Shown one piece after another: positions 1 through 64,000 of a stretch of 64,000 bases of DNA (its first letter is position 1; every line of letters starts with the position of its first letter). Made by a program: the position numbers and the translations under genes. Source of the stretch: Acidobacteriota bacterium (GTDB lineage Bacteria > Acidobacteriota > Thermoanaerobaculia > Gp7-AA8 > JAHWKK01); assembly GCA_019347945.1 (NCBI GenBank), contig JAHWKK010000008.1:62001-126000 (forward strand), written 5' to 3'. The notes beneath the pieces were generated by a model that had not been told where the DNA came from, searched no databases, and saw nothing but the letters and a program-made list of their open reading frames with translations.

Positions 1-2
1 CC

Positions 3-1448
3 ATCGAGGCGCGCGCTGACGGCACTGTGGCGAAGCGGCTTGAGGAGCTCTTGCAGAACAACGAGTTCGGCAACCTCGCAGGCATGAGCACCAGCACGAT
101 CACCCTGGCGACTCTCGAGAAGCCGGTCACGTTCGAAGGAGTCCTGCGGGACGAATTCGGCAGCCCACTCAAACGACAGAACATCACACTCAACGCCTAC
201 ACACACCAGACCAGCACCATCCAAGACCTCTTCGAGACACCCATCCCAGACCAACTCGTGAGCATCGAACTATTGCCACTAGGCCACAACGACCTCTGGG
301 CACACCTCAACACCCCAGAAGGACGGGTGGAGATGCAAAGCGAGTTCATGGAAGGATGGATCCCAAACGTCAACCCACAGACCACCGCCATCCTAAAGAA
401 CAGCACGCGCAAAAACGAGACCCTGGTGGTGCAGTACACGTCATTCCCAGAGAACCAAGATAATCAGGACGTGTTCATCCCGCACAACCAAGTCATCCCG
501 CCACTCCAGACACACACGTTCAACCTACCATTCAGCAAGGGAAGCGCCTTCGTCCAACAGTTCCAACCAATCCACGCATACACCATCACCAATGGAACAA
601 TCGTCCCAGCAATGACACCAGCGCAGGCAGCGAACGCAGACTGGGGACTACCCGGCGAGGGAAAAGTACGACACAACATCAGCATCAACGATGTGAACGC
701 GGGAGACACCATCACACTCCTCAACATCATCAACATCCCAATCACCGGAACAGTGACCACAACCAACGACGAAGGAACAACAATACACACACAAGCAGTG
801 AACCTGCCAGTATACGGCAACAACAGCTACACCGCACCAGCAAACGGCAGAATAACACTAGAACTCAACGACAACGACGAGCCGACCGACAGAGTACCAA
901 CAGCACTACTCACCGCAACAAACACGCTCGGGACAAAACTACCGTTTAGGTACGAAGCGCCAGAGAAAATCGTAAAGGTGACTGGAGAGGAGTATGTGGC
1001 GAAGTGGTTGGACCCCTTGAAGGAACAGCATTTCTTCATCAGCTATGACGAGATGTCTGCCGCCATCAACGGCAGCAGCATCAACAGAAGTTACGTTAAT
1101 GACATCGTCGATGCCGTATGGGCGGATCCTAGGGTACAAAACGGCTTTGGGACAAAAGAAAACGTTAAACAGTGGTTCTTCAACAGAGTAGACCAGAATC
1201 CTGCAAACTCAGAATTCTGCAAATCGGAGAAAGCAACTCAGCAAGCAGGATTTGGCTTGCGAACTCGTGACGGCATCAACTGCGGACCTGTTGATTTCAA
1301 GCCTGACGCTCCAAACATTGAAGCGCTCTTTAATACGTGGCGCGAGTTCTACATTAGCGACGTAGAAGGAGACCCAACAAAATATGGTGGATCGCCCTCT
1401 GCAGGTCCGGATTTGAACACAAAACCCCCTTGGTATGTCGGACAATAA
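3..1448 (+). CDS. Secreted or surface Asn/Thr-rich protein, 5' end outside window
   Basis: The frame is open from the window edge to the TAA at 1446, so the true start lies upstream; the first possible internal start is a GTG at 27. About 480 residues are visible. They are rich in Asn, Thr and Pro, hold many N-x-S/T sequons, and have only two cysteines, both near the C terminus (SEFCKSE, GINCGPV). No enzymatic motif or membrane segment was recognised. The beta-rich, sequon-rich make-up suits an extracellular protein. Codon use (CCA, ACA, CTA, GGA) differs clearly from the GC-ending codons of ligA and later genes, which suggests transfer or a chimeric join. The function is unknown. Confidence 0.6.
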   Translation: MEARADGTVAKRLEELLQNNEFGNLAGMSTSTITLATLEKPVTFEGVLRDEFGSPLKRQNITLNAYTHQTSTIQDLFETPIPDQLVSIELLPLGHNDLWAHLNTPEGRVEMQSEFMEGWIPNVNPQTTAILKNSTRKNETLVVQYTSFPENQDNQDVFIPHNQVIPPLQTHTFNLPFSKGSAFVQQFQPIHAYTITNGTIVPAMTPAQAANADWGLPGEGKVRHNISINDVNAGDTITLLNIINIPITGTVTTTNDEGTTIHTQAVNLPVYGNNSYTAPANGRITLELNDNDEPTDRVPTALLTATNTLGTKLPFRYEAPEKIVKVTGEEYVAKWLDPLKEQHFFISYDEMSAAINGSSINRSYVNDIVDAVWADPRVQNGFGTKENVKQWFFNRVDQNPANSEFCKSEKATQQAGFGLRTRDGINCGPVDFKPDAPNIEALFNTWREFYISDVEGDPTKYGGSPSAGPDLNTKPPWYVGQ

Positions 1449-1459
1449 ACCGTTTCTTT

Positions 1460-1467
1460 TTTAAATA
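1460..1467 (+). promoter_or_regulatory. TATA-like box upstream of the Cys-rich gene
   Basis: TTTAAATA lies about 25 nt before the ATG at 1488, and there is no Shine-Dalgarno in between. This is the geometry of a leaderless archaeal transcript. A bacterial -10 remains possible, so the assignment is tentative. Confidence 0.35.
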
Positions 1468-1487
1468 GCGTTTTCTATGACCTTTCG

Positions 1488-2393
1488 ATGGTGGGAAAGA
1501 GTTGGAGAATCCTAGTTAGTTCTGCGTTTCTCCTAGTGCTATTATTGTTTCAAGCTCAAGAAGTGAATGCTTGTGATGGAGATGGTATTTGCGAGCCGGG
1601 AGAAAGTCTTGACTTTTGCGGTGATTGCACCACTTCGTATTGCACCGATAGCACCTGCGATCCTGGAAAGGGAGAGGATATATGCGGCAGTAGCACACAC
1701 TGTCCAAGCGACTGTGGTCTCTGTCCTGGAGACACTTGTATCTCCTCAAGCCAGTGCCCACTCGGTTACTCCTGTTGCGGCAACACCTGTACATCTGCCG
1801 GCACCACGGAAGCCTGCACCAATGACATGCAGCGCGAGTGCACGGTTAATGGTTGGAGCGCATGCACCTGCATCGATGGCTCCACCCGTCAAGGCTCTTG
1901 CCAAACAGGGTTCATCCAGACGTGCACTGGCGGTCAGTGGGGAAGTTGCACATACAACTGCAACCAACAAAACGCATGCGCAAGAGAAAGCTGTCGGTAC
2001 AGCACGAGCTGCACCGCTGGTCGAACAACGAAGGAAACCGCCTGCAACTACCAACCAGACCCAAGAGGCAACCTTTGCCAAGGCAGCACAAACACCTACT
2101 GCGACGGCAACGGCGCCTGCACCCTCGGAGCATGCCTCACGCCACAATTCTGCAAATCGACCCAGCCACCAAACACCTTCCAGAACACGACCGCCTACTG
2201 TTCAGGCGCCAACTGCTACCAATGCAACACCGGCCTGCACTGGAACGGCACAGCATGCATCACCTGCGGCAACACCTGCAACACCATAGGAGCGAAACGA
2301 TGCACCGCAGACCTCAACGCCTACCAAGAATGCAAACAAACACAAGGCTGCACAAACCCACAATGGACCACCATCCAAACCTGCCATCGTTAA
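1488..2393 (+). CDS. Secreted cysteine-rich protein
   Basis: This 301-residue protein has a clear signal peptide (residues 1 to about 28: basic start, hydrophobic core LLVLLLF, then NAC). About 42 cysteines (14%) follow. The first part carries DGxCxxGE...CxxDC-type units (DGDGICEPGE, then CGDC), a pattern common in extracellular Cys-rich repeats of archaea and of some bacteria. The rest has regularly spaced Cys with Gly, Thr and Asn, likely disulfide-linked. No catalytic motif is visible. It follows the Asn/Thr-rich gene by 39 nt and shares its unusual codon use. Long shadow frames on both strands over this gene are ignored because the signal peptide and Cys pattern fix the frame. Confidence 0.65.
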   Translation: MVGKSWRILVSSAFLLVLLLFQAQEVNACDGDGICEPGESLDFCGDCTTSYCTDSTCDPGKGEDICGSSTHCPSDCGLCPGDTCISSSQCPLGYSCCGNTCTSAGTTEACTNDMQRECTVNGWSACTCIDGSTRQGSCQTGFIQTCTGGQWGSCTYNCNQQNACARESCRYSTSCTAGRTTKETACNYQPDPRGNLCQGSTNTYCDGNGACTLGACLTPQFCKSTQPPNTFQNTTAYCSGANCYQCNTGLHWNGTACITCGNTCNTIGAKRCTADLNAYQECKQTQGCTNPQWTTIQTCHR

Positions 2394-2592
2394 CGTGCGC
2401 CCGTGAAAATCCGCGATGTCAGCACTTCGTCTCATGCGCGAGCCAGTGGGCACCGACCAGAACTTGATCCCCTGGGCAAACGTCTGCCCACGGACACGGG
2501 CAACCGGAGATACAATCGGTGATGGTCCGAGGTCGAGTGTGGGTGCGTCAGATAGACCAAAAGGGAAGGTCGCCAACGAGGTGGAGGAGAAG

Positions 2593-3324
2593 ATGGGTGC
2601 TGATCTAAAGGCGGATTTACAGATCCCTGATCTTTGGTATGACTTTTACTCTCGGCTGCTACCGGGTGTGTGCTTCGTCGCAGCTCTTCGGATATTTGCA
2701 ATTCAAATAGTGTCAGCACCGTCGAGTACCGAACTGCTGATCCTAATTTTCTTCGGGTACATTGCTGGGATCGTGACGCAGCCTGTGTCGTCGAGAGTGT
2801 CAGGCTGGGTGCAGGACCTGGTTGCATATCTCCGAGGTAAAGAAAAGGACATTGTGTCGATTGTGTCTCGACGATTGGAGAAGGCGGAAGCGGTGAAGGA
2901 ACGGCAGATTCTGTCGAAGATGCACGGAGAGGTATCATTCTTTCTTCAACTCGGAATGTTCGGCGTGATGTTCGTAACAACGATGGCTACTCAGGGTGCG
3001 ACGCTGCGGAGTTCCACCATCCTGAGTGCGATAAGCGTTGCTATCGTCGCTTTTTTGTGCGCGTTCGAGGTAGCAGATCGAAGATGCCTCCGTGCGATCA
3101 AGGCTGTGGCTCTTTTTTCTCTGGAAGGAGGCGATCTGAATCGACAGCGGGAGAGCAGAGACGAGGAAGGCGACGCGATCGTGTTCGCGATTGTTGCGAT
3201 TGGCCTGTGGTGTGTTCTTTTGTTTCGCGACGCCTGGGCAGGAGCGATAGCCTGTGTGATCGCGGCGTTGGTATCAATTGTAGCTACAGTGGAAGTCAGT
3301 AAAGACCGCGCTACCAATAAGTGA
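2593..3324 (+). CDS. Multi-pass membrane protein of unknown function
   Basis: The open frame begins further upstream, but the ATG at 2593 has an AGGAGA ribosome site 5 nt away, so I place the start there (243 aa). A short polar N terminus (MGADLKADLQIPDLW) precedes hydrophobic stretches near residues 28-45, 50-68, 115-135, 143-163 and 205-235. A basic, charged loop (residues 75-110) lies between the second and third. No family was recognised. The base composition is intermediate between the first 2.4 kb and the GC-rich ligA that follows. It is probably an accessory gene. Confidence 0.6.
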   Translation: MGADLKADLQIPDLWYDFYSRLLPGVCFVAALRIFAIQIVSAPSSTELLILIFFGYIAGIVTQPVSSRVSGWVQDLVAYLRGKEKDIVSIVSRRLEKAEAVKERQILSKMHGEVSFFLQLGMFGVMFVTTMATQGATLRSSTILSAISVAIVAFLCAFEVADRRCLRAIKAVALFSLEGGDLNRQRESRDEEGDAIVFAIVAIGLWCVLLFRDAWAGAIACVIAALVSIVATVEVSKDRATNK

Positions 3325-3373
3325 GCGCGCGTGACTAAGCAGCAAGAGGCGCATTTTCGATCCCACGCGGTAG

Positions 3374-5383
<2,010 letters not shown>

Positions 5384-5421
5384 ATGGTGTTGCCCAAACC
5401 GAAACCCGAGACAACCGGAGC

Positions 5422-5583
5422 CCCCGTCCAGATCCGTCGCCGTCCTTCGGCGGCTCCTAATGAAACCACCATGAAATTGTTGGACTTCGACCCTTTGCAG
5501 CGCTTCGCTTGGTCTGATGTCCCAACCTGCGAGGTCCTTCGCCTGCCCGCCCGACCGCCCGCTCAGGATGACGTCGGTTTGAG
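5422..5583 (+). repeat. Dispersed ~160-bp repeat, copy A
   Basis: This intergenic stretch matches, at roughly 85% by eye, the reverse complement of 8371-8535. Shared blocks include GCAGCGCTTCGCTTGG, GCGGCTCCTAATGAAAC and GACGTCGGTTTGAGT. Neither copy carries a convincing gene. It fills most of the gap between ligA and the convergent secreted-protein gene. Confidence 0.75.
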
Positions 5584-5598
5584 TATGCGCAAAGCAAA

Positions 5599-5620
5599 GG
5601 GCTCCCGTTTCCGGGAGCCC
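5599..5620 (-). terminator. Rho-independent terminator of the secreted-protein gene
   Basis: GGGCTCCC and GGGAGCCC form an 8-bp stem with a 6-nt loop. On the minus strand it is followed by a short T-rich tract, 25 nt past the stop of the gene ending at 5646. Confidence 0.7.
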
Positions 5621-5645
5621 TCGTCGCGAACGGATCGTTCCGCGA

Positions 5646-6716
5646 TCAGCGAAATACGACCGGGAGAACGAAATCCGTCGATGCCACGCCGTCGCTCGCG
5701 CGCAGCACGATCGTGTCGGAGGTTCCCTTGCGGGTCGAGAACGGATAGATCTGAAGGACGCCACCGTCGCGGAGGCTGATGTCGCCGCTCTCTGTCAGCA
5801 GGACGAGCTCGACCTGTTCGCCTTCCGGATCGACGGCGACCACCCGCAGCGTCGTCGGAAATCCGCTGATGGCGATCTCCATCGGCTGATCGAGCACGCC
5901 GTCACCATCGGCATCGGCGATGTCGATGACTCCGTCCTCGTTCATGTCGACGCCGAGCAGAGTGACGTCGAAATTCTCGCGAGTCGTGATTCCCCGCGTG
6001 AACGACGGGTCATTCGAGAGGTTGTTGATGGTCGTTCCATAGGTGATCACGTCGCCGCTGCGAACTCTCGCGTAGATCACGTCACCGTTCATCGCCGTCA
6101 ATCCGAGAAAGTTCCTGATTCCGGCGTTGTAATGAAACTGGGTGCCGGCCTCGTATGCCTCGATGCGACTCGCTTCACGGGTCCCGTCGCTTCGGACGAG
6201 CGTCCATTCGACTTCCGAATCGGTTGCCGCGTAGATGCCGAAGTTGAAGCGGGCGAGGTCGACGTCGGCGGGACCGGTGATCACGGCGGTCTCACCCGCA
6301 CGGGAGAGCTCGTCGCTGCGGTATACGGGAATGTCGTGGCCGAATGGGCCGGCGGGGCCTGTGGTGTAAGTGCGGCTGTTGACGATCAGCTTCCGTGCAG
6401 CAAAGTCATCGACTTCGATCACGAGCGCACCAGTGACGTTGCTCAGATTCATCTCGGTGCCGACGACGTCCTCGAGGAGAACGGTTCGTCCGGGGCCGAC
6501 GAGCACGACAATCGATTCCCTCGCGCCTTGCGACGTGTGCAGGGTCACCTCGGCGCTCACCATCGTCGATCCGATGTTGTGAAAGACCAGGTCGCTCTGC
6601 CAGCTCGAGCCGAGCGCGCCTTCGGTTGCTCCGGCCACCGGAACGATCAGTTCGGCTGCCGAAGCGCCGAGCGCCATTGCCGAGATCAGTAGAAGGGTTG
6701 GAATGGTTCGTTTCAT
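5646..6716 (-). CDS. Secreted protein with a calcium-loop-like segment
   Basis: The open frame continues upstream, but ATG 6716 starts a perfect signal peptide (MKRTIPTLLLISAMALG, cleavage near ASAAE) and has AGGAGAT 7 nt before it, so I use it (356 aa). The mature part is a beta-rich domain (LVFHNIGS, VTLHTSQG, LVGPGRTVLLEDVVG). Near residue 250 comes an Asp-rich stretch (DMNEDGVIDIADADGDG) resembling a dockerin or thrombospondin-type calcium loop, then another beta-sandwich-like end. No catalytic residues were seen. It is likely periplasmic or exported. It is monocistronic, with its own terminator. Confidence 0.75.
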   Translation of the reverse strand: MKRTIPTLLLISAMALGASAAELIVPVAGATEGALGSSWQSDLVFHNIGSTMVSAEVTLHTSQGARESIVVLVGPGRTVLLEDVVGTEMNLSNVTGALVIEVDDFAARKLIVNSRTYTTGPAGPFGHDIPVYRSDELSRAGETAVITGPADVDLARFNFGIYAATDSEVEWTLVRSDGTREASRIEAYEAGTQFHYNAGIRNFLGLTAMNGDVIYARVRSGDVITYGTTINNLSNDPSFTRGITTRENFDVTLLGVDMNEDGVIDIADADGDGVLDQPMEIAISGFPTTLRVVAVDPEGEQVELVLLTESGDISLRDGGVLQIYPFSTRKGTSDTIVLRASDGVASTDFVLPVVFR

Positions 6717-7030
6717 TTGAACATCTCCTTTGCGTCCGGGTTGGTTTGAGTTGCTCGGACTGACAGGAGATACGGACGTTCGCAGTGATGTGTCTACGGC
6801 ATAAAAGGCGCTTTGGAGCGCGTATTTGTGGGGCGTGGTAATGTTGCGGAGGATCCCGTTCATGATACGGAGCTCGACGGTTTTGCGTTGGTCGGTCGGT
6901 CCGAGTGGGATCCGGCCTCGAGGATTTCGATCATGGCGTCGGATGCGGTCCGGCGTCCGCATGAGGCGGAATGGAATCCCGCGGTTTAGTCGACGGTTGG
7001 TCGCGTGAAACGTCCATCAGGAGCCACCGA
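6717..7030. other. Divergent intergenic region
   Basis: About 310 bp separate the divergent secreted-protein and aminotransferase genes. It must hold both promoters, but no clear -35/-10 pair or operator stood out. A GGCGCTTTGGAGCGC dyad near 6807-6822 is the only symmetric element noticed. Confidence 0.4.
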
Positions 7031-8155
7031 TTGAACATCCCCCTGCTTGACCTCAAGCGCCAGTATCAGACGATCCGAGACGAAGTGATGAAAGTCACCG
7101 AGGAGGTCTACGAATCCCAGGTCTTCATCCTGGGAAAGAAGGTTTCGGATTTCGAGGACAACTTCGCGAGGTATTGCCAGACTCGGCATGCGGTGGGTGT
7201 TTCGTCCGGGACCGATGCGCTGCTCGAGGCGCTGATGGTCGCCGGGGTCGGGCATGGCGACGAAGTGATCGTTCCGGCGTACTCGTTCTTTGCCACTGCG
7301 GGCGTCGTTGCTCGGCTCGGGGCGGTGCCGGTATTCGTCGACATCGATCGCGACTCGTTCAATATCGATCCCTCTCTGATCGAGGAACGGATCACCAGCG
7401 CGACGAAGGTGATCATGCCGGTGCACCTTTACGGACAGGTCGCCGAGATGGGAGCGATCAGCAGGATCGCGTCGAAGCACGGGCTCGAGATCATTGAGGA
7501 CGCCGCCCAAGCCGTGGGAGCCGAGCTCGATGGTAAACGAGCAGGCTCGTTCAGCCGCTACGGATGTTTCTCATTCTTTCCGTCAAAGAACCTCGGTGGT
7601 TTCGGGGATGGCGGAGCGATCACGACCAGCGACGCGGCAACCTACGAGAAGCTCATCGATTTTCGGGTGCACGGCATGAGGCCGAAGTACTACCACCACA
7701 GCGTCGGAGGAAACTTCCGGATCGACGCGCTCCAGGCCGCGATCCTCGACGTGAAGCTGGCAAAACTCGACGCATGGACCGAAGCGAGACAGAAGAACGC
7801 GGCAATGTACGATGATCGATTCGCTGAGGCGGCAAATGATGGAAGGATCGTGCTGCCGAAGGTCATCGGGAACAGGCGGCACGTCTACAACCAGTACGTC
7901 GTGATGTTCCCCGGCGGCGAAACAGTCCGCGAGCGAGTGAGACAGACTCTTCTGAGCTCGGGAATCGGGTGCGAGATCTACTATCCGCTGACCCTTCCGC
8001 AGCAGGAGTGCTTCGCGGATCTCGACCACAGCCGCAGGTCCTTTCCGGTGTCGGAAGCGGCGGCGAAGAGCTCGCTGGCGCTGCCGATCTTCAGCGAGCT
8101 GGAAGCCTCGGAGATCGACCGGGTCGCAGAGGTAGTTCTGAAGAGTGAAGGGTGA
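7031..8155 (+). CDS. DegT/DnrJ/EryC1/StrS-family PLP aminotransferase
   Basis: This fold-type I PLP enzyme belongs to the sugar aminotransferase family, which transaminates keto-sugar nucleotides for polysaccharide or glycolipid synthesis. Visible signatures are the N-terminal IPLLDLKRQY, the cofactor region SSGTDALLEAL, EDAAQAVGA, and the PLP lysine in FPSKNLGGFGDGGA. I chose the TTG at 7031 because AGGAG lies 7 nt upstream and the protein then begins at the conserved IPLLDL; an ATG at 6971 would add 20 residues with a poorly placed ribosome site. The 374-aa length fits the family. The stop codon lies inside a heptamer repeat array, giving a KSEG tail. The substrate cannot be told. Confidence 0.9.
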   Translation: MNIPLLDLKRQYQTIRDEVMKVTEEVYESQVFILGKKVSDFEDNFARYCQTRHAVGVSSGTDALLEALMVAGVGHGDEVIVPAYSFFATAGVVARLGAVPVFVDIDRDSFNIDPSLIEERITSATKVIMPVHLYGQVAEMGAISRIASKHGLEIIEDAAQAVGAELDGKRAGSFSRYGCFSFFPSKNLGGFGDGGAITTSDAATYEKLIDFRVHGMRPKYYHHSVGGNFRIDALQAAILDVKLAKLDAWTEARQKNAAMYDDRFAEAANDGRIVLPKVIGNRRHVYNQYVVMFPGGETVRERVRQTLLSSGIGCEIYYPLTLPQQECFADLDHSRRSFPVSEAAAKSSLALPIFSELEASEIDRVAEVVLKSEG

Positions 8156-8588
8156 AGAGTGAAGAGTGAAAAAAAGGCGAGACTCAGTCATCTGCCAGCG
8201 GGAGGCGAGCCTCTGGCGAGCCGCGATCCTCGAAACCGAACCTGAAACCCGCAATCATCCAGGCGGGCGGAGTCGCGCGATTATCGCCCTCGTCATCCTG
8301 AGCAAATGATCGACGCGTTGCGCCGGTGAAGCGAGGATGAAAACCGGAGCCCGCACAACTCCGCACCCCAAACTCAAACCGACGTCGTCCCGAGCGGGCG
8401 GTTGGGTGGGCAAGCGAGGGACCTTGCAGGGTGGGACATCAGGCCAAGCGAAGCGCTGCAAAAGGTCGACGTCCACGCAATTTCGTCGTCGTTTCATTAG
8501 GAGCCGCGGAAGGACGGCGAAGGATCTGGGCGGGGCTTTTACCGTCTCCTCTTTTTCTCACTCTTCACTCTTCACTCTTCTTCTTCAC
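8140..8588. repeat. Inverted pair of GAAGAGT heptamer arrays (element 1)
   Basis: The left arm 8140-8170 is four tandem GAAGAGT-type heptamers. The right arm 8555-8588 is the inverted form (CACTCTT units). Between them lies copy B of the dispersed repeat and no credible gene. The arms overlap the 3' ends of the convergent aminotransferase and crotonase genes and supply both stop codons. Confidence 0.8.
8371..8535 (-). repeat. Dispersed ~160-bp repeat, copy B
   Basis: This is the inverted counterpart of 5422-5583, lying inside heptamer element 1. Copy A has no heptamer arms, so the two repeat types are independent. Confidence 0.75.
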
Positions 8589-9329
8589 GATCGTCCGATC
8601 GAGGTAATCCTGAATGCGGACGAGCGTTTCCTCCGTTTCCCACAGTGCCCGCACCTCCATTTCCTCGGGGAGGAGGCATCGAACGCGCTCCATCGTCTCC
8701 GCGCGAAGAGTCCGTTTCGTGATCGAGAATCCTCGGGGAGAGAGGTTGCCGAGCCATCTTGCCGCCTCGGTCGCCGCTTCGAGGAGAGTCTCGGAGTCAA
8801 TCGTCTCGTCGATCAACCCGACGCGCAGCGCTTCTTCCGGAAGGAGCGTACGTCCCGAGTAGAGGATCTCCTGGAGGTTCCCGCGATTGACGCTGGCTCG
8901 CATCACCTCGGTAACGAAGGTCGGAAAGGGGACGCCGACGAGAAGCTCGGGAACGCCGATCCGGGCGGTGCCGCTCACCATGAGCCGGTAATCGCAGCAC
9001 TGAACGAGGACGCATCCGCCGGCGATCGCGTGGCCGTTGACGGCGGCCACGACCGGGCGGTCGAAAGTGTAGAGCTTTTCGAACATCCGAATCAGCGGGC
9101 CATAGAACTCCCTGATGTAAGCGACCCCGCCCGCCAGCAGACGGCGCAGATCAACACCCGCGGAAAACGACGAACCGCTGCCGGTCAGAACGACTGCGCT
9201 GGTCGACGGCCCGTCGATCTCATCGAAGGTGGCGCTGATCGCGTCGACCAGCTCCAAATCGAGCGCGTTGACCTTGCCGCGATTCATCCGGACGATCGTG
9301 ATTCCATTGTGAGTTTCGCGTTCGATCAT
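8565..9329 (-). CDS. Enoyl-CoA hydratase/isomerase (crotonase) family protein
   Basis: A crotonase-fold protein acting on acyl-CoA thioesters. The start at 9329 (MIERETHNGI) aligns with the usual N terminus; upstream ATGs at 9341 and 9374 are possible, but none has a good ribosome site. Visible family features are MNRGKVNALDLEL, the CoA-binding and oxyanion region GSGSSFSAGVDLRRLL (first oxyanion Gly/Ala region) and VAAVNGHAIAGGCVL (second). The usual catalytic Glu pair of hydratases is not clear (GNLQEILYSG region), so the exact reaction is unknown. The C terminus (KKKSEE) is encoded by a heptamer array. Confidence 0.85.
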   Translation of the reverse strand: MIERETHNGITIVRMNRGKVNALDLELVDAISATFDEIDGPSTSAVVLTGSGSSFSAGVDLRRLLAGGVAYIREFYGPLIRMFEKLYTFDRPVVAAVNGHAIAGGCVLVQCCDYRLMVSGTARIGVPELLVGVPFPTFVTEVMRASVNRGNLQEILYSGRTLLPEEALRVGLIDETIDSETLLEAATEAARWLGNLSPRGFSITKRTLRAETMERVRCLLPEEMEVRALWETEETLVRIQDYLDRTIVKKKSEE

Positions 9330-9460
9330 TCTGAGCATCATACGGGCTCGTTCGTTCCCCGGAAATAGACCCATGAGACGGCTCGTTCTTTGTGCGATCG
9401 CCCGATCCCGGAATTCGCGGATCGCTGAAGTCTGAAAATCTTTTCAATCAGGAGTTTACG

Positions 9461-9619
9461 ATGTCAGAGAACAAGACCAACGAGCTGATGGCTCGTCATC
9501 AGATCACCATCGAGGACCTGCAGGAGCGGAAGCACTCGCTGCATCACCTCCGGAACATCGTTCGATCGGAGAATCTCCCGTTCAACGTGTTCCAGAGCCT
9601 GGTCCGGCACCGTCGCTGA
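9461..9619 (+). CDS. Small 52-residue basic protein
   Basis: ATG 9461 has AGGAG 6 nt upstream, and a strong terminator follows the stop, so this short frame looks like a real gene. The peptide (MSENKTNELMARHQITIEDL at its start) is charged and helical, with His and Arg clusters and no membrane segment or signal. The earlier in-frame ATG at 9392 lacks a ribosome site. Its 3' end overlaps the convergent EamA gene by 38 nt. The function is unknown; it may bind nucleic acid or a protein partner. Confidence 0.6.
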   Translation: MSENKTNELMARHQITIEDLQERKHSLHHLRNIVRSENLPFNVFQSLVRHRR

Positions 9620-10544
9620 GCTCCGGCTCCTGCGATGTCGAGGGAGGCGGCCTTTCGGCCGCCTTTTTTGTGTCTGGTCCGGGGATCACCGATCCGGTCG
9701 TCGAGAGGATCCCGATGCCCGACAGGACGACCGCCACACCGATCCACTGGCCGATCCCGAGGTCTTCCCCCAGAAGAGCCCAGCCCCACAGGACGGTCAG
9801 CATCGGCTGAACGAGAAGGATCACCGAGGTCTCGAGCGCGGGAAGACGCGGCAGCACCCAGGAGATCAGCAGCCATCCGACCACGGAGGCGGTGACGGCC
9901 AGCGCCAACAACCATCCGTGAGCTGGCCAGCTGATCTCCCAGGAGAAGTGACGGTCCGTCGGGATCAGCAGAACCGACGCGACGAGCGCCCCGAAGGTCG
10001 CGTCCATCAGCGGACCCACCGGAGGAGCTACGGTCGCGGTGTTCGATACGCGGAAGATCAGAAGGAATGCCGCATAGGTGAGCCCGGTGAGGACGCCGAA
10101 GATCGCACCACCCAGCGGGTCGGTGCCCCAGGCGCGTTCGTCGAAGACTCCTGATATCAGAACGACGCCGAAAAAGACGACCGGGACGAATGCGAGCGCC
10201 ATCCGGTTCGGTCGTTCACGATGGAACAGCCAGGCCGCGAGCGCGACGAACACTACCTGGGTGTTTCCGAGAACCGTCGCGAGTCCCGCGCCGATCATCG
10301 CGATCGAGCGGTGCCAGCAGGCGAAGTCGACAGCGAGCGCGACGCCGGCGATCACGGCGATCATCCGTTCACGCCTGGTGCGCTGGTCGCGGTGGCGCCG
10401 GAACCAGTAGATGATCATGAGGATCGGCAGCGCATAACCCACCCGGAAGACGGCCGCCGTCGATGGAGAGACTTCCGAAAGCCGGACGAAGACTGCCGAA
10501 AATGAGATGGCGACGACGCCGAGGATTGCGGGAAGTCGTTTCAT
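9582..10544 (-). CDS. EamA/DMT-family permease
   Basis: A drug/metabolite transporter-superfamily inner-membrane protein of 320 aa with about ten hydrophobic helices and the internal EamA duplication (first half about residues 5-140, second about 155-290). Family traits include the start (AILGVVAISFSAVFVRLSE), RWHRSIAMIGAGLATVLGNTQ-type helices, and the ending PxLTVLWGWALLGEDLG-IGQWIGVAVVLSGI. It likely exports or imports a small metabolite, with no substrate implied. The polar tail after residue 290 is encoded across the opposing gene's terminator. It is not obviously in an operon with its neighbours. Confidence 0.88.
   Translation of the reverse strand: MKRLPAILGVVAISFSAVFVRLSEVSPSTAAVFRVGYALPILMIIYWFRRHRDQRTRRERMIAVIAGVALAVDFACWHRSIAMIGAGLATVLGNTQVVFVALAAWLFHRERPNRMALAFVPVVFFGVVLISGVFDERAWGTDPLGGAIFGVLTGLTYAAFLLIFRVSNTATVAPPVGPLMDATFGALVASVLLIPTDRHFSWEISWPAHGWLLALAVTASVVGWLLISWVLPRLPALETSVILLVQPMLTVLWGWALLGEDLGIGQWIGVAVVLSGIGILSTTGSVIPGPDTKKAAERPPPSTSQEPELSDGAGPGSGTR
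9646..9669 (+). terminator. Rho-independent terminator of the small-protein gene
   Basis: A 7-bp stem GGCGGCC/GGCCGCC with a TTTC loop is followed by six T. It lies inside the 3' end of the opposing EamA gene. Confidence 0.85.
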
Positions 10545-10647
10545 CGAGACGTCCCGCGAGCTGGCGATCCGTTCCGTCGTGCGCCGATTCTCAACCGGCA
10601 GCCCCGCGGGCCCTCAGCCGGGAAAGAGCAAAATCTCTGATCGTTCA

Positions 10648-11676
10648 TCACGTTTCCGGCACGCTGAAAGGGGCGGGCTCTTCGGGAGAGGACTCTCCAC
10701 AAATGGCGGCGACGATTCTGCCGACGTGAACATGGCTCGTTTCGATGAACTCACGGGCTCCCTCGAGCTGTGTTCCGGCCACGGCGGTTCCGGCGATGTA
10801 GAGGTCGGGGACGCTCGACTCCATCATTCGGGAATCGACCCGCGGCGCGCGTCCGGGCCCCTCGATGGCGACTCCGGCCTTGCGGAAAAGCTGCGCGTCC
10901 TGCTGGTAACCGGTCAGGAGAAGGACGTCGTCGGCCGGACGTTCGAACGTCCTGCCATCGCGCTCGAGCAGCACAGATCCCGGCCGGATCTCGACGACCC
11001 GTGTGGAGCCGAGAAAATCGATGAGACCATCACGAATCATCGCCTCGATCTCGGGAAGAAGCCAGGCCTTGACCCTTTCACCGAACTTCTCCCGCCGATG
11101 AACGATCGTGACGCGGGCGCCGACTCGCTGACAGCGGATCGCGGCCTCGACGGCCGAGTTTCTCCCTCCGACGATCACAACGTCTCTCCGGAAGTAGTTG
11201 TGCGGCTCGGCGAAGTAGTGGCTGACGTGTGGAAGGCTTTCACCGGGGACCTCGATGAGCCGGGGCCCATGCATGTCGCCGATCGCCAAAACCACGCTCG
11301 AAGCTCGAAGAACATACTCCTCGACCGGGGTTTCGATCGACACATCGAAGTGATCACCCTGGCGGACGAGTGAGCTCACGCGGTGTCCCGTGAGGATGTC
11401 GAGATCGAATTGCTGGACCACGCCGCGAAGATAGGCGAGATACTCCTCGCGGGTCGCCTTGGTCTGGTCGAGGGTCTGGAGGGGAACGCCGGCCAGCGCA
11501 ATCCGTTCAGGTGACGAATAGAAGTGCGTGCCGGGAGCGTACCAGGCGATCGTCGAGCCGATCTGCTTCGCCTCGACGTGACGGTATTCAATGCCGCGAC
11601 GTTTCATTGCTACGGCGAGCTCGATCCCGATCGGTCCGGCTCCGACGATGAGGACGTTCGTGGTCCGATCGTTCAA
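10648..11676 (-). CDS. FAD/NAD(P)-binding oxidoreductase, YpdA-like
   Basis: A two-dinucleotide-domain flavoprotein of 342 aa, with an FAD-binding motif at the N terminus (VLIVGAGPIGIELA) and an NAD(P)-binding motif near residue 165 (VVIVGGRNSAVEAA). A C-terminal GTAVAGTQ region completes the FAD site. There is no CxxC pair, so it is not a thioredoxin reductase. The layout resembles YpdA, the putative bacillithiol-disulfide reductase, and related monooxygenase-like flavoproteins. The start overlaps the stop of the upstream GNAT gene by 4 nt (ATGA), so the two are co-translated. The physiological substrate is unknown. Confidence 0.82.
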   Translation of the reverse strand: MNDRTTNVLIVGAGPIGIELAVAMKRRGIEYRHVEAKQIGSTIAWYAPGTHFYSSPERIALAGVPLQTLDQTKATREEYLAYLRGVVQQFDLDILTGHRVSSLVRQGDHFDVSIETPVEEYVLRASSVVLAIGDMHGPRLIEVPGESLPHVSHYFAEPHNYFRRDVVIVGGRNSAVEAAIRCQRVGARVTIVHRREKFGERVKAWLLPEIEAMIRDGLIDFLGSTRVVEIRPGSVLLERDGRTFERPADDVLLLTGYQQDAQLFRKAGVAIEGPGRAPRVDSRMMESSVPDLYIAGTAVAGTQLEGAREFIETSHVHVGRIVAAICGESSPEEPAPFSVPET

Positions 11677-12134
11677 ACCAGATCCATCTCCTCGAAGACG
11701 AGGTAATGATCGCCCTTCATTCCGAGGCGGCGATAGACCTCCTGAGCGCGCTCGTTACGCCGGTCGACGTAGAGGCGGAGTCCCTTCACTCCTGCGGCGA
11801 TCGCCTCGGTTTTCACCAGCTCGAACATCGCGCGGAACACGCCGGTACCCCGCGCGATCGAATCGACCCAGACGCTCTGAATCCACCAGATCGGACCATT
11901 GCGCCAGTCGCTCCATTCGTATGTGATCAGAACCGACGACACGACGGTGCCGTCGATCTCACCGACATAGTAGGTGCCCCGCGAAGGGTCATCGAACACG
12001 GCGAGCACCCCCTTCTCGACCGTCTCGCGGTCGAGATCGATCTCCTCGGTTTCCTTCGCCATGTCGAGCTGGAACTGCACGATGTGCGGAACGTCGTCGC
12101 GCTCCGCCTTCCTGATCTCGGCCTCGACCTTCAT
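11673..12134 (-). CDS. GNAT-family N-acetyltransferase
   Basis: An acetyl-CoA-dependent acyltransferase of 153 aa. The start at ATG 12134 (MKVEAEIRKAERDD) gives a typical GNAT opening; the longer frame to 12203 would overlap the upstream peptidase gene. The acetyl-CoA motif A region is visible as WIQSVWVDSIARGTGVFRAM, where the usual Q/RxxGxG/A appears as RGTGVF. Motif B is NERAQEVYRRLGMK. It lies 14 nt after the S9 peptidase stop and overlaps the flavoprotein start by 4 nt, forming a three-gene minus-strand operon. The acceptor is unknown. Confidence 0.85.
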   Translation of the reverse strand: MKVEAEIRKAERDDVPHIVQFQLDMAKETEEIDLDRETVEKGVLAVFDDPSRGTYYVGEIDGTVVSSVLITYEWSDWRNGPIWWIQSVWVDSIARGTGVFRAMFELVKTEAIAAGVKGLRLYVDRRNERAQEVYRRLGMKGDHYLVFEEMDLV

Positions 12135-12148
12135 GTCGGTATCGACCT

Positions 12149-14572
12149 TTATTCGGCTCCTGCTTCTTTCACGTAGATCTCGAGCCAGCGATCCATCTCC
12201 CACAGCATGTGCATGATCGATTCATACGAGCGGTATCCGTGACTTTCATGCGGGAACATGACGAGCCTCGTCGTGGCACCCATACCCTTGAGCGCGTTGT
12301 AGAGCCGCTCGCTCTGCATCGGAAAGGTACCCGAATTGTTGTCGGCCTCGCCGTGAATCATCAGCAGAGGTTCGTCGATCTTGTCCGCGTTCATGAAGGG
12401 GGACATCGTGAAATAGACATCCGGGGCTTCCCAGAAGGTTCGCTCCTCGGACTGAAAACCGAACGGAGTGAGGGAGCGGTTGTATGCACCGCTTCTGGCG
12501 ATTCCGGCCGCGAAAACATCCGAGTGGGCGAGAAGGTTCGCCGTCATGAAGGCGCCGTAGGAGTGTCCTCCGACACCGACGCGTTTCGGATCGAGGACAC
12601 CACGGCGGGCGCCTTCTTCGATCACGGCGTTCGCGTTCATCACGAGCTGTTCGCGGAACGAGTCATTCGGCTCGATCTCACCTTCTCCGACGACCGGCAT
12701 TGCAGCGTCATCGAAGACGGCGTAGCCGCGAGTGACCCATGGGATCGGGCCCCAGTAGCTGACCGTCTTGAAGCGGTAGGGAGAATCCTGAACCTGCCCC
12801 GCGGCGTCGGCATCCTTGTATTCATTCGGATACGCCCAGATGAGCGCGGGCAGTGGTCCGTCCTCTGCCGGGTCATATCCGGGCGGCAGGTAGAGCATCG
12901 CGCTCAGTTGCACCCCGTCTTCACGCTCATACGTGATGAACTCCTTCTGGATCCCCTTCAGATCGAGGTAGGGGTGAGGGAACGAGGTGAGAGCACGCAG
13001 CCGGCCGGTGCGGAGATTGCGGGCGAAATAGTTCGGGGGGGTGTCGACGGATTCTCTCTGCGTCAGGATCGAAGTTCGCCTCGCGTCGAGAAAATCGATC
13101 GGTCTTTCGTAGTGAGGCGCGGAGGATCGGAAGAGCTCTGTGGTCGCTCCACTCCTCCGGTCATAGCGCCTGAGAAACGGGCGATCTCCCTCGGGAGACG
13201 CGCCTGCACCGCGTAGAAAGAAGTCATCATCGCTGGCGAGATCAACGACGTCGTACCCTCGCTCATTGGTGGTCATCAGAAGCGAGCCGGGGTCGTTGTA
13301 TCGGTCCTCGAACGAGTAGTCGAAGATCACCTTTGCCGGGCGATCCGACCTCGAGGGGTCAAACTCGTAGAGCCGCGATTTTCGGTTGCTCCACCACCAC
13401 TCGGAGATGTATGCCTGATCCTCATCGGCCCATTGGACGCCGCCGAAACGGAGGGGGAGGATGGGACCGGCGACCGGCTGGCCATCGAAAGGCGCCGGAA
13501 GCATGTAGAGCCGGTCGCGTTGATCCGCTTCCTTCCGGGCATTGCCTTCGTCGAGTGCTTCCACCCAGTAGAGCGTTGCCGGCGCGTCGCCACGCCACGA
13601 AATGCTGCGGATTCCGGTCGGAACCGATCCGAAACCGAGCGGGACTTCCTCCTGAAGCGGAAGGTCGGCGATCTCCTCGATCAGATTTCCGTCCCGATCG
13701 ATCACCTCGATCCGCCTGGGAAAGCGGTACCACGGAACCAGATAGGAGTATGGCCGATGGATCGATTCAATGAGGATGAAACGTCCGTCCGGGGAGGGGG
13801 ACGCGTCTATGTAAACGCCCGGTTCGGTCAGCTCTTTGGTGGCACCGTCGAGCCCGATCAGCGCAACTACCGACGTCGTCTGGAAGTCGAAGATCCGCTC
13901 GTCATCGGGATTCGAGAGGAGATCTTGCCAGGTACGGGCGGGGGCCGTCTTTCCGATGTTTTCCCGAATCACCGGACCCTCCGGGATCTCGTTTCGCGCC
14001 GGCTCGCTCGCTTCGGCCGAGGAGCGGAGTCGCACGAGAATCGACCCGGAATCGGGCATCCAGGCGAACGGAGACCCCGAGAAGACATCGACGACTCGGC
14101 GAGTCCCGAGACGGCTGGCACGCGCGTTTACCGCGTTCAGGGTCCAGATCTCGACCGCGTCTTCCGCGTCGATCGTGAAGGCCACCTGGCTGCTGTCGGG
14201 AGACCAGGCGGCGTTTCTGATGCGCGAGTCGTCGGGGATTCCGGTGACGCGCCGCTCGGTCCCGGTTTCCACATCGACGAGCCGAAGTCCCTTGTAGGAG
14301 CGGTCGCGACTCGGTCCCTGATTTCTCGGGTTGATGCGGATGCCGGCGAGTCGAAGCTCGGGGGCCGCAAGCGCCGAGATCGGATCGAGACTCGGTCGTT
14401 CCATCAGAAGGAGCGTCCGGGAGTCGGGACTGAGCTGGACGATCGGCGTCAGCGGAGCGTCGACGAGCCGCGCCAGCTCCTCCGGAGGCTTCATGTAGCC
14501 GTCGGCCGCGAGGAGCGGAGTGCCGGTAAAAATGAATGCGACCAGCAGAACCATTCGGATGCGGATACTCAT
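12149..14572 (-). CDS. S9-family prolyl oligopeptidase-like serine peptidase
   Basis: An exported peptidase of 807 aa. ATG 14572 is used because GGAAAG lies just upstream; the ATG at 14587 contains that ribosome site. A signal peptide (MVLLVAFIFTGTPLLAA) is followed by a beta-propeller region with WSPDSSQVAF-type repeats (about residues 40-520). The alpha/beta-hydrolase domain follows, with the nucleophile in GGHSYGAF, the acid in HGEADNNSG and the histidine in PHESHGY. The sequence resembles the glutamyl endopeptidase-like (GEP) branch of S9. It likely degrades peptides in the periplasm and heads an operon with the GNAT and flavoprotein genes. Confidence 0.93.
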   Translation of the reverse strand: MSIRIRMVLLVAFIFTGTPLLAADGYMKPPEELARLVDAPLTPIVQLSPDSRTLLLMERPSLDPISALAAPELRLAGIRINPRNQGPSRDRSYKGLRLVDVETGTERRVTGIPDDSRIRNAAWSPDSSQVAFTIDAEDAVEIWTLNAVNARASRLGTRRVVDVFSGSPFAWMPDSGSILVRLRSSAEASEPARNEIPEGPVIRENIGKTAPARTWQDLLSNPDDERIFDFQTTSVVALIGLDGATKELTEPGVYIDASPSPDGRFILIESIHRPYSYLVPWYRFPRRIEVIDRDGNLIEEIADLPLQEEVPLGFGSVPTGIRSISWRGDAPATLYWVEALDEGNARKEADQRDRLYMLPAPFDGQPVAGPILPLRFGGVQWADEDQAYISEWWWSNRKSRLYEFDPSRSDRPAKVIFDYSFEDRYNDPGSLLMTTNERGYDVVDLASDDDFFLRGAGASPEGDRPFLRRYDRRSGATTELFRSSAPHYERPIDFLDARRTSILTQRESVDTPPNYFARNLRTGRLRALTSFPHPYLDLKGIQKEFITYEREDGVQLSAMLYLPPGYDPAEDGPLPALIWAYPNEYKDADAAGQVQDSPYRFKTVSYWGPIPWVTRGYAVFDDAAMPVVGEGEIEPNDSFREQLVMNANAVIEEGARRGVLDPKRVGVGGHSYGAFMTANLLAHSDVFAAGIARSGAYNRSLTPFGFQSEERTFWEAPDVYFTMSPFMNADKIDEPLLMIHGEADNNSGTFPMQSERLYNALKGMGATTRLVMFPHESHGYRSYESIMHMLWEMDRWLEIYVKEAGAE

Positions 14573-14659
14573 TGATCTTTCCTTCATGCGCAGATTCTAT
14601 ACGCCGCCCTTCCGAATGTTCGTGTCGAACGATGATCAGGCTGCTATTCTCAGCCTGCA

Positions 14660-15388
14660 ATGAGCAGACGGATCGCGATGTGGTCGGGGCCGCGGAACAT
14701 TTCAACCGCAATGATGCGCTCGTTCGGCGCGCGCTCCGATACTCATGTGACCGACGAACCGTTCTATGCGACCTACCTCAGAAATACCGATGTCGATCAT
14801 CCGGGGAGAGACGAGATCCTCGAGGCGTATCCGGAAGATTGGAAGTCGGTGGCGCGATGGCTGACCGGTCCGGTTCCGCAAGGGAAAGCGATCTGGTATC
14901 AAAAGCATATGACGCATCACATCCTCCCCGGAATGGAGAGAGAGTGGATGGACGAGCTCGATCACGCCTTTCTCATTCGCGATCCTGCGGCCGTCATCGC
15001 GTCGTTCTCGAAGGTGATCCCTGATCCGGACGAATCGGACATCGGTCTCGAGCAGCAGGTCGAGATCTTCGAAGGGGTACGGAGTCGCGCGGGCCGGATC
15101 CCGCCGGTGATCGATGCCGACGATGTTCTGGCTGATCCGGAGGGAGTGCTCCGGCTGCTGTGCCGTGCCCTGGAGATCGAGTTCGAACCGTCGATGCTGC
15201 GATGGGAACCGGGACCGCGACCGACCGACGGGATCTGGGCGAAGTACTGGTACGAGAGCGTCAACCAGTCCACCGGGTTCCAGCCGGCGAGGAACCGGAC
15301 GATCGAGCTTTCACCCTCGCTCCGCGAGCTCGAAGCCACGTGCCGGCCGTATTACGAGACAATGGCGGCGCAGAGACTCGGAGTCTGA
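14660..15388 (+). CDS. Sulfotransferase-like P-loop protein
   Basis: 242 aa with an N-terminal P-loop-like 5'-phosphosulfate motif (MWSGPRNISTAMMRSF) as in PAPS sulfotransferases, and a second phosphate-binding region (HAFLIRDPAAVIASF). The downstream class IV aminotransferase gene starts 18 nt after the stop, so they are co-transcribed. From memory, plants encode this pair of domains as one fused BCAT-like chloroplast protein, which supports a linked function. Whether it is a true sulfotransferase or only uses the fold is open. No signal peptide was seen, so it is cytoplasmic. Confidence 0.8.
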   Translation: MSRRIAMWSGPRNISTAMMRSFGARSDTHVTDEPFYATYLRNTDVDHPGRDEILEAYPEDWKSVARWLTGPVPQGKAIWYQKHMTHHILPGMEREWMDELDHAFLIRDPAAVIASFSKVIPDPDESDIGLEQQVEIFEGVRSRAGRIPPVIDADDVLADPEGVLRLLCRALEIEFEPSMLRWEPGPRPTDGIWAKYWYESVNQSTGFQPARNRTIELSPSLRELEATCRPYYETMAAQRLGV

Positions 15389-15405
15389 CCGGGGAACCGA
15401 CCACG

Positions 15406-16320
15406 ATGCTGCAACGCTTCGACGAGAGAAACCGCGATCTTCTGATCAATGTCAACGGCCGTCTCGAGCATCGGGAGAAGGCCAGGATCAGCCCGTTCGA
15501 CAGCGCGGTTCAGGGCGGCGACGCCGTATGGGAAGGCCTCCGGCTTTACGAGGGATGCATCTTTGCCCTCGAGGAGCATCTCGCGCGTCTCCGCTCCTCG
15601 GCGAAAGCGCTCGCTTTCACGGAGATCCCGGATGATGCGCACCTGACCGCCGAGATCACTCGAACGCTCGAGGCCAACCGGATGTGGGACGGCGTTCACA
15701 TCCGTCTTACCCTGACGCGCGGGGAAAAGATCACGTCGGGGATGGATCCGCGCCTCAATCAGTCGGGTCCCACCCTGATCGTTCTCGCCGAGTACAAGCC
15801 GCCCGTCTACGAGCGAGACGGACTGAAGCTCATTACGAGCTCGGTCCGGCGCTTTCCTCCCGACTGCCTCGATCCGAAGATTCATCACGCGAATCTGCTG
15901 CAGTCGATTCTCGCGAAAATCGAGGCGAATGCCGCCGGCGCGGACGACGCGGTCATGCTCGACTTGCGCGGCTTCGTGGCGGAGACGAATGCTACACACC
16001 TCTTTCTGACGAATCGAGGTGTCGTGAAGACCTCCAGAACCGTCGCGTGTCCGGAGGGAATCACACGAGCTACGGTGCTGCGGCTCTGCGGCGAGAATTC
16101 AATCGACCATCTGGTCGAGGATCTGTCGCTGGCCGAGCTCTATCGAGCCGACGAGGTGTTCTGCACCGGGACGATGGGCGAGCTCGCGGCGGTCACGGAA
16201 ATCGATGGACGCACAATCGGCGAGGGAAAGCCCGGTCCGATGACGGAACGGTTCTCCCGTCTTTACGCCGAAGAGGTGTCGCGATCAGGCACGAAAGTCG
16301 TCGAGAAGAGCGGGGCGTGA
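15406..16320 (+). CDS. Class IV (BCAT/D-amino-acid type) PLP aminotransferase
   Basis: A fold-type IV PLP aminotransferase of 304 aa. The ATG at 15406 gives the usual N terminus (NVNGRLEHREKARISPFDSA); the longer frame from 15160 lies inside the sulfotransferase gene. Family marks are VWEGLRLYEG, IRLTLTRGE, the PLP lysine in CLDPKIHHANLL, the VAETNATHLF phosphate region and the FCTGTMGELAAV loop. The K-x-x-N/H-L-L context is close to branched-chain aminotransferases, but no exact substrate follows. It is transcribed with the sulfotransferase-like gene. Confidence 0.88.
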   Translation: MLQRFDERNRDLLINVNGRLEHREKARISPFDSAVQGGDAVWEGLRLYEGCIFALEEHLARLRSSAKALAFTEIPDDAHLTAEITRTLEANRMWDGVHIRLTLTRGEKITSGMDPRLNQSGPTLIVLAEYKPPVYERDGLKLITSSVRRFPPDCLDPKIHHANLLQSILAKIEANAAGADDAVMLDLRGFVAETNATHLFLTNRGVVKTSRTVACPEGITRATVLRLCGENSIDHLVEDLSLAELYRADEVFCTGTMGELAAVTEIDGRTIGEGKPGPMTERFSRLYAEEVSRSGTKVVEKSGA

Positions 16321-16329
16321 ACACTGAAA

Positions 16330-16405
16330 GGCTGCGATCCGGGAGAGGCGGGGATCAGAGGCTCCGCCGGCGGATTTTCCTCCAGCTTCTTCAGCCAGCG
16401 GAACG
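16330..16405 (-). pseudogene. Remnant of a tricorn-peptidase C terminus
   Basis: Read on the minus strand, this short stretch encodes LKKLEENPPAEPLIPAS, closely matching LNELEENPPTELVIPAP at the end of the intact tricorn-like gene nearby. It has no start and is not part of a full gene, so it looks like a decayed duplicate tail. Confidence 0.45.
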
Positions 16406-16445
16406 TCGGAATCTCCGTTGATGCTTCGGGACGATCAGATCCGGG

Positions 16446-16485
16446 GGCACCACAATTGCTTCACCCAAGGCACCACAATTGCTTC
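16446..16485 (+). repeat. 17-bp direct repeat before the MEDS gene
   Basis: GGCACCACAATTGCTTC occurs twice, at 16446-16462 and 16469-16485, with a 23-bp period. Each copy centres on the palindrome CAATTG. It ends 10 nt before the ATG at 16496 and may be a regulator site. Confidence 0.6.
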
Positions 16486-16495
16486 TTTGGCGGTC

Positions 16496-17104
16496 ATGGT
16501 CAAGACACGCACCTCTGAAGGAAGCGTTCGACTGGGAATCGAGCCGGAGCTTTTCGCACGTCCTGGCGACCACGTCGCCTATCTCTGGGAAAACGACGCG
16601 GAGTTCGAACGGGGAGTCAGATTTCTCGATGTGGGACTGAAAGAGGGAGACGCGTGCGTCGTTTTCGGCCACGAAGAGGCAAACGAAAAGGTTCTCGCGA
16701 TCCTGCGCAGGAAGATCGACGTCGACACCGCTCTGGAGCACGGCAATCTCGTCGTGATCGGAGGGGAATCCGCGGGCGAGGCTACTCTCGATAACATCGG
16801 ACGCCAGTTCAAACGCCTCCTCGATCAGGGGGCGAAGTCAGTCCGACTTCTCGGCAACCTCGGCTGGGGCCGGAGTGGCTGGCCTACCGATACCGACATG
16901 CTCGCTTTCGAAAGCAAGGTCACGGGCGCGATCCGCGACCTCCCCTGTGTCGTTGTATGCATGTACGATGTCCGTTCTCTGTCGGGTCAGATCGTCGTCC
17001 ATGGCGCTTTCGAAACTCACCCGCTGACCTTCTGCCGCAACGTCCTGCGCGAGAATCCCCATCACGTCCCGATCGAAGAGTTCCTCGCATCTCTGAAACC
17101 GTAG
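16496..17104 (+). CDS. MEDS (DcmR-type) sensory-domain protein
   Basis: 202 aa from ATG 16496; the frame extends upstream to 16418 across a direct repeat, so the exact start is uncertain. The sequence follows the MEDS domain, a RecA/KaiC-like fold described in DcmR and histidine kinases of methylotrophs and methanogens: GDHVAYLWENDAEF, RGVRFLDVGLKEGDACVVFG, the ribbon around VRLLGNLGWGRSGWP, and a late VVVCMYDVRSL strand. No kinase or HTH domain is attached. It may be a stand-alone sensory partner of a two-component system encoded elsewhere. It lies downstream of the aminotransferase gene but about 175 nt away. Confidence 0.78.
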   Translation: MVKTRTSEGSVRLGIEPELFARPGDHVAYLWENDAEFERGVRFLDVGLKEGDACVVFGHEEANEKVLAILRRKIDVDTALEHGNLVVIGGESAGEATLDNIGRQFKRLLDQGAKSVRLLGNLGWGRSGWPTDTDMLAFESKVTGAIRDLPCVVVCMYDVRSLSGQIVVHGAFETHPLTFCRNVLRENPHHVPIEEFLASLKP

Positions 17105-17203
17105 CCTCGCCGGTAGGGTTCGCCGCCGAGGCGTCCAGATCCCACCCGATCCAGCCGTGTGCCGCGTCTCCCCGGGTGCGAGGTGCGCCGCCGGGCTGCC
17201 CGG

Positions 17204-20200
17204 TCATCTTCTGCTCCCGTCCGGGTACATGTCCGGCTCGGCAGGAGGAGCGGGGATGACGAGCTCGGTCGGCGGATTCTCCTCGAGCTCGTTCAGCAGG
17301 TACTCGAGCGCGGTATCGAGAGACGGATCGATTCCCTGCGCCTCCAGATCGGGACGGTCGACGACTTCGATGTCGGGAGCGACGCCCGTATTCTCGACGG
17401 CCCAGTAACCTTCAGGATCGAGAAAGCGGAACGTCGGTACCAGCACGCCGCCGCCATCCATCAGTTGAGGATTGCCCGAGATCCCGATCAGGCCTCCCCA
17501 GGTTCTCGTTCCGATGACCGGGCCGAGCCCGCGCTTGCGGAAGTAGTAGGGGAATGCGTCGCCGCCGGAGGAAGAGTACCCGTTGACGAGGACGGCTTTC
17601 GGACCCGTGTGCGCGAAGCCGGGCGTCATGAATGGCTCGATGTCGCGTCGGACCCAGTAGCTGAGCACCGGGCGCTCGAGCAGCTCGATCATCTGCGCAG
17701 GGATGAACCCGCCGCCGTTGTAGCGGGCATCGAGGACGAGGGCATCCTTGCGTGCCTGCGGATAGAAGTACTTGAAGAGCTCCCGGGTACCTTCGACGGC
17801 GGTATTGGGAAGATGGATGTAGCCGATCCGTCCGTTCGATTGCTCGTCGACGTAGCGGCGCCGGCCCTGGACCCAGTCGAGATAGCGGAGATTCGTTTCG
17901 TGAGCGATCGGGCGTACCTGTTCGGTTCGTGCGCCGGCCGGCGACGGGCGTGAGGACACCTCGAGCGCGACGACCCGATCGGCCGTGTGCCGCATCAGCT
18001 CGTAGAAGTTCTTCACCGTCCGGGTGGAAACTCCGTCAACCGCGATGATGTAGTCGCCCTCATTGACGTCGACCCCCGGCTCGGTCAGCGGCGAGCGGAA
18101 ATCCGCCTGCCAGTTCTCGCCCGGGAAGATCTTCTCGATGCGGAAGTAGCCGGAAGGGTCGGCGACGATCTCGGCTCCGAGCAGACCGTGATCGGTTCGA
18201 TCGATGGCATCGGAGGGCGCGCTCTGCACATAAACATGTCCGGCATTCAGCTCGCCCCCGAGCTCACCGAGGATGTAGTCGAGGTCTGACCGGTGAGCGA
18301 TGTGGGAAACGAGCGGCTCGTATTTGTCGTACATCGCTTCCCAGTCGACGCCGTGCATGTTCTCGTCGTAGAACCAGTCGCGGAACGTCCGCCAGGCGTC
18401 GCGATACTCCTGTCGCCATTCGAGTCTCGGATCGGTCATCGTTTCGAGCTCATCGAGCTCGAGCCTCCCATCGGCAGACTTCTGTCCCGGCGCCATCGCG
18501 ACGATTCCGTAGTTCGGACCCGCTCGGTAGAGGACCTTCTGCCCGTCACGCGAAATCTCGTACGCCTGAATGCCCTCGAGGATCGTCTCTTCTTTTCGCA
18601 CGTCGATGTCGTAACGCTTCAGAGCGCCACCCTGAATGTAGACTGGCCCTTTGGTCGTCGCGGAGAGAGCGCGATAGTTGGAGGGGGAGCCGGGGATGGC
18701 GCGGACCCGATTCTCGAATCCATCGGGATCGATCCGGACCGGTTTCGGCGCGCCAGCCGGGGGATCGGGCTCTTCATCGGATTCCTCGGAATCATCCTGC
18801 TCGTCGCCCGTCACCGGCTCCTCGTCGCTCTCGGGGAGCAGAAGCGCCGGCCCGTCCTTGGCGAGCACGCCGACGTAGACCCGCCGCGCGTCGGTGAAGA
18901 GGTAAGTGAACTCGTAATCGCTGAACGTCAGATTGAAGTCCCGGTTCGACAGGAAGTAGAGATATCGCCCTTCGGGATCGAAGACGGGATTTGCTTCGTC
19001 GGTGTCCTCGCTCGTGAGGCGGTGCTTCGTGCCGGCGGCGATCGAGTAAACCCAGACGCTCGAGAGCGTGTTTTCCGACTCGTTGGTCCATGTCAGCCAG
19101 CGGCTGTCCCCCGACCACTGGTAGTCGGTGATGTCGGAAAAGCGACCCATGTCGATCTCGATGGTTCGCCCCGTCGCCGTGTCGAGAACTTTCAGACGAG
19201 CACGTCTGTCGGAGTAGGCGATCCGGCGTCCATCCGGCGACCACATCGGGGCGTACCGCCAGGTGTCCCCGTCACGGGTCAGCTGTTTTTCCTCGCCGGA
19301 ACCGTCCGCCGGTCGGGTCCAGATCTCATACTCGCCGGAGCGGTCGCTGAGATAGATGATCGTTGATCCGTCGGGCGACCACGAGGGGGAGTGTTCGCGG
19401 ACGCCGGGTGTCCGGGTGAGGATTCGCGGTTCCCCCTTCTCGGCGGGAACCGTGAAGATTTCCCCTCGTGCCTCGACGACGGCACGCACTCCTGTCGGAG
19501 AGGGGGAGACGCTCTGGATTCGATCGCCGACGTCGACCACGCGCGGGAGAGTCGCCTCGAAATCACCGCGCAGGCGAATCGGGATGATCTCGTCGGTGCC
19601 GGATCGAACGTCGTACTTTCGAAGGTAGCCACCGTTTTCGTAGACGATCTGGTCAGGTCCGGCGCTGGGCCAGAGCGCGTCCCATGTGTCGTGATGCGTG
19701 ACCTGAGTTTCGCCTCCGTCGGCCTCCGAGGACCAGAGATTGAGATGGCCATCACGATCGGAAGTGAAGTAAATCCGATTCCGAACCCACACGGGCTGGT
19801 TGTCGGTGGCGGGGCTCGAGGTCACCTGACGGACGGTCGAGCTCGGGATGTCCCATACCCAGACATCCTGTGCACGTCCGCCGCGATACCGCTTCCACGT
19901 CCGATACTCGCGCTCGATCGGCGTATAAACCACCTGGGTGCCATCGGGAGAGTACATCCCGCCGCTCCCCTGAGGGATCTCGAGGGGCGCCTCCATCCCG
20001 CCATCGAAATCAATCGTGTAGTGCCGGCGCATCCGCTCACCCCAGGGGAGTCGATGCGCAAGGAAAAGGATCGACTTGCCGTCGGGAGCCCAGTCGAGCA
20101 CCTGATAGTCGAAGCCTCCTCGGGGAGGAAGGTTGCCGATGTCGTTATAGAAGGTCAGCTGTCTGGGTGTTCCACCAGCTGTCGGCATCACGTAAATCTG

Positions 20201-20473
20201 ACGTGTTCCGTCGTACTGCGCGCTGAACGCGATCCATCGTCCGTCGGGCGAGAACTTCGGAAAAAGCTCCAGACCGGCGTGAGAAGTCAGCCTCGTGGCA
20301 ACGCCCCCTGACGAGGCTGCCAGCCAGATGTCTCCGCCGTTCACGAATGTGACCATTTCCTCATGAATATCGGGAAAGCGGAGGAGTCGCGCAAGTTCGC
20401 CGTCCTGTGCATGGGCCGCGGCGGTGATTGCGATCGATGCGAGGAGAAGGGAAACGGTACGGATGGTTTTCAT
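17204..20473 (-). CDS. Tricorn-like S41 protease, exported
   Basis: A 1089-aa exported protease. A signal peptide (SLLLASIAITAAAHA) is followed by two WD40/PD40-like beta-propeller blocks with FSPDGRWIAFS and WSPDGSTIIYLS repeats (about residues 30-650). An acidic linker (SDEEPVTGDEQDDSEES) lies near residue 560, a core C1 domain near 690-760, a PDZ domain near 770-850, and the S41 catalytic domain with the nucleophile in NGYSSSGGDAFPYYF (about residue 985). The order matches archaeal and bacterial tricorn proteases, which degrade oligopeptides. Acidobacteria carry many such genes. It is monocistronic and divergent from ftsE. Confidence 0.94.
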   Translation of the reverse strand: MKTIRTVSLLLASIAITAAAHAQDGELARLLRFPDIHEEMVTFVNGGDIWLAASSGGVATRLTSHAGLELFPKFSPDGRWIAFSAQYDGTRQIYVMPTAGGTPRQLTFYNDIGNLPPRGGFDYQVLDWAPDGKSILFLAHRLPWGERMRRHYTIDFDGGMEAPLEIPQGSGGMYSPDGTQVVYTPIEREYRTWKRYRGGRAQDVWVWDIPSSTVRQVTSSPATDNQPVWVRNRIYFTSDRDGHLNLWSSEADGGETQVTHHDTWDALWPSAGPDQIVYENGGYLRKYDVRSGTDEIIPIRLRGDFEATLPRVVDVGDRIQSVSPSPTGVRAVVEARGEIFTVPAEKGEPRILTRTPGVREHSPSWSPDGSTIIYLSDRSGEYEIWTRPADGSGEEKQLTRDGDTWRYAPMWSPDGRRIAYSDRRARLKVLDTATGRTIEIDMGRFSDITDYQWSGDSRWLTWTNESENTLSSVWVYSIAAGTKHRLTSEDTDEANPVFDPEGRYLYFLSNRDFNLTFSDYEFTYLFTDARRVYVGVLAKDGPALLLPESDEEPVTGDEQDDSEESDEEPDPPAGAPKPVRIDPDGFENRVRAIPGSPSNYRALSATTKGPVYIQGGALKRYDIDVRKEETILEGIQAYEISRDGQKVLYRAGPNYGIVAMAPGQKSADGRLELDELETMTDPRLEWRQEYRDAWRTFRDWFYDENMHGVDWEAMYDKYEPLVSHIAHRSDLDYILGELGGELNAGHVYVQSAPSDAIDRTDHGLLGAEIVADPSGYFRIEKIFPGENWQADFRSPLTEPGVDVNEGDYIIAVDGVSTRTVKNFYELMRHTADRVVALEVSSRPSPAGARTEQVRPIAHETNLRYLDWVQGRRRYVDEQSNGRIGYIHLPNTAVEGTRELFKYFYPQARKDALVLDARYNGGGFIPAQMIELLERPVLSYWVRRDIEPFMTPGFAHTGPKAVLVNGYSSSGGDAFPYYFRKRGLGPVIGTRTWGGLIGISGNPQLMDGGGVLVPTFRFLDPEGYWAVENTGVAPDIEVVDRPDLEAQGIDPSLDTALEYLLNELEENPPTELVIPAPPAEPDMYPDGSRR

Positions 20474-20643
20474 GGGCTCTCCTGAGAGGTCTGTTCGGCG
20501 GCGCTAACGATAACAGACGGCGAAGAGTCGAGATCGGGAGCTCGGGTCGTCGAAGGGGGCCCGTTGAGTCCCGAGTTGGGGCGGCGCGAGGTGTCTCGAG
20601 GCGCCCGCACATCTGCCGGTCATACCGAATATCATTCAGCAGG

Positions 20644-21357
20644 GTGATTCACTTCTACCATGTGTCGAAGCGGTTCGATCGGTACCGGACGGCGCTGAGC
20701 GACGTCAGCTTCCAGCTCGACAAGGGAGAGTTCGCGTTTCTGACGGGACCGAGCGGCGCGGGAAAATCGACACTTCTGAAGCTCATTCTGAAGCAGTTCG
20801 ATCCGACCGAGGGGCAGATCATCGTCAACGGTCGCAATCTGGCGACGGTCAAAGGACGCTCGCTGCCGTTCTTTCGACGAGGAATCGGCATGGTGTTCCA
20901 GGACTTCAAGCTGATCGACAGGATGAGCGTGTTCGAGAATCTTGCGTTCGTCATGACGGTGATCGGTGTTCCGCGGAAGGAACAACGGGAACGGGCATAC
21001 CGGGTGCTGCGGCAGGTAGGGCTGCAGCATCGGCTGAACGCGCTTCCGCAGCAGCTCTCGGGCGGCGAGCAGCAGCGCGTCGCGCTCGCGAGAGCCCTCG
21101 TCAATGACCCGGAAGTTCTCATCGCGGACGAGCCGACGGGAAACCTCGATCCGGAGCTCTCGCGCGAGATCATCGAGATTTTCGTCGAGGCGAATCTGCG
21201 AGGTTCCACGATACTCGTGGCGACGCACGACCCTTCCCTGATCCGTCACACGGGACGAAGACAGTTGCGGCTCGACGACGGGCATCTGGTCGAGCAACGG
21301 ACGACGAGAAGAGAGCCCGCGCAGGAGCAGCAGAGCCCGTTCATGGCGGATCGTTGA
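20644..21357 (+). CDS. ftsE: Cell-division ABC transporter ATP-binding protein FtsE
   Basis: FtsE is the ATPase of FtsEX, which activates peptidoglycan hydrolases at the division septum. I use the GTG at 20644, which gives the standard opening (VIHFYHVSKRFDRYRTAL) and 237 aa. The track continues upstream to 20428 without family similarity. Walker A (GPSGAGKST), Q-loop (VFQDFKL), signature (LSGGEQQRVALARAL), Walker B (VLIADEPTGNLD) and the switch His (ATHD) are all present. The stop is 3 nt before the ftsX start, the standard operon. Confidence 0.95.
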   Translation: MIHFYHVSKRFDRYRTALSDVSFQLDKGEFAFLTGPSGAGKSTLLKLILKQFDPTEGQIIVNGRNLATVKGRSLPFFRRGIGMVFQDFKLIDRMSVFENLAFVMTVIGVPRKEQRERAYRVLRQVGLQHRLNALPQQLSGGEQQRVALARALVNDPEVLIADEPTGNLDPELSREIIEIFVEANLRGSTILVATHDPSLIRHTGRRQLRLDDGHLVEQRTTRREPAQEQQSPFMADR

Positions 21358-21360
21358 ATC

Positions 21361-22284
21361 ATGCCGTTGGAACGGGAGAAAAGCTCGGGCGCGCTCGGAT
21401 CGTTGCGCTGGATGATCGCCGAGGCGATGAGGCGGCTGTGGCTGTCGAAACGAAATACGATCGCTGCAACGGGGATGATCGCCGTGGCGCTGACGCTTCT
21501 GGGCCTCTTCCTTCTCGTGGCGGAAAATCTCGGCCGGGCAGTCGAGCGGCAGACGGGCGCGACCCAGATCACGGTGTACCTCGAGCCCCAGGCCTCGGCC
21601 GCCGAGCAGGCTGCCGTGCGCGCGCTGCTGAGCTCGACTCGTGAGACTTCCCGGTTCACCTTCGTGTCACCGGAGCAGGCGAGTGAGCGGTTCCGCGAAT
21701 CCTTTCCGCAGCTCGCCGCGCTGAGCGCGGAGCTCGATGAGAATCCGTTTCCCGGATCCTTCGAAGTGGTGATTCCGGAGGAATGGATCGATTCACGCGG
21801 CTACTACGAGCAGATGGCGGCGCTCCAGCAGCAACCGGGGGTGGATGAGGTGCAGCTCAACTGGGAGTGGATCGCGCGGCTCCGCAGCCTTGTGCGGACG
21901 ATCCGAGTGGTCGGGCTCGTATTCGGCCTCGCGCTGAGTATCGCCGCAGCGTTCATGATCGCCAACGTGATCCGGCTGACGATCGTTCTCTATCGTCAGG
22001 AGATCGGGATCATGCGACTGGTCGGTGCGACCGAGACGATGGTTCGCGTTCCTTTTCTCATCGAGGGTCTGATTCAGGGGTTGCTCGGCGGTGCTCTGGC
22101 CGTGGCGATCCTGGCGTTGCTGTTTCATTTCGGCCCGGCGTGGCTCGATCCGGAGGGCGCTCTGCTGCTGGCTCCGCTGTTCTCGACCTTCCTGCCGCCA
22201 CTCGTGATCGGCGCGATGCTCGCCGCCGGAAGCGCCGCCGGGCTGGCCGGGAGCTGGGCCGCCGTGAGCAAGAGAGAAGAGTGA
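21361..22284 (+). CDS. ftsX: Cell-division protein FtsX
   Basis: The permease-like partner of FtsE, 307 aa. One membrane helix near residues 37-57 is followed by a periplasmic domain (about 60-180, TQITVYLEPQASAAEQ and FVSPEQASERF). Three further helices follow (about 185-205, 230-255, 275-298), the FtsX topology. It lies 3 nt after ftsE. The C-terminal residues SKREE and the stop come from the left arm of heptamer element 2. It signals ATP-driven conformational change to septal amidase activators. Confidence 0.95.
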   Translation: MPLEREKSSGALGSLRWMIAEAMRRLWLSKRNTIAATGMIAVALTLLGLFLLVAENLGRAVERQTGATQITVYLEPQASAAEQAAVRALLSSTRETSRFTFVSPEQASERFRESFPQLAALSAELDENPFPGSFEVVIPEEWIDSRGYYEQMAALQQQPGVDEVQLNWEWIARLRSLVRTIRVVGLVFGLALSIAAAFMIANVIRLTIVLYRQEIGIMRLVGATETMVRVPFLIEGLIQGLLGGALAVAILALLFHFGPAWLDPEGALLLAPLFSTFLPPLVIGAMLAAGSAAGLAGSWAAVSKREE

Positions 22285-22460
22285 AGAGAGAAGAGTGAAG
22301 AGTGAAAGGGGGTCGCCGGGAGGCGAGTCCCGGTGATGAGGGACATCGCGCAAGTTCGCAAAGGTGCGGCTCGGCTGGCGCCTCGCCCCGCCACCGAGTC
22401 TGGTCTTTCTTTCACTCTTCACTCTTCTTTCACTCTTCACTCTTCACCCTTCACTCCTCC
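22275..22460. repeat. Inverted pair of GAAGAGT heptamer arrays (element 2)
   Basis: The left arm 22275-22307 (GAAGAGT/GAAGAGA units) overlaps the ftsX stop. The right arm 22410-22460 (CACTCTT and CACCCTT units) ends 20 nt before the hemL start. About 100 bp of unrelated sequence lies between. No gene was seen inside. Confidence 0.8.
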
Positions 22461-22479
22461 TCCCCGTATACTCGACGGG

Positions 22480-23793
22480 ATGGCGAAAAAGTCGGATCAA
22501 CTGTTCGAACGCGCGCAGAAGGTGATTCCCGGAGGGGTGAACTCACCGATTCGCGCCTTCAAAGCTCTCAACGGCACCCCTCATTTCATCGAAACGGGGC
22601 AGGGCTCGAGATTCTTCGATGCAGACAAGCTCCAGCTGATCGACTGTATCGGCGCCTGGGGGGCGATGATCCTCGGGCATGCCCACCGATACGTCGTCGA
22701 AGCGGTGAAGAAAGCCGCGGTTCGCGGATTCGCTTATGGCGCTCCGACCGAATCGGAGATCGAGCTCGCGGAGATGATCGTCGGTGCGGTCCCTTCGGTC
22801 GAGATGGTCCGGCTCGTAAACTCCGGCACCGAGGCGACCATGAGCGCGATTCGTCTCGCGCGCGGGATTACGGGGCGGTCGAAGATCCTCAAGTTCGACG
22901 GGTGCTACTACGGTCATCTCGATTCGCTCCTTCTGAAGTCGAGCGAAGGTGATGACATGCGAGGTTTGCCGGACTCGGCGGGGATTCCGCCGGAATTCGC
23001 GGAGCTCGCAGTGTCGGTTCCCTTCAACGATCCCGAGCAGGTGGGCCGCGCGTTCGATCGATTCGGAGATCAGCTGGCCGCGGTCATCGTAGAGCCGGTC
23101 GCCGGGAACATGGGTTGTGTTCCTCCACAGCCGGGGTTCCTCGAGAAGCTTCGCTCGGTCTGCGATGGGAAAAATACTCTCCTGATCTTCGACGAGAGCA
23201 CCACGGGATTCCGTGTTTCGTGGGGAGGTGCCCAGGAGCTGTATGGGGTCCAACCGGATCTCACAATACTCGGGAAGATCATCGGCGGCGGGCTGCCGAT
23301 CGGAGCCTATGGCGGCCGAAACGATCTGATGAACCATGTTGCTCCGGTGGGGGACGTCTATCAGGCCGGGACCCTCTCCGGGAACGGACTCTCGGTTGCC
23401 GCCGGCATCTCGACCTTGAGCATCCTGAAAAACGGGCCGGTCTACCGGGATCTCGAGCAGCGTTCGAAGGAGTTCGAGGAAACCGTCCTCAAGCTCGCCG
23501 AAAACTACGGGATTCCGATCCGCCTGAACCGCGTCGGCTCGATGTGGACGATGTTCTTCGCCGAAGAGCCGGTGACCGACCTCGTGAGCGCGAGAAAGTC
23601 CAATCTCAAGTTCTTCGACCGCTTTTTCCAGCTGATGCTCGGCGAGGGAGTTCATCTGCCGTCGTCCCAGTTCGAGAGCGCATTCTTCTCGTCGGCGCAT
23701 GCTCGGAAGGACATTCAGCAGATCTGCGAACGGATCAATCTCGTCTTCAAGCGAATGTCGAAGGAGTTCGAAGACGACCTGATGCGCTGGTGA
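22480..23793 (+). CDS. hemL: Glutamate-1-semialdehyde 2,1-aminomutase HemL
   Basis: A PLP enzyme converting glutamate-1-semialdehyde to 5-aminolevulinate, the entry to tetrapyrrole synthesis by the C5 route. ATG 22480 gives the canonical opening (SDQLFERAQKVIPGGVNSP); the frame upstream is repeat sequence. The 437-aa length is normal. The PLP lysine lies in LGKIIGGGLPIGAYGG, with further marks in VRLVNSGTEATMSAIRLAR, FDESTTGFR and YQAGTLSGN. It sits directly after heptamer element 2, so its promoter or ribosome site must lie within or just after that repeat. A long antisense frame here is a shadow. Confidence 0.96.
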   Translation: MAKKSDQLFERAQKVIPGGVNSPIRAFKALNGTPHFIETGQGSRFFDADKLQLIDCIGAWGAMILGHAHRYVVEAVKKAAVRGFAYGAPTESEIELAEMIVGAVPSVEMVRLVNSGTEATMSAIRLARGITGRSKILKFDGCYYGHLDSLLLKSSEGDDMRGLPDSAGIPPEFAELAVSVPFNDPEQVGRAFDRFGDQLAAVIVEPVAGNMGCVPPQPGFLEKLRSVCDGKNTLLIFDESTTGFRVSWGGAQELYGVQPDLTILGKIIGGGLPIGAYGGRNDLMNHVAPVGDVYQAGTLSGNGLSVAAGISTLSILKNGPVYRDLEQRSKEFEETVLKLAENYGIPIRLNRVGSMWTMFFAEEPVTDLVSARKSNLKFFDRFFQLMLGEGVHLPSSQFESAFFSSAHARKDIQQICERINLVFKRMSKEFEDDLMRW

Positions 23794-23839
23794 AGCCTGT
23801 TGGAATCTCCTGGGGCCTCTCCTAGTTTGCCAATTCGAG

Positions 23840-24181
23840 ATGCGAGTCAAAGCCTTCCTTACAGCTTTGCTGATGCTGATCGCCCTCCCGGGCCTCGGTC
23901 TGGGCGAGATGTGCGGCGAGCAGAGTTGCTGCGAGGCACCGATGGTGGGCTCGCCGATGGACTGCTGCACGATTGGACAGGCTCCCGAGCCAGTCGCTTC
24001 CAGTAGCGTCACGACGTTGTCTGCAAAGACACCGGCGAGCAAGATGCTCATCTCCCGATCAGAAGCAAGCCCGGCAGAGTCAGGACCGCGGGTCGTTCAA
24101 GCCGCCGTACTACCTGGTGAATCTGCCTCTCCCCCCTCCTGTCGCGAGCGTCTCGCGGTACTCTCGATTCTCCTGATCTGA
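23840..24181 (+). CDS. Small secreted Cys/Met-containing protein of the efflux operon
   Basis: 113 aa with a signal peptide (MRVKAFLTALLMLIALPG) followed by a cysteine cluster: MCGEQSCCEAPM, then PMDCC. The rest is Ser/Pro-rich and of low complexity. It starts 46 nt after hemL and precedes the TolC-like gene, so it most likely opens the metal-efflux operon. The CC and Met-Cys spacing would suit periplasmic soft-metal binding, but that is inference. No named family was recognised. Confidence 0.55.
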   Translation: MRVKAFLTALLMLIALPGLGLGEMCGEQSCCEAPMVGSPMDCCTIGQAPEPVASSSVTTLSAKTPASKMLISRSEASPAESGPRVVQAAVLPGESASPPSCRERLAVLSILLI

Positions 24182-24283
24182 TCGCCCCTGCGGTCCCGGC
24201 CCCATTAAACGGGATCGGTGTATTTCTTCCACGGAGAGAAGGGAACAGTCGATGCGACTGCCCTAAAAGACAGCAGGGGAATC

Positions 24284-25591
24284 ATGAAAAGATCAGTTAT
24301 GGCAGCGGCCCTCGTGGCCCTGATTGCCATCTTCACAACGGCGGAGGCCCAGCAGGCGGTCTTCGATCCGGACATGCTGGCGACGCGGGACATTCTCGAG
24401 CGAAATGAGCTCGTGCTTTCCGTGCTGCAACGGAATCCGGATATCGAAGCCGCGCGGCAGGCGCTCCGTGCCGCCGAGCAAAGGATCATTCAGGCCGGGG
24501 CCCTCGATGACCCAATGCTGATGAGCTCCATCGCTCCTCTCAGTATCGGGGGCAGTGATCGGTTCGGTGCGAGGATCGAGGGACGACAGCGTCTTCCTTT
24601 TCCAGGAAAACGAAAACTTCGTACCGACATCGCACGCGCCAAGTCAGCCGTCGCACAGAATGATCTGGAATCCCTCCGTCTCCAGCTCGCGCTGATCACC
24701 TCGACGCTCTACGACGAGTACTACCTGGTCGAGCGGTCGCTGGAGATCACCAGGGAGCACATCGCGCTCCTGGGGGAGCTGAAAGAGAGTGCGGAAGCAC
24801 AGTATGTCGTCGGCCGGGCATCGCAGCAGGACCCGCTTCAGGCCGAAGTCGAGCTGACTCATCTCGTGCACCAGGAGATCATCCTCGCCACCGATCGTAG
24901 AGAGATCATTGCGCGGCTCAATGAGCTTCTTCATCGCGCACCCGCCGCCGATCTTCCTTCTCCGCCTCGACAGCTCCTCGCTTCCGAGATTGAAATTCCG
25001 GACAGAGAGATGCTGCAGGCGTTGGCGCTGGAGCGGCAGCCGGTGCTCGAAGCCGCGTCTGCGCGCCTGGAGGCGGAACGGGCCGGTATCGAGCTGGCGC
25101 GGCTCGACTTCTATCCCGACTTCGATCTGATGGGCTCCTACAACTCGATGTGGATGAGCACCGAACACCAGTACATGGTGGGAGTGGGCATCAACCTCCC
25201 GGTGTGGCGCGAGAAGCGGCGCGCTGCCGTGCGCGAAGCCGAGGCGGAGGCCGAGAGCGTCGAGAATGAGATCGCGAGCATCAAGGACGAGATCATGAGT
25301 GAAGTGGAACGGGCCTGGCTGGAAATCGCTGAGGCCCGCCACGTCATAGAGCTCTACTCAGATCGGCTGCTGCCTGCTGCTCGCGATCAGGTCGCAGCGG
25401 CCCATGCCGGATTCATTGCGGACCGAAACAGCTTCGTCGCCGTCGTCGAAGCGGAAAAAAACCTGCGGAGCGTCGAGCTCCGATACGAAGAGGCGATCGC
25501 AGCGTTGATGACAGCCACCTCGCGCCTCGAGAGAGCCGTCGGCCTCCAACCTACGGAGCTGACGAGGGAGATCACCCATGAAACTGAATGA
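24284..25591 (+). CDS. TolC/CusC-like outer-membrane efflux protein
   Basis: The outer-membrane channel of a tripartite metal efflux pump. ATG 24284 is chosen because an AGGGGAA ribosome site precedes it and a signal peptide follows (SVMAAALVALIAIFTTAEA). The 435 aa hold two outer-membrane-efflux repeats with long amphipathic coils (VLQRNPDIEAARQALRAAEQ, then a second at about residue 225-430), the TolC layout. It overlaps the CusB-like start by 14 nt, followed by CusA, so the three form one pump. The antisense frames are shadows. Confidence 0.9.
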   Translation: MKRSVMAAALVALIAIFTTAEAQQAVFDPDMLATRDILERNELVLSVLQRNPDIEAARQALRAAEQRIIQAGALDDPMLMSSIAPLSIGGSDRFGARIEGRQRLPFPGKRKLRTDIARAKSAVAQNDLESLRLQLALITSTLYDEYYLVERSLEITREHIALLGELKESAEAQYVVGRASQQDPLQAEVELTHLVHQEIILATDRREIIARLNELLHRAPAADLPSPPRQLLASEIEIPDREMLQALALERQPVLEAASARLEAERAGIELARLDFYPDFDLMGSYNSMWMSTEHQYMVGVGINLPVWREKRRAAVREAEAEAESVENEIASIKDEIMSEVERAWLEIAEARHVIELYSDRLLPAARDQVAAAHAGFIADRNSFVAVVEAEKNLRSVELRYEEAIAALMTATSRLERAVGLQPTELTREITHETE

Positions 25592-27722
25592 AAAATATCA
25601 GGAGCTCTCGCCGCACGCGAGAAGAGTCACGATCGCGATCGTTTCGGTCCTGGCTCTGGCCATCGCTCTCGTGTTGTTCGCAAAACCACTCGTCTCGTGG
25701 TTCAGCCTCGAGCCGATGGGAGATGAGGCATCGGAAGCGACCGAAGTCCGTGCGGGAGATTTCTCCGTCGACGCCGCATTGCGGCCTGATCCACCTCGCC
25801 AGAAGGGAAACACAATGCTTCTGACGATCCTCGATCCGGAACAGAAGCCGGTGGAGGATGCCGAGGTCGAGGTCACGTATCTGATGCCGGCGATGGGCGC
25901 GATGGCTGAAATGCGTGGCGAGGCCGATGTCCGGGAGAAGGGCGACGGCCGGTACGAAGCGGCGTTCGATCTGCCGATGGGTGGCTCCTGGACGCTGACG
26001 GTCGATATCCGCTCTGAAGCGGGGGCGGGTCAGGCCCGTTATAACCTAACGGTAGGCACCGCCGGCCTCGTCGCGCTTGATGGAGCCGGGGGAGCGTCGA
26101 ACGGTCCCACGTTCACCTTCCCTGCGGAAACACTCGAGGAGTTGCGACGAGCGTTTGCGTCGTATGAGAAGGCGCGGGCACTCCTGGCGGCCGACCGCAT
26201 TGGCGGAGTCGCCCTCCATGCCGACTCGATTGCACGAGCTCTCGAGCGGGCCGGTCAGACCACCCCGGGATCAGCTTCCGAGGTGAGCCAGTGCCTCGCG
26301 GACGGAGCGATTGCCGCGAACCGTCTGGCCGCGGCCTCGACGATCGATGAGGCGCGAGCGCAGTTCGCTGAGCTGAGTCGATTTCTGATGTCTCTCGGTG
26401 CGTCCGACAGAAGGCTTCAGGAGGGGTGGCACGTGTTCGCCTGCCCCATGATCAGTGGATTCAACAAGTGGATGCAGACAGCCGAGTCGACGTCGAACCC
26501 CTACATGGGAACCGCGATGGAATCGTGTGGCTCGGAGTCCGAGTGGGGCGACGCGCTCACCGGTGCTGTGGCGGATCGGCATGCGCACGGAGGGGACGCG
26601 GCTTACTACACGTGCTCGATGCATCCGAGTGTCAAGCAGGATCAACCAGGTACTTGCCCCATCTGCAGCATGGATCTGACTCCGGTCACACACGAGGAGC
26701 TCGAGAGCGGCATCATCAGGGTCGATCCCGTCCGCACACAAAAGATCGGGGTGCGTATCGTGGAGGTCAGTCGAAGGCCGCTCACTGATACCGTCCGTGC
26801 CGTCGGGCGCACGACGTACGACGAAAGCAACGTCCGCGATGTGACACTGAAGCTGAGCGGCTGGATCGAAAAGATGTACGTCAACGAGACCGGACAGGCG
26901 GTTCGGCGGGGACAGGCGCTTCTCGCGCTGTACAGCCCCGAGCTCTATGCGGCGCAGCAGGAGTATCTTCTCGCGCTGCAGAGTCAGCGGACGGCTCGAG
27001 AAACAGGAGCTCCGGATCGGGCGGACTACCTCGTGCGAGCATCCCGGCAGCGGCTGAAGCTGTGGGATTTCTCCGACCGCCAGATCGACCAGCTCGCCAG
27101 CAAAGGCCAACCGCTCGAAAGGGTTCCGATCTACTCACCCTATAGCGGCTATGTGGTGTCGAAAGAAGTGAACGAAGGAGCTGCCGTTCAGGCGGGCCAG
27201 CGAATCCTCCGGATTGCGTCGCTCGACAACATCTGGGTCGAGGCAGACGTGTATGAATCAGATCTGGGCAAGGTCCGCACGGGTCAGCCTGTGACGGTGA
27301 AGCTGCCGTATGTTCCCGGCAAAACGTACCAGGGCGAAATCTCCTACATCTACCCCTGGCTCGATCCGGCCACACGCACCGGTCGCATCCGGATCGAGCT
27401 TCCGAACCGGAATCTCGAGCTCCGGCCGGAGATGTACGCCGATGTCGAGGTTCAGATCGGCGGAGGCGAATCGACTCTCGCCATCCCGGCATCAGCAGTA
27501 CTCGACACGGGCAGACGACAGATCGTGTTCGTCGATCTCGGTGAGGGACGGTTCAAGCCGAAGAGCATCCAGGTCGGCGATAAGAGGGGCAACTGGTATC
27601 AGGTGCTGAGCGGGCTGAACGAAGGAGACCGTATCGTCTCTTCCGCGAACTTCCTGATCTCGTCCGAGAGCCGGATCCGATCGGCCGAGCAGTTCTGGGG
27701 GAGTGACGATGAAGCCGAGTGA
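25578..27722 (+). CDS. cusB: CusB-like membrane-fusion protein with three extra domains
   Basis: A periplasmic adaptor of a heavy-metal RND pump, unusually long at 714 aa against about 400 for plain CusB. One N-terminal membrane helix (about residues 18-38) is followed by a FixH/YtkA-like beta domain (about 58-160, MLLTILDPEQKPVEDAEVEV). Next comes a DUF3347-like helical domain (about 180-320, ending near ESCGSESEW). A heavy-metal-binding motif follows (YYTCSMHPSV... CPICSMDL, about 341-372). The HlyD/CusB core fills residues 380-700 (VNETGQAVRRGQALLALYSPEL). It overlaps the TolC-like gene by 14 nt and cusA by 20 nt. Confidence 0.9.
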   Translation: MKLNEKYQELSPHARRVTIAIVSVLALAIALVLFAKPLVSWFSLEPMGDEASEATEVRAGDFSVDAALRPDPPRQKGNTMLLTILDPEQKPVEDAEVEVTYLMPAMGAMAEMRGEADVREKGDGRYEAAFDLPMGGSWTLTVDIRSEAGAGQARYNLTVGTAGLVALDGAGGASNGPTFTFPAETLEELRRAFASYEKARALLAADRIGGVALHADSIARALERAGQTTPGSASEVSQCLADGAIAANRLAAASTIDEARAQFAELSRFLMSLGASDRRLQEGWHVFACPMISGFNKWMQTAESTSNPYMGTAMESCGSESEWGDALTGAVADRHAHGGDAAYYTCSMHPSVKQDQPGTCPICSMDLTPVTHEELESGIIRVDPVRTQKIGVRIVEVSRRPLTDTVRAVGRTTYDESNVRDVTLKLSGWIEKMYVNETGQAVRRGQALLALYSPELYAAQQEYLLALQSQRTARETGAPDRADYLVRASRQRLKLWDFSDRQIDQLASKGQPLERVPIYSPYSGYVVSKEVNEGAAVQAGQRILRIASLDNIWVEADVYESDLGKVRTGQPVTVKLPYVPGKTYQGEISYIYPWLDPATRTGRIRIELPNRNLELRPEMYADVEVQIGGGESTLAIPASAVLDTGRRQIVFVDLGEGRFKPKSIQVGDKRGNWYQVLSGLNEGDRIVSSANFLISSESRIRSAEQFWGSDDEAE

Positions 27723-30700
27723 TCACCAGGACGGTCTGATCCAGCGTGTGATCGCGGGCTCTGCCCGTAATCCTCTTCTGACCATTCTCCTCGTCGTCGG
27801 ATTTGCGGTATGGGGACTTGTTGCACTGAAACGAGCTCCTCTGGATGCGATTCCAGACCTCTCCGACGTCCAGGTGATTGTTTTCACCGAATGGGCGGGG
27901 AGGAGTCCTGATCTGGTCGAGGATCAGATCACCTATCCGATCTCGTCGTCGCTTCTCGCGGCGCCGGAGGTCAAATTCGTACGAGGGCAGTCGTTTTTCG
28001 GGCTTTCGTTCGTCTACGTCATCTTCGAGGACGGAACCGATATGTATTGGGCGCGGAGCCGCGTCCTCGAGTATCTCAACACGGTGCAGTCGAAGCTTCC
28101 CGAGGACGTGAATCCGACGCTCGGTCCCGACGCGACCGGCGTGGGCTGGGTCTTCGAGTACGCTCTGGTCGACCGCAGCGGCGAACACGATCTGCAGCAG
28201 CTTCGCTCGATGCAGGACTGGAACGTCCGTTATGCACTCGAGAGCGTCCCCGGCGTCGCGGAAGTGGCCTCCATCGGCGGCTTCGTGAAGCAGTACCAGG
28301 TGAACGTCGACCCGAACAAGCTGCTGTCGTACGGAATCCCGATCGGTCGTGTCGTAGAGGCAATCCGTCGCTCGAATGAGGACGTCGGTGGAAGAACCCT
28401 CGAGATGGCAGGTCACGAGTTCATGATCCGTGGCCGAGGGTACGTGAAGGAGACCGCCGATCTCGAGAATATTCCGCTCAGGTCGGATCACGGCGTCCCG
28501 GTGTACGTCAAAGATGTGGCTTCGGTAACCATAGGCCCCGATGTCCGCCGCGGAATTGCGGAACTGAACGGTGAGGGTGAGGTGGTCGGAGGCATCGTGG
28601 TCATGCGTTATGGGGAGAATGCCCTGCGTGTGATCGACGCCGTAAAAGAGCGGATAGAGGAAGTCGAACGAAGCCTTCCCGACGGGGTCGAGGTTGTCGT
28701 GACCTACGATCGGTCCGGACTGATCAAGGACTCGATCGAGACGCTCTCGCACACGCTGATCGAGGAGATGATCGTCGTCTCCCTGGTCATCTTCCTCTTC
28801 CTGCTCCACGCACGCAGTGCGCTGGTAGCGATCATCACGATCCCGATCGGAGTCATCCTGGCGTTCATACCGATGTACTACCAGGGATTGACGGCGAACA
28901 TCATGTCGCTGGGAGGTATCGCCGTCGCGATCGGCGCGATGGTCGATGCCGCGATCATCATCATCGAGAACGTGCACCAGAAGCTGGCCATGTGGGGTTC
29001 CGGCGGGAAGCAGGGGGAGCGCCGGGACGTGATCATCCGGGCGATGCAGGAGGTCGGTCCTTCGATCTTCTTCGCGCTGGTCGTGATCACCGTCTCGTTC
29101 ATGCCGGTTTTCACCCTCACCGGGACGGAGGGGCGGCTCTTCAAGCCCCTCGCCTACACGAAGACGTATTCGATGGGCTTTTCCGCGATCCTGGCGATCA
29201 CGCTGGTACCCGCTCTGGCGGTTCTGGTGATCCGGGGCCGGATCAAAGGTGAGGAGCACAACCCGTTGAACCGTTGGCTGATCAGGCTCTACGCACCGGT
29301 CGTGAGGTTCGTAGTGAAGCACCGGTGGGGGGTGATCGTCTTCGCTGTCATCCTGATGATCTTCACCGTGCCGGCCTTCTTCCGCGTCGGCAATGAGTTC
29401 ATGCCGCCACTCAACGAAGGTGCGATCCTCTACATGCCGACGGCACCTCCGGGAATGTCGCTGACGGAGGCGTCGAACGTTCTTCAGCAGATGGATCGGG
29501 AGCTGATGCAGTTTCCCGAGGTCGTCAGCGTCTTCGGCAAGATCGGGCGGGCGCGTTCTGCCACCGATCCGGCACCGATCGGCATGGTCGAGACGACAGT
29601 CGTTCTCAAGCCGCGCGAGCAGTGGCGGGAGGGAATGACGTGGGACAAGCTGATCCGCGAGATGGATCAGGAGCTCCAGTATCCGGGGATGCCGAACATC
29701 TGGTGGATGCCGATTCAGACGCGTACCGAGATGCTTTCGACCGGCGTACGCAGTCCTCTCGGCATTCAGGTGTTCGCCGATGACATCGCGGAGATCGAGC
29801 GAACCGCGGTCGCGATCGAAAAGGCGGTGTCCGAAGTTCCCGGGACGCGCAGTGCATTTGCGGAGCGATCGACCGGCGGTTTCTTCGTCGACATCGTGGT
29901 CGATCGTGAAGAAGCGGCGCGGCACGGGCTGACTGTGGCCGATGTCAACCAGGTCGTGATGTCGGGCATCGGTGGGATGAACATCGACGAAACGGTCGAG
30001 GGCCGCGAGCGTTATCCGATCAACGTGCGGTACGGACGCGAGTATCGTGACGATCCGGAGCTACTGAAACAGGTTCTGATCGCGACGCCATCGGGTGCCC
30101 AGGTCCCTCTGGACCAGGTGGCCGACATCCGGATGATGACCGGGCCGCCGATGATTCGCAGCGAGGACGGAAAGCTCGTCGGCTTCGTCTTCGTCGACAC
30201 TGACAGGCCAATTGCCGACTACGTTGAAGAAGCCCGCGCCGCGGTCGAGGAGAATGTCGACCTCCCGGCGGGGGTCCGGCTCGCCTGGGTCGGCCAGTAC
30301 AAGTACTTCGAAAGGGCGAAGGCGCAGCTCAAGGTCGTCGTCCCGATCACACTTCTGATCGTCGTTCTCCTGCTGTACATGAACACGAAGTCTATGATCG
30401 AGACAGGCATCGTACTTCTCGCGGTCCCATTTTCGCTGATCGGTGCGATATGGCTGATCTACCTGCTCGATTACAACATGAGCGTGGCGGTCTGGGTCGG
30501 CATCATCGCCCTCGCGGGACTCGATGCCGAGACCGGTGTCGTGATGCTTCTGTATCTCACTCTGGCGCACGGCCGCTGGCGTGACAGCGGAAGGCTCCGG
30601 AGCTTTGCGGATCTGCGCGAGGCGATCGTCGAGGGAGCGGCGAAGCGTGTCCGGCCGAAGCTGATGACCGTGATGGCGATGATGATCGGACTGATTCCGA

Positions 30701-30897
30701 TTCTCTGGAGCACCGGGTCGGGAGCGGACGTGATGAAGCGGATCGCGGCTCCGATGGTCGGGGGTCTGGTGACCTCATTCCTTCTGGAGCTGACTGTCTA
30801 TCCCGCGATCTTCGCCATATGGAAAAGTCGGAGACTTCCAGCCGAGGAAACTGAAAAGGAAGCCCTGGTATCAGAGGAATCTGAAGCCCCCGCGTGA
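27703..30897 (+). CDS. cusA: CusA-like heavy-metal RND efflux pump
   Basis: The proton-driven inner-membrane pump of the CusCBA type that exports Cu(I)/Ag(I). At 1064 aa it has the normal length, with twelve helices and two periplasmic loops. HME-RND signatures are RAPLDAIPDLSDVQVIVFTE, the start of TM4 (MSLGGIAVAIGAMVDAAII) and the second-half counterpart (VAVWVGIIALAGLDAETGVVM). It follows cusB with a 20-nt overlap. The 790-aa antisense frame in this span is a shadow. The choice of copper or silver over zinc or cobalt rests on the neighbouring genes, not on a motif. Confidence 0.94.
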   Translation: MTMKPSDHQDGLIQRVIAGSARNPLLTILLVVGFAVWGLVALKRAPLDAIPDLSDVQVIVFTEWAGRSPDLVEDQITYPISSSLLAAPEVKFVRGQSFFGLSFVYVIFEDGTDMYWARSRVLEYLNTVQSKLPEDVNPTLGPDATGVGWVFEYALVDRSGEHDLQQLRSMQDWNVRYALESVPGVAEVASIGGFVKQYQVNVDPNKLLSYGIPIGRVVEAIRRSNEDVGGRTLEMAGHEFMIRGRGYVKETADLENIPLRSDHGVPVYVKDVASVTIGPDVRRGIAELNGEGEVVGGIVVMRYGENALRVIDAVKERIEEVERSLPDGVEVVVTYDRSGLIKDSIETLSHTLIEEMIVVSLVIFLFLLHARSALVAIITIPIGVILAFIPMYYQGLTANIMSLGGIAVAIGAMVDAAIIIIENVHQKLAMWGSGGKQGERRDVIIRAMQEVGPSIFFALVVITVSFMPVFTLTGTEGRLFKPLAYTKTYSMGFSAILAITLVPALAVLVIRGRIKGEEHNPLNRWLIRLYAPVVRFVVKHRWGVIVFAVILMIFTVPAFFRVGNEFMPPLNEGAILYMPTAPPGMSLTEASNVLQQMDRELMQFPEVVSVFGKIGRARSATDPAPIGMVETTVVLKPREQWREGMTWDKLIREMDQELQYPGMPNIWWMPIQTRTEMLSTGVRSPLGIQVFADDIAEIERTAVAIEKAVSEVPGTRSAFAERSTGGFFVDIVVDREEAARHGLTVADVNQVVMSGIGGMNIDETVEGRERYPINVRYGREYRDDPELLKQVLIATPSGAQVPLDQVADIRMMTGPPMIRSEDGKLVGFVFVDTDRPIADYVEEARAAVEENVDLPAGVRLAWVGQYKYFERAKAQLKVVVPITLLIVVLLLYMNTKSMIETGIVLLAVPFSLIGAIWLIYLLDYNMSVAVWVGIIALAGLDAETGVVMLLYLTLAHGRWRDSGRLRSFADLREAIVEGAAKRVRPKLMTVMAMMIGLIPILWSTGSGADVMKRIAAPMVGGLVTSFLLELTVYPAIFAIWKSRRLPAEETEKEALVSEESEAPA

Positions 30898-30940
30898 ACG
30901 GGAAGAGTGGTTGACTGAACACAATCGAAAAGGAGACCCA

Positions 30941-31285
30941 ATGATGAAGACGAAAATTCTTGTTTTGACTGCAGCAGTCGTGATGGCGTTCGCCGGAGCG
31001 GTCGTGGCGGCGGAGACACAGACGGTGACCGTGAATGTCTCGGGCATGAGCTACTCGCCGGCCGAGGTGACCGTCACTGAAGGAGTTCCGGTGCGGATGG
31101 AGCTCGTCCGCGATGAAAAGCCGACCTGTGGCGGAAAGGTGCTCTTTCCGGAGCTCGAGATCGCACGGGACCTGCCAGCCGGAGAAACGACGATCGTGGA
31201 ATTCACACCAAAGAAGAGCGGAGAGCTCACCTTCACGTGCGGAATGAAGATGATGAAGGGGACCATCGTAGTCCAGAGCAACTGA
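30941..31285 (+). CDS. Periplasmic cupredoxin-like protein
   Basis: 114 aa from ATG 30941, with AAAAGGAG upstream and a signal peptide (ILVLTAAVVMAFAGAVVAA). The mature part is a cupredoxin-like beta sandwich (TVNVSGMSYSPAEVTVTEG) with likely ligands in KPTCGGKVLFPELE and TFTCGMKMMKG; two cysteines and several Met face a soft-metal site. The pattern recurs in Cus/Cop operons, where it acts as a periplasmic copper carrier. It follows cusA by 43 nt. Confidence 0.85.
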   Translation: MMKTKILVLTAAVVMAFAGAVVAAETQTVTVNVSGMSYSPAEVTVTEGVPVRMELVRDEKPTCGGKVLFPELEIARDLPAGETTIVEFTPKKSGELTFTCGMKMMKGTIVVQSN

Positions 31286-31338
31286 GAGTAATGGCCTGAG
31301 CCAAGCTGTCGGATTCGGCGAAACGGGAGGGCGAGGCT

Positions 31339-31379
31339 CCCGCCGAGCCGCAACCCGGCGCGAAGTTCGGCTCGGCGGG
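31339..31379. repeat. 12-bp inverted repeat between efflux genes
   Basis: CCCGCCGAGCCG (31339-31350) and its perfect complement CGGCTCGGCGGG (31368-31379) would form a 12-bp stem with a 17-nt loop. There is no T-run, so it is a processing or attenuation hairpin rather than a canonical terminator. Confidence 0.6.
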
Positions 31380-31389
31380 CCATTGAACC

Positions 31390-31405
31390 GGGGGTCAACA
31401 CCCCC
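31390..31405. promoter_or_regulatory. G-tract/C-tract dyad before the YHS gene
   Basis: GGGGGT-CAAC-ACCCCC is a perfect 6-bp dyad about 35 nt before the ATG at 31439. It could be a CsoR-family-type operator or a small hairpin. Confidence 0.35.
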
Positions 31406-31438
31406 TATGAAGCAGATGAAAGTGAAAGGAGTAACAAA

Positions 31439-32029
31439 ATGAAAAAGCGAACTATGAATCTGATCTTAACCGCCCTGCTGGCGGTCTCAGTTCCAGTCAC
31501 TGTGATGGCGCACGGGGAAAAGAAGAGTGACCAGAAAAATGACGGAATGATGTCCGGAATGCACGAGATGATGAGCGAGTGTCGTGAGCACTGCGAGAAG
31601 ACCGCAGCTTCGATGGGTGAGGTTCGGAAGTCTCTCGCGGACGCTCGTGAGTCCAATGATCCGGCGCAGATGCGTGAGGCGATCGAACAGGCCGACGCGC
31701 CCCTCGGCATGATGCAGGAGCGGATGTCGATGTGCATGAAGATGATGGACATGATGGACATGATGCACGGCGAGGGCATGAGCGGGATGCACGGCGAGGG
31801 CATGAGCGGCATGCATGGCGGTGAAGGGATGATGGGCCACGGCATGATGCACTCCGGCGAAGACGCGGCGGCAGCCGCGGTCGATCCTGTCTGTGGCATG
31901 AAGGTCGACCCGGAGACGGCGCCGAGTGCGACGTACGAGGGAAAGACGTATTACTTCTGCTCCGCTGAGGAGAAGGCGCAGTTCGAGAAGGACCCGCAGA
32001 AGTACCTCCGCAGGAGTGCCAAGTCGTAG
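31439..32029 (+). CDS. Met/His-rich periplasmic protein with YHS domain
   Basis: 196 aa, with AAGGAG before the ATG and a signal peptide (LILTALLAVSVPVTVMA). A helical middle (about residues 35-95) is followed by a striking Met/Gly/His-rich tract with repeated HGEGMSGM units (about 95-140). The C-terminal YHS domain (VDPVCGMKVDPETA, then TYYFCSAEEKAQFEKDP) is known from metal-binding and P1B-ATPase proteins. It is likely a periplasmic copper buffer. A terminator follows, so it closes the efflux transcript. Confidence 0.88.
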   Translation: MKKRTMNLILTALLAVSVPVTVMAHGEKKSDQKNDGMMSGMHEMMSECREHCEKTAASMGEVRKSLADARESNDPAQMREAIEQADAPLGMMQERMSMCMKMMDMMDMMHGEGMSGMHGEGMSGMHGGEGMMGHGMMHSGEDAAAAAVDPVCGMKVDPETAPSATYEGKTYYFCSAEEKAQFEKDPQKYLRRSAKS

Positions 32030-32042
32030 AGCAGCTTGATCT

Positions 32043-32077
32043 CGGCGGCGGGCACGACCGCCGCCGGATTATTTTTG
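32043..32077 (+). terminator. Terminator after the YHS gene
   Basis: The stem CGGCGGC/GCCGCCG with a 10-nt loop is followed by a T-rich run (ATTATTTTT). It probably ends the cus transcript. Confidence 0.7.
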
Positions 32078-32128
32078 CCAGCCTGACCCGGCAGGACCGG
32101 GTGAAACGCAGGACAGGGAGGAGCCTCC

Positions 32129-32344
32129 ATGCGCAACAGTAGAACAGTTCTCGTCATCGAAAGCGACGAGCCCCTGTCGTCTCTACTCAGAAGACTCATC
32201 GAGCGCGAAGGTCTTGGTGTGGAGCTCCTGCCGCACGGCAGCTCGACTGTGCAGCTCGTGAGTCCCCCGGCATCGAAAAGGAGAGAACGACGGACTGGTT
32301 CTATCTGCTGCTACTGGCAATTCCTGTCATTGGATGTCTGCTGA
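32129..32344 (+). pseudogene. Truncated receiver-domain-like fragment
   Basis: This 71-aa frame has a good ribosome site (GGGAGGAG). Its first 40 residues (RTVLVIESDEPLSSLLRRL) look like the start of a response-regulator receiver domain. It then loses similarity before the phosphorylated Asp and ends in an unrelated tail. It is most likely a remnant of a regulator gene cut by rearrangement. Confidence 0.4.
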
Positions 32345-32490
32345 TGATGCGGACGATGATCCGACATGGCATGCATGGCCGTCACGAGACGGAACTTCGC
32401 CGAGCCGAGGACGGCGCGTGGTTTGCTGACGTCCCGTCGACCGAAACGGTTCGGCAGACCGCGAGTGACGCCGCCTGCGCACGGTCGTAG
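32293..32490 (+). other. Open frame for a small membrane protein without a standard start
   Basis: From 32293 a frame encodes DWFYLLLLAIPVIGCLLMM, a membrane helix, then an MRTMIRHGMHGRHE segment rich in Met and His, ending at TAG 32488. This resembles small DUF2933-type membrane proteins common in copper islands. AAGGAG lies at the right distance, but the codon there is ACG, not ATG. It ends 4 nt before the SDR-fusion start. It is either a gene with a mutated start or one using a rare start codon. Confidence 0.4.
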
Positions 32491-32494
32491 CCCC

Positions 32495-34945
32495 ATGGAA
32501 TCGGCAGTCACAGCAACCGACGTCATCATCGTCACAGGGAGCAGCGGCCTGATCGGCTATCCGCTCGCTGCCCGCCTGTCACAGGAGTTCGCGGTCGTCG
32601 GTTTCGATCGGGCAGGACCGCCGCACCCTCCTCCTTCGGCGCATTGCATAACGATGGACATCACATCGGAGGAGCAGACCGCGGCCGCGTTCGACGAGGT
32701 GCGGCGAACCTACGGCGAGCGCATCGCATCGGTGATTCACCTGGCCGCTTACTACGATTTTTCGGGAGAGCCGAGTCCGAAGTATGACGAGATCACGGTC
32801 GGCGGTACCGAGCGTCTCCTCCGTCACCTTCAGCAGTTCGAGGTCGAGCAGTTTCTCTTCTCGAGCACGATGCTCGTGCACGCGCCATCCAGCGCTGGCG
32901 AGCGGATTTCCGAGACGAGCTCTTTGGCGCCCTCCTGGCCCTATCCGAAGTCGAAGGTAAGGACGGAGGCGCTGATCCGCCGGAAGCGTGAAAACATTCC
33001 AGTGCTCTTGATGCGCATCGCCGGCGTCTATGACGGCATGACGCACTCGATCCCGCTCGCACACCAGATGCAGCGGATCGAGGAGCGCGATCCGCTCAGT
33101 CATTTCTTTCCGGGCAATCCATCACACGGGCAGTCGTTTGTTCATCTCGAGGACGTGATCGAGGCGATCCTTCTCGCCGTGGAGCGCCGGAAGACGTTGC
33201 CGCCCGAGCTGGCGCTGCTCATCGGAGAGCCAGATCCGGTCAGCTACGAGAAACTACAGCGGCTGTTCGGCCTTCATCTTCACGGCAAGCCATGGCGAGT
33301 GATGCGTCTGCCGAAAACGGTCGCCAAAGCCGGGGCATGGCTGCAGCAGCAGTTGCCCGTGGTCAAAGAAACGTTCATCAAGCCGTGGATGATCGATCGC
33401 GCGGATGATCACTATCCGCTCGACATATCGCTCGCACAGAAAACCCTCGGCTGGACACCGCGACATTCGCTGCGAGAGACCATTCCCGAGATGATCATTT
33501 CATTGCGCGATGATCCCGGAAAGTGGTATCGGGAGAACAACCTCCCGCCGCCGGGTTCTCTTCGCGAAGATCGCGATGATTCGGGAGCAGAGATGAACAT
33601 GAAGACACACCATGACCTGATGGAAAACTCCGAAGGCCACCACGACATGATGCGGAAACATCATGAGAAGTATCTCTGGTGCCATTTCGCGATCGCTATC
33701 CTGGGACTGTGGCTCCTCAGCAGTCCGGTCGCTTTCGGGCAGCCGCTCGACATCTACGCAGGAAGCCAAATGCTCGCGGGCCTGCTCCTCGTGGTGTTTG
33801 GAGTTCTCTCCGTGAATGGCCGGAGACTATGGGCGCCATGGGGGAGCTGTTTCGTCGGCATCGCTCTTCTTATGGCGCCACTCGTCTTCTGGGCTCGCAG
33901 CGCCGCGAGCTACGCGAACGACACACTCGTCGGTGCGCTGGTGATCGCTCTTTCGGTACTCATTCCGGGCATGCCGGGCATGATGAAGATGCCGGGCGCG
34001 GAGATCCCGCCGGGGTGGACCTACAACCCCTCGAGCTGGCAGCAGCGATTTCCGATGATCGCGCTGGCCTTTTTCGGGTTCTTCCTTGCGCGATACCTGA
34101 CGGCCTACCAACTCGGTCACACCGGCTGGGCCTGGGACCCGTTCTTCGGCAACGGCACGGTACGGGTGCTCGATTCGGACGTGTCGAAGGCGTGGCCGGT
34201 CTCCGACGCCGGTCTCGGCGCTGCGACGTACATGCTCGAAGCGCTGTCCGGGTTCATGGGCGGGCGGGACCGATGGAGAACCATGCCCTGGATGGTGCTG
34301 ATGTTCTTTCTGCTCGTCGTGCCACTCGGCGTCACCAGTATCGTGCTCGTCATGATGCAGCCGGTGATGGTTGGCGCCTGGTGCACTCTCTGTCTGGTCA
34401 CCGCCGTGGCGATGCTCATCATGATCCCTCTGGCGCTCGACGAAGTGATCGCAATGGGACAGTTCATGATGCAGGCGCGCCGCGAAAAGAAGCCGCTCTG
34501 GTCGATCTTCTGGATGGGCGGGAGCATCGAAGGCGAGCGCGACGAGCGCACGGTCCCGTTTACTGCATCCTTGCGCGATCAGTGGCGAGCGATGACGTGG
34601 GGAGTCACGCTCCCGTGGAACATCATGGCAGCGGCGCTCCTCGGTGTCTGGCTACTCGCCGCTCCGGCGGTTCTGGGCAGTAGCGGCGCAATGGCGAACA
34701 GCAACTACATCACCGGAGCGATGGTGACGACCTTCTCCGTCCTCGCACTGGCTGAGGCCGGACGCGCGGCGAGGTTCTTCAATGTCGCGTTTGGCGCCTG
34801 GATCGTCATCGCGCCATTTGTACTGGACCCTTCGGGTGCGGCCGATCGGTGGAACGGGGCCGTTGCTGGTGTGCTTCTCATCTCGCTCTCGATCCGGCGT
34901 GGTCTCGTTCGTGAACAGTACGGGTCCTGGCAGCGGTGGATCTGA
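32495..34945 (+). CDS. NAD-dependent epimerase fused to SPW-repeat/VKOR membrane protein
   Basis: An 816-aa fusion. Residues 1 to about 366 form an SDR/epimerase domain: [15 protein letters not shown] (NAD motif), [10 protein letters not shown], and YPKSK supplying the Tyr/Lys pair. A His/Met-rich linker ([19 protein letters not shown]) follows, then a membrane part (about 385-816). This holds SPW-type repeats ([24 protein letters not shown]) and a VKOR-like disulfide unit with WCTLC at about 629-633. Both halves are in one uninterrupted frame. It could form disulfides or reduce quinone at the membrane in step with a cytosolic NAD enzyme, but that is inference. A small open frame ends 4 nt upstream. 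Confidence 0.82.
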
Positions 34946-34962
34946 CAGGAAGGAAGAATGAG

Positions 34963-37419
34963 ATGAGTACAACGACACCATCACCCGACTCCGATCCAGA
35001 ACCACGTCACGTCGACCCCGTCTGCGGAATGACAGTCGATCCGTCCCGTGCTGCGGGAGATTCCAGGTACCGCGACCAGACGTACTACTTCTGCTCAGTA
35101 AACTGTAAGGAGAGGTTCGACGCCGATCCCGAGAAGTATCTGGCAGCTGCAGGAGAGGAAGAGGATGCAGATGCGTCATCGGCGAGCAGCGCGAGCTCCT
35201 ACATCTGCCCGATGGACCCGGAGGTGCGTTCGGAGAAGCCGGGCCCCTGTCCGAAGTGCGGGATGGCCCTCGAGCCGGAGCGCCCGCAGCTCACGCCGGA
35301 GAGAACCGAATGGACCTGTCCGATGCACCCGGAGATCATCCGCGACGCACCCGGCAGCTGTCCGATCTGCGGGATGGCGCTCGAGCCGCGCGTCGTCTCG
35401 CTCGAGGACGAAGAGAGCCACGAGCTTCGCGACATGCGGAGGAAGTTCATCGTCAGTGCGATTCTGAGCGTTCCACTCGTTCTCTTCGTGATGGGGCCCC
35501 ACGTGGGGCTCGAGTTTTTCGGCGCGATGACGGAGTCGCGACTGGGCCAGTGGCTCGAGCTCGCGCTCGCGACACCGGTCGTCATCTGGGGAGGGTGGCC
35601 ATTTTTCCAGCGCGGCTGGTACTCGCTCGTCAACCGCAGTCTCAACATGTTCACGCTGATTGCCCTCGGTGTCGGCGTCGCGTACATCTACAGTGTCGTG
35701 GCCACTCTGTTTCCGGACCTCTTTCCCGCGTCGTTCCGTGACGGGCACGGGCGCGTCGGCGTCTACTTCGAAGTGGCCGCGGTGATCGTAACGCTCGTTC
35801 TCCTCGGGCAGGTCATGGAGCTGCGAGCGCGCAGTCAGACCGGCGCGGCGATCAAGGCCCTCCTCGGGCTGGCACCGAAGACGGCGCGAAGAATCGAGCC
35901 GGACGGAAGCGAGCACGACATTCCGCTGGATCAGGTTCAGCCTGGAGATATGTTGCGCGTGCGGCCGGGCGAGAAGATCCCCGTCGACGGCACCGTCACC
36001 GAGGGGACGAGCAGTGTTGACGAGTCGATGGTGTCGGGTGAACCGTTGCCCGTGGAAAAGGAAGCTGACGACCCATTGATCGGAGCAACGGTGAATCGGA
36101 CCGGCTCGCTGATCATGCGCGCGGACAGAGTGGGTGCCGACACGCTGCTCTCGCAGATCGTCCAGATGGTGGCGAAGGCGCAACGCAGCCGGGCGCCGAT
36201 TCAGCGACTAGCCGACGTCGTCTCTGCATGGTTCGTCCCGGCCGTGATCGTGATCGCGATCCTCTCGTTCGTGATCTGGTGGATGTTCGGACCAGCTCCT
36301 TCGCTCGCGTTCGCGATCGTCAACGCGGTCGCCGTCCTGATCATCGCCTGCCCCTGCGCACTCGGACTCGCGACGCCGATGTCGATCATGGTCGCCGCCG
36401 GGAAAGCGGCAACCGGGGGAGTTCTCTTCAAAGACGCCGAGGCGATCGAAACGCTCCGCACCGTCGATACATTGGTCGTCGACAAGACCGGAACCCTCAC
36501 CCTCGGAGAGCCGAAGCTCGTCAGCGTCGTCGCCTCCGGTGCCGTGGAGGAGGATGAGCTCCTGCGTCTCGCCGCGTCACTCGAACGCGCGAGCGAGCAT
36601 CCTCTGGCCGAAGCGATCGTCGAGGGAGTGCAGGAGCGTGGTATCAAACTGTCGGGCGTCGAGGACTTCTCGTCCGTGACGGGCAAGGGAGTACGAGGGA
36701 GCGTCGAAGGACGTGATGTCGCACTCGGGAACCGCGCGCTCCTGACGGAGCTCGGGATTGATCCTGCCGACCTCGAGGGCCGCGCGGAAGCGCTGCGTGG
36801 CGAGGGACAGACGGCGATGTTCGTCGTCATCGACGGTCGCGCGGCCGGCGTGATCGCCGTCGCGGACCCGATCAAAGATTCGACACCCGAGGCGATCCAA
36901 CAACTCCATGAAGAGGGGATGCGGATCGTGATGCTGACCGGCGACAGCAGAACGACGGCAGAGGCCGTGGCGAAAAAGCTCGGGATCGACGAAGTCATGG
37001 CCGAGGTGCTGCCGGAACAGAAGGCAGCGGCGATCGAGAAGCTGCAGGGGGAAGGGCGGATCGTGGCGATGGCCGGGGACGGGATCAACGACGCCCCGGC
37101 GCTCGCGCAGGCGCAGGTCGGAATCGCGATGGGCACCGGAACGGATGTCGCGATGGAAAGCGCCGGGGTGACGCTCGTGAAAGGCGACCTGCGCGGTATC
37201 GTCCGGGCACGAAGGATCAGCCGCGCCACCATGCGCAACATCCGCCAGAATCTCTTCTGGGCGTTTGCCTACAATGCACTCGGAGTACCAGTGGCGGCGG
37301 GCGTTCTGTATCCGTTCTTCGGGATTCTTCTGACCCCGATCATCGCCGCCGCTGCCATGAGCTTCAGCTCCGTCTCGGTGATTCTGAATTCCCTGCGGCT
37401 GCGCGCCATGCGGGTGTGA
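34963..37419 (+). CDS. copA: P1B-type copper-translocating ATPase with YHS and two metal-binding motifs
   Basis: An 818-aa Cu(I)/Ag(I) exporter from ATG 34963 (GGAAGGA upstream). Instead of classic HMA domains it carries an N-terminal YHS domain ([12 protein letters not shown], residues about 18-60) and two zinc-ribbon-like metal-binding motifs (YICPMDPEV...CPKCGM near 79; WTCPMHPEI...CPICGM near 116). Then come the ATPase core with CPC at about residue 462 ([11 protein letters not shown]), phosphorylation DKTGTLT at about 506, and [10 protein letters not shown] at about 704. It follows the SDR-fusion gene by 17 nt. Export of copper from the cytosol is the family role. Confidence 0.94.
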
Positions 37420-37521
37420 TTCGGCTGGTTCGCGGCCGTCCCCGTGGCGATGCGGTCCCGCGTCATGTCGTGTTTGGATCGTAAGTTGTCGTGTTCGGAC
37501 GGGTGTCTCTAAGAGGTCAGG

Positions 37522-37833
37522 TCACTTCGAGTTCAGTATTGCGCCGAGAGCTCTCGTGATCCTGTCGAGCCGCTCTTCTTCACTCCCCGGCATGCAGGAG
37601 GTGACGCATGAGCGCATCTCTTCCTCCACGAGAATCGCGGCGACGCGATTGATCGCTGCTTTCACGGCCGAAATCTGCAGAAGAATCTCGTCCGCGCAGC
37701 GATGATCGATCACCATCTGCCTCACGCTCCGCAGGTGCCCCTCCGCGCGCGCCAGCCGGTCCGCCAGCGCCTTCTGCGATTCCGCCGTCAGATAGTGATC
37801 AGACTCGGCAACAGGTCTCCGCTTCTTCGGCAT
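37522..37833 (-). CDS. CsoR/FrmR-family metal- or thiol-sensing repressor
   Basis: 103 aa, all-helical DUF156/CsoR fold: ADRLARAEGHLRSVRQMV, the first ligand Cys in HRCADEILLQISAV, and the second Cys in MRSCVTSC. Classic copper CsoR has His four residues before that second Cys; here the position is Glu (EMRSC), as in FrmR-like members. It may therefore sense something other than Cu(I), such as a thiol, sulfide or another metal. It is the last gene of the merT-merP-copZ-csoR row and overlaps the CopZ-like gene by 35 nt. The two C-tract/G-tract operators upstream of the row are its likely targets. Confidence 0.85.
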   Translation of the reverse strand: MPKKRRPVAESDHYLTAESQKALADRLARAEGHLRSVRQMVIDHRCADEILLQISAVKAAINRVAAILVEEEMRSCVTSCMPGSEEERLDRITRALGAILNSK

Positions 37834-38293
37834 TGCTTCCTCCCTGAGCCGTTTCGAACGCGGCTCGTTCCAGATTCATCACGTCGCCCAGACAGCAGCT
37901 CCCTTTTGGGTTTCGAAGCTCGCAGGCACATCGCCCGACCCGAACCAACTCGCGGATTTCATCCGAAACGATCTGCTCTCCTCCGGCACGCTGCCGGATC
38001 GCGCCGACGGAGTGACCGAAGCAATAGCATACGGGAGTACTGCCACTGTCGGGAGCTTTCGAGAAGACGGGCACGCGAACTGAACCGGTGGATACGATCT
38101 CCTCGCCGCTGCCGTCGAAGTAGACGACGGAACAATCTGTCGTCCGGCAGAAGAGCGGATCTCCGGGCATGCCTTCTGCCAGGGCTTCGGGGGTTGCCAT
38201 GATCCTGACGATCGTGTCGGATACCGCCGTCCCTGGCTGACCACATCGAGGGCAGGAGCCAGGAGCAGTCCGATCGCTTCCGGACTCAGTCAC
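37799..38293 (-). CDS. CopZ-type iron-sulfur/zinc copper-chaperone domain protein
   Basis: 164 aa resembling the N-terminal Cys-rich domain of Archaeoglobus CopZ, which holds a 2Fe-2S cluster and Zn and can reduce Cu(II) for chaperone loading. Visible elements are CPRCGQPG at the start, LFCRTTDCSVVYFD, the CYCFGHS cluster region and a late CACELRNPKGSCCLGDV motif. No HMA domain is fused; the separate MerP-like gene upstream would supply it. It overlaps MerP by 8 nt and the CsoR-like gene by 35 nt, so the four genes are translationally coupled. Confidence 0.82.
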   Translation of the reverse strand: MTESGSDRTAPGSCPRCGQPGTAVSDTIVRIMATPEALAEGMPGDPLFCRTTDCSVVYFDGSGEEIVSTGSVRVPVFSKAPDSGSTPVCYCFGHSVGAIRQRAGGEQIVSDEIRELVRVGRCACELRNPKGSCCLGDVMNLERAAFETAQGGSNAEEAETCCRV

Positions 38294-38609
38294 TGTCGTT
38301 TCCCTCGTCGAGGACTTCAGTCTCGTAGGTGAGCTTTTCCTGAATCGTCCTGGCGATCTGTTCAGCAGTCACCCGCTCCGGATCGAACGTGACGATCGCG
38401 CGACCTTTCTTCCAGTCGACCTTCGCATCGTGAACGCCATCGATCTTCTTCACGACCGCCTTGACCGAGACGGCACATCCGCCGCACGTCATCCCTTCGA
38501 TCTTCAGAACGGTCTGCTCCTCATGCACCCCTGCCGCCTCGGGTCCGAAGAGCCCGGCCAGCACGGCCGTGACTGCGAGCAGAACTGTCACTACTGCGAT
38601 TCGCTTCAT
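38286..38609 (-). CDS. merP: MerP-like periplasmic HMA metal-binding protein
   Basis: 107 aa with an N-terminal signal/anchor (MKRIAVVTVLLAVTAVLAGL) and one HMA domain with the ordinary metal site GMTCGGCAVSVK. The beta-alpha-beta core continues with KKIDGVHDAKVDW and IVTFDPERVTAEQI. It binds Hg(II) or Cu(I) in the periplasm and hands it to MerT. It lies 37 nt after merT. Unlike the two TGA-containing HMA genes in this window, it keeps both cysteines. Confidence 0.9.
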   Translation of the reverse strand: MKRIAVVTVLLAVTAVLAGLFGPEAAGVHEEQTVLKIEGMTCGGCAVSVKAVVKKIDGVHDAKVDWKKGRAIVTFDPERVTAEQIARTIQEKLTYETEVLDEGNDSD

Positions 38610-38646
38610 GTCATTCCTTTCATTTCACGTTCGTTAGTATTCGGCT

Positions 38647-39015
38647 TCACAGAATCAGAACCGACCATTCGGGAAACGTCAGCACCAGCGCAATGATGAT
38701 CGTTGCGGTCCACAACACGACCCGATTCCAGCGCTGGATACGATCCGTGCCGTGTGTCTCGCAGACCGATCCGGTTCTGCACTCCTTCGGTTTGCGATAG
38801 GCGAGGTAGAACGAGATTCCCAGCAGCACCACAGTCAGCACCGCCAGCCATGGCCGAAGAAACCCATATTTCGAAAGAGCGGCGAGACTCGACACGCCGA
38901 ACGTTGCAGCGAGAATAGGCCCTATACAGCAGAGCGACGCTCCGACTGCCGTAATGATTGCCAGACCCACACTTCGCGAGGAGGCCGATGCCGGTGCCGC
39001 TGAATGTTCGGTCAT
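38647..39015 (-). CDS. merT: MerT-like inner-membrane metal transporter
   Basis: 122 aa from ATG 39015, with AGGAG 8 nt upstream. Three hydrophobic helices (about residues 17-40, 50-70, 95-118). The vicinal Cys pair on the first helix (GASLCCIGPILAA) is the MerT hallmark, and a second Cys pair lies in the loop (KECRTGSVCE). It takes Hg(II) from MerP and carries it to the cytosol. A C-tract/G-tract dyad is 18 nt upstream. A longer overlapping frame (38606-39043) is a shadow. Confidence 0.88.
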   Translation of the reverse strand: MTEHSAAPASASSRSVGLAIITAVGASLCCIGPILAATFGVSSLAALSKYGFLRPWLAVLTVVLLGISFYLAYRKPKECRTGSVCETHGTDRIQRWNRVVLWTATIIIALVLTFPEWSVLIL

Positions 39016-39033
39016 GTGAAGTCTCTCCTCCAC

Positions 39034-39050
39034 ATCCCCCCACGGGGGAT
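39034..39050. promoter_or_regulatory. CsoR-type operator before merT
   Basis: ATCCCCC-CAC-GGGGGAT is a perfect inverted repeat 18 nt upstream of the merT start. C-tract/G-tract dyads of this kind are the known operator form of CsoR/RcnR repressors, and a CsoR-like gene ends this operon. Confidence 0.65.
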
Positions 39051-39098
39051 CATGCTGTACAACGGCGATCCTGGCTGTCTGATTTCATTCGAGTGGGG

Positions 39099-40448
39099 TT
39101 ACACCATGTAGGGCAGATCCGAGCCCTTCGTGGGATACGCCCACATGACCTGCTTCAGCTCCCCCGCTGGAATCCCGCTCTGCATCGCCAGCGCAAACAG
39201 GTTGATCAGCTCTTCGGAGCCGTGACCGAGGAGGTGCGCCCCCACGATGCGTCCGGTAGCGCGCTCGACGAGCACCTTGTGCATCGCCGCGTCTTCACCG
39301 ATGCGGCGCGAGCTGAACCAGCCGGAGGTCTGCTGCATCTGAACCTCGATCTCGACACCGCTGTCACGTGCGTCCTTCTCGCTCAGGCCGACGCGGGCGA
39401 GGGGGGGTATCGTGAAGACGACACTGGGAATCACCTCATGCGTGGCTTCCCGCGCTCCCTCCTTCACGATGTTCGACCCGATGATGTGCCCGTGAGCGAC
39501 GGCAACGGGTGTGAGTGGAATGCCGGCGTCGGCGGCGTCCCCACCAGCCCATACTGCACTGTTCGAGACGCTTCGCAGGGTGCGATCGACCGTGATGCCT
39601 CGAGGAGTGGCCTCGACTCCTCCTGCTTCGAGATCGAGAGGATCGATTCGCGCAACACGACCTCCGCCATGAACCACGAGCTCGGTCGGTACCGTCGCAG
39701 AACCTTCCGGACCTTCGATCGCTACATCGAATCCGTCCCCGCGCGAGCTCACCCCGACCACCTTTGTTTCCGTCAGGATTTCGATTCCGAGGCTTCGGGT
39801 CGCCTCGACCAGCGTCTCGACCAGCTCTGGTTCGAAGGGTCCGAGCGGCCTTTGCGCCATCTCCAGGATTCTCACCCGTGATCCAGCGCGGGCGGCGACG
39901 TGCGCAAATTCGAAGCTGATGAATCCACCACCGACGAAGGTGACGTCTCGCGGTAGCGACTCGACATCGAGAAAGTCGGTGCTGGTCATCAGATGGCTGG
40001 CTCCCTCGAACGGAAACGGGAACGGCTCGGCCCCTGTCGCGATCACGATCTGGTCGGCGCGTACCTCGATGCCCTCGAGATCGAGTGTGCCCGGTCCTTT
40101 GAAACGCGCCCGTGCATGCCGTGTCTCCACGCCAGCCTTCTGCAGCCGTCGCTCACTCTTCTCAGGTACCGGATCAGTGAAGCTCCGCTTGAAGCGCTGA
40201 AGCTCCGCCCAATCGATCTCCACGGATTCGCTGCGCACTCCCGATCCTCGCATCCGCCGGGTCCAGTCGATCGCTTCGGCTGCCGCGACGAGGATCTTCT
40301 TCGGATCACACCCGCGCAGTGCACAGGTCCCGCCGTAGGGAAGCTCGTCCGTGATCAGTACCTTCCGTCCAGCTGCGGCACAGCGCACCGCAGCGGTCTG
40401 TCCTGTCGCCCCGGTACCGATCACCACGACCTCGAATCTCGCGTTCAT
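39099..40448 (-). CDS. MerA/glutathione-reductase-like flavoprotein disulfide oxidoreductase
   Basis: 449 aa of the pyridine nucleotide-disulfide oxidoreductase family. FAD motif VVVIGTGATGQTAAVRCA, redox cysteines in GGTCALRGCDPKK, NAD(P) motif VTFVGGGFISFEFAHVAA, FAD/quinone region WAGGDAADAGIPLTPVA, and a C-terminal dimerisation domain with LLGHGSEELINLFA. MerA proper adds an N-terminal HMA domain and a C-terminal Cys pair; both are absent, so reduction of Hg(II) is uncertain and a thiol or trypanothione/mycothione-like role is possible. It has its own upstream C-tract/G-tract operator. It is followed 83 nt later by merT. Confidence 0.86.
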   Translation of the reverse strand: MNARFEVVVIGTGATGQTAAVRCAAAGRKVLITDELPYGGTCALRGCDPKKILVAAAEAIDWTRRMRGSGVRSESVEIDWAELQRFKRSFTDPVPEKSERRLQKAGVETRHARARFKGPGTLDLEGIEVRADQIVIATGAEPFPFPFEGASHLMTSTDFLDVESLPRDVTFVGGGFISFEFAHVAARAGSRVRILEMAQRPLGPFEPELVETLVEATRSLGIEILTETKVVGVSSRGDGFDVAIEGPEGSATVPTELVVHGGGRVARIDPLDLEAGGVEATPRGITVDRTLRSVSNSAVWAGGDAADAGIPLTPVAVAHGHIIGSNIVKEGAREATHEVIPSVVFTIPPLARVGLSEKDARDSGVEIEVQMQQTSGWFSSRRIGEDAAMHKVLVERATGRIVGAHLLGHGSEELINLFALAMQSGIPAGELKQVMWAYPTKGSDLPYMV

Positions 40449-40477
40449 AGCTGGCGGGGGTGCACGTTTGGTACCGG

Positions 40478-40493
40478 ACCCCCCAGGGGGGAT
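40478..40493. promoter_or_regulatory. CsoR-type operator before the MerA-like gene
   Basis: Six C, one A, six G, then AT: a dyad of the CsoR/RcnR type, 30 nt upstream of the start at 40448 and 28 nt past the stop of the CcdA-like gene. Confidence 0.65.
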
Positions 40494-40520
40494 ACAACCG
40501 TGACGAACGGCATTCTTTCC

Positions 40521-41225
40521 TCAGCCGGACGCGCGCATCATGACCAGCCCCGACCATGCGAACCAGATGGCGACGGCGAAGAGAATGATGGCGCTGGCGA
40601 GCTCGATCGGTCGCTGAGAACGGCGGATGCGGAAGATGGCTCGTGATGCCGCACCGGCGAACCAGCCGACGAGGAGGAAGGGAAGGCCTCGTCCGATCGC
40701 ATACGCGAGCGAGAGAAATGCTCCCCAGGCTGGCTTCCCGACCGCCGCGGAGAGAGTCAACAGGAGCATCAGCGGGCCGGCCGAGGTTGTCACGGCCGCA
40801 ATGCTGTAGACGGCCCCGTATGCGAATGCACCCGCGACTCCCCATTGCGGCGGACGGATCGTACGGGACCGCCGCGGAATGACGGCGATCAGTCCAGCAA
40901 GGAAAGAGATCGCCGCGATGGTGAAGGTGAATAGGACGTCGTACTGCCTGAGGACCTGTCCGGCATACGCGGCGACCGTCCCGAGGATCACGAGAACACT
41001 GATCACCGCGGCGAAGAACGAGGCCGACAGGACAAGGCTGCGATTGCGGCTGTGGGCTCCGGAGCTGTCTGCACCCACGTACCCCGCGATTCCCGCACCT
41101 GCGGGAATGGTGAATGGTCACGTCGCGGTCGAGAGTAATCCAGCGACGAGCCCTATCAGAATCGCGAGTCCCGGGGCTCCCGCGATCGCATCGGAAAAAC
41201 GCGCGATCAGCTCAACCGGCGACAT
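40521..41225 (-). CDS. CcdA/DsbD-like membrane protein, predicted selenoprotein (Sec at residue 36)
   Basis: Reading through one in-frame TGA (41120-41118) gives a 234-aa protein from ATG 41225 (GGAAGGAT upstream). Before the TGA: residues 1-35, ending GLVAGLLSTAT. After: PFTIPAGAGIAGYVG and about five helices. CcdA/DsbD proteins have a redox Cys exactly here, in SPC-x-x-P of the first helix, so the TGA replaces the catalytic Cys. The usual second Cys (TM4, C-x-A-P) reads TTSAGP here. A perfect hairpin, an 8-bp stem with AGGT loop, begins 9 nt after the TGA. The family moves electrons across the membrane to periplasmic thiols. Its start overlaps the preceding frameshifted gene. Confidence 0.8.
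41089..41108 (-). other. SECIS-like hairpin after the CcdA-like TGA
   Basis: ATTCCCGC and GCGGGAAT pair perfectly over 8 bp around an AGGT loop. The loop starts 17 nt after the TGA and has G in its second position, meeting the usual bacterial SECIS geometry. Confidence 0.75.
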
Positions 41226-41640
41226 GGATCAGAATCCTTCCGGCAGTCCAGAAGATCAGGGATGGTAGGACGAGCATCTGCAGAATCGGAATCCATCCGA
41301 CACGAAGCCCGGGGATCCGGGGCATTCGATCGCCGTACTCCCATCGACGGAGACGGTGCACGGCGATAAGCTCGACCAGGAACGCGAGCACGAGCCCGGT
41401 GACGAGGATAAGCGCCAGTCTCATCCAGTCCATGACGACGAACCACGCGACCGTTCCGAAGGCGATCCAGCCGGCGATCAGAATCAAAACGATCATGAGA
41501 CCGTCTCCCAGAGATGCAATGAGACACCGGCGCAGCCGGCGCGACCCGTCTCGCTGCATCCATAAAGCGGAAACTGCAGCATCTCCCACGCGAGATTCAC
41601 CGCGACGGCGATAACGAACACTAGAAGGATGCCGGCCATG
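41212..41640 (-). pseudogene. Small membrane protein gene split by a frameshift
   Basis: ATG 41640 begins a natural N terminus (MAGILLVFVIAVAVNLAWEM, then LQFPLYG) that stops at a TGA after 48 codons. The rest of the protein (CLIASLGDGLMIVLILIAGW onward, ending at 41212) is in another frame. The intact relative at 51017-51460 has the same plan (FAWEMAQ, then ASAGDVVIT and four helices), so one reading-frame change occurred near 41520-41550, next to a repeated GCGCCGG. It is either a decayed gene or a sequencing error. It overlaps the CcdA-like start by 14 nt. Confidence 0.65.
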
Positions 41641-41692
41641 GTGACTTCCACGAATCAGGTTTCTCTCTTCCCGCTGTCGCTCCACAGTGGAG

Positions 41693-42069
41693 TCACGTAG
41701 AGTTCTCCTCATCTTCGAGAGCTTCGAGGATCGGACATTCAACATCGTCGGTGGCGCAGGCGCAGGAAACGACCAGAGCATCCAGCGCTCTTCGGATCGA
41801 CTGGAGCTGCCGGATCTTATCCTTGACGCTGTCGATCTTCTGTTGCGCCATCAGACGGATCTGATCGCGATCGATTCCGCGTGCGGATCGCATTTCCAGA
41901 AGATCGTGAACTTCCTCGAGAGTAAAGCCGAGATCCTGGGCAGTACGAGCCTGCACCGTTGTGCCTGCGGGTCCGGACCGGCATCGGCCGCTGGCTTCTC
42001 GCATGCCGCGGCGACCAGCGCGGCCGCACTGATGATCAGAAGGCGAGATGCCATGTTCATACGATTCAT
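41693..42069 (-). pseudogene. Lipoprotein start joined out of frame to a MerR C terminus
   Basis: ATG 42069 has AAGGAG upstream and starts a lipoprotein signal (ASRLLIISAAALVAAACEKP). After about 35 codons a different frame carries the last two thirds of a MerR regulator (AQDLGFTLEEVHDLLEMR, then the coiled dimer helix and VSCACATDDVECPILEALE with metal-binding cysteines). The MerR winged-helix DNA-binding part is missing. This is a deletion junction near 41955 that destroyed both genes. It lies 22 nt after the HMA-CcdA gene. Confidence 0.6.
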
Positions 42070-42091
42070 CGATTTCTCCTTTTTTCCTGCA

Positions 42092-43153
42092 TCAAACGGT
42101 GAAGACGCGAGAGAACTCCTGCGCGAAGATCGCGAGAATGAGGAGCCACGTGCCCACTGTGACGAGAATCCAGCCTCCGATCCGCTTGACGTCCTTCGCC
42201 CGGGCCTGCATCCGCTCGAGAACCTGTTCCTGTGCGCTTGCAATGGAGAAGGAAAGTGAAAACATCAGAATGACGATCGCCAGTGCGGCGACGGCGAAGG
42301 CTCCCAGCGCCGAGGCGGCACTGCCGATTGTGAGGGCATGTCCGGCCAGACCGGTCAGAATAGGCCCCGTTCAGCCAAACCCCGCAAGAAGATAGCCGAA
42401 TCCGAAAAGCCCGAACGACAGCACCGGATGATCCCGGCGTCTACGCGCCTGGGCCCGCATGAACGGACGACCCATCACGCCGAGCCGGTGGAGAGGGTTC
42501 GGCAAGATCCCCATCTGGACGAGACCGAGCACGATCAGAAAGATACCGACAGTCGTCCTGATCGTCCGGCCGGCAGTGCTGGTGAATGTAACGCCGGCGA
42601 ACAGCGTTCCCGCGCCGAAAGCAATCGCCGCTCCGGCGAGGATCAGGAAGAGTGCCGCTCCGATCGAAAGCGACGTGGCAAAAAGGACAGCGCGGCGGGC
42701 CGTCCCCGGACCGCGGCCGGATTCACGAGCCAGGAGCGTCACCAGCAGCGGGAACACGCACGGAGAAAAAAACGATGCGACCCCCGCACCGATCGAAAGA
42801 ACGATCAGACCCGAAAAATCGACGGCGGGAAGATCAAAGCGGGGGTAGAGCTCATAGCCGGCATAGCCGACGAGGGCAAGGAGTATCAGCGCTCCGATGA
42901 TGAAGAGGTAGGGCCGCGAACGGGCGACCGGTCCCGGAGAGGGTTCGCTCCTCGGTGGAAAACCCGCGTCGCTCAGTCGCCGCGCGAGCTCCTCCTGCGA
43001 GACGACCGATTTATCATGCTCGATCGTCACGCTGCGGCCGACCGTGTCGACCTCGAGCATCTCGATCCCCTCAACCTCCTCCATTTCGTTCCGGATCATC
43101 TCCGAGCACCCGTCGCAGGTGATTGGTAAATTGTCGAACGTGGTTTTGCTCAC
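42092..43153 (-). CDS. HMA-CcdA fusion membrane protein, predicted selenoprotein (Sec at residue 261)
   Basis: Translation through the TGA at 42373-42371 gives 353 aa. Residues 1-70 form an HMA domain (NLPITCDGCSEMIRNEM). A membrane anchor follows near 85-105, then a CcdA-like domain. The first redox Cys is normal (ASFFSPCVFPLLVTLL). The second, expected in the GY-x-x-A-x-x-x-C-x-A-P stretch, is the TGA: GFGYLLAGFG-U-TGPILTG. After it, 92 more codons encode further helices (GSAASALGAFAVAALAIVIL) and end in VFTV at 42092. The family passes electrons through two paired Cys. Any SECIS hairpin here is weak (GACCGGTC dyad). It follows the HMA selenoprotein gene by 43 nt. Confidence 0.78.
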
Positions 43154-43196
43154 CGGACGAGCCTCGGCATCGAGCCTTTTCCGTTGTCAGCGTTCA

Positions 43197-43721
43197 TCAG
43201 TCCCGCGTCCCTTTCGCCTCCGAGCGCAGAGCGAACTCCCTCACATGAAGCATCCGCGGGAGCTCGTCGCCTCGGTCTTCACGGATGATCCCCGTCACGA
43301 CGATTTGTTTGCCGGAAAAGCCATCATGAATCTCCTTTGCGATGCCTTTCGAAGAAGGGTGGTCTTCGAGTAGATAAACGATGCCGGAGCCGGTCACCTC
43401 AAGCGCCGGCAGTTCGCGATGAATCGCCGTGCCCGCGATGCGGACGGTCGCATGCTTCGGAGTGAAGCCGCTGTCGATCGCCACCTGGCGGATCTCGTCG
43501 ACAGTGACCTCATTCTCCGGCTTGAATTGAATTGTGGCAATTCCCTCGTTCAGGGAAACTTCCACCGATTCGACGCCATCAATCTTCTCTAGTGCCACGC
43601 GCACGGCGTGAGCGCAGACGGCTCAGTCCATGCCGAAGATCGTCTGACGCATCTCCAGCAGCTCTGCATCGACCGTAACCAGGATCAAGATCAGCAATAC
43701 CATCAGTGCAGCACGTCTCAT
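43197..43721 (-). CDS. Secreted HMA-domain protein, predicted selenoprotein (Sec at residue 33)
   Basis: ATG 43721 has GGAGGAG upstream and begins a signal peptide (RRAALMVLLILILVTVDA). The HMA core then reads RQTIFGMD-U-AVCAHAVRVAL with TGA (43625-43623) in place of the first metal-binding Cys of GMxCxxC. The frame continues 141 codons: HMA remainder (GVESVEVSLNEGIATIQF) and a C-terminal beta-rich, OB-like domain. Total 174 aa. It lies behind a MerR/CueR-type promoter and heads the minus-strand cluster. The paralog at 46706 has TGA at the same place. A hairpin with loop 17 nt after the TGA is present. Confidence 0.82.
43594..43611 (-). other. SECIS-like hairpin after the HMA TGA (first copy)
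   Basis: CACGC and GCGTG pair around a CGTGC loop; the loop starts exactly 17 nt after the TGA and has G second. The DNA here is nearly identical to the other HMA gene although the two genes differ elsewhere. Confidence 0.6.
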
Positions 43722-43748
43722 CGCTCCTCCATTCAAAATGTTCGACCA

Positions 43749-43780
43749 ACCGTAGCACTTCCATCCGACTGGAAGGTCAA
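43749..43780 (-). promoter_or_regulatory. MerR/CueR-type promoter of the HMA selenoprotein cluster
   Basis: On the minus strand TTGACC (43780-43775) and TACGGT (43754-43749) are separated by 20 bp that hold TTCCAGTCGGATGGAA, the dyad form bound by CueR-like regulators. The long spacer is the MerR-family hallmark. The start codon is 28 nt downstream. Confidence 0.75.
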
Positions 43781-43812
43781 GCAAGCGGCGGAGGGAGTGT
43801 ACGGGGAGTCAA

Positions 43813-44178
43813 TCACGTCCCCGCTCTTCCTGATTTCACCTGGTAGTGTATTGTCTGCTGTTGGATCTTTCCGCCACGGATGACGAAGGAATCGACGCCC
43901 TCGTGAACGAATGACGCATCCGATTCTCCGTCCCATACCAGCAGCGCGACCTCTCCCGCCGTTCTCTTCACTTTGTAACGGAAACGAGCATCTGGAAGCT
44001 GACGGTTCAGCAGAGCGGCCGCCTTGCGCACGCCGTCGTGCCCGTGAAATGTTCCGAAGCTCGTCAGCAGGACCGCATCACTCGCATAGTTTCGACCCAG
44101 ATCGTCGTCTACGCTGCCCGTTTGCGACTCTCGCAGATGGTCCTCGAAAACTTCTTCGGTGCTCCGGGTGCTATTCAT
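43813..44178 (-). CDS. SnoaL/NTF2-like protein
   Basis: 121 aa with the NTF2-like cone fold pattern: an N-terminal helix (EVFEDHLRESQTGSVDDDL), DAVLLTSFGTFHGHDGVRKA, and strands RFRYKVKRTAGEVALLVWDG and GGKIQQQTIHYQV. Such proteins bind small ligands or act as isomerases. The ATG at 44178 has AAGGAGG upstream. It stands behind a MerR-type promoter, so it belongs to the metal regulon although its role there is unclear. A related secreted NTF2-like gene lies at 53093. Confidence 0.8.
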   Translation of the reverse strand: MNSTRSTEEVFEDHLRESQTGSVDDDLGRNYASDAVLLTSFGTFHGHDGVRKAAALLNRQLPDARFRYKVKRTAGEVALLVWDGESDASFVHEGVDSFVIRGGKIQQQTIHYQVKSGRAGT

Positions 44179-44225
44179 CCGCCGATCCTCCTTTCAACAT
44201 CTTTCGCTCGAATCAGGATCTGCAC

Positions 44226-44257
44226 CTTATACACCTTCGAGTCGACTGAAAGGTCAA
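44226..44257 (-). promoter_or_regulatory. MerR-type promoter of the SnoaL-like gene
   Basis: TTGACC (44257-44252) and TATAAG (44231-44226) with a 20-bp spacer holding ACCTT...AAGGT symmetry around AGTCGACT. It is back to back with the Csp promoter. Confidence 0.75.
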
Positions 44258-44270
44258 AGTTCATCGCCGC

Positions 44271-44302
44271 TTGACCTTCCACTCGAATGGAAGCATTAAA
44301 TT
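44271..44302 (+). promoter_or_regulatory. MerR-type promoter of the Cys-rich copper-storage-like gene
   Basis: TTGACC at 44271-44276 and TTAAAT/TAAATT at 44296-44302 with a 19-20-bp spacer carrying TTCCACTCGAATGGAA. It is the same operator type as the two minus-strand promoters nearby. Confidence 0.72.
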
Positions 44303-44351
44303 GCATTTTTCACTCAGCAAACGTAGCCACCAACCGACAGAAGGAGGAGTC

Positions 44352-44696
44352 ATGAGTCCAGCTACGGCCACGAAGCAATCGAATCGACAGGAATGTATCG
44401 ACCGATGTGTAGAGATGGTTCAGGTGGTTTCGCGGTGCATCGACGAATGTCTGCGGGCGGATGCGAAGCGCGCGTCGGAGTGCATCCGCGCCTGCCTCGA
44501 CTGTCTCGACCTCTGCATCGCCTGCGCAAAAATGCTCAGTCGCGGTTCCGAAAGCGCCCCATGCCCGGAGTGCGCTGAGGTGTGTGAGAGGTGTGCCGAT
44601 CTTTGCGATGAGTTGCAGGATCTTGGCGACGCGCTGCGGGAGTGCGCCGAAGCGTCTCGGCGATGCGCCGAGGCATGCCGCGCGATGGTCGGGTAG
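44352..44696 (+). CDS. Cys-rich four-helix copper-storage-like protein (Csp/DUF326)
   Basis: 114 aa with an AGGAGG ribosome site. Seventeen cysteines lie on amphipathic helices in CxxxC spacing (QECIDRCVEMVQ, SECIRACLDCLDLCIAC, PCPECAEVCERCADLC, RECAEASRRCAEAC), the pattern of four-helix-bundle copper-storage proteins that hold many Cu(I) ions on inward-facing thiols. No signal peptide, so cytosolic (Csp3-like). It has its own MerR-type promoter. Confidence 0.88.
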   Translation: MSPATATKQSNRQECIDRCVEMVQVVSRCIDECLRADAKRASECIRACLDCLDLCIACAKMLSRGSESAPCPECAEVCERCADLCDELQDLGDALRECAEASRRCAEACRAMVG

Positions 44697-44779
44697 AACT
44701 TTTAGCGGCCCCTGCTCGAATGCCCGGTGCTCGTGCGCCCTTCCCGGGGCGGTGATGGCTCTCCAGCTCGATGGGAATA

Positions 44780-44793
44780 TGTACCGCGGTACA
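44780..44793. promoter_or_regulatory. Palindrome before the second merP gene
   Basis: TGTACCGCGGTACA is a perfect 14-bp palindrome 52 nt before the ATG at 44846, in the only gap where a promoter for the plus-strand mer cluster could lie. It is possibly an operator. Confidence 0.45.
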
Positions 44794-44845
44794 GGGATCG
44801 TTACCCTCACTGTCGTACAAAAAATCAGGAGCAGAGGAGCTGAGC

Positions 44846-45193
44846 ATGTTGAATGGGAAACGTATCGCCGCGGGAGTTCTGGTTCTCTTCAGCGCCATCG
44901 GTTTGTCGGCGTTGACCGTCACGCAGGAGCCGCAGAAGAAGCGACCGAATGAAGAGGCGAAAGCCATTCCGGTTGAGCTGGTGCTGCACGTCGAGGGCAT
45001 GCACTGCGGGAATTGTGCGAAATCGCTGATGACGGTCCTGAACAATACTGACGGAGTACTGGCGGCTGACGTGGTCTTCGAATCGAAGGAAGCTCGCATT
45101 CGCTTCGACGAGACGAGGATCAGCAAAGCGGATCTGATCGCGCTCGTCGAGGAGCTCGGATTCGAGGGTCGTGTAAAAACTCCGAAGGAGTGA
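44846..45193 (+). CDS. HMA-domain metal-binding protein (MerP-like)
   Basis: 115 aa from ATG 44846 with AGGAG upstream. A membrane anchor or signal (AAGVLVLFSAIGLSALTV) is followed by a polar linker (EPQKKRPNEEAKA) and an HMA domain with an intact metal site GMHCGNCAKSLMTVL. It likely delivers metal to the MerT-like protein encoded two genes later. It is the first gene of a plus-strand row of six closely spaced genes ending with MerR. Confidence 0.85.
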   Translation: MLNGKRIAAGVLVLFSAIGLSALTVTQEPQKKRPNEEAKAIPVELVLHVEGMHCGNCAKSLMTVLNNTDGVLAADVVFESKEARIRFDETRISKADLIALVEELGFEGRVKTPKE

Positions 45194-45197
45194 CATC

Positions 45198-45410
45198 GTG
45201 CAGACGCTGAAATCGCGAAAGCTCAGTCCCACGGACCTGCTCAGCAGTTCTCTCGTGGTGGCAATCGACCGCGCGCCGACCGGCCTCAGCGCCCGGTCAT
45301 TCCAGCTCGGACAGCGCCTCCAGGTCACCGGCTCGATCGGCAAGACCCGAGATGGTGGCGTCGGCTTCGTCGCTTCGACAATCCAGGCCAGTGATGGAGG
45401 CCGAACGTGA
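45198..45410 (+). CDS. Small OB-like protein of the mer-type row
   Basis: 70 aa from a GTG with AAGGAG 9 nt upstream; its TGA overlaps the GTG start of the MerT-like gene (GTGA), which supports it as a real, coupled gene. The middle (LLSSSLVVAIDRAP, RLQVTGSIGKTRDGGVGF) has the strand pattern of a small beta-barrel/OB fold. No cysteine, signal peptide or helix anchor. No family recognised. Confidence 0.5.
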   Translation: MQTLKSRKLSPTDLLSSSLVVAIDRAPTGLSARSFQLGQRLQVTGSIGKTRDGGVGFVASTIQASDGGRT

Positions 45411-45835
45411 ATATGGTTCGAAACGCGAGTCTCACCCGTTCGAGAACCACCAGCAGCGTGGGCAGTTTCTTTTCTCTTTTTACATCGGTCGGCACGCTCC
45501 TCTGTTGTGCTCTCCCTTCGCTTCTGGTTCTCATCGGTCTCGGTGCGACGGTTGCCTCGACACTCTCGGCAGCCCCGTGGCTCGTGACCCTGTCGCGCAA
45601 TAAGGAGTGGATGTTCCTTGGCTCGGGGCTGATGATCGGTGCAAATTTCTTCTACGTCTATTCAGTGGGGCCGCGTCTTCGGGCTCATCAGCTCTCCTGC
45701 GATCCCTCCGCTCCGGAGGCATGTGACGTCGCCACTCGTTTCAGCCGCGTCACGCTCTGGATCTCCGCGGCTGTGTGGGCGGCTGGATTTTTCGTGGCCT
45801 TCATTCTCGGACCATTACTGATGAGGTTTGGATGA
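45407..45835 (+). CDS. MerT-like membrane metal transporter (second copy)
   Basis: 142 aa from the GTG at 45407 (GGAGG upstream). Three helices (about residues 23-48, 65-85, 112-136). The vicinal Cys pair on the first helix (GTLLCCALPSLLVL) is retained, with two more Cys in the loop (LSCDPSAPEACDV). It is a distant relative of the MerT at 38647. It overlaps the following outer-membrane-type gene by 4 nt. Hg(II) or another thiophilic metal is the likely cargo. Confidence 0.82.
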   Translation: MNMVRNASLTRSRTTSSVGSFFSLFTSVGTLLCCALPSLLVLIGLGATVASTLSAAPWLVTLSRNKEWMFLGSGLMIGANFFYVYSVGPRLRAHQLSCDPSAPEACDVATRFSRVTLWISAAVWAAGFFVAFILGPLLMRFG

Positions 45836-46692
45836 TGAAACAGGTTATTTCTCTTCTCGCTCTCGCACTCGCATTGATAGCCGTCGGCCCCGATCTGATG
45901 GCATCAGGACACGGCCCCGTTTACGGACTCGCAACGCCAACCCTGGGAAAAGGAGGATGGAGCCTCGACACCGCAATCATGGTGCGCTCGGAGGAGGTGG
46001 ATCGGGAGAGCGTGATGGCGCGACCGATGGTAGGGTACGGGATCACCGAGGACCTTCAGCTGTCGTTCTCGGTTCCCGTTGCGATTTACCGTGAGGAGGG
46101 TTTGCAACCGGAGCGGGCGATGGCGATGATGCCTGGAACTCCCGACGTGGAGTTCATGGTCAACTGGCGATTCCACCGAGAGGGAACGGACGTCGGCGCA
46201 CGGTTCGAGAGTACCGCCTTCTTCGGCCTCGAGTATCCGACCGACTCGGTACGTGCCGGGGTGCGAACGTCACCAGGAGTTCTCGGCGGCGTGGTCACGG
46301 GATATGCATCCCGCAGCATCTACGCATGGGCTGGCGGACTCTACCAGAGATCGATGAGCCCGCGCAGCGCTACCGCCGATCACATCGGCGATCTCGGGAT
46401 GGTCAGTCTGGTCTTGGGGTACAGGCCTCAGGTCTTTCGCCAGGAACTGCCACATCCCGACTGGCGTCTGTTCGTGGAAGCGATCGGAGAGTGGCGTCAG
46501 CCGGACATCCGGAATGGAATTGAATTGGCGAACCGGGGGGGCGAGCAGGTGTTCATTGGTCCTACGGTGCTCGGTCTCTATGGACCCTGGGGGATCTCCG
46601 GGGGACCGGTCTTCCCGGTCTACAGCGATTTGAATGGCGACCAGCCGGAGGAGAACTACCGGTTCGTCGTGAACTTTACCTACTGGTTCTGA
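45832..46692 (+). CDS. Outer-membrane beta-barrel-type protein of the metal cluster
   Basis: 286 aa from ATG 45832 (overlapping the MerT-like stop). Signal peptide MKQVISLLALALALIAVG, cut near LMASG. The mature part has alternating beta strands (WSLDTAIMVRSEEVD, LQLSFSVPVAIYREEG, SIYAWAGGLYQRS) and ends in an aromatic strand (VVNFTYWF), typical of an outer-membrane barrel with a terminal Phe. It may let metal or a substrate pass the outer membrane. The first codons resemble a fragment near 50325, part of the duplicated segment. Confidence 0.7.
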   Translation: MMKQVISLLALALALIAVGPDLMASGHGPVYGLATPTLGKGGWSLDTAIMVRSEEVDRESVMARPMVGYGITEDLQLSFSVPVAIYREEGLQPERAMAMMPGTPDVEFMVNWRFHREGTDVGARFESTAFFGLEYPTDSVRAGVRTSPGVLGGVVTGYASRSIYAWAGGLYQRSMSPRSATADHIGDLGMVSLVLGYRPQVFRQELPHPDWRLFVEAIGEWRQPDIRNGIELANRGGEQVFIGPTVLGLYGPWGISGGPVFPVYSDLNGDQPEENYRFVVNFTYWF

Positions 46693-46705
46693 GGAGAGTG
46701 TTCCC

Positions 46706-47251
46706 ATGAAGCGAATCATACGAGTCATTGTTGCTGCGGCACTCGTGCTCATCCTGACGCCGCTGAGCGCCAGCGCCGAGATTCTCTCGATCCGGCAGAC
46801 CATCTTCGGCATGGACTGAGCGGTCTGCGCCCACGCCGTGCGCGTGGCCCTGCAGAAGATCGAAGGAGTCGACTCGGTACGAGTCTCACTCAACGAAGGA
46901 ATCGCCGACGTCCGGCTGAAGGAAGGCAACGAGGTGACCATTGAACAGGTCCGGCAAATTGCCACCGACAGCGGATTCACGCCCAGGGGGGCGGAGGTCG
47001 AGGTCGCCGGAACCATCGTCTCTCACAGGGAAGCCGGTCAGGTCGCCTTTCGAGTGACGGGTCAGGACTTGATCTACATTCTCGTCGACGATCCGAAATC
47101 GGAAGGCGCGGTGCGACGGCTGCGGAAGCGTCCGCCCGAGCACGAGATCGTCGTGAGCGGGTTCGTCCCCGAAGAGCGGAAGGTGAACGAGCCGAGGGCG
47201 CTTTATCTGAGAGAGTTCGAGCGGAGAGAGCAGAGAAAGGCTGCTCAGTAG
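46706..47251 (+). CDS. Secreted HMA-domain protein, predicted selenoprotein (Sec at residue 38)
   Basis: 181 aa when the TGA at 46817-46819 is read through. Signal peptide MKRIIRVIVAAALVLILTPL, then RQTIFGMD-U-AVCAHAVRVAL, matching the protein at 43197. The TGA takes the place of the first Cys of the HMA metal site; the second Cys is kept. The 144 codons after it continue the HMA fold (GVDSVRVSLNEGIADVRL) and an OB-like C-terminal domain (EVEVAGTIVSHREAG, IVVSGFVPEERKVN). GAGGAG precedes the ATG, 13 nt after the previous stop. It could bind metal through a selenolate. Confidence 0.83.
46831..46847 (+). other. SECIS-like hairpin after the HMA TGA (second copy)
   Basis: CCACGC/GCGTGG stem with CGTGC loop; the loop starts 17 nt after the TGA and has G second. 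It is the same structure and position as in the HMA gene at 43197. Confidence 0.62.
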
Positions 47252-47338
47252 CCGGGATAGTGGCTGGCGGTTCCGTCGATCTACGACTTAAGGAGGAGTG
47301 GCACCCTGCACGCATATCGAACGCAGAAGGACGCGCAT

Positions 47339-47776
47339 ATGCTTCGGATCGGTGAACTGGCAGAAGTGTGCGCAGTGGGAACGAAGACGATACGGTACTA
47401 CGAGAGTATCGGGCTGCTTCCTCCACCACCGCGCAGCGAAAATGGATACCGACGTTACGACGGCGCGGCAGTCCTGCGTCTGCGGTTCATCACGAAGGCG
47501 AAGGGCCTGGGACTCAGGCTCGCCGAGATTCGGGAGATCCTGAGCCTGCACGACCGAGGCGAGTCGCCATGCGATCGCGTTCTGAATCTCACTAAGGAGA
47601 AAATCAATTGGGTCGATGAGCAGATCCGGGCTCTCCAGTTATTCCGTACAGACCTGCAGCAGTTGTGGCACGAAGCACAGGAGAGCCGGGCTCAGACCCG
47701 CGATTGCGTCTGTAGTCTCATAGAAGATCACTCGATTGCGCAGGAAGCCGCGTACCCGCGTCAAAAACTCAACTAG
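47339..47776 (+). CDS. MerR-family metal-responsive activator
   Basis: 145 aa with AGAAGGA 7 nt upstream. Winged-helix N terminus (RIGELAEVCAVGTKTIRYYE, then GLLPPPPRSENGYR), a middle helix (AKGLGLRLAEIREILSLHD), a long dimer helix and a metal loop. Candidate metal ligands are the Cys in GESPCDRV and the CVC pair in TRDCVCSLIED, as in MerR/ZntR/PbrR relatives. It closes the plus-strand row and is the likely regulator of the three 20-bp-spacer promoters. A near-identical but broken copy of most of it lies at 50401. Confidence 0.92.
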   Translation: MLRIGELAEVCAVGTKTIRYYESIGLLPPPPRSENGYRRYDGAAVLRLRFITKAKGLGLRLAEIREILSLHDRGESPCDRVLNLTKEKINWVDEQIRALQLFRTDLQQLWHEAQESRAQTRDCVCSLIEDHSIAQEAAYPRQKLN

Positions 47777-47816
47777 TAGTCCTTCCCGCACACAGCTGCA
47801 CTGACCAGTGCGTCAG
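47361..47816 (+). repeat. Duplicated segment, copy 1 (functional MerR)
   Basis: This matches 50401-50849. From about 47460 to 47790 the two copies differ at only one position (GTACAG against GTGCAG) by eye; before that they diverge more, with small deletions in copy 2. Confidence 0.85.
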
Positions 47817-48436
47817 CCGCGTCGCCGAAGCAGATGCTCGCGCGCTCGCGCGTCTCCCTCGCCTCCTCGCTCGAGAAGCCGCGCCGCGATTGCATCCGCA
47901 TACTCGTCGCTCTTGTTCCCGCCGAACTTGAACTTCGAGCGAACATGCTCGATGTCGAGCCGCACTCCTCGAATCGCGGCCAGCATCCGGCCGTAAGGTG
48001 AGCTTCCGGTCGCGATCATGCCGTACCCACCCTCCGGCTGCATCTGCGCAATCTGCCGCTGAAGAATCTGCGCGATCCCATCAGGATCGCCGATCACCTC
48101 GACCTTTCCAGTTATCTGTACGGATGCGTAGTAACTCGTTGGTGCCCGCCATTCGCTGGGGAGCCCCGCTTCTCCGTTCCATGTCGACGGAATGTAGACA
48201 TGCGCGTCGAGCGTCGTGAACATCGCCTTCGGCTCCTCCATGAGCAGCGGAAGGATCGGATTGTCACGTCGCAGATGAAGCTCGATGAAACCCGCGTCGT
48301 CATAGCGGAAGTGCGCTGGCACGACCATCGGAAGCCGATCCGGACCGACGGCGATGAGCTGCCCGAATGGCTGCTGCCGCAGGGTCTGTTGCCATTCGTC
48401 GTCGGCCAGCGCGTCGTCGAATCGTGTCATCAACAA
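47813..48436 (-). CDS. PaiB-like FMN-binding negative regulator
   Basis: 207 aa of the PaiB/FMN-binding split-barrel family, known from Bacillus as a repressor of sporulation and protease genes and possibly an FMN protein. Signatures: FGQLIAVGPDRLPMVVPAHF, LHLRRDNPILPLLMEEPKAM, TSYYASVQITGKVEVIGDP. The start overlaps the DUF1203 stop by 7 nt, so the two are co-transcribed. It is not evidently linked to metals. It follows the MerR row with opposite orientation. Confidence 0.88.
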   Translation of the reverse strand: MLMTRFDDALADDEWQQTLRQQPFGQLIAVGPDRLPMVVPAHFRYDDAGFIELHLRRDNPILPLLMEEPKAMFTTLDAHVYIPSTWNGEAGLPSEWRAPTSYYASVQITGKVEVIGDPDGIAQILQRQIAQMQPEGGYGMIATGSSPYGRMLAAIRGVRLDIEHVRSKFKFGGNKSDEYADAIAARLLERGGEGDARAREHLLRRRG

Positions 48437-48927
48437 GAGAACTCCTCGACCGATCCAGCGCCTTCGGAATCCTCACGTTCAATGCGGAAATCAAAGCATC
48501 CCGCTTCCGTGTCGTACACTTGAACATATGCGACGTCATTTCGGGAAAGAAGACGCTTCACCGCCAGGTCAGGCATTGTTCCGTCGATCGCGATCTGCTC
48601 TCTATGCTCACGTGGCGCGCCATAGGCGACCAGCGTGAGCGGATGTGCGAGCAGATGATTCGGGAAGCCGGCGTCTTCCTCGTAACGCGGACACGGTTCC
48701 GCATGGATGTACACAGGGCCGGGCTGCGGCAGCGCCTTCAAATCGCTGAAGGCGTCGTAGGTGAAGAGGATGCGCTCCTCGTTTCCGACATCGAAGTAGC
48801 GGAGACAGTGACGGCAGGGCCCGTAGCCTTTCGCCACCTCGGTGTGCGCGGGATGCCCATATTTCGGAGAGCGAAGCGTGCTGCGCACGCTCTCGGCAAC
48901 TGCGGTTGGAATCGGTACGATACGCAT
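48430..48927 (-). CDS. DUF1203 family protein
   Basis: 165 aa. Family marks: the GPCRHCLRYF Cys pair, GNEERILFTYDAFSDL, GPVYIHAEPC, and a C-terminal YVQVYDTEAGCFDFRI. No biochemical function is known for this family as far as I recall. I start it at ATG 48927; a GTG 6 nt upstream (48933) would be better placed behind AAGGAGA. It is divergent from ada, with 121 bp between them. Confidence 0.78.
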   Translation of the reverse strand: MRIVPIPTAVAESVRSTLRSPKYGHPAHTEVAKGYGPCRHCLRYFDVGNEERILFTYDAFSDLKALPQPGPVYIHAEPCPRYEEDAGFPNHLLAHPLTLVAYGAPREHREQIAIDGTMPDLAVKRLLSRNDVAYVQVYDTEAGCFDFRIEREDSEGAGSVEEFSC

Positions 48928-49048
48928 ATTCACAGGCTGTCTCCTTGTTGAACTCATCTTGAGAGCTCGAAAAAGTTGTCGCCATCCGCTTCTTGCGGTC
49001 GAATTCATCAGCGCCTGTCTCATTCGCGAATTGCGCCGCAACAATCGG

Positions 49049-50149
49049 ATGGACCAGACGCGCCGGCATCCCTATGATCGTAGTGTGATTACCCATGACC
49101 TCGCATGGAAGGCTGTAGCAGAGCGCGACAGACGCTTCGACGGCGAGTTCGTTTACGCCGTGACGACGACCTCGATCTATTGCCGGCCGTCGTGCGCCTC
49201 GCGGCGCCCGCGACGAGAGAATGTGCGCTTCTTCGAGACTCCCGCTGCGGCCGAAAGCGAGGCCTTCCGGCCGTGCCTTCGCTGCGACCCGAGGGACGAG
49301 TCAGTTTCGCTGAGCGAACGTGCTCGGCAGATGCTCGAGGCGAGCCTCGACGACCCACCGTCGCTCGAGCAGCTCGCGAGAAGATTGAGCGTGAGCCGAT
49401 TTCACCTCCAGCGCACGTTCAAGAAAACTTTCGGTCTGTCGCCCAAGCAGTATCTGGCAGCGCGACAGATCGAGAGTATGCGGCAGCACCTCAAGGCCGG
49501 GGCCGATGTGCTGACGGCGACGTACGCGGCGGGCTACGGATCAACCAGCAGAATTTACGAGCGCGGCAGCGAAGCGCTGGGAATGACTCCCGGAGTCTAC
49601 CGTCGGGGCGGCACCGACCTGAGTATTCGATACGTCATCGCTGCGTCATCGCTCGGACGCCTTCTCGTTGCCGGCACCGTTCGAGGCATCTGCGCTGTCT
49701 GGTTCGGTGATACAGACGCCGAGCTCGAAGAAATGATCCGCGGTGAGTTTCCTAACGCGGATGTGCAGCCGGCAGCCGGCGACGAAATGCGGCAGCTCGT
49801 GCTCGACGTCATTGGCGCGATCGAGTTTGATTCGGGCACCGAGCGGATTCCCCTGGAAGTCGCCGCGACGACGTTTCAGATGCGCGTCTGGAACGCGCTG
49901 CGCGCTATTCCGGCTGGCTCGACGCGTTCCTACCGCGAGATCGCCAGTGAGATCGGCGAGCCGGGCGCCGCTAGGGCCGTCGGAAACGCGTGCGCGAGCA
50001 ACCGCGTTGCCTATCTCATCCCGTGCCATCGCGCTGTCCCCTCTGGCGGCGGCATCGGAAGATATCGCTGGGGAACGTCGCGCAAGCAGGAGTTGCTGCG
50101 CCGCGAGCGTGCCGCTCAGCCTGGGGCGATGCCAGATGAAGAAGTATGA
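49049..50149 (+). CDS. ada: Ada: methylphosphotriester/O6-methylguanine DNA methyltransferase and activator
   Basis: 366 aa, repairing alkylated DNA and activating the adaptive response. ATG 49049 gives the N-terminal zinc domain with the methyl-acceptor Cys and partners (SIYCRPSC and PCLRC). The AraC-type HTH follows (EQLARRLSVSRFHLQRTFKK), then the C-terminal O6-methylguanine transferase with the acceptor in IPCHRAVPSGG. The domain order is that of E. coli Ada. The frame is open upstream to 48842 without family similarity. Its stop overlaps a small frame at 50146 (ATGA). Confidence 0.95.
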   Translation: MDQTRRHPYDRSVITHDLAWKAVAERDRRFDGEFVYAVTTTSIYCRPSCASRRPRRENVRFFETPAAAESEAFRPCLRCDPRDESVSLSERARQMLEASLDDPPSLEQLARRLSVSRFHLQRTFKKTFGLSPKQYLAARQIESMRQHLKAGADVLTATYAAGYGSTSRIYERGSEALGMTPGVYRRGGTDLSIRYVIAASSLGRLLVAGTVRGICAVWFGDTDAELEEMIRGEFPNADVQPAAGDEMRQLVLDVIGAIEFDSGTERIPLEVAATTFQMRVWNALRAIPAGSTRSYREIASEIGEPGAARAVGNACASNRVAYLIPCHRAVPSGGGIGRYRWGTSRKQELLRRERAAQPGAMPDEEV

Positions 50150-50244
50150 TCGTTGATCCGCGATGGACCGTTTATGACGCGCTGAACCTCGTCTTCGCGA
50201 CCGGTGATTTCGCGCATGGCCTGGGTGAATGGTGGCGCTCGTAA
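50146..50244 (+). pseudogene. 32-residue start of a truncated gene after ada
   Basis: The frame starts in an ATGA overlap with the ada stop and reads MIVDPRWTVYDALNLVFATG, then DFAHGLGEWWRS, before a TAA. It reads like the natural beginning of a longer protein. The sequence after it becomes the duplicated segment, so the gene is probably cut off. Confidence 0.35.
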
Positions 50245-50400
50245 CGCGGCAGAAATCTAGGTCTGACGTTCCATCCAGTCTTTGCCCACCACTCAGGGGT
50301 CTTGCTCGTCGTTTCCAGCTTCTTTCTCTTCTCGCTCTCGCACTCGTACCGATACTCGTCAGCCCCGAGCTCGTGGCATCAGGGCACCGCCCTGAGCTTG

Positions 50401-50809
50401 CAGAAGCGTGCGCAGTGGTGACGATACGATACTACGAGAGTAGTGGTCTGCTTCCTCCACCCCCGCGCAGCGAAAACGGTTACCGACTTACGACGGCGCG
50501 GCAGTCCTGCGTCTGCGGTTCATCACGAAGGCGAAGGGCCTGGGACTCAGGCTCGCCGAGATTCGGGAGATCCTGAGCCTGCACGACCGAGGCGAGTCGC
50601 CATGCGATCGCGTTCTGAATCTCACTAAGGAGAAAATCAATTGGGTCGATGAGCAGATCCGGGCTCTCCAGTTATTCCGTGCAGACCTGCAGCAGTTGTG
50701 GCACGAAGCACAGGAGAGCCGGGCTCAGACCCGCGATTGCGTCTGTAGTCTCATAGAAGATCACTCGATTGCGCAGGAAGCCGCGTACCCGCGTCAAAAA
50801 CTCAACTAG
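50401..50809 (+). pseudogene. MerR pseudogene
   Basis: It lacks the first codons of MerR, has a 9-nt deletion near VGTKT and a 1-nt deletion near GYRRYD that shifts the frame; the second half stays nearly identical to the intact gene. Upstream it is fused in frame to a decayed signal-peptide-like piece (SPELVASGH). No working DNA-binding domain is encoded. Confidence 0.8.
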
Positions 50810-50849
50810 TAGTCCTTCCCGCGCGCCACTGCCCTGACCAGTGTGTCAG
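50401..50849 (+). repeat. Duplicated segment, copy 2 (broken MerR)
   Basis: Partner of 47361-47816. The 5' side (about 50325-50395) instead resembles the start of the outer-membrane-type gene (45847-45917), so the copy carries an internal deletion relative to the source order. Confidence 0.8.
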
Positions 50850-51016
50850 TCGGAAATTGGCTGAGTTGATCCAACGCACGCTCTCCGTAAGGTCCGGGAC
50901 ATTCACAACAGAACGACCACTGCCGCTCTGTGATGAGATTCAGTTCCGTCTCGGCGGTCCAGATTCAAAATTACTGTCGGCTGTCTGGGGTGCGGGCGTG
51001 GCGAACCGTACGCCAT
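50850..51016. other. Intergenic spacer after the MerR pseudogene
   Basis: No gene, repeat or clear hairpin was seen here; the next gene is on the minus strand. Confidence 0.4.
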
Positions 51017-51460
51017 TCAGCGGCCACTGAGCAGCTGCTCATGGCCTCGGGTCCAGATGAGACGAAATAGCGCCAGACCGATGACCGGGAGGATGATCCA
51101 CTGCGCGAGCGGAAGGGCGCCGATGCCGACAATGGTCGGCATGTCATCGGCGTACGACCAGCGGCCGGCACGCAAGGCGATGATCTCGATCACGATCGTA
51201 ATGACGAGACCCGTGGTGAGGTAGACCGTCACGGGACTGGCGGCGAGATGTGTTACCGGCCACTTCGAGGTTCCGACAATTGCGGCCGCGGCGAAGAAAG
51301 CCACCAGGGTGATCACCACATCCCCGGCGCTGGCCTGAAGGCATACCAGCGTAGCTGTCCAGAACGGCAGCTCCGTCATGTTCGCAAACCACTTCGCCTG
51401 CGCCATCTCCCACGCGAAGTGCATCGCGAAGACAGCGATCATCCAGGCGGCCCATCGCAT
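51017..51460 (-). CDS. Four-helix membrane protein, relative of the frameshifted gene at 41212
   Basis: 147 aa with four hydrophobic stretches (about residues 4-20, 40-62, 75-97, 112-135). Shared plan with the 41640-41212 gene: a helix ending in AWEM, a CxxASxGD motif (VCLQASAGDVVITLV), an internal WSYADDMPTI-type stretch (EYGDRMPRI there) and a final WIILPVIGLALF helix. The function is unknown. It occurs twice in this metal region, each time near CcdA-, Mer- or Met-rich proteins. It follows the Met-rich gene by 9 nt. Confidence 0.75.
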   Translation of the reverse strand: MRWAAWMIAVFAMHFAWEMAQAKWFANMTELPFWTATLVCLQASAGDVVITLVAFFAAAAIVGTSKWPVTHLAASPVTVYLTTGLVITIVIEIIALRAGRWSYADDMPTIVGIGALPLAQWIILPVIGLALFRLIWTRGHEQLLSGR

Positions 51461-51469
51461 CCGTCAGCT

Positions 51470-51778
51470 CTATGGAGTCGGCGGTTGTGTGAGCTGCCGG
51501 CTCTTGCGCACCAGAAAGACGGTGAGGGCAATGAGCGCGGCGATTGCGGCGATCCAGAATGCGATCATCAGCAGCATCATCACCATCATCATCCCCATCC
51601 CCATGCCGCCCTGCATCATCGGACAGGTACCCATCATTCCGCCTGTCCCATCACTACCGTGCATCATCCCATGCATGCCCGCCATTCCGGCGCTATCGTT
51701 CGCCGGGGTGTTCGCAAATCCTGCGGCGGCAAAGAGCAGAACGAGAATGAATCCTGTAAAAGGCGCGAATCGTTTCAT
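51470..51778 (-). CDS. Met-rich single-pass membrane protein
   Basis: 102 aa from ATG 51778 (GGAGGG upstream). A signal peptide (FTGFILVLLFAAAGFANT) precedes a Met/Gly/His tract (MAGMHGMMHGSDGTGGMMG, then CPMMQGGMGMGMMM), and a membrane helix ends the protein (IAFWIAAIAALIALTVFL). The Met tract suits Cu(I) or Ag(I) binding at the periplasmic face. It is co-transcribed with the four-helix protein. Confidence 0.75.
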   Translation of the reverse strand: MKRFAPFTGFILVLLFAAAGFANTPANDSAGMAGMHGMMHGSDGTGGMMGTCPMMQGGMGMGMMMVMMLLMIAFWIAAIAALIALTVFLVRKSRQLTQPPTP

Positions 51779-51952
51779 GCTGTATGTTCCCTCCGACCCA
51801 GTTCGGTGCAACGTGCATTCCCTGACCCGCGTCCCTGAATCTGTCGAGTGACGCGTGTTCCGCTGTCAGCATTGGCTCCTTCAACTTGTAGGCACAGTCG
51901 TCGCAACTTGCACGTCGTGGTCGCTCCGCATGCAATCGAGAGTGATAGCCGC

Positions 51953-52729
51953 ATGAGAGTGCTCGCCGCGATGGCGCATCCTGACGACGCGGAGTTCCTC
52001 TGCGCGGGAACTCTCCGTCTTCTCGCCGAGTGCGGCTGGGAGCTTCGCTCCATCACGCTCAGCGGCGGCGACATGGGGGCGCCGTCGGGACGTCGCGAGG
52101 AGGTCCGCGTGACGCGCACCGAAGAAGCGCGACGCGCGGCGGAGACGATCGGTGGCAGCTATCGGTGGGCTGGTCTCAGCGACCTGGCGATCTACTACTG
52201 TCCCGAACAGCTCGAGAAAGTCACCGACGCGCTCCGCGAATTCGCTCCCGACATCGTCATCACCCACTCGCCGGACTGCTACATGATCGACCACGAGGAG
52301 ACCGCGAAACTCGTCCGGATGGCGTGCTTCGGCGCCTGCATTCCGCTTTTTCCCAGTGCCGAGCCTCCGACACGCAATGGCGTTCCCGCGCTCTACTACG
52401 CCGACGCGTTCGAGGGGAAGGACAAATACGGCAATCCCGTCGTCGCTTCGTTCTGGATCGACGTGACCTCGACGTTCGATGTCCGGCAGCGCGCGCTCGC
52501 CTGCCACGCCAGTCAACGCGAGTGGCTGCGCGCACAACACGCCATCGATGACTATTTGGCCACGAACGAGAGTTTCGCGCGCGAGCACGGTTCTCGATGC
52601 GGCGTGCAATACGCCGAAGGGTTCCGCCAGCACCTCGGCCACGGTTACCCGCAGCACAATCTGCTGCGCGAGGCGCTCACCGATTTCGCGCTCGATCCGT
52701 CTCGTCCTCTCCCCGGAGACGTCCGATGA
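51953..52729 (+). CDS. LmbE/PIG-L-type deacetylase
   Basis: 258 aa of the zinc-dependent N-acetylglucosaminyl deacetylase family. Zinc ligands appear in MAHPDDAEFLCAG and in the late THSPDCYMIDH region (HxxDHE-type). The ATG at 51953 precedes the conserved start; a longer frame to 51848 lacks similarity. Related bacteria encode a LmbE domain next to or fused with a NagB-like deaminase; the remains of one follow directly (overlap ATGA). It deacetylates an amino sugar conjugate. Confidence 0.85.
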   Translation: MRVLAAMAHPDDAEFLCAGTLRLLAECGWELRSITLSGGDMGAPSGRREEVRVTRTEEARRAAETIGGSYRWAGLSDLAIYYCPEQLEKVTDALREFAPDIVITHSPDCYMIDHEETAKLVRMACFGACIPLFPSAEPPTRNGVPALYYADAFEGKDKYGNPVVASFWIDVTSTFDVRQRALACHASQREWLRAQHAIDDYLATNESFAREHGSRCGVQYAEGFRQHLGHGYPQHNLLREALTDFALDPSRPLPGDVR

Positions 52730-53064
52730 CGCGGCGGGTGAGCAAGATCACTCCCGAGTGGTGGGACTACACCACGCTCGATCCAAGCATCATCGATGAT
52801 GCCGCGCGGCGCGTACTGGTAGACCTGTGCCTCACCTGAGTCTTCGATACGGATGACCTTTGCCTTCGGTGTGAAGAACGGTTGCTCGACCTCTCCGGCT
52901 GGTTCGACGCCCAACCCCGAGTCACGGAGATGCGTAATCAGCGACTGGTAATCGACGCTCGCTTCCGAGGATGAAGTGCCCGCCGCGCCGTCGTTCGCCG
53001 ACTGTACGGGTGCGCATCCGATCGACACGACAACGAGCAGTGCAAGCGCGCTCTGGAAGTTCAT
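52645..53064 (-). pseudogene. Lipoprotein-like gene truncated at the same junction
   Basis: From ATG 53064 a lipoprotein-type signal (MNFQSALALLVVVSIGCAPV) and a domain with SLITHLRDSGLGVEPAGEVE, then EDSGEAQVYQYA are normal. From about 52810 the frame runs through the antisense of the nagB start and the LmbE gene, so its own C terminus is gone. Full-length relatives I remember continue for about 80 residues. The breakpoint is shared with the nagB fragment. Confidence 0.6.
52726..52839 (+). pseudogene. Truncated NagB-like glucosamine-6-phosphate deaminase start
   Basis: The frame begins ATGA-overlapping with the LmbE gene and reads SKITPEWWDYTTLDPSIIDD, which I recognise as the typical N terminus of the deaminase that accompanies LmbE. 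After about 28 codons the sequence changes and ends in VLVDLCLT. The rest of the gene is missing. Confidence 0.6.
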
Positions 53065-53092
53065 GATGCAGCTCCTTTTGAGATGGTACTCG

Positions 53093-53542
53093 TCAGTGAT
53101 CCGCGCTCCTCGAGCGTGACGACCAATGGATGTGGATGATCTTCCACCCCTCCGGCGACTTCCTCAGGAGCATCGTCTCGGTTCCCGTGAGATCAATGGT
53201 CTTTTTACCGAAGGTCCCGCTCGTCTCGGTTCTCGTCAGGATCCAGGCATGTTCACCGTCAATTCCGCTCGTCTGGTCGACAATCGTAGTTTCGACCGAG
53301 CGGAGAAATTTCATATCGGAGTGCAGATGGTGCGAAGCGTACTCGTCGCGCGACGCCTCGACACCTCCGGTCTCGTAAATGACGACGTCCGGTGCGAGAT
53401 GACCGAGCGCTGCTTCCGCGTTCCCCGACTCGAGCGCCCGGTGAAAAGAGGCCACGACCTCGGCCGGTCCATCCGTGCGCTCAACGGCCTCGGCTCCAAA
53501 GGTGATCAGCAGGGCAAGCAGCAGGATCGTCTTGCTCTTCAT
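53093..53542 (-). CDS. Secreted SnoaL/DUF4440-like protein
   Basis: 149 aa with a signal peptide (MKSKTILLLALLITFGAEA) and an NTF2-like fold (VVASFHRALESGNAEAALGHL, DVVIYETGGVEASRDEYASH, WILTRTETSGTF, GWKIIHIHWSSRS). No cysteine ligand. It is co-transcribed with the following periplasmic beta protein (overlap ATGA) and cytochrome c. The ligand is unknown. Confidence 0.8.
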   Translation of the reverse strand: MKSKTILLLALLITFGAEAVERTDGPAEVVASFHRALESGNAEAALGHLAPDVVIYETGGVEASRDEYASHHLHSDMKFLRSVETTIVDQTSGIDGEHAWILTRTETSGTFGKKTIDLTGTETMLLRKSPEGWKIIHIHWSSRSRSADH

Positions 53543-53835
53543 GACCTGTCCCCGGCTGGCAGATGGATCTCGGCCGCCGTCTTGTCTTTGGCGTAATGAA
53601 CGACCACGCGGCTACCGGCCTGGATGTCCTCACGGCTTCCAGGATTCTTTCCTTTTAAGATCACGGTGTCGCCTGTCAGGCGGACCGAGACGACGTCGCC
53701 GTCGGTAGACGTCACTGTTAGAGTATCGTCCTCGAACTTCTCGATCGTTCCCATGACATGGCCGCTTCCGTGTGCGAAAGCGATGACCGGAACAACCAGT
53801 ATGAGGGCGATGGCGACTGCATGAAGTGTTCTCAA
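53539..53835 (-). CDS. Small periplasmic beta-barrel protein (DUF5666-like)
   Basis: 98 aa: signal peptide (AIALILVVPVIAFAHG), then SGHVMGTIEKFEDDTLTVTS and SRVVVHYAKDKTAAEIHL, a small OB/SH3-like barrel of the DUF5666 type found in metal-resistance clusters. Gly/His near the mature start (HGSGH) could touch metal. It overlaps the SnoaL-like gene by 4 nt. Confidence 0.72.
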   Translation of the reverse strand: MRTLHAVAIALILVVPVIAFAHGSGHVMGTIEKFEDDTLTVTSTDGDVVSVRLTGDTVILKGKNPGSREDIQAGSRVVVHYAKDKTAAEIHLPAGDRS

Positions 53836-53859
53836 TGCTCTCTCCCTGGTTTCTGGATC

Positions 53860-54498
53860 TCAGTGATGGTGGCCCCGCTCCCCGTGGAGTGGCGGAGCTT
53901 CGTTATTGGTCTCGACGTCTTCACCCGCGAGGAACGCTTCCATCGCCCGCTGCTCTTCCAGTTCGTGAAGGCTGACGGGGTTCATCGCTTCCATCTGCTC
54001 GAGCTCCTCGGATGTGATTTCTGGAAGGTGCCGGATGAAGTGGACGAGCTCCCAGTCCGCCTCGCTCGGCGGCGTTCCGGGCTCTCCCCAGGCCGGCATC
54101 CCGGTGAGTCGGATGCCGTTGCGGATGATGTAGGCGAGCTCGCCGTCGCTGAGCGACTGGGTGTCCGGGTGGGTCATGTCAGGAGCCTTCGGGTACAGCC
54201 CCTGTCCCATTTCCGTCTGTCCCTTGCCGTCATTCCCGTGACATGAGGCACAGTGGTCTGCCCAGTGGGCGCGAGCGGACACAAGCACCGTGTCTGACGG
54301 CTCGAGCGGATTCTCCAGCTCTTTCGCATCGGCGGGAATGGCCAGGGTGCGCATCGCTCGGGCGAGAGCCGCTTCGAGCGCAGATGGTTCCTCACGGGCG
54401 CTGATTCCTGCCCGTGTCTGCGTCCACGCGAGAGCCCCGAGTGCGATGAGAACGAGCGCGATCAATCCCAGCGCGAAGAGTCCGACCGATCGCTTCAT
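53860..54498 (-). CDS. Membrane-anchored c-type cytochrome
   Basis: 212 aa. One N-terminal helix (VGLFALGLIALVLIALGALAW) anchors a periplasmic monohaem domain: HCASCHGNDGKGQTEMG binds haem, with the distal Met in RLTGMPAWG. A helical Glu-rich region (EITSEELEQMEAM) and a His-rich tail (GERGHHH) follow. It transfers electrons in the periplasm, perhaps for the copper/mercury reduction chemistry nearby. It is the first gene of the minus-strand trio. Confidence 0.88.
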   Translation of the reverse strand: MKRSVGLFALGLIALVLIALGALAWTQTRAGISAREEPSALEAALARAMRTLAIPADAKELENPLEPSDTVLVSARAHWADHCASCHGNDGKGQTEMGQGLYPKAPDMTHPDTQSLSDGELAYIIRNGIRLTGMPAWGEPGTPPSEADWELVHFIRHLPEITSEELEQMEAMNPVSLHELEEQRAMEAFLAGEDVETNNEAPPLHGERGHHH

Positions 54499-54688
54499 GG
54501 TCCCCCGTAAGAGTGAAAGGCTTCGGTGGATTCCCGGGGCGGAGGGAGTTTCTGTTGAGAGCCAGGCCCTGCTCGGTGATTGCGGCGGCGCGGGCTACGA
54601 CTCGGACTCGGTACCGTCCCAGGAGACGACCGATGAAAGGATCTGCCCGGGTGATCGAGGTTGTCTCTAACGGCGCATTCCAGGAGCC

Positions 54689-55636
54689 TCATTGTGCTGC
54701 TGGCGTACCGTCACTTCCTGCAGCGTGCATCGCCGCATGAACCGGCTCTATTCCTTCCCGGAAGTAGCTCTGATGATCGCCCGGCACCTCAATGAGCTGG
54801 GCTCCCGTCTGCTCGGCAACGCGACGGGCATCTTCGACTGGAGTGACTGCATCTGCCCGGCCGTGGATGAGCACCGCCCTGCCACCGATCTCCTGCAGCG
54901 CCTCTTGAACCGGCACCCGAAGCAGAATTCGGTTGACTGCACCATCGACGGCCGGCAGGTGGTGGAGCACGGAGTCGGAGACGACACCCGCATCGAGGTG
55001 CGGGCGAAGAGATGGCAGGAGACGCCGAAGCAGAGGGCGGAAGGCACACATCGCCGTGCAGGAGATGCGTGCCAGCGTGTCATTGAACATCAGCAGCGCG
55101 CCTAGCTTCGTCAGCCTACGAATCCCGCGCCGTGCCTGCTCTCCGTCCGCAAACACCGGCGTTCCCATGAGGACGACTCGGGAGACCTCCCCCAGGAACC
55201 GGGCCGCGTAATTGGCGGCCAGGATCGTACCGAACGAGTGGGCTACGAGCGTGAGCTGTCTGGTTGCATCGTTGGCGATGAGTGTGCGGCGGAGAGCCTC
55301 GATGTGATCGTCGAGCGAGTAGTCGATCCCGGCAGGCCATGGCGAGCGGCCAAAGCCGAGCGCATCGACAAAGATCAGCCGGTGCTCACCGGCCAGAGAG
55401 TCGAAGCTCTGGCCCCAGTACCTGGTGGAGCCCTGAAGGCCCGCGATGAAAACGACCGGGCTCCCCGAGCCCCGAACTTCGGTATAGAGAAGGTCGCCGA
55501 GATAGTCCCGTGCTGCGCGCTCCCGGGCGAGGTCCATTTCCGCCGCAATGTAGACACCTGCAGCCGAACCTGCAGCCAACCCGGCGACGATGAGCAGCCG
55601 TCGACGTCTTCGACTTCGTTTCGAGGTTTTCCGCAT
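54689..55636 (-). CDS. Alpha/beta hydrolase
   Basis: 315 aa from ATG 55636; the upstream frame runs into repeat sequence. An N-terminal helix (RRLLIVAGLAAGSAAGVYIA) suggests membrane attachment. The fold motifs are GSPVVFIAGLQGSTRYW (oxyanion), the nucleophile in LVAHSFGTILAA, the acid in LIHGRADAVTP and the His in VPGDHQSYF. It cleaves an ester or related bond; the substrate is unknown. It follows an octamer repeat element. Confidence 0.86.
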   Translation of the reverse strand: MRKTSKRSRRRRRLLIVAGLAAGSAAGVYIAAEMDLARERAARDYLGDLLYTEVRGSGSPVVFIAGLQGSTRYWGQSFDSLAGEHRLIFVDALGFGRSPWPAGIDYSLDDHIEALRRTLIANDATRQLTLVAHSFGTILAANYAARFLGEVSRVVLMGTPVFADGEQARRGIRRLTKLGALLMFNDTLARISCTAMCAFRPLLRRLLPSLRPHLDAGVVSDSVLHHLPAVDGAVNRILLRVPVQEALQEIGGRAVLIHGRADAVTPVEDARRVAEQTGAQLIEVPGDHQSYFREGIEPVHAAMHAAGSDGTPAAQ

Positions 55637-55658
55637 CTTTGGGGAGGGGAATGGAGAA

Positions 55659-55759
55659 GGATATGAGGATGTGAGGATATGAGAGCGAAGGATGTTCAGG
55701 AGTGTCGGCTGTAACTGCCTCAAACCCTCATATCCCCAAATCCTTACATCCTCGTATCC
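55659..55759. repeat. Inverted pair of GGATATGA octamer arrays
   Basis: The left arm 55659-55683 is three tandem octamers (GGATATGA, GGATGTGA, GGATATGA). The right arm 55727-55759 has four units in inverted sense (ATATCC, AAATCC, ACATCC, GTATCC cores). About 43 bp lies between. It sits between the hydrolase start and the glpX stop. It has the same layout as the heptamer elements but a different unit. Confidence 0.8.
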
Positions 55760-55767
55760 TGTCTCTC

Positions 55768-56754
55768 TCAGCTGAAGGAGACCGTGAGCTCGCCGCCCTC
55801 CTCCTGGTAGATCGTGTCGACGAACCGGATCGTCTGGGTCTTGAGCGACAGAAAGATTGAAGAGACGCGGATGCCGTGGGCGAAGAAGCGGACTCCCCGA
55901 AGGAGGTCGCCGTCGGTCACCCCGCTCGCAGAGAAGATGATGTCGTCGCCGGAGGCGAGATCCTTCGTGTCGTAAACTTTCCCGTAATCATCGAATCCCA
56001 TCTCCGCGAGACGATTTTCCTGCCATTTCTCGAGAGGGTGAAGACGGCCGATCATCACGCCATTGAGACATCGCATCGCCGCCGCCGTGAGCACTCCCTC
56101 GGGAGCGCCGCCGATTCCCATCATCGCGTGAATGCCGGTTCCCCGTACCGCTGCGGCGATTCCACCGGAGAGGTCGCCGTCGGTGATCAGCTTGATGCGA
56201 GCCCCTGCTTCGCGCACCTCTGAGATGAGTCCTGCATGGCGTTCCCGGTCGAGAATGACGATGGTCAGCTCATTGATGTCGCGGCCGAAGGACTCGGCGA
56301 TTGCCTGGAGGTTATCGCGCACGGACGCCTCGAGATCGACTTTTCCGGCTGCCGTATGACCGACGCAGATCTTGTCCATGTAGACGTCGGGCGCGTTGAG
56401 CAGGCCGCCTCGCTCGGAAGCGGCGAGGACGGCGATCGAGTTTGGCGTGCCGGTGGCGCAGAGGTTGGTTCCTTCCAGCGGATCGACCGCAATGTCGATC
56501 TCGGGGCATTCCCGGCGGTCATCGGTGTCGTTGCGGCCCAGCTCCTCGCCGACGTAAAGCATTGGAGCCTTGTCCCGTTCTCCTTCGCCGATGACGATCC
56601 GGCCGTTCATCCGGAGCTTGTTCAACTCGGTCCGCATCGCCTCGACCGCGACGTGATCGGAACGCTTCCGGTCTCCGCGACCCATTGTTCGCGCGGCGGC
56701 GATCGCGGCTTTCTCGGAGGCGCGCAGAAAGCCGATCTCGAGGCTCGGTTCCAT
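55768..56754 (-). CDS. glpX: Class II fructose-1,6-bisphosphatase GlpX
   Basis: 328 aa, Mn/Mg-dependent hydrolysis of fructose-1,6-bisphosphate in gluconeogenesis. Signatures: GEGERDKAPMLYVGE (metal site), DPLEGTNLCATG (the DPxEGT motif) and GIGGAPEGVLTAAAM. The length is typical. It begins 5 nt after the acyl-CoA dehydrogenase stop, so it is in the same operon; this pairing fits growth on acids or amino acids with sugar phosphate made by gluconeogenesis. Confidence 0.95.
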   Translation of the reverse strand: MEPSLEIGFLRASEKAAIAAARTMGRGDRKRSDHVAVEAMRTELNKLRMNGRIVIGEGERDKAPMLYVGEELGRNDTDDRRECPEIDIAVDPLEGTNLCATGTPNSIAVLAASERGGLLNAPDVYMDKICVGHTAAGKVDLEASVRDNLQAIAESFGRDINELTIVILDRERHAGLISEVREAGARIKLITDGDLSGGIAAAVRGTGIHAMMGIGGAPEGVLTAAAMRCLNGVMIGRLHPLEKWQENRLAEMGFDDYGKVYDTKDLASGDDIIFSASGVTDGDLLRGVRFFAHGIRVSSIFLSLKTQTIRFVDTIYQEEGGELTVSFS

Positions 56755-56759
56755 CGGCC

Positions 56760-57986
56760 TTACCTCGATTCCGCCATCTCGGCTTCGCGGGCCTGCGCCT
56801 GATCCTCGTTCATCGGAGGGTTGAATGCCGCGATGCCCGTGACCGCCTGGCCGATGACGAGATTATGGATGTCGTGAGTTCCCTCGTAGGTCTTGACCGA
56901 TTCGAGATTCAGCATGTGTCGGATGACGGGATACTCGTCGGAGATTCCGTTCGCACCGAGAATGTCACGAGCGGTGCGCGCGCACTCGAGTGCGATGTGG
57001 ACATTGTTCATCTTGCCCATCGAGACGTGCTGCGGCCGGAGCTTACCGTCATCCTTGAGGCGTCCCAGCTGCAAGGCCAGAAGCTGTCCCTTGGTGATCT
57101 CGGTGATCATCCAGGCGAGCTTGTTCTGAACGAGCTGATGCGATGCTATCGGTTGCCCGGCGAACTGGATCCGGGACTTCGAGTACTCGACGGCGGTCTG
57201 GTAAACGGCCATCGCGGCTCCGAGAGCGCCCCAGGCGATGCCGTACCGGGCCTGGTTCAGGCAGCCGAGAGGATGTTTGAGCGTCGAGGTCTCCGGCAGA
57301 ACGTTGGCGTCGGGAATCCTGCAGTTGTCGAAGAACAGTTGCGAGGTCACCGACGCGCGGAGCGAGAACTTGCCCATGTGGTAGGCAGTGCTGAAGCCGG
57401 GTGTGTCCTTTTCGACGAGGAAGCCTCGTATCCCCCCTTCGGCCTTCGCCCAGACGACCGCGACATCGGCGATCGAACCATTGGTGATCCACGACTTCGC
57501 GCCGTTCAGAATCCATGAATCTCCGTCGCGCTTCGCATGGGTACGCATCCCTCCGGGGTTCGACCCGAAGTCCGGCTCGGTGAGACCGAAACAGCCGATC
57601 GCTTCGCCCGAGGCGAGCTTCGGGATCCATTTGTCTTTCTGTTCCTTCGAGCCATATGTGTAGATCGGATACATCACGAGCGCGGACTGCACCGACACGA
57701 ACGAGCGAAGGCCGGAATCGCCTCGCTCGAGCTCCTGCATGATCAGGCCGTAGGCGACGTTGTTCAGTCCGGGAAGACCATATTCGTCGATCGTCGAGCC
57801 GAACAGCCCCATCTCGGCCATCTGGCTGATCAGATGGCGGGGAAACTTCTCCTCACGATGGGCTTCCTCGATGATGGGAAGGACCTCTTCGTCGACGAAA
57901 TCGCGAACGGTCTGGCGAATCATCAGCTCCTCTTCCGAAAAGAGCGAGTCGATGAGCATGTAGTCAACACCTGGAAATTGCGTCAC
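56760..57986 (-). CDS. gcdH: Acyl-CoA dehydrogenase, glutaryl-CoA dehydrogenase-like
   Basis: 408 aa FAD enzyme. Catalytic Glu in VKTYEGTHDIHNLVIG, FAD-binding WILNGAKSWITNGS, the substrate-side arginine region GLRSFVSVQSALVMYPIY and GCFGLTEPDFGSNPGG. The RSxxSVQSxLVMxPIY stretch is characteristic of glutaryl-CoA dehydrogenase, which converts glutaryl-CoA to crotonyl-CoA in lysine and tryptophan breakdown. The first gene of a two-gene operon with glpX. The remaining doubt is over the substrate rather than the family. Confidence 0.88.
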   Translation of the reverse strand: MTQFPGVDYMLIDSLFSEEELMIRQTVRDFVDEEVLPIIEEAHREEKFPRHLISQMAEMGLFGSTIDEYGLPGLNNVAYGLIMQELERGDSGLRSFVSVQSALVMYPIYTYGSKEQKDKWIPKLASGEAIGCFGLTEPDFGSNPGGMRTHAKRDGDSWILNGAKSWITNGSIADVAVVWAKAEGGIRGFLVEKDTPGFSTAYHMGKFSLRASVTSQLFFDNCRIPDANVLPETSTLKHPLGCLNQARYGIAWGALGAAMAVYQTAVEYSKSRIQFAGQPIASHQLVQNKLAWMITEITKGQLLALQLGRLKDDGKLRPQHVSMGKMNNVHIALECARTARDILGANGISDEYPVIRHMLNLESVKTYEGTHDIHNLVIGQAVTGIAAFNPPMNEDQAQAREAEMAESR

Positions 57987-58061
57987 GAAAGATGCTCCTG
58001 ATCAGAGAAAAATACCGGCGCCGGTGCGCGGGGCCTGAATGATAGCAGAGGATGGAGAGGC

Positions 58062-58247
58062 GAAGAGTGAAGAGTGAAGGGTGAAGAGTGAAAGAAGACC
58101 TCATGCAGCGGGGTCCGATCACTACGGCTCGCGAGCGGGGTTGGCAGGCGCGTGAGTCCGTGTTGAGCGGTGCGTTGCTTCACGAGCCCACCACGGCTCG
58201 TCCTGCTTTCACTCTTCACTCTTCACCCTTCACCCTTCACTCTTCTC
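58062..58247. repeat. Inverted pair of GAAGAGT heptamer arrays (element 3)
   Basis: The left arm 58062-58094 and the inverted right arm 58207-58247 flank about 112 bp of non-repeat sequence. The right arm overlaps the stop of the gene ending at 58230 and supplies its KSEG tail. Confidence 0.8.
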
Positions 58248-58691
58248 CTCGATTTCCCGGGCATGCTGTTCGGCGACGACCGTCCTGATCATCCGGGTCG
58301 CGGCTCCTCCGGTTCCCGCGCGGCGTGCCATGAACCAGACGCAGATCGCGATCACACCTCCGGTCCACGAGAGAGGGACGAGTGCTCCCATGAAGGGCCA
58401 CATCAGCCACAGGAGCGCTCCGAATGCGCCGAGGGCGAGTAGTGCGACCCGTCCTCTCCCGGGACGCTCGAGAACCGGATCCGCCCGGAGCTCCACCGAT
58501 CCGTGCCCGGAACCCGACCATGACACCGTCCCGCCCGGCGCGTGATCCTCGGGTCCGAGACGGAAAGTCATCGACCCGGGCGCGGTCTCGACGACTTCGC
58601 CGCCCCACTCCTCGACCACCTCGGCGACCGTAGTTGCGAGTCCGTCGAGGTAGACGTCGTCTTCGACGATCCGGACACGAGGACTACTCAC
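58230..58691 (-). CDS. Membrane protein of unknown function
   Basis: 153 aa. A soluble N-terminal part (VRIVEDDVYLDGLATTVAEV) is followed by two helices near residues 82-101 and 106-122 (GRVALLALGAFGALLWLMW) and a short cytosolic tail that ends in a heptamer array (EEKSEG). Its start overlaps the SDR stop by 8 nt, so the two are one transcript. No family recognised. Confidence 0.6.
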   Translation of the reverse strand: MSSPRVRIVEDDVYLDGLATTVAEVVEEWGGEVVETAPGSMTFRLGPEDHAPGGTVSWSGSGHGSVELRADPVLERPGRGRVALLALGAFGALLWLMWPFMGALVPLSWTGGVIAICVWFMARRAGTGGAATRMIRTVVAEQHAREIEEKSEG

Positions 58692-59481
58692 GAGAACGGC
58701 TCCGTCGTGCAGCGAAGGGTCGCGTGAGCCGGTCGAAGAGGGGGATGGGCATCAACCGGATCAGACGCATCATCAGTACCGTCGGGAGGGGAAAGCTCAG
58801 CTCGGCCCGGCGTCGCTCGATCGCCCCCGCGATGATTCCCGACGCTTTCTCGGCCGACATGATGAATGGCATTCGGAATCGCGCTCCGTCGGTCATTTCG
58901 GTCCGGACGAATCCCGGGTTGATGATCGTCACGTCGACCCCGGTGCCGATGAGCTCGACGCGCGCGGCCTCGAGAAACGCCCTGACCGCGGCCTTCGTCG
59001 CCGAATAGACCGCCATCCCCGGCACTCCTCGAAATGACGACACAGAGGAGATGCCGACGAAATGTCCATCTTCGTCCTCGACCATACGAGGGACCGTCGC
59101 GGCGTAGAGATTGAGCAGGCCCTCGAAGTTCGTTCTGGAGATGATCCGCGCGTCGTGCCCTTCCATTTTCCGCACCGTCATCGGGACGCTCACGCCGGCG
59201 TTGGCCACGACCAGATCGATCTTTCCGAGGCGTTCACGGGTCTCGGCCACTCCACGCTCGACCGATTCGGGATCGGTGACGTCCATTTCGATCGCGATTG
59301 CCTCGCCATTTCGGACCCCGATCTCGTCGACGAGACGCTCGAGCAGTCCGGTCCTCCGCGAGGCTGCCGCCACGCGGAACCCCCGTCTGGCGAGCTCCAT
59401 GGCGAGCGCGCGCCCAATCCCGCTCGACGCGCCCGTGATCAGGCAGACCTGGCTCCCGGAGCCGGAAATGTCGGACGTCAC
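58684..59481 (-). CDS. Short-chain dehydrogenase/reductase
   Basis: 265 aa of the classical SDR family: cofactor motif LITGASSGIGRAL, NAG in VVANAGVSV, catalytic Ser region GISSVSSFRG and YSATK (Tyr/Lys pair). NAD(P)-dependent oxidation or reduction of an unidentified alcohol or ketone. It heads a two-gene transcript with the small membrane protein. Confidence 0.92.
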   Translation of the reverse strand: MTSDISGSGSQVCLITGASSGIGRALAMELARRGFRVAAASRRTGLLERLVDEIGVRNGEAIAIEMDVTDPESVERGVAETRERLGKIDLVVANAGVSVPMTVRKMEGHDARIISRTNFEGLLNLYAATVPRMVEDEDGHFVGISSVSSFRGVPGMAVYSATKAAVRAFLEAARVELIGTGVDVTIINPGFVRTEMTDGARFRMPFIMSAEKASGIIAGAIERRRAELSFPLPTVLMMRLIRLMPIPLFDRLTRPFAARRSRSRE

Positions 59482-59627
59482 GCGAAAAGAATACAGGAGA
59501 AAGCGACCAAAACAGTGGGGAGCCGAACCGAACGCGGCGGAGAGCGTCGCTTGCGCAGGCTGATCGGCTCGCCTTCCTGACCTCCGCTGATGAAACGGGC
59601 AATTCCAGCAGGATAGACTGCGCCTTC

Positions 59628-61187
59628 GTGATCGACTCCGCTCACAGATCAGGAAGAGGCATCCGGCTCATAGGCGCAGCAGTCCTGACGCTGCTCGTCG
59701 GGGCCAGTACGCTCGAAGCAGTGGAACCGCAGCGCGTCCCGGAGCGGCCGGTTCTGATTCAGCAGATCGAGGCTCATCAGTCGGCCGGGCGATGGGAGGA
59801 AGCGATCTCGCTGCTTCGTCGTGCTCTCGAGCGAGCTCCGAACGATCGCGAGTTGCGAATCATGCTCGCGGAAACGCTCTCGTGGGGCGGACGGTTCGAA
59901 GAGGCGGAGGCGCTTTTCATCGAGCTCGCCGAACGCGAACCGAGCAGGCGCGTCCGAATCGGGCTCGCTCGGACGCTTCAATGGCAAGGGGACTACGGAG
60001 CGGCCATCGAACAGTATCGACTGTTGCTCGCCGAAGATCCGGGGGATATCGATGCGCTCGAAGGTCTGGCGAGGACCGAGTACTGGGCGGGAGATTTCAG
60101 ATCTGCGGAGCGTCTCTTCGAGAGGGTGATCGCGGCCGATCCCGCGAGGGATCAGGCGCGGGTTGATCTCGCAGCGATCCGGGTAGCGGCGAGGTCTTTA
60201 CTGACGACAACCGCTTTCTTCCGCTCGGACGATCAACCCTACGATGCCACTCATGCGGAGATCAGCGCAATTTTTTTCTCGGATCCGCTGACCAAATGGA
60301 CCGTGACTGCGGAGGGAAGCCGATTGGAGGGGGAGGGGCGCGGGCTGCCGGCGTCCGGACTGCTCGAGGGCGAAACGGCGAGTATCGAGATCGCCTCCGA
60401 GATCGGTATCCCGGCTCTCGGACTGTCGCTCGAGGGAGCGGTGAGGCCCTTCCGCTTCGCCGACGGCGAGACGGTCTGGCTGGGAAGGGCCGCGGTCACG
60501 AGAAGGATCACCCCTGCTTCGACGCTCCAGGCCTTCCATCGGAGAGATGAGCTGATCCGGACGGTGACCTCGCTCGACGATCATCCCTGGGTTGCCTCGA
60601 CGGGACTTCGCTGGTCGCTCGACCGGAAGGGGTGGTTTGCAGAGGTTCAGGCGCGAGCTCTCGACTTCAGCGACGGAAATGAAGGTGCGTCCGCGAGCGG
60701 TTACGTGCTCGCTCCGATTTTCGACGAGCCGGTTCGTTTCTCCGCCGGCGTGTCGGCGCTCTACGCGGATACGGATGTAAACCGCTTCCGGCTGGATTCG
60801 ATCGAGTCGGTGCCGCTCCGGGGGGGTGGCTTCGCCTACAGCTACGAGGGAAGATACGATCCATACTGGACTCCGATCGATCTTCGCGAAGCGAGGTTGC
60901 TGCTGTCGATGAATGGAAAGATCGGCCCGGTGACGGGTTGGAGGGTGGATGGGACGTATGGAACGGCTCGGGACGAAGCGCTTACCTTCGGGCCCGATCG
61001 CGGATTTTTCCCCTTCCCTTCGAATCCGTTTTCCGTGAACTTCAACCGCAGCTTCGAGCCCTGGTCTCTGCGTGCGGCGATCGAGAGGGAGTGGCCCAGG
61101 TTCAGTCTTCAGCTCAGGTACGATCGCTGGCTGAGCGCCGAATACGAGTTCGAGGAGATTGGTGCAACCCTGGTCAGACGATTCTGA
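59628..61187 (+). CDS. TPR and outer-membrane beta-barrel protein (exopolysaccharide type)
   Basis: 519 aa from a GTG start. A signal/anchor (IGAAVLTLLVGASTLEAV) is followed by TPR repeats (about residues 40-180, AGRWEEAISLLRRALERAP, GRFEEAEALFIELAEREP, GDYGAAIEQYRLLLAEDPG). A beta-barrel-like C terminus (about 190-519) ends in the aromatic strand ATLVRRF. This resembles YaiO/PelB-like outer-membrane exporters of exopolysaccharides. The following GT2 synthase overlaps it, so they form one operon. Confidence 0.82.
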   Translation: MIDSAHRSGRGIRLIGAAVLTLLVGASTLEAVEPQRVPERPVLIQQIEAHQSAGRWEEAISLLRRALERAPNDRELRIMLAETLSWGGRFEEAEALFIELAEREPSRRVRIGLARTLQWQGDYGAAIEQYRLLLAEDPGDIDALEGLARTEYWAGDFRSAERLFERVIAADPARDQARVDLAAIRVAARSLLTTTAFFRSDDQPYDATHAEISAIFFSDPLTKWTVTAEGSRLEGEGRGLPASGLLEGETASIEIASEIGIPALGLSLEGAVRPFRFADGETVWLGRAAVTRRITPASTLQAFHRRDELIRTVTSLDDHPWVASTGLRWSLDRKGWFAEVQARALDFSDGNEGASASGYVLAPIFDEPVRFSAGVSALYADTDVNRFRLDSIESVPLRGGGFAYSYEGRYDPYWTPIDLREARLLLSMNGKIGPVTGWRVDGTYGTARDEALTFGPDRGFFPFPSNPFSVNFNRSFEPWSLRAAIEREWPRFSLQLRYDRWLSAEYEFEEIGATLVRRF

Positions 61188-62724
61188 GATCTTTCGCCAC
61201 CGAAGAGCGGCGCCGATTCGAGGATGGCACCGCTGGGCGCTGATGACGCTGATCTTTCTCGGCCTGCAGAGCGTCGTTGTGTTTGCTCTGTGGTGGTTTC
61301 AGCCTCGCCACATCAATCAGCCGGTCCTTTTTGCACTCCTGTCGCTCGCCACCTGGTACGGAGTGTTCCGGATCATCGTCGGGTGGTACAACGCGTTTCA
61401 CATCGAGCACCCCCCCTATATCGAGCCGCCCGAAGGAATGAGTGTGGCGATCTTCATTACTTCGAGCCCGGGGGAGCCTTACGAGATGTTCGTCCGGACC
61501 CTCGAAGCTGCCCGGCAGATCCGTTACCCTCATCAGACGTATCTGCTGGACGACACACGGGACCCGCGATTCGCCGAGCTGGCCGCCGAAAAGGGGGCGG
61601 TTCACCTCGAGATCGTCGGCGTCCCGGGTGCGAAAGCCGGAAAGATCAATGAGGCGCTGCGGCGGACCGATGAGGATTTCATTCTCGTTCTCGATCCCGA
61701 CCACATCCCGTTTCCCGAGTTTCTCGATCGTGTACTCGGCCAGTTCGAGAATCCGGAGGTGGGATTCGTACAGGTTTCACAGGCGTATCACAATCCCGGG
61801 GAGTCGTTCGTGGCGCGAGCGGCAGCGGAGCAGACTTTCGCCTTTTACGGTCCGATCATGCAGGGAATGCACGGTACGGGCACGACGGTCGCGATCGGTG
61901 CGAATTGCACCTTCCGGCGGGAGGCGCTCGAGTCGATCGGTGGCCATGGAATCGGGCTCGCCGAGGATCTGGTCACTTCGATCCGATTGCATGCGGCCGG
62001 CTGGAAATCGGTCTACGTACCGGAGATCGTTTCCCGTGGTCTCGTGCCAGCGGATCTGAGCTCGTTTGCGAAGCAGCAGCTGAAGTGGTCGCGAGGCGTC
62101 CACGAAGTCCTCTTTCGGGAGTACCCGCGCCTTTTCACCAGGCTCACGCCGCATCAGCGGATCTCGTATCTGATGATCGGCAGCTATTACTTCGTCGGAG
62201 TCACCAGCCTGATCTACTTCACGATTCCTCTGCTGTATCTGTGGCTCGGCCAGAATCCCGCGGCGATGCTGATCATGGACTACCTCCGGCATGCAGTTCC
62301 CGTAGGTCTCTTCGGTCTGTTGATCTACCGATTTGTTCACGAGTGGCTCTGCGACCCGGCGAGGGAGCGCGGCTGGCACTGGCGGGGTACGCTTCTAAAG
62401 ATAGGATTATGGAACATCCACCTTCATGGCTTGGTTCTGGCGTTGGCTCGTGTGGATGTCCCCTACATACCGACTGAGAAGAGGCGCCGGACCGGGAGGT
62501 TCCTGGTGATGGCGCGAGTTCCCCTGACGGTCATCGCCTTGTCTGCGGCTACCATCGTCTGGACGATCTACTCCAGGTTGTACCTGCTACCCGAGGCGGA
62601 GGTGCGCATCACGACCGAGGTCACTTTCGGCATGATGGCCTTCCTCACGGCCAATGTGATCATGATGAGCGGGCGTCTCTACGCCGCGTGGCAGGACAGG
62701 ACCCTTGTTCGGAGCGAGTCATGA
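61162..62724 (+). CDS. Membrane GT2 glycosyltransferase (cellulose/hyaluronan-synthase type)
   Basis: About 520 aa; I use the GTG at 61162, since GAGGAG lies 4 nt before it (a TTG at 61159 is too close). N-terminal helices, then a processive GT2 domain: FITSSPGEPYEMFVRTLEAA, LLDDTRDP, DPDHIPFPEFLDRV, GLAEDLVTSIRLH and QLKWSRGVHE (D,D,D,Q-x-x-R/K-W set), then four or more C-terminal helices. It assembles a polysaccharide and translocates it. It overlaps the outer-membrane gene by 26 nt and the GH26-like gene by 4 nt. Confidence 0.9.
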   Translation: MQPWSDDSEIFRHRRAAPIRGWHRWALMTLIFLGLQSVVVFALWWFQPRHINQPVLFALLSLATWYGVFRIIVGWYNAFHIEHPPYIEPPEGMSVAIFITSSPGEPYEMFVRTLEAARQIRYPHQTYLLDDTRDPRFAELAAEKGAVHLEIVGVPGAKAGKINEALRRTDEDFILVLDPDHIPFPEFLDRVLGQFENPEVGFVQVSQAYHNPGESFVARAAAEQTFAFYGPIMQGMHGTGTTVAIGANCTFRREALESIGGHGIGLAEDLVTSIRLHAAGWKSVYVPEIVSRGLVPADLSSFAKQQLKWSRGVHEVLFREYPRLFTRLTPHQRISYLMIGSYYFVGVTSLIYFTIPLLYLWLGQNPAAMLIMDYLRHAVPVGLFGLLIYRFVHEWLCDPARERGWHWRGTLLKIGLWNIHLHGLVLALARVDVPYIPTEKRRRTGRFLVMARVPLTVIALSAATIVWTIYSRLYLLPEAEVRITTEVTFGMMAFLTANVIMMSGRLYAAWQDRTLVRSES

Positions 62725-63890
62725 CGGACCGCGGACGATATCAGCTCTTCGCGTTCGCTCTCGGATGGTTCGCCCTGATCGGCGTGGCATTCCACCTCGG
62801 TCTCGACCGGCTCTACCAGGCGGGGGTCGACAGGCTTGGAGTCAGCGTGGCCCGAGTCGGTCAGTTCTTCTCGGATGCGGAGGGGGACGCCGTACGGAGA
62901 GTGCGGCATTCGTCGCGGCTGGATTATCTCGAGCCGCTGCGTCCGGTGCTCGATTCGGTCGATCAGCTGAAAGATCCCCCGAGAACACTGTTCGGGGCCT
63001 ACGACGGCGGGTTTCCGGGAACGTTCGCCGGCTTCAACCGGCTCGAGGACGAGCTCGACTTCAAGTTTCCGATCATCTCCTTCTACAACGCCTGGGGCGA
63101 CCGGCCGGACCAGCAGTTTCCGAGACGGATGGTCGAAACGATCGCGAGCATGGGCTCGGTTCCGCTGATCACATGGGAGCCGTGGACCGTCGACTTCGAC
63201 GATTCGGTCCGTACGAACCTTCCGAGCCGGGAAGAGCGAGAGTATGCCTCGATGCAGGCGATCGCAAGAGGCGATTACGATTTTTACGTCGTCCGTTGGG
63301 CCCGCGAGGCCGCGGCGTATGGCAAGCCGATATTCGTCCGCTTCGCACACGAAATGAACGATCCGTACCGTTACCCGTGGGGACCCCAGAACGGCAACCG
63401 GCCAACGGATTTCGTCGCCGCATGGATCCGCGTCCATCAGATCTTCCAGAAGATGGAGGCCACGAATGTTCTCTGGATCTGGTCGCCTCACGTTTCGATG
63501 CCCTGGCTCGAGTACTACTATCCGGGGGACGAATATGTCGACTGGATCGGGGTGGGAGTTCTCAATTACGGCAATGTAGCGTCCTGGTCGCGATGGTGGA
63601 GTTTTCATCAGATACTCGAAAAGGCGTACCCGACGCTGATATCGCTCGACAAACCGATCATGATCAGCGAATTCGGCACTCTCGACGAAGGGGGCAATAT
63701 GGCCGCGTGGTACCAGCAGGCGTTCTATCAATTGAATCATCACTACGGGCGTGTGCGAGCGGTGGTGTTCTTCAATGCGGCGGCGGACCGTTCAATCTCC
63801 ACGGAATGGCCGCTCGACTGGAGCCTGACTCAGAGCGAGCGCGCGACGGAGATCGTCTCGAGGGAGGTTGCAAAAGCATCGAGATGGTGA
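62721..63890 (+). CDS. GH26-like glycoside hydrolase (endo-mannanase type)
   Basis: 389 aa from ATG 62721 (ATGA overlap with the GT2 gene). One N-terminal helix (YQLFAFALGWFALIGVAF) anchors it. The (beta/alpha)8 domain shows the acid/base Glu in FVRFAHEMNDPYRYPWG and the nucleophile in IMISEFGTLDEGG, the GH26 pair. A hydrolase next to a synthase is common in exopolysaccharide operons, where it trims or frees the chain. It could act on a mannan- or glucan-like product. Confidence 0.88.
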   Translation: MTDRGRYQLFAFALGWFALIGVAFHLGLDRLYQAGVDRLGVSVARVGQFFSDAEGDAVRRVRHSSRLDYLEPLRPVLDSVDQLKDPPRTLFGAYDGGFPGTFAGFNRLEDELDFKFPIISFYNAWGDRPDQQFPRRMVETIASMGSVPLITWEPWTVDFDDSVRTNLPSREEREYASMQAIARGDYDFYVVRWAREAAAYGKPIFVRFAHEMNDPYRYPWGPQNGNRPTDFVAAWIRVHQIFQKMEATNVLWIWSPHVSMPWLEYYYPGDEYVDWIGVGVLNYGNVASWSRWWSFHQILEKAYPTLISLDKPIMISEFGTLDEGGNMAAWYQQAFYQLNHHYGRVRAVVFFNAAADRSISTEWPLDWSLTQSERATEIVSREVAKASRW

Positions 63891-64000
63891 GATCGATTCG
63901 ACATTGGGCTCTGGTCCCGGGAACTTTGCTTCTGGCTCTGGCGGCCGCACTGCCCGCGGCGGCGCAAACGAGCTTCGTCACTGGTCATGTCAGGACCAGC
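63884..64000 (+). CDS. Secreted protein, 3' end outside window
   Basis: The frame starts at ATG 63884, overlapping the hydrolase stop, and has a signal peptide (PGTLLLALAAALPAAAQ). Only 39 residues are visible, ending in VTGHVRTS. It is probably the next gene of the exopolysaccharide operon. Confidence 0.6.
   Translation, partial: MVRSIRHWALVPGTLLLALAAALPAAAQTSFVTGHVRTS

Follow-up and report, generated by a model that had tools for sequence, protein, structure and literature searches.

A predicted selenocysteine form of a C-P-C CcdA-like membrane protein, encoded within an acidobacterial metal-gene island

The Locus and Its Genes

The term 'window' describes here the whole stretch of Acidobacteriota DNA that was analysed, 64,000 nucleotides in length. 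Within it lies what is, as judged from sequence, a selenocysteine (Sec, U) form of a C-P-C CcdA-like subfamily, found in an island where four selenoproteins are predicted. The gene of primary concern, A, is on the minus strand, running from ATG 41225, with a well-placed upstream GGAAGG, to a TGA stop at 40523-40521. Its frame is interrupted once by a TGA, at 41120-41118 between GLLSTAT and PFTIP, leaving 35 codons on the upstream side and 198 on the downstream side, which is how an earlier, sequence-only reading had described it and how it still stands upon re-reading of the ORF.

40521-41225, minus strand: predicted CcdA-like (DsbD_TM) selenoprotein A, 234 aa, U36 in STAT-U-PFTIP
41118-41120, minus strand: in-frame TGA of A, predicted Sec U36, aligned to the invariant first Cys of C-P-C
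41089-41108, minus strand: predicted bSECIS hairpin of A, ATTCCCGC-AGGT-GCGGGAAT, apical loop 17 nt past the TGA

The ORF upstream of A ends at 41212, thereby overlapping the start of A. That directly upstream region (41212-41639, minus strand) is readable as a membrane-protein gene in two overlapping frames, i.e., MAGILL...LHLWETVS and a stop, and then, through an ATGA overlap, an ATG that opens the next frame, and looks like either one frameshift-split gene or two coupled genes.

Three island neighbours of A appear from their sequences also to use UGA as selenocysteine, and are designated here as B, C, and D:

42092-43153, minus strand: predicted HMA-CcdA fusion selenoprotein B, 353 aa, site one SPC (Cys), site two GFG-U261-TGP; HMA 28.3 bits
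42371-42373, minus strand: in-frame TGA of B
43197-43721, minus strand: predicted exported HMA (MerP-like) selenoprotein C, 174 aa, GMD-U33-AVC; HMA 47.1 bits
43623-43625, minus strand: in-frame TGA of C
46706-47251, plus strand: predicted exported HMA selenoprotein D, 181 aa, GMD-U38-AVC; HMA 40.8 bits
46817-46819, plus strand: in-frame TGA of D

D is a paralog of C, with 51% identity. Among relatives of C and D, the position of the U is occupied by U in two genomes (G210 and G107), by U..U in a third (G095), and by C in three others, with selA present in the three Sec-form genomes and absent from the three Cys-form ones. B is assigned as CcdA because its membrane part matches ordinary CcdA proteins by tblastn (to 1.8e-11, the U aligning with the Cys of PCxGP), that is, not because of profile comparison with the A family, where B as a single sequence reaches a probability of 2%. 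Searches for B homologs returned only B itself (at 1e-15 in 297 phylum genomes and at 1e-6 in 149 class genomes), with no TGA-bearing homolog from another organism in those same searches and no homolog found on plasmids.

The remaining metal genes of the island are as follows:

34936-37419, plus strand: metal P-type ATPase with YHS and HMBD domains, CPC motif
37522-37833, minus strand: CsoR/RicR-like metal-sensing repressor; NF052430 45 bits, below cut-off
37799-38293, minus strand: CopZ-type iron-sulfur metallochaperone; NF047645 100.9 bits, above cut-off
38286-38609, minus strand: MerP-like HMA protein with Cys (CGGC); HMA 63.5 bits
38647-39033, minus strand: MerT-like transporter; PF02411 46 bits, above cut-off
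39099-40448, minus strand: MerA/glutathione-reductase-like FAD disulfide reductase, directly downstream of A; TIGR02053 264.7 bits, below cut-off
41693-42004, minus strand: MerR-family regulator, C-terminal part; PF09278 44.9 bits
45407-45835, plus strand: membrane protein with LLCCALP, partner of the D-type HMA gene; near C/D-type HMA in three other genomes
47339-47776, plus strand: MerR-family regulator; MerR_1 66.6 bits

Of what would define a mer operon, MerR, MerT-like, and MerP-like genes are all seen, with the reductase scoring under the MerA cut-off and lacking the two C-terminal Cys (CC) that true MerA has. The CopZ-type protein is all Cys, its relatives including a known (seleno)protein family, NF045877. 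Within 45407-47251 there is a trio that is conserved in other genomes of the phylum (three loci), consisting of a protein encoded at 45775-46692, an HMA protein (U or C), and the LLCCALP membrane protein. Neither the 45775-46692 protein nor the LLCCALP protein has a Pfam match.

A as Member of a C-P-C CcdA-Like Subfamily

Assignment of A to the CcdA family, as proposed by the sequence-only reading, holds up both by sequence and by fold. Against Pfam DsbD_TM (PF02683), A scores 29.6 bits, with a gathering cut-off of 27.1, and its homologs score 34-62 bits. The AlphaFold model of A (mean pLDDT 80) has a first helix that is broken at U36-P37-F38, and the top PDB fold match by Foldseek is CcdA 5VKV (probability 0.99, TM about 0.5, E-value 0.09); sequence search of the PDB with A gave no match. 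The closest relatives of A among 396 genomes of the phylum are 37-40% identical. When 84,980 species genomes were scanned, 73 A-type loci were obtained, distributed among Acidobacteriota, Planctomycetota, Bacteroidota, Proteobacteria, and other phyla. Plasmid relatives are few, i.e., 4 records, annotated as CcdA.

What these proteins share is a C-P-C motif. Cys is found at the position of A's TGA codon in 71 of 71 homologs covering the site, a proportion that is inflated by one of the two scan patterns having required a Cys there, and all are C-P-C, i.e., with Cys also at the position of A's Phe38. At least five members have motif variants falling outside of the Cys pattern, and were retrieved by the other pattern. 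The N-terminus also is common to these homologs, so that they do not start downstream of the TGA, an outcome which the sequence-only reading had itself named as adverse to its claim. Just past the TGA, P37, T39, P41, G43, and G45 are invariant or nearly so across the family, and because of that conservation it would seem that this stretch is translated.

The same reading had placed the TGA at the first redox cysteine of a CcdA protein. As a Cys position this stands, but the Cys in question is the first of C-P-C, whereas the single Cys of the NPC or SPC of ordinary CcdA proteins aligns instead with Phe38 of A, two residues past U36. A second-site Cys, furthermore, is found in none of the 74 subfamily members. 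The TTSAGP that had been pointed out at the second site of A is indeed there, its missing Cys being a trait common to all homologs. A canonical electron-transferring CcdA or DsbD protein has one redox Cys per broken helix, which is not the arrangement seen in A. The A subfamily therefore probably lacks the two-Cys electron relay of CcdA/DsbD, i.e., is unlikely to run a two-site relay, as there is no second Cys. So too a two-ligand site inside of the motif would be unavailable to A itself, since the second Cys of C-P-C is in A a Phe.

Predicted bSECIS Hairpins

The TGA of A is followed by 9 nt (CCATTCACC) and then by a perfect 8-bp stem, ATTCCCGC pairing with GCGGGAAT, around a 4-nt AGGT loop, much as had been reported earlier from the letters alone, including as to its fit to bacterial SECIS rules. 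Those rules call for a loop of 3-9 nt with G in its first two positions, a spacing of 16-37 nt, and an energy of -7.5 kcal/mol or below (PMC13188914), and these constraints are satisfied by A, B, C, D, and also by selD of the same genome. By itself this general rule is weak evidence, as 44% of random window TGAs pass at -7.5 kcal/mol. More restrictive descriptions are passed less often. A perfect stem of at least 8 bp that closes a loop of 3-8 nt, with G in the loop's first two positions, is seen with 8 of the window's 2013 TGAs (both strands), a best rule-conforming hairpin at 17-18 nt and at or below -9 kcal/mol with 13 of 500 random TGAs, and the loop spacing of 17-18 nt that is common to A, B, C, D, and selD with 24 of 500 (about 5%).

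The hairpin of B has the loop GGUCU, 18 nt downstream of its TGA, while those of C and D both have CGUGC at 17 nt. Hairpins of the HMA genes C, D, G210, and G107 have CGTGC in common, with an outer stem pair that is U-G, C-G, A-U, and C-G, respectively. Rfam at gathering thresholds and ARAGORN, as applied to the 64-kb window, gave no matches.

One relative, G396, as found among 19 genomes of the order, possesses a TGA at the same codon as A, i.e., LSTST-U-PCTLPAGVGVVGYVGA (STST-U-PCTLP), in a genome that possesses selA. Its hairpin has the register and AGGT loop of that of A and retains 7 of 8 pairs. Relative to A there are two double compensatory changes (T-A to C-G and C-G to G-C), in a region where protein sequence is also conserved. 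Folded in the same register, Cys homologs average -6.6 kcal/mol, versus -12.8 and -10.7 kcal/mol for the two TGA forms. The G396 gene stands after a MerR gene and one encoding an HMA-ATPase-HMA protein. Beyond about 116 residues its ORF continues as unrelated sequence, and as this divergence occurs on a 5.9-kb contig, that copy may be broken or misassembled.

Selenocysteine versus Other Readings of the TGA

Machinery for Sec insertion is encoded in the assembly (3.72 Mb in 49 contigs, 99.65% complete), that is, selA (453 bits), selB (355 bits), selD (353 bits), and a tRNA-Sec with anticodon TCA (68.9 bits). Absence of such machinery had been put forward as another outcome that would count against a selenoprotein, and it is not what is seen. 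In combination with the Cys homologs and the TGA-bearing relative of the same order, the earlier proposal of a membrane selenoprotein consequently may be described as strongly supported, at least so far as may be predicted from genomes.

The TGA could instead be a true stop, i.e., that of a decayed gene or due to sequencing error, leaving at most a short peptide along with re-initiation at GTG 41078. The standard code does provide just a 185-aa ORF from that GTG, and the seeming disruption of the G396 gene would be in keeping with decay. The GTG is without a clear ribosome-binding site, however, as contrasts with the GGAAGG of ATG 41225, and starting there would lose the first transmembrane helix as well as the conserved residues between the TGA and the GTG. 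Nor would a stop be expected of four separate island TGAs that are all at Cys positions, in frames that are otherwise free of lesions, or of a relative with the same TGA plus a compensated hairpin. This reading I consider to be quite improbable. Still less credible, indeed barely worth entertaining, is a changed code in which TGA is read as some other amino acid such as Trp. Nothing was seen in its favour, and it is contradicted by the normal use of TGA as a stop, as genes of the window, A included, end at TGA, readthrough of TGAs elsewhere generally gives nonsense, tRNA-Sec and SelB are both present, and the aligned residue is Cys.

Other predicted selenoproteins are found in this genome. The selD gene (L018:388-1335, G000:C24) has its own in-frame TGA, predicted to read ATSGG-U-ACKLG, and 17 nt beyond it lies the loop of a hairpin. 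A thioredoxin-like ORF (L144; G000:C26:54239-54568, minus strand) has an in-frame TGA in SPG-U-LGC, i.e., UxxC, making it a selenoprotein candidate. The TGA of a rhodanese gene was considered as a further candidate but was rejected, as it is that gene's normal stop.

Metal Transfer versus Electron Transfer

The sequence-only reading had suggested that A might serve in electron or metal transfer. That much is supported, with the genes surrounding the subfamily appearing to favour metal over electrons. A MerP-like HMA match is found at 65 of 73 loci, a P-type ATPase at 62 of 73, and MerR at 35 of 73. The linked ATPase is of a YPC type in 36 of the 39 instances with a detectable motif. With the sequence MGYPCALG it accompanies C-P-C CcdA-like proteins in many phyla (six loci noted, among others), and often a further HMA protein or domain (NMVCEGC) goes with it. 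A literature search on YPC-type P-type ATPases found no paper. In the present island there is no YPC-type ATPase adjoining A.

Soft metals, mercury among them, are held far more tightly by selenium than by sulfur. On the favoured reading, the UGA at 41120-41118 would be decoded as Sec by SelB and tRNA-Sec, with the bSECIS hairpin lying immediately downstream, and A would be a CcdA-fold inner-membrane protein in which Sec replaces the first Cys of C-P-C, where the first transmembrane helix is broken. The selenolate of A might then serve as an in-membrane ligand, handing on the ion of a soft metal, of the Hg(II) or Cu(I) kind, between the exported UxxC HMA carriers (C and D) and cytosolic handlers, which could be the HMA of B, the MerA-like reductase, and the P-type ATPase. 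Soft-metal transfer across the membrane is accordingly put forward as the most likely role of A, with metal, direction, and transfer chemistry all being inferred, and the island as a whole suggests a cell that may use selenium to handle metals such as mercury.

The main rival which remains is a redox role. That is, A would be a selenoprotein whose Sec relays electrons across the membrane, keeping the UxxC of C and D, or else B, in reduced form, as CcdA/DsbD does for periplasmic partners. A has the CcdA fold, with a reactive residue at the first helix break, the periplasmic UxxC proteins of neighbouring genes would, once oxidized, have to be reduced again, and the gene following A encodes a disulfide-reductase-like flavoprotein. 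Set against this are a motif with only one reactive residue, the second-site Cys used by CcdA being missing from 74 of 74 members, and metal ATPase and HMA genes as neighbours of most of the subfamily, so that an electron-relaying A strikes me as unlikely. That A is both a selenoprotein and a CcdA-fold C-P-C protein with a probable in-membrane soft-metal ligand role is, jointly, the best explanation and one in which I have fairly good confidence. The fuller conjecture, of a selenium-based relay in which a soft metal (e.g., mercury) would cross the membrane by moving between the selenolates of C, D, B, and A, is a tentative one, holding perhaps somewhat less often than it fails. Were it true, then the CcdA fold, here predicted to be used for metal rather than electrons, would gain a metal-transport function, with Cys being used in place of Sec in the wider C-P-C subfamily beside YPC-type P-type ATPases.

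Relation to Known Systems

With the CcdA/DsbD transmembrane domain (PF02683) A shares its fold, the broken first and fourth helices, and a reactive residue then Pro at the first break. It differs in having Sec at the first C-P-C position, Phe in place of the canonical Cys, no second-site Cys, and a location among metal genes. The best NCBIfam match of the A subfamily is TsoB (NF045694), which like A is a selenoprotein with a DsbD-type membrane part, and which has been described as rhodanese/DsbD fusion-like with the motif UxxxxU (PMC13188914). A nevertheless scores just 13.2 bits against a cut-off of 805, and has neither the two Sec nor the rhodanese part of TsoB. For the proposed model there is a likeness as well to MerT and MerTP transporters and to the MerT_CopZ_Se selenoprotein (NF045683), i.e., an in-membrane thiol or selenol that takes metal from an HMA carrier, but A is of another family (CcdA). 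Similarly, the SO_0444 family Cu/Zn efflux transporter (NF033936), as listed among prokaryotic selenoproteins (PMC13188914), is a membrane metal protein with Sec (UxC), though again of another family and without a match to A in the NCBIfam scan.

A 2026 review of prokaryotic selenoproteins includes MerT, MerP-like UxxU, CopZ-like, SO_0444, and TsoB families but no CcdA, and calls for more work on what Sec does in metal-resistance proteins (PMC13188914). CcdA goes unmentioned there as also in PMC9312934, PMC2398784, PMC12013277, and PMC5029168. A Sec-containing CcdA of the A type was not found in the literature searched. What the locus would add, then, is four predicted selenoproteins, two of them CcdA-type, within one compact metal-resistance cluster, and the exposing of a widespread C-P-C CcdA-like subfamily that is coupled to HMA proteins and YPC-type P-type ATPases. 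Such systems probably are undercounted, as by the standard code all four genes are truncated ORFs.

C and D resemble the MerP/HMA selenoproteins (NF041115, UxxU_metal_bind), including the 'MerP' selenoproteins of GOS (PMC2398784, PMC13188914), in that both are exported, have an HMA domain, and carry a predicted Sec within the metal-binding motif. They differ in having UxxC rather than UxxU and an additional C-terminal ~90 aa, scoring 50.6 and 39.7 bits versus a cut-off of 95. A selA-positive genome encodes an HMA protein whose motif contains two TGAs, GMI-U-GL-U, i.e., UxxU (L133; G095:C16:56765-57232).
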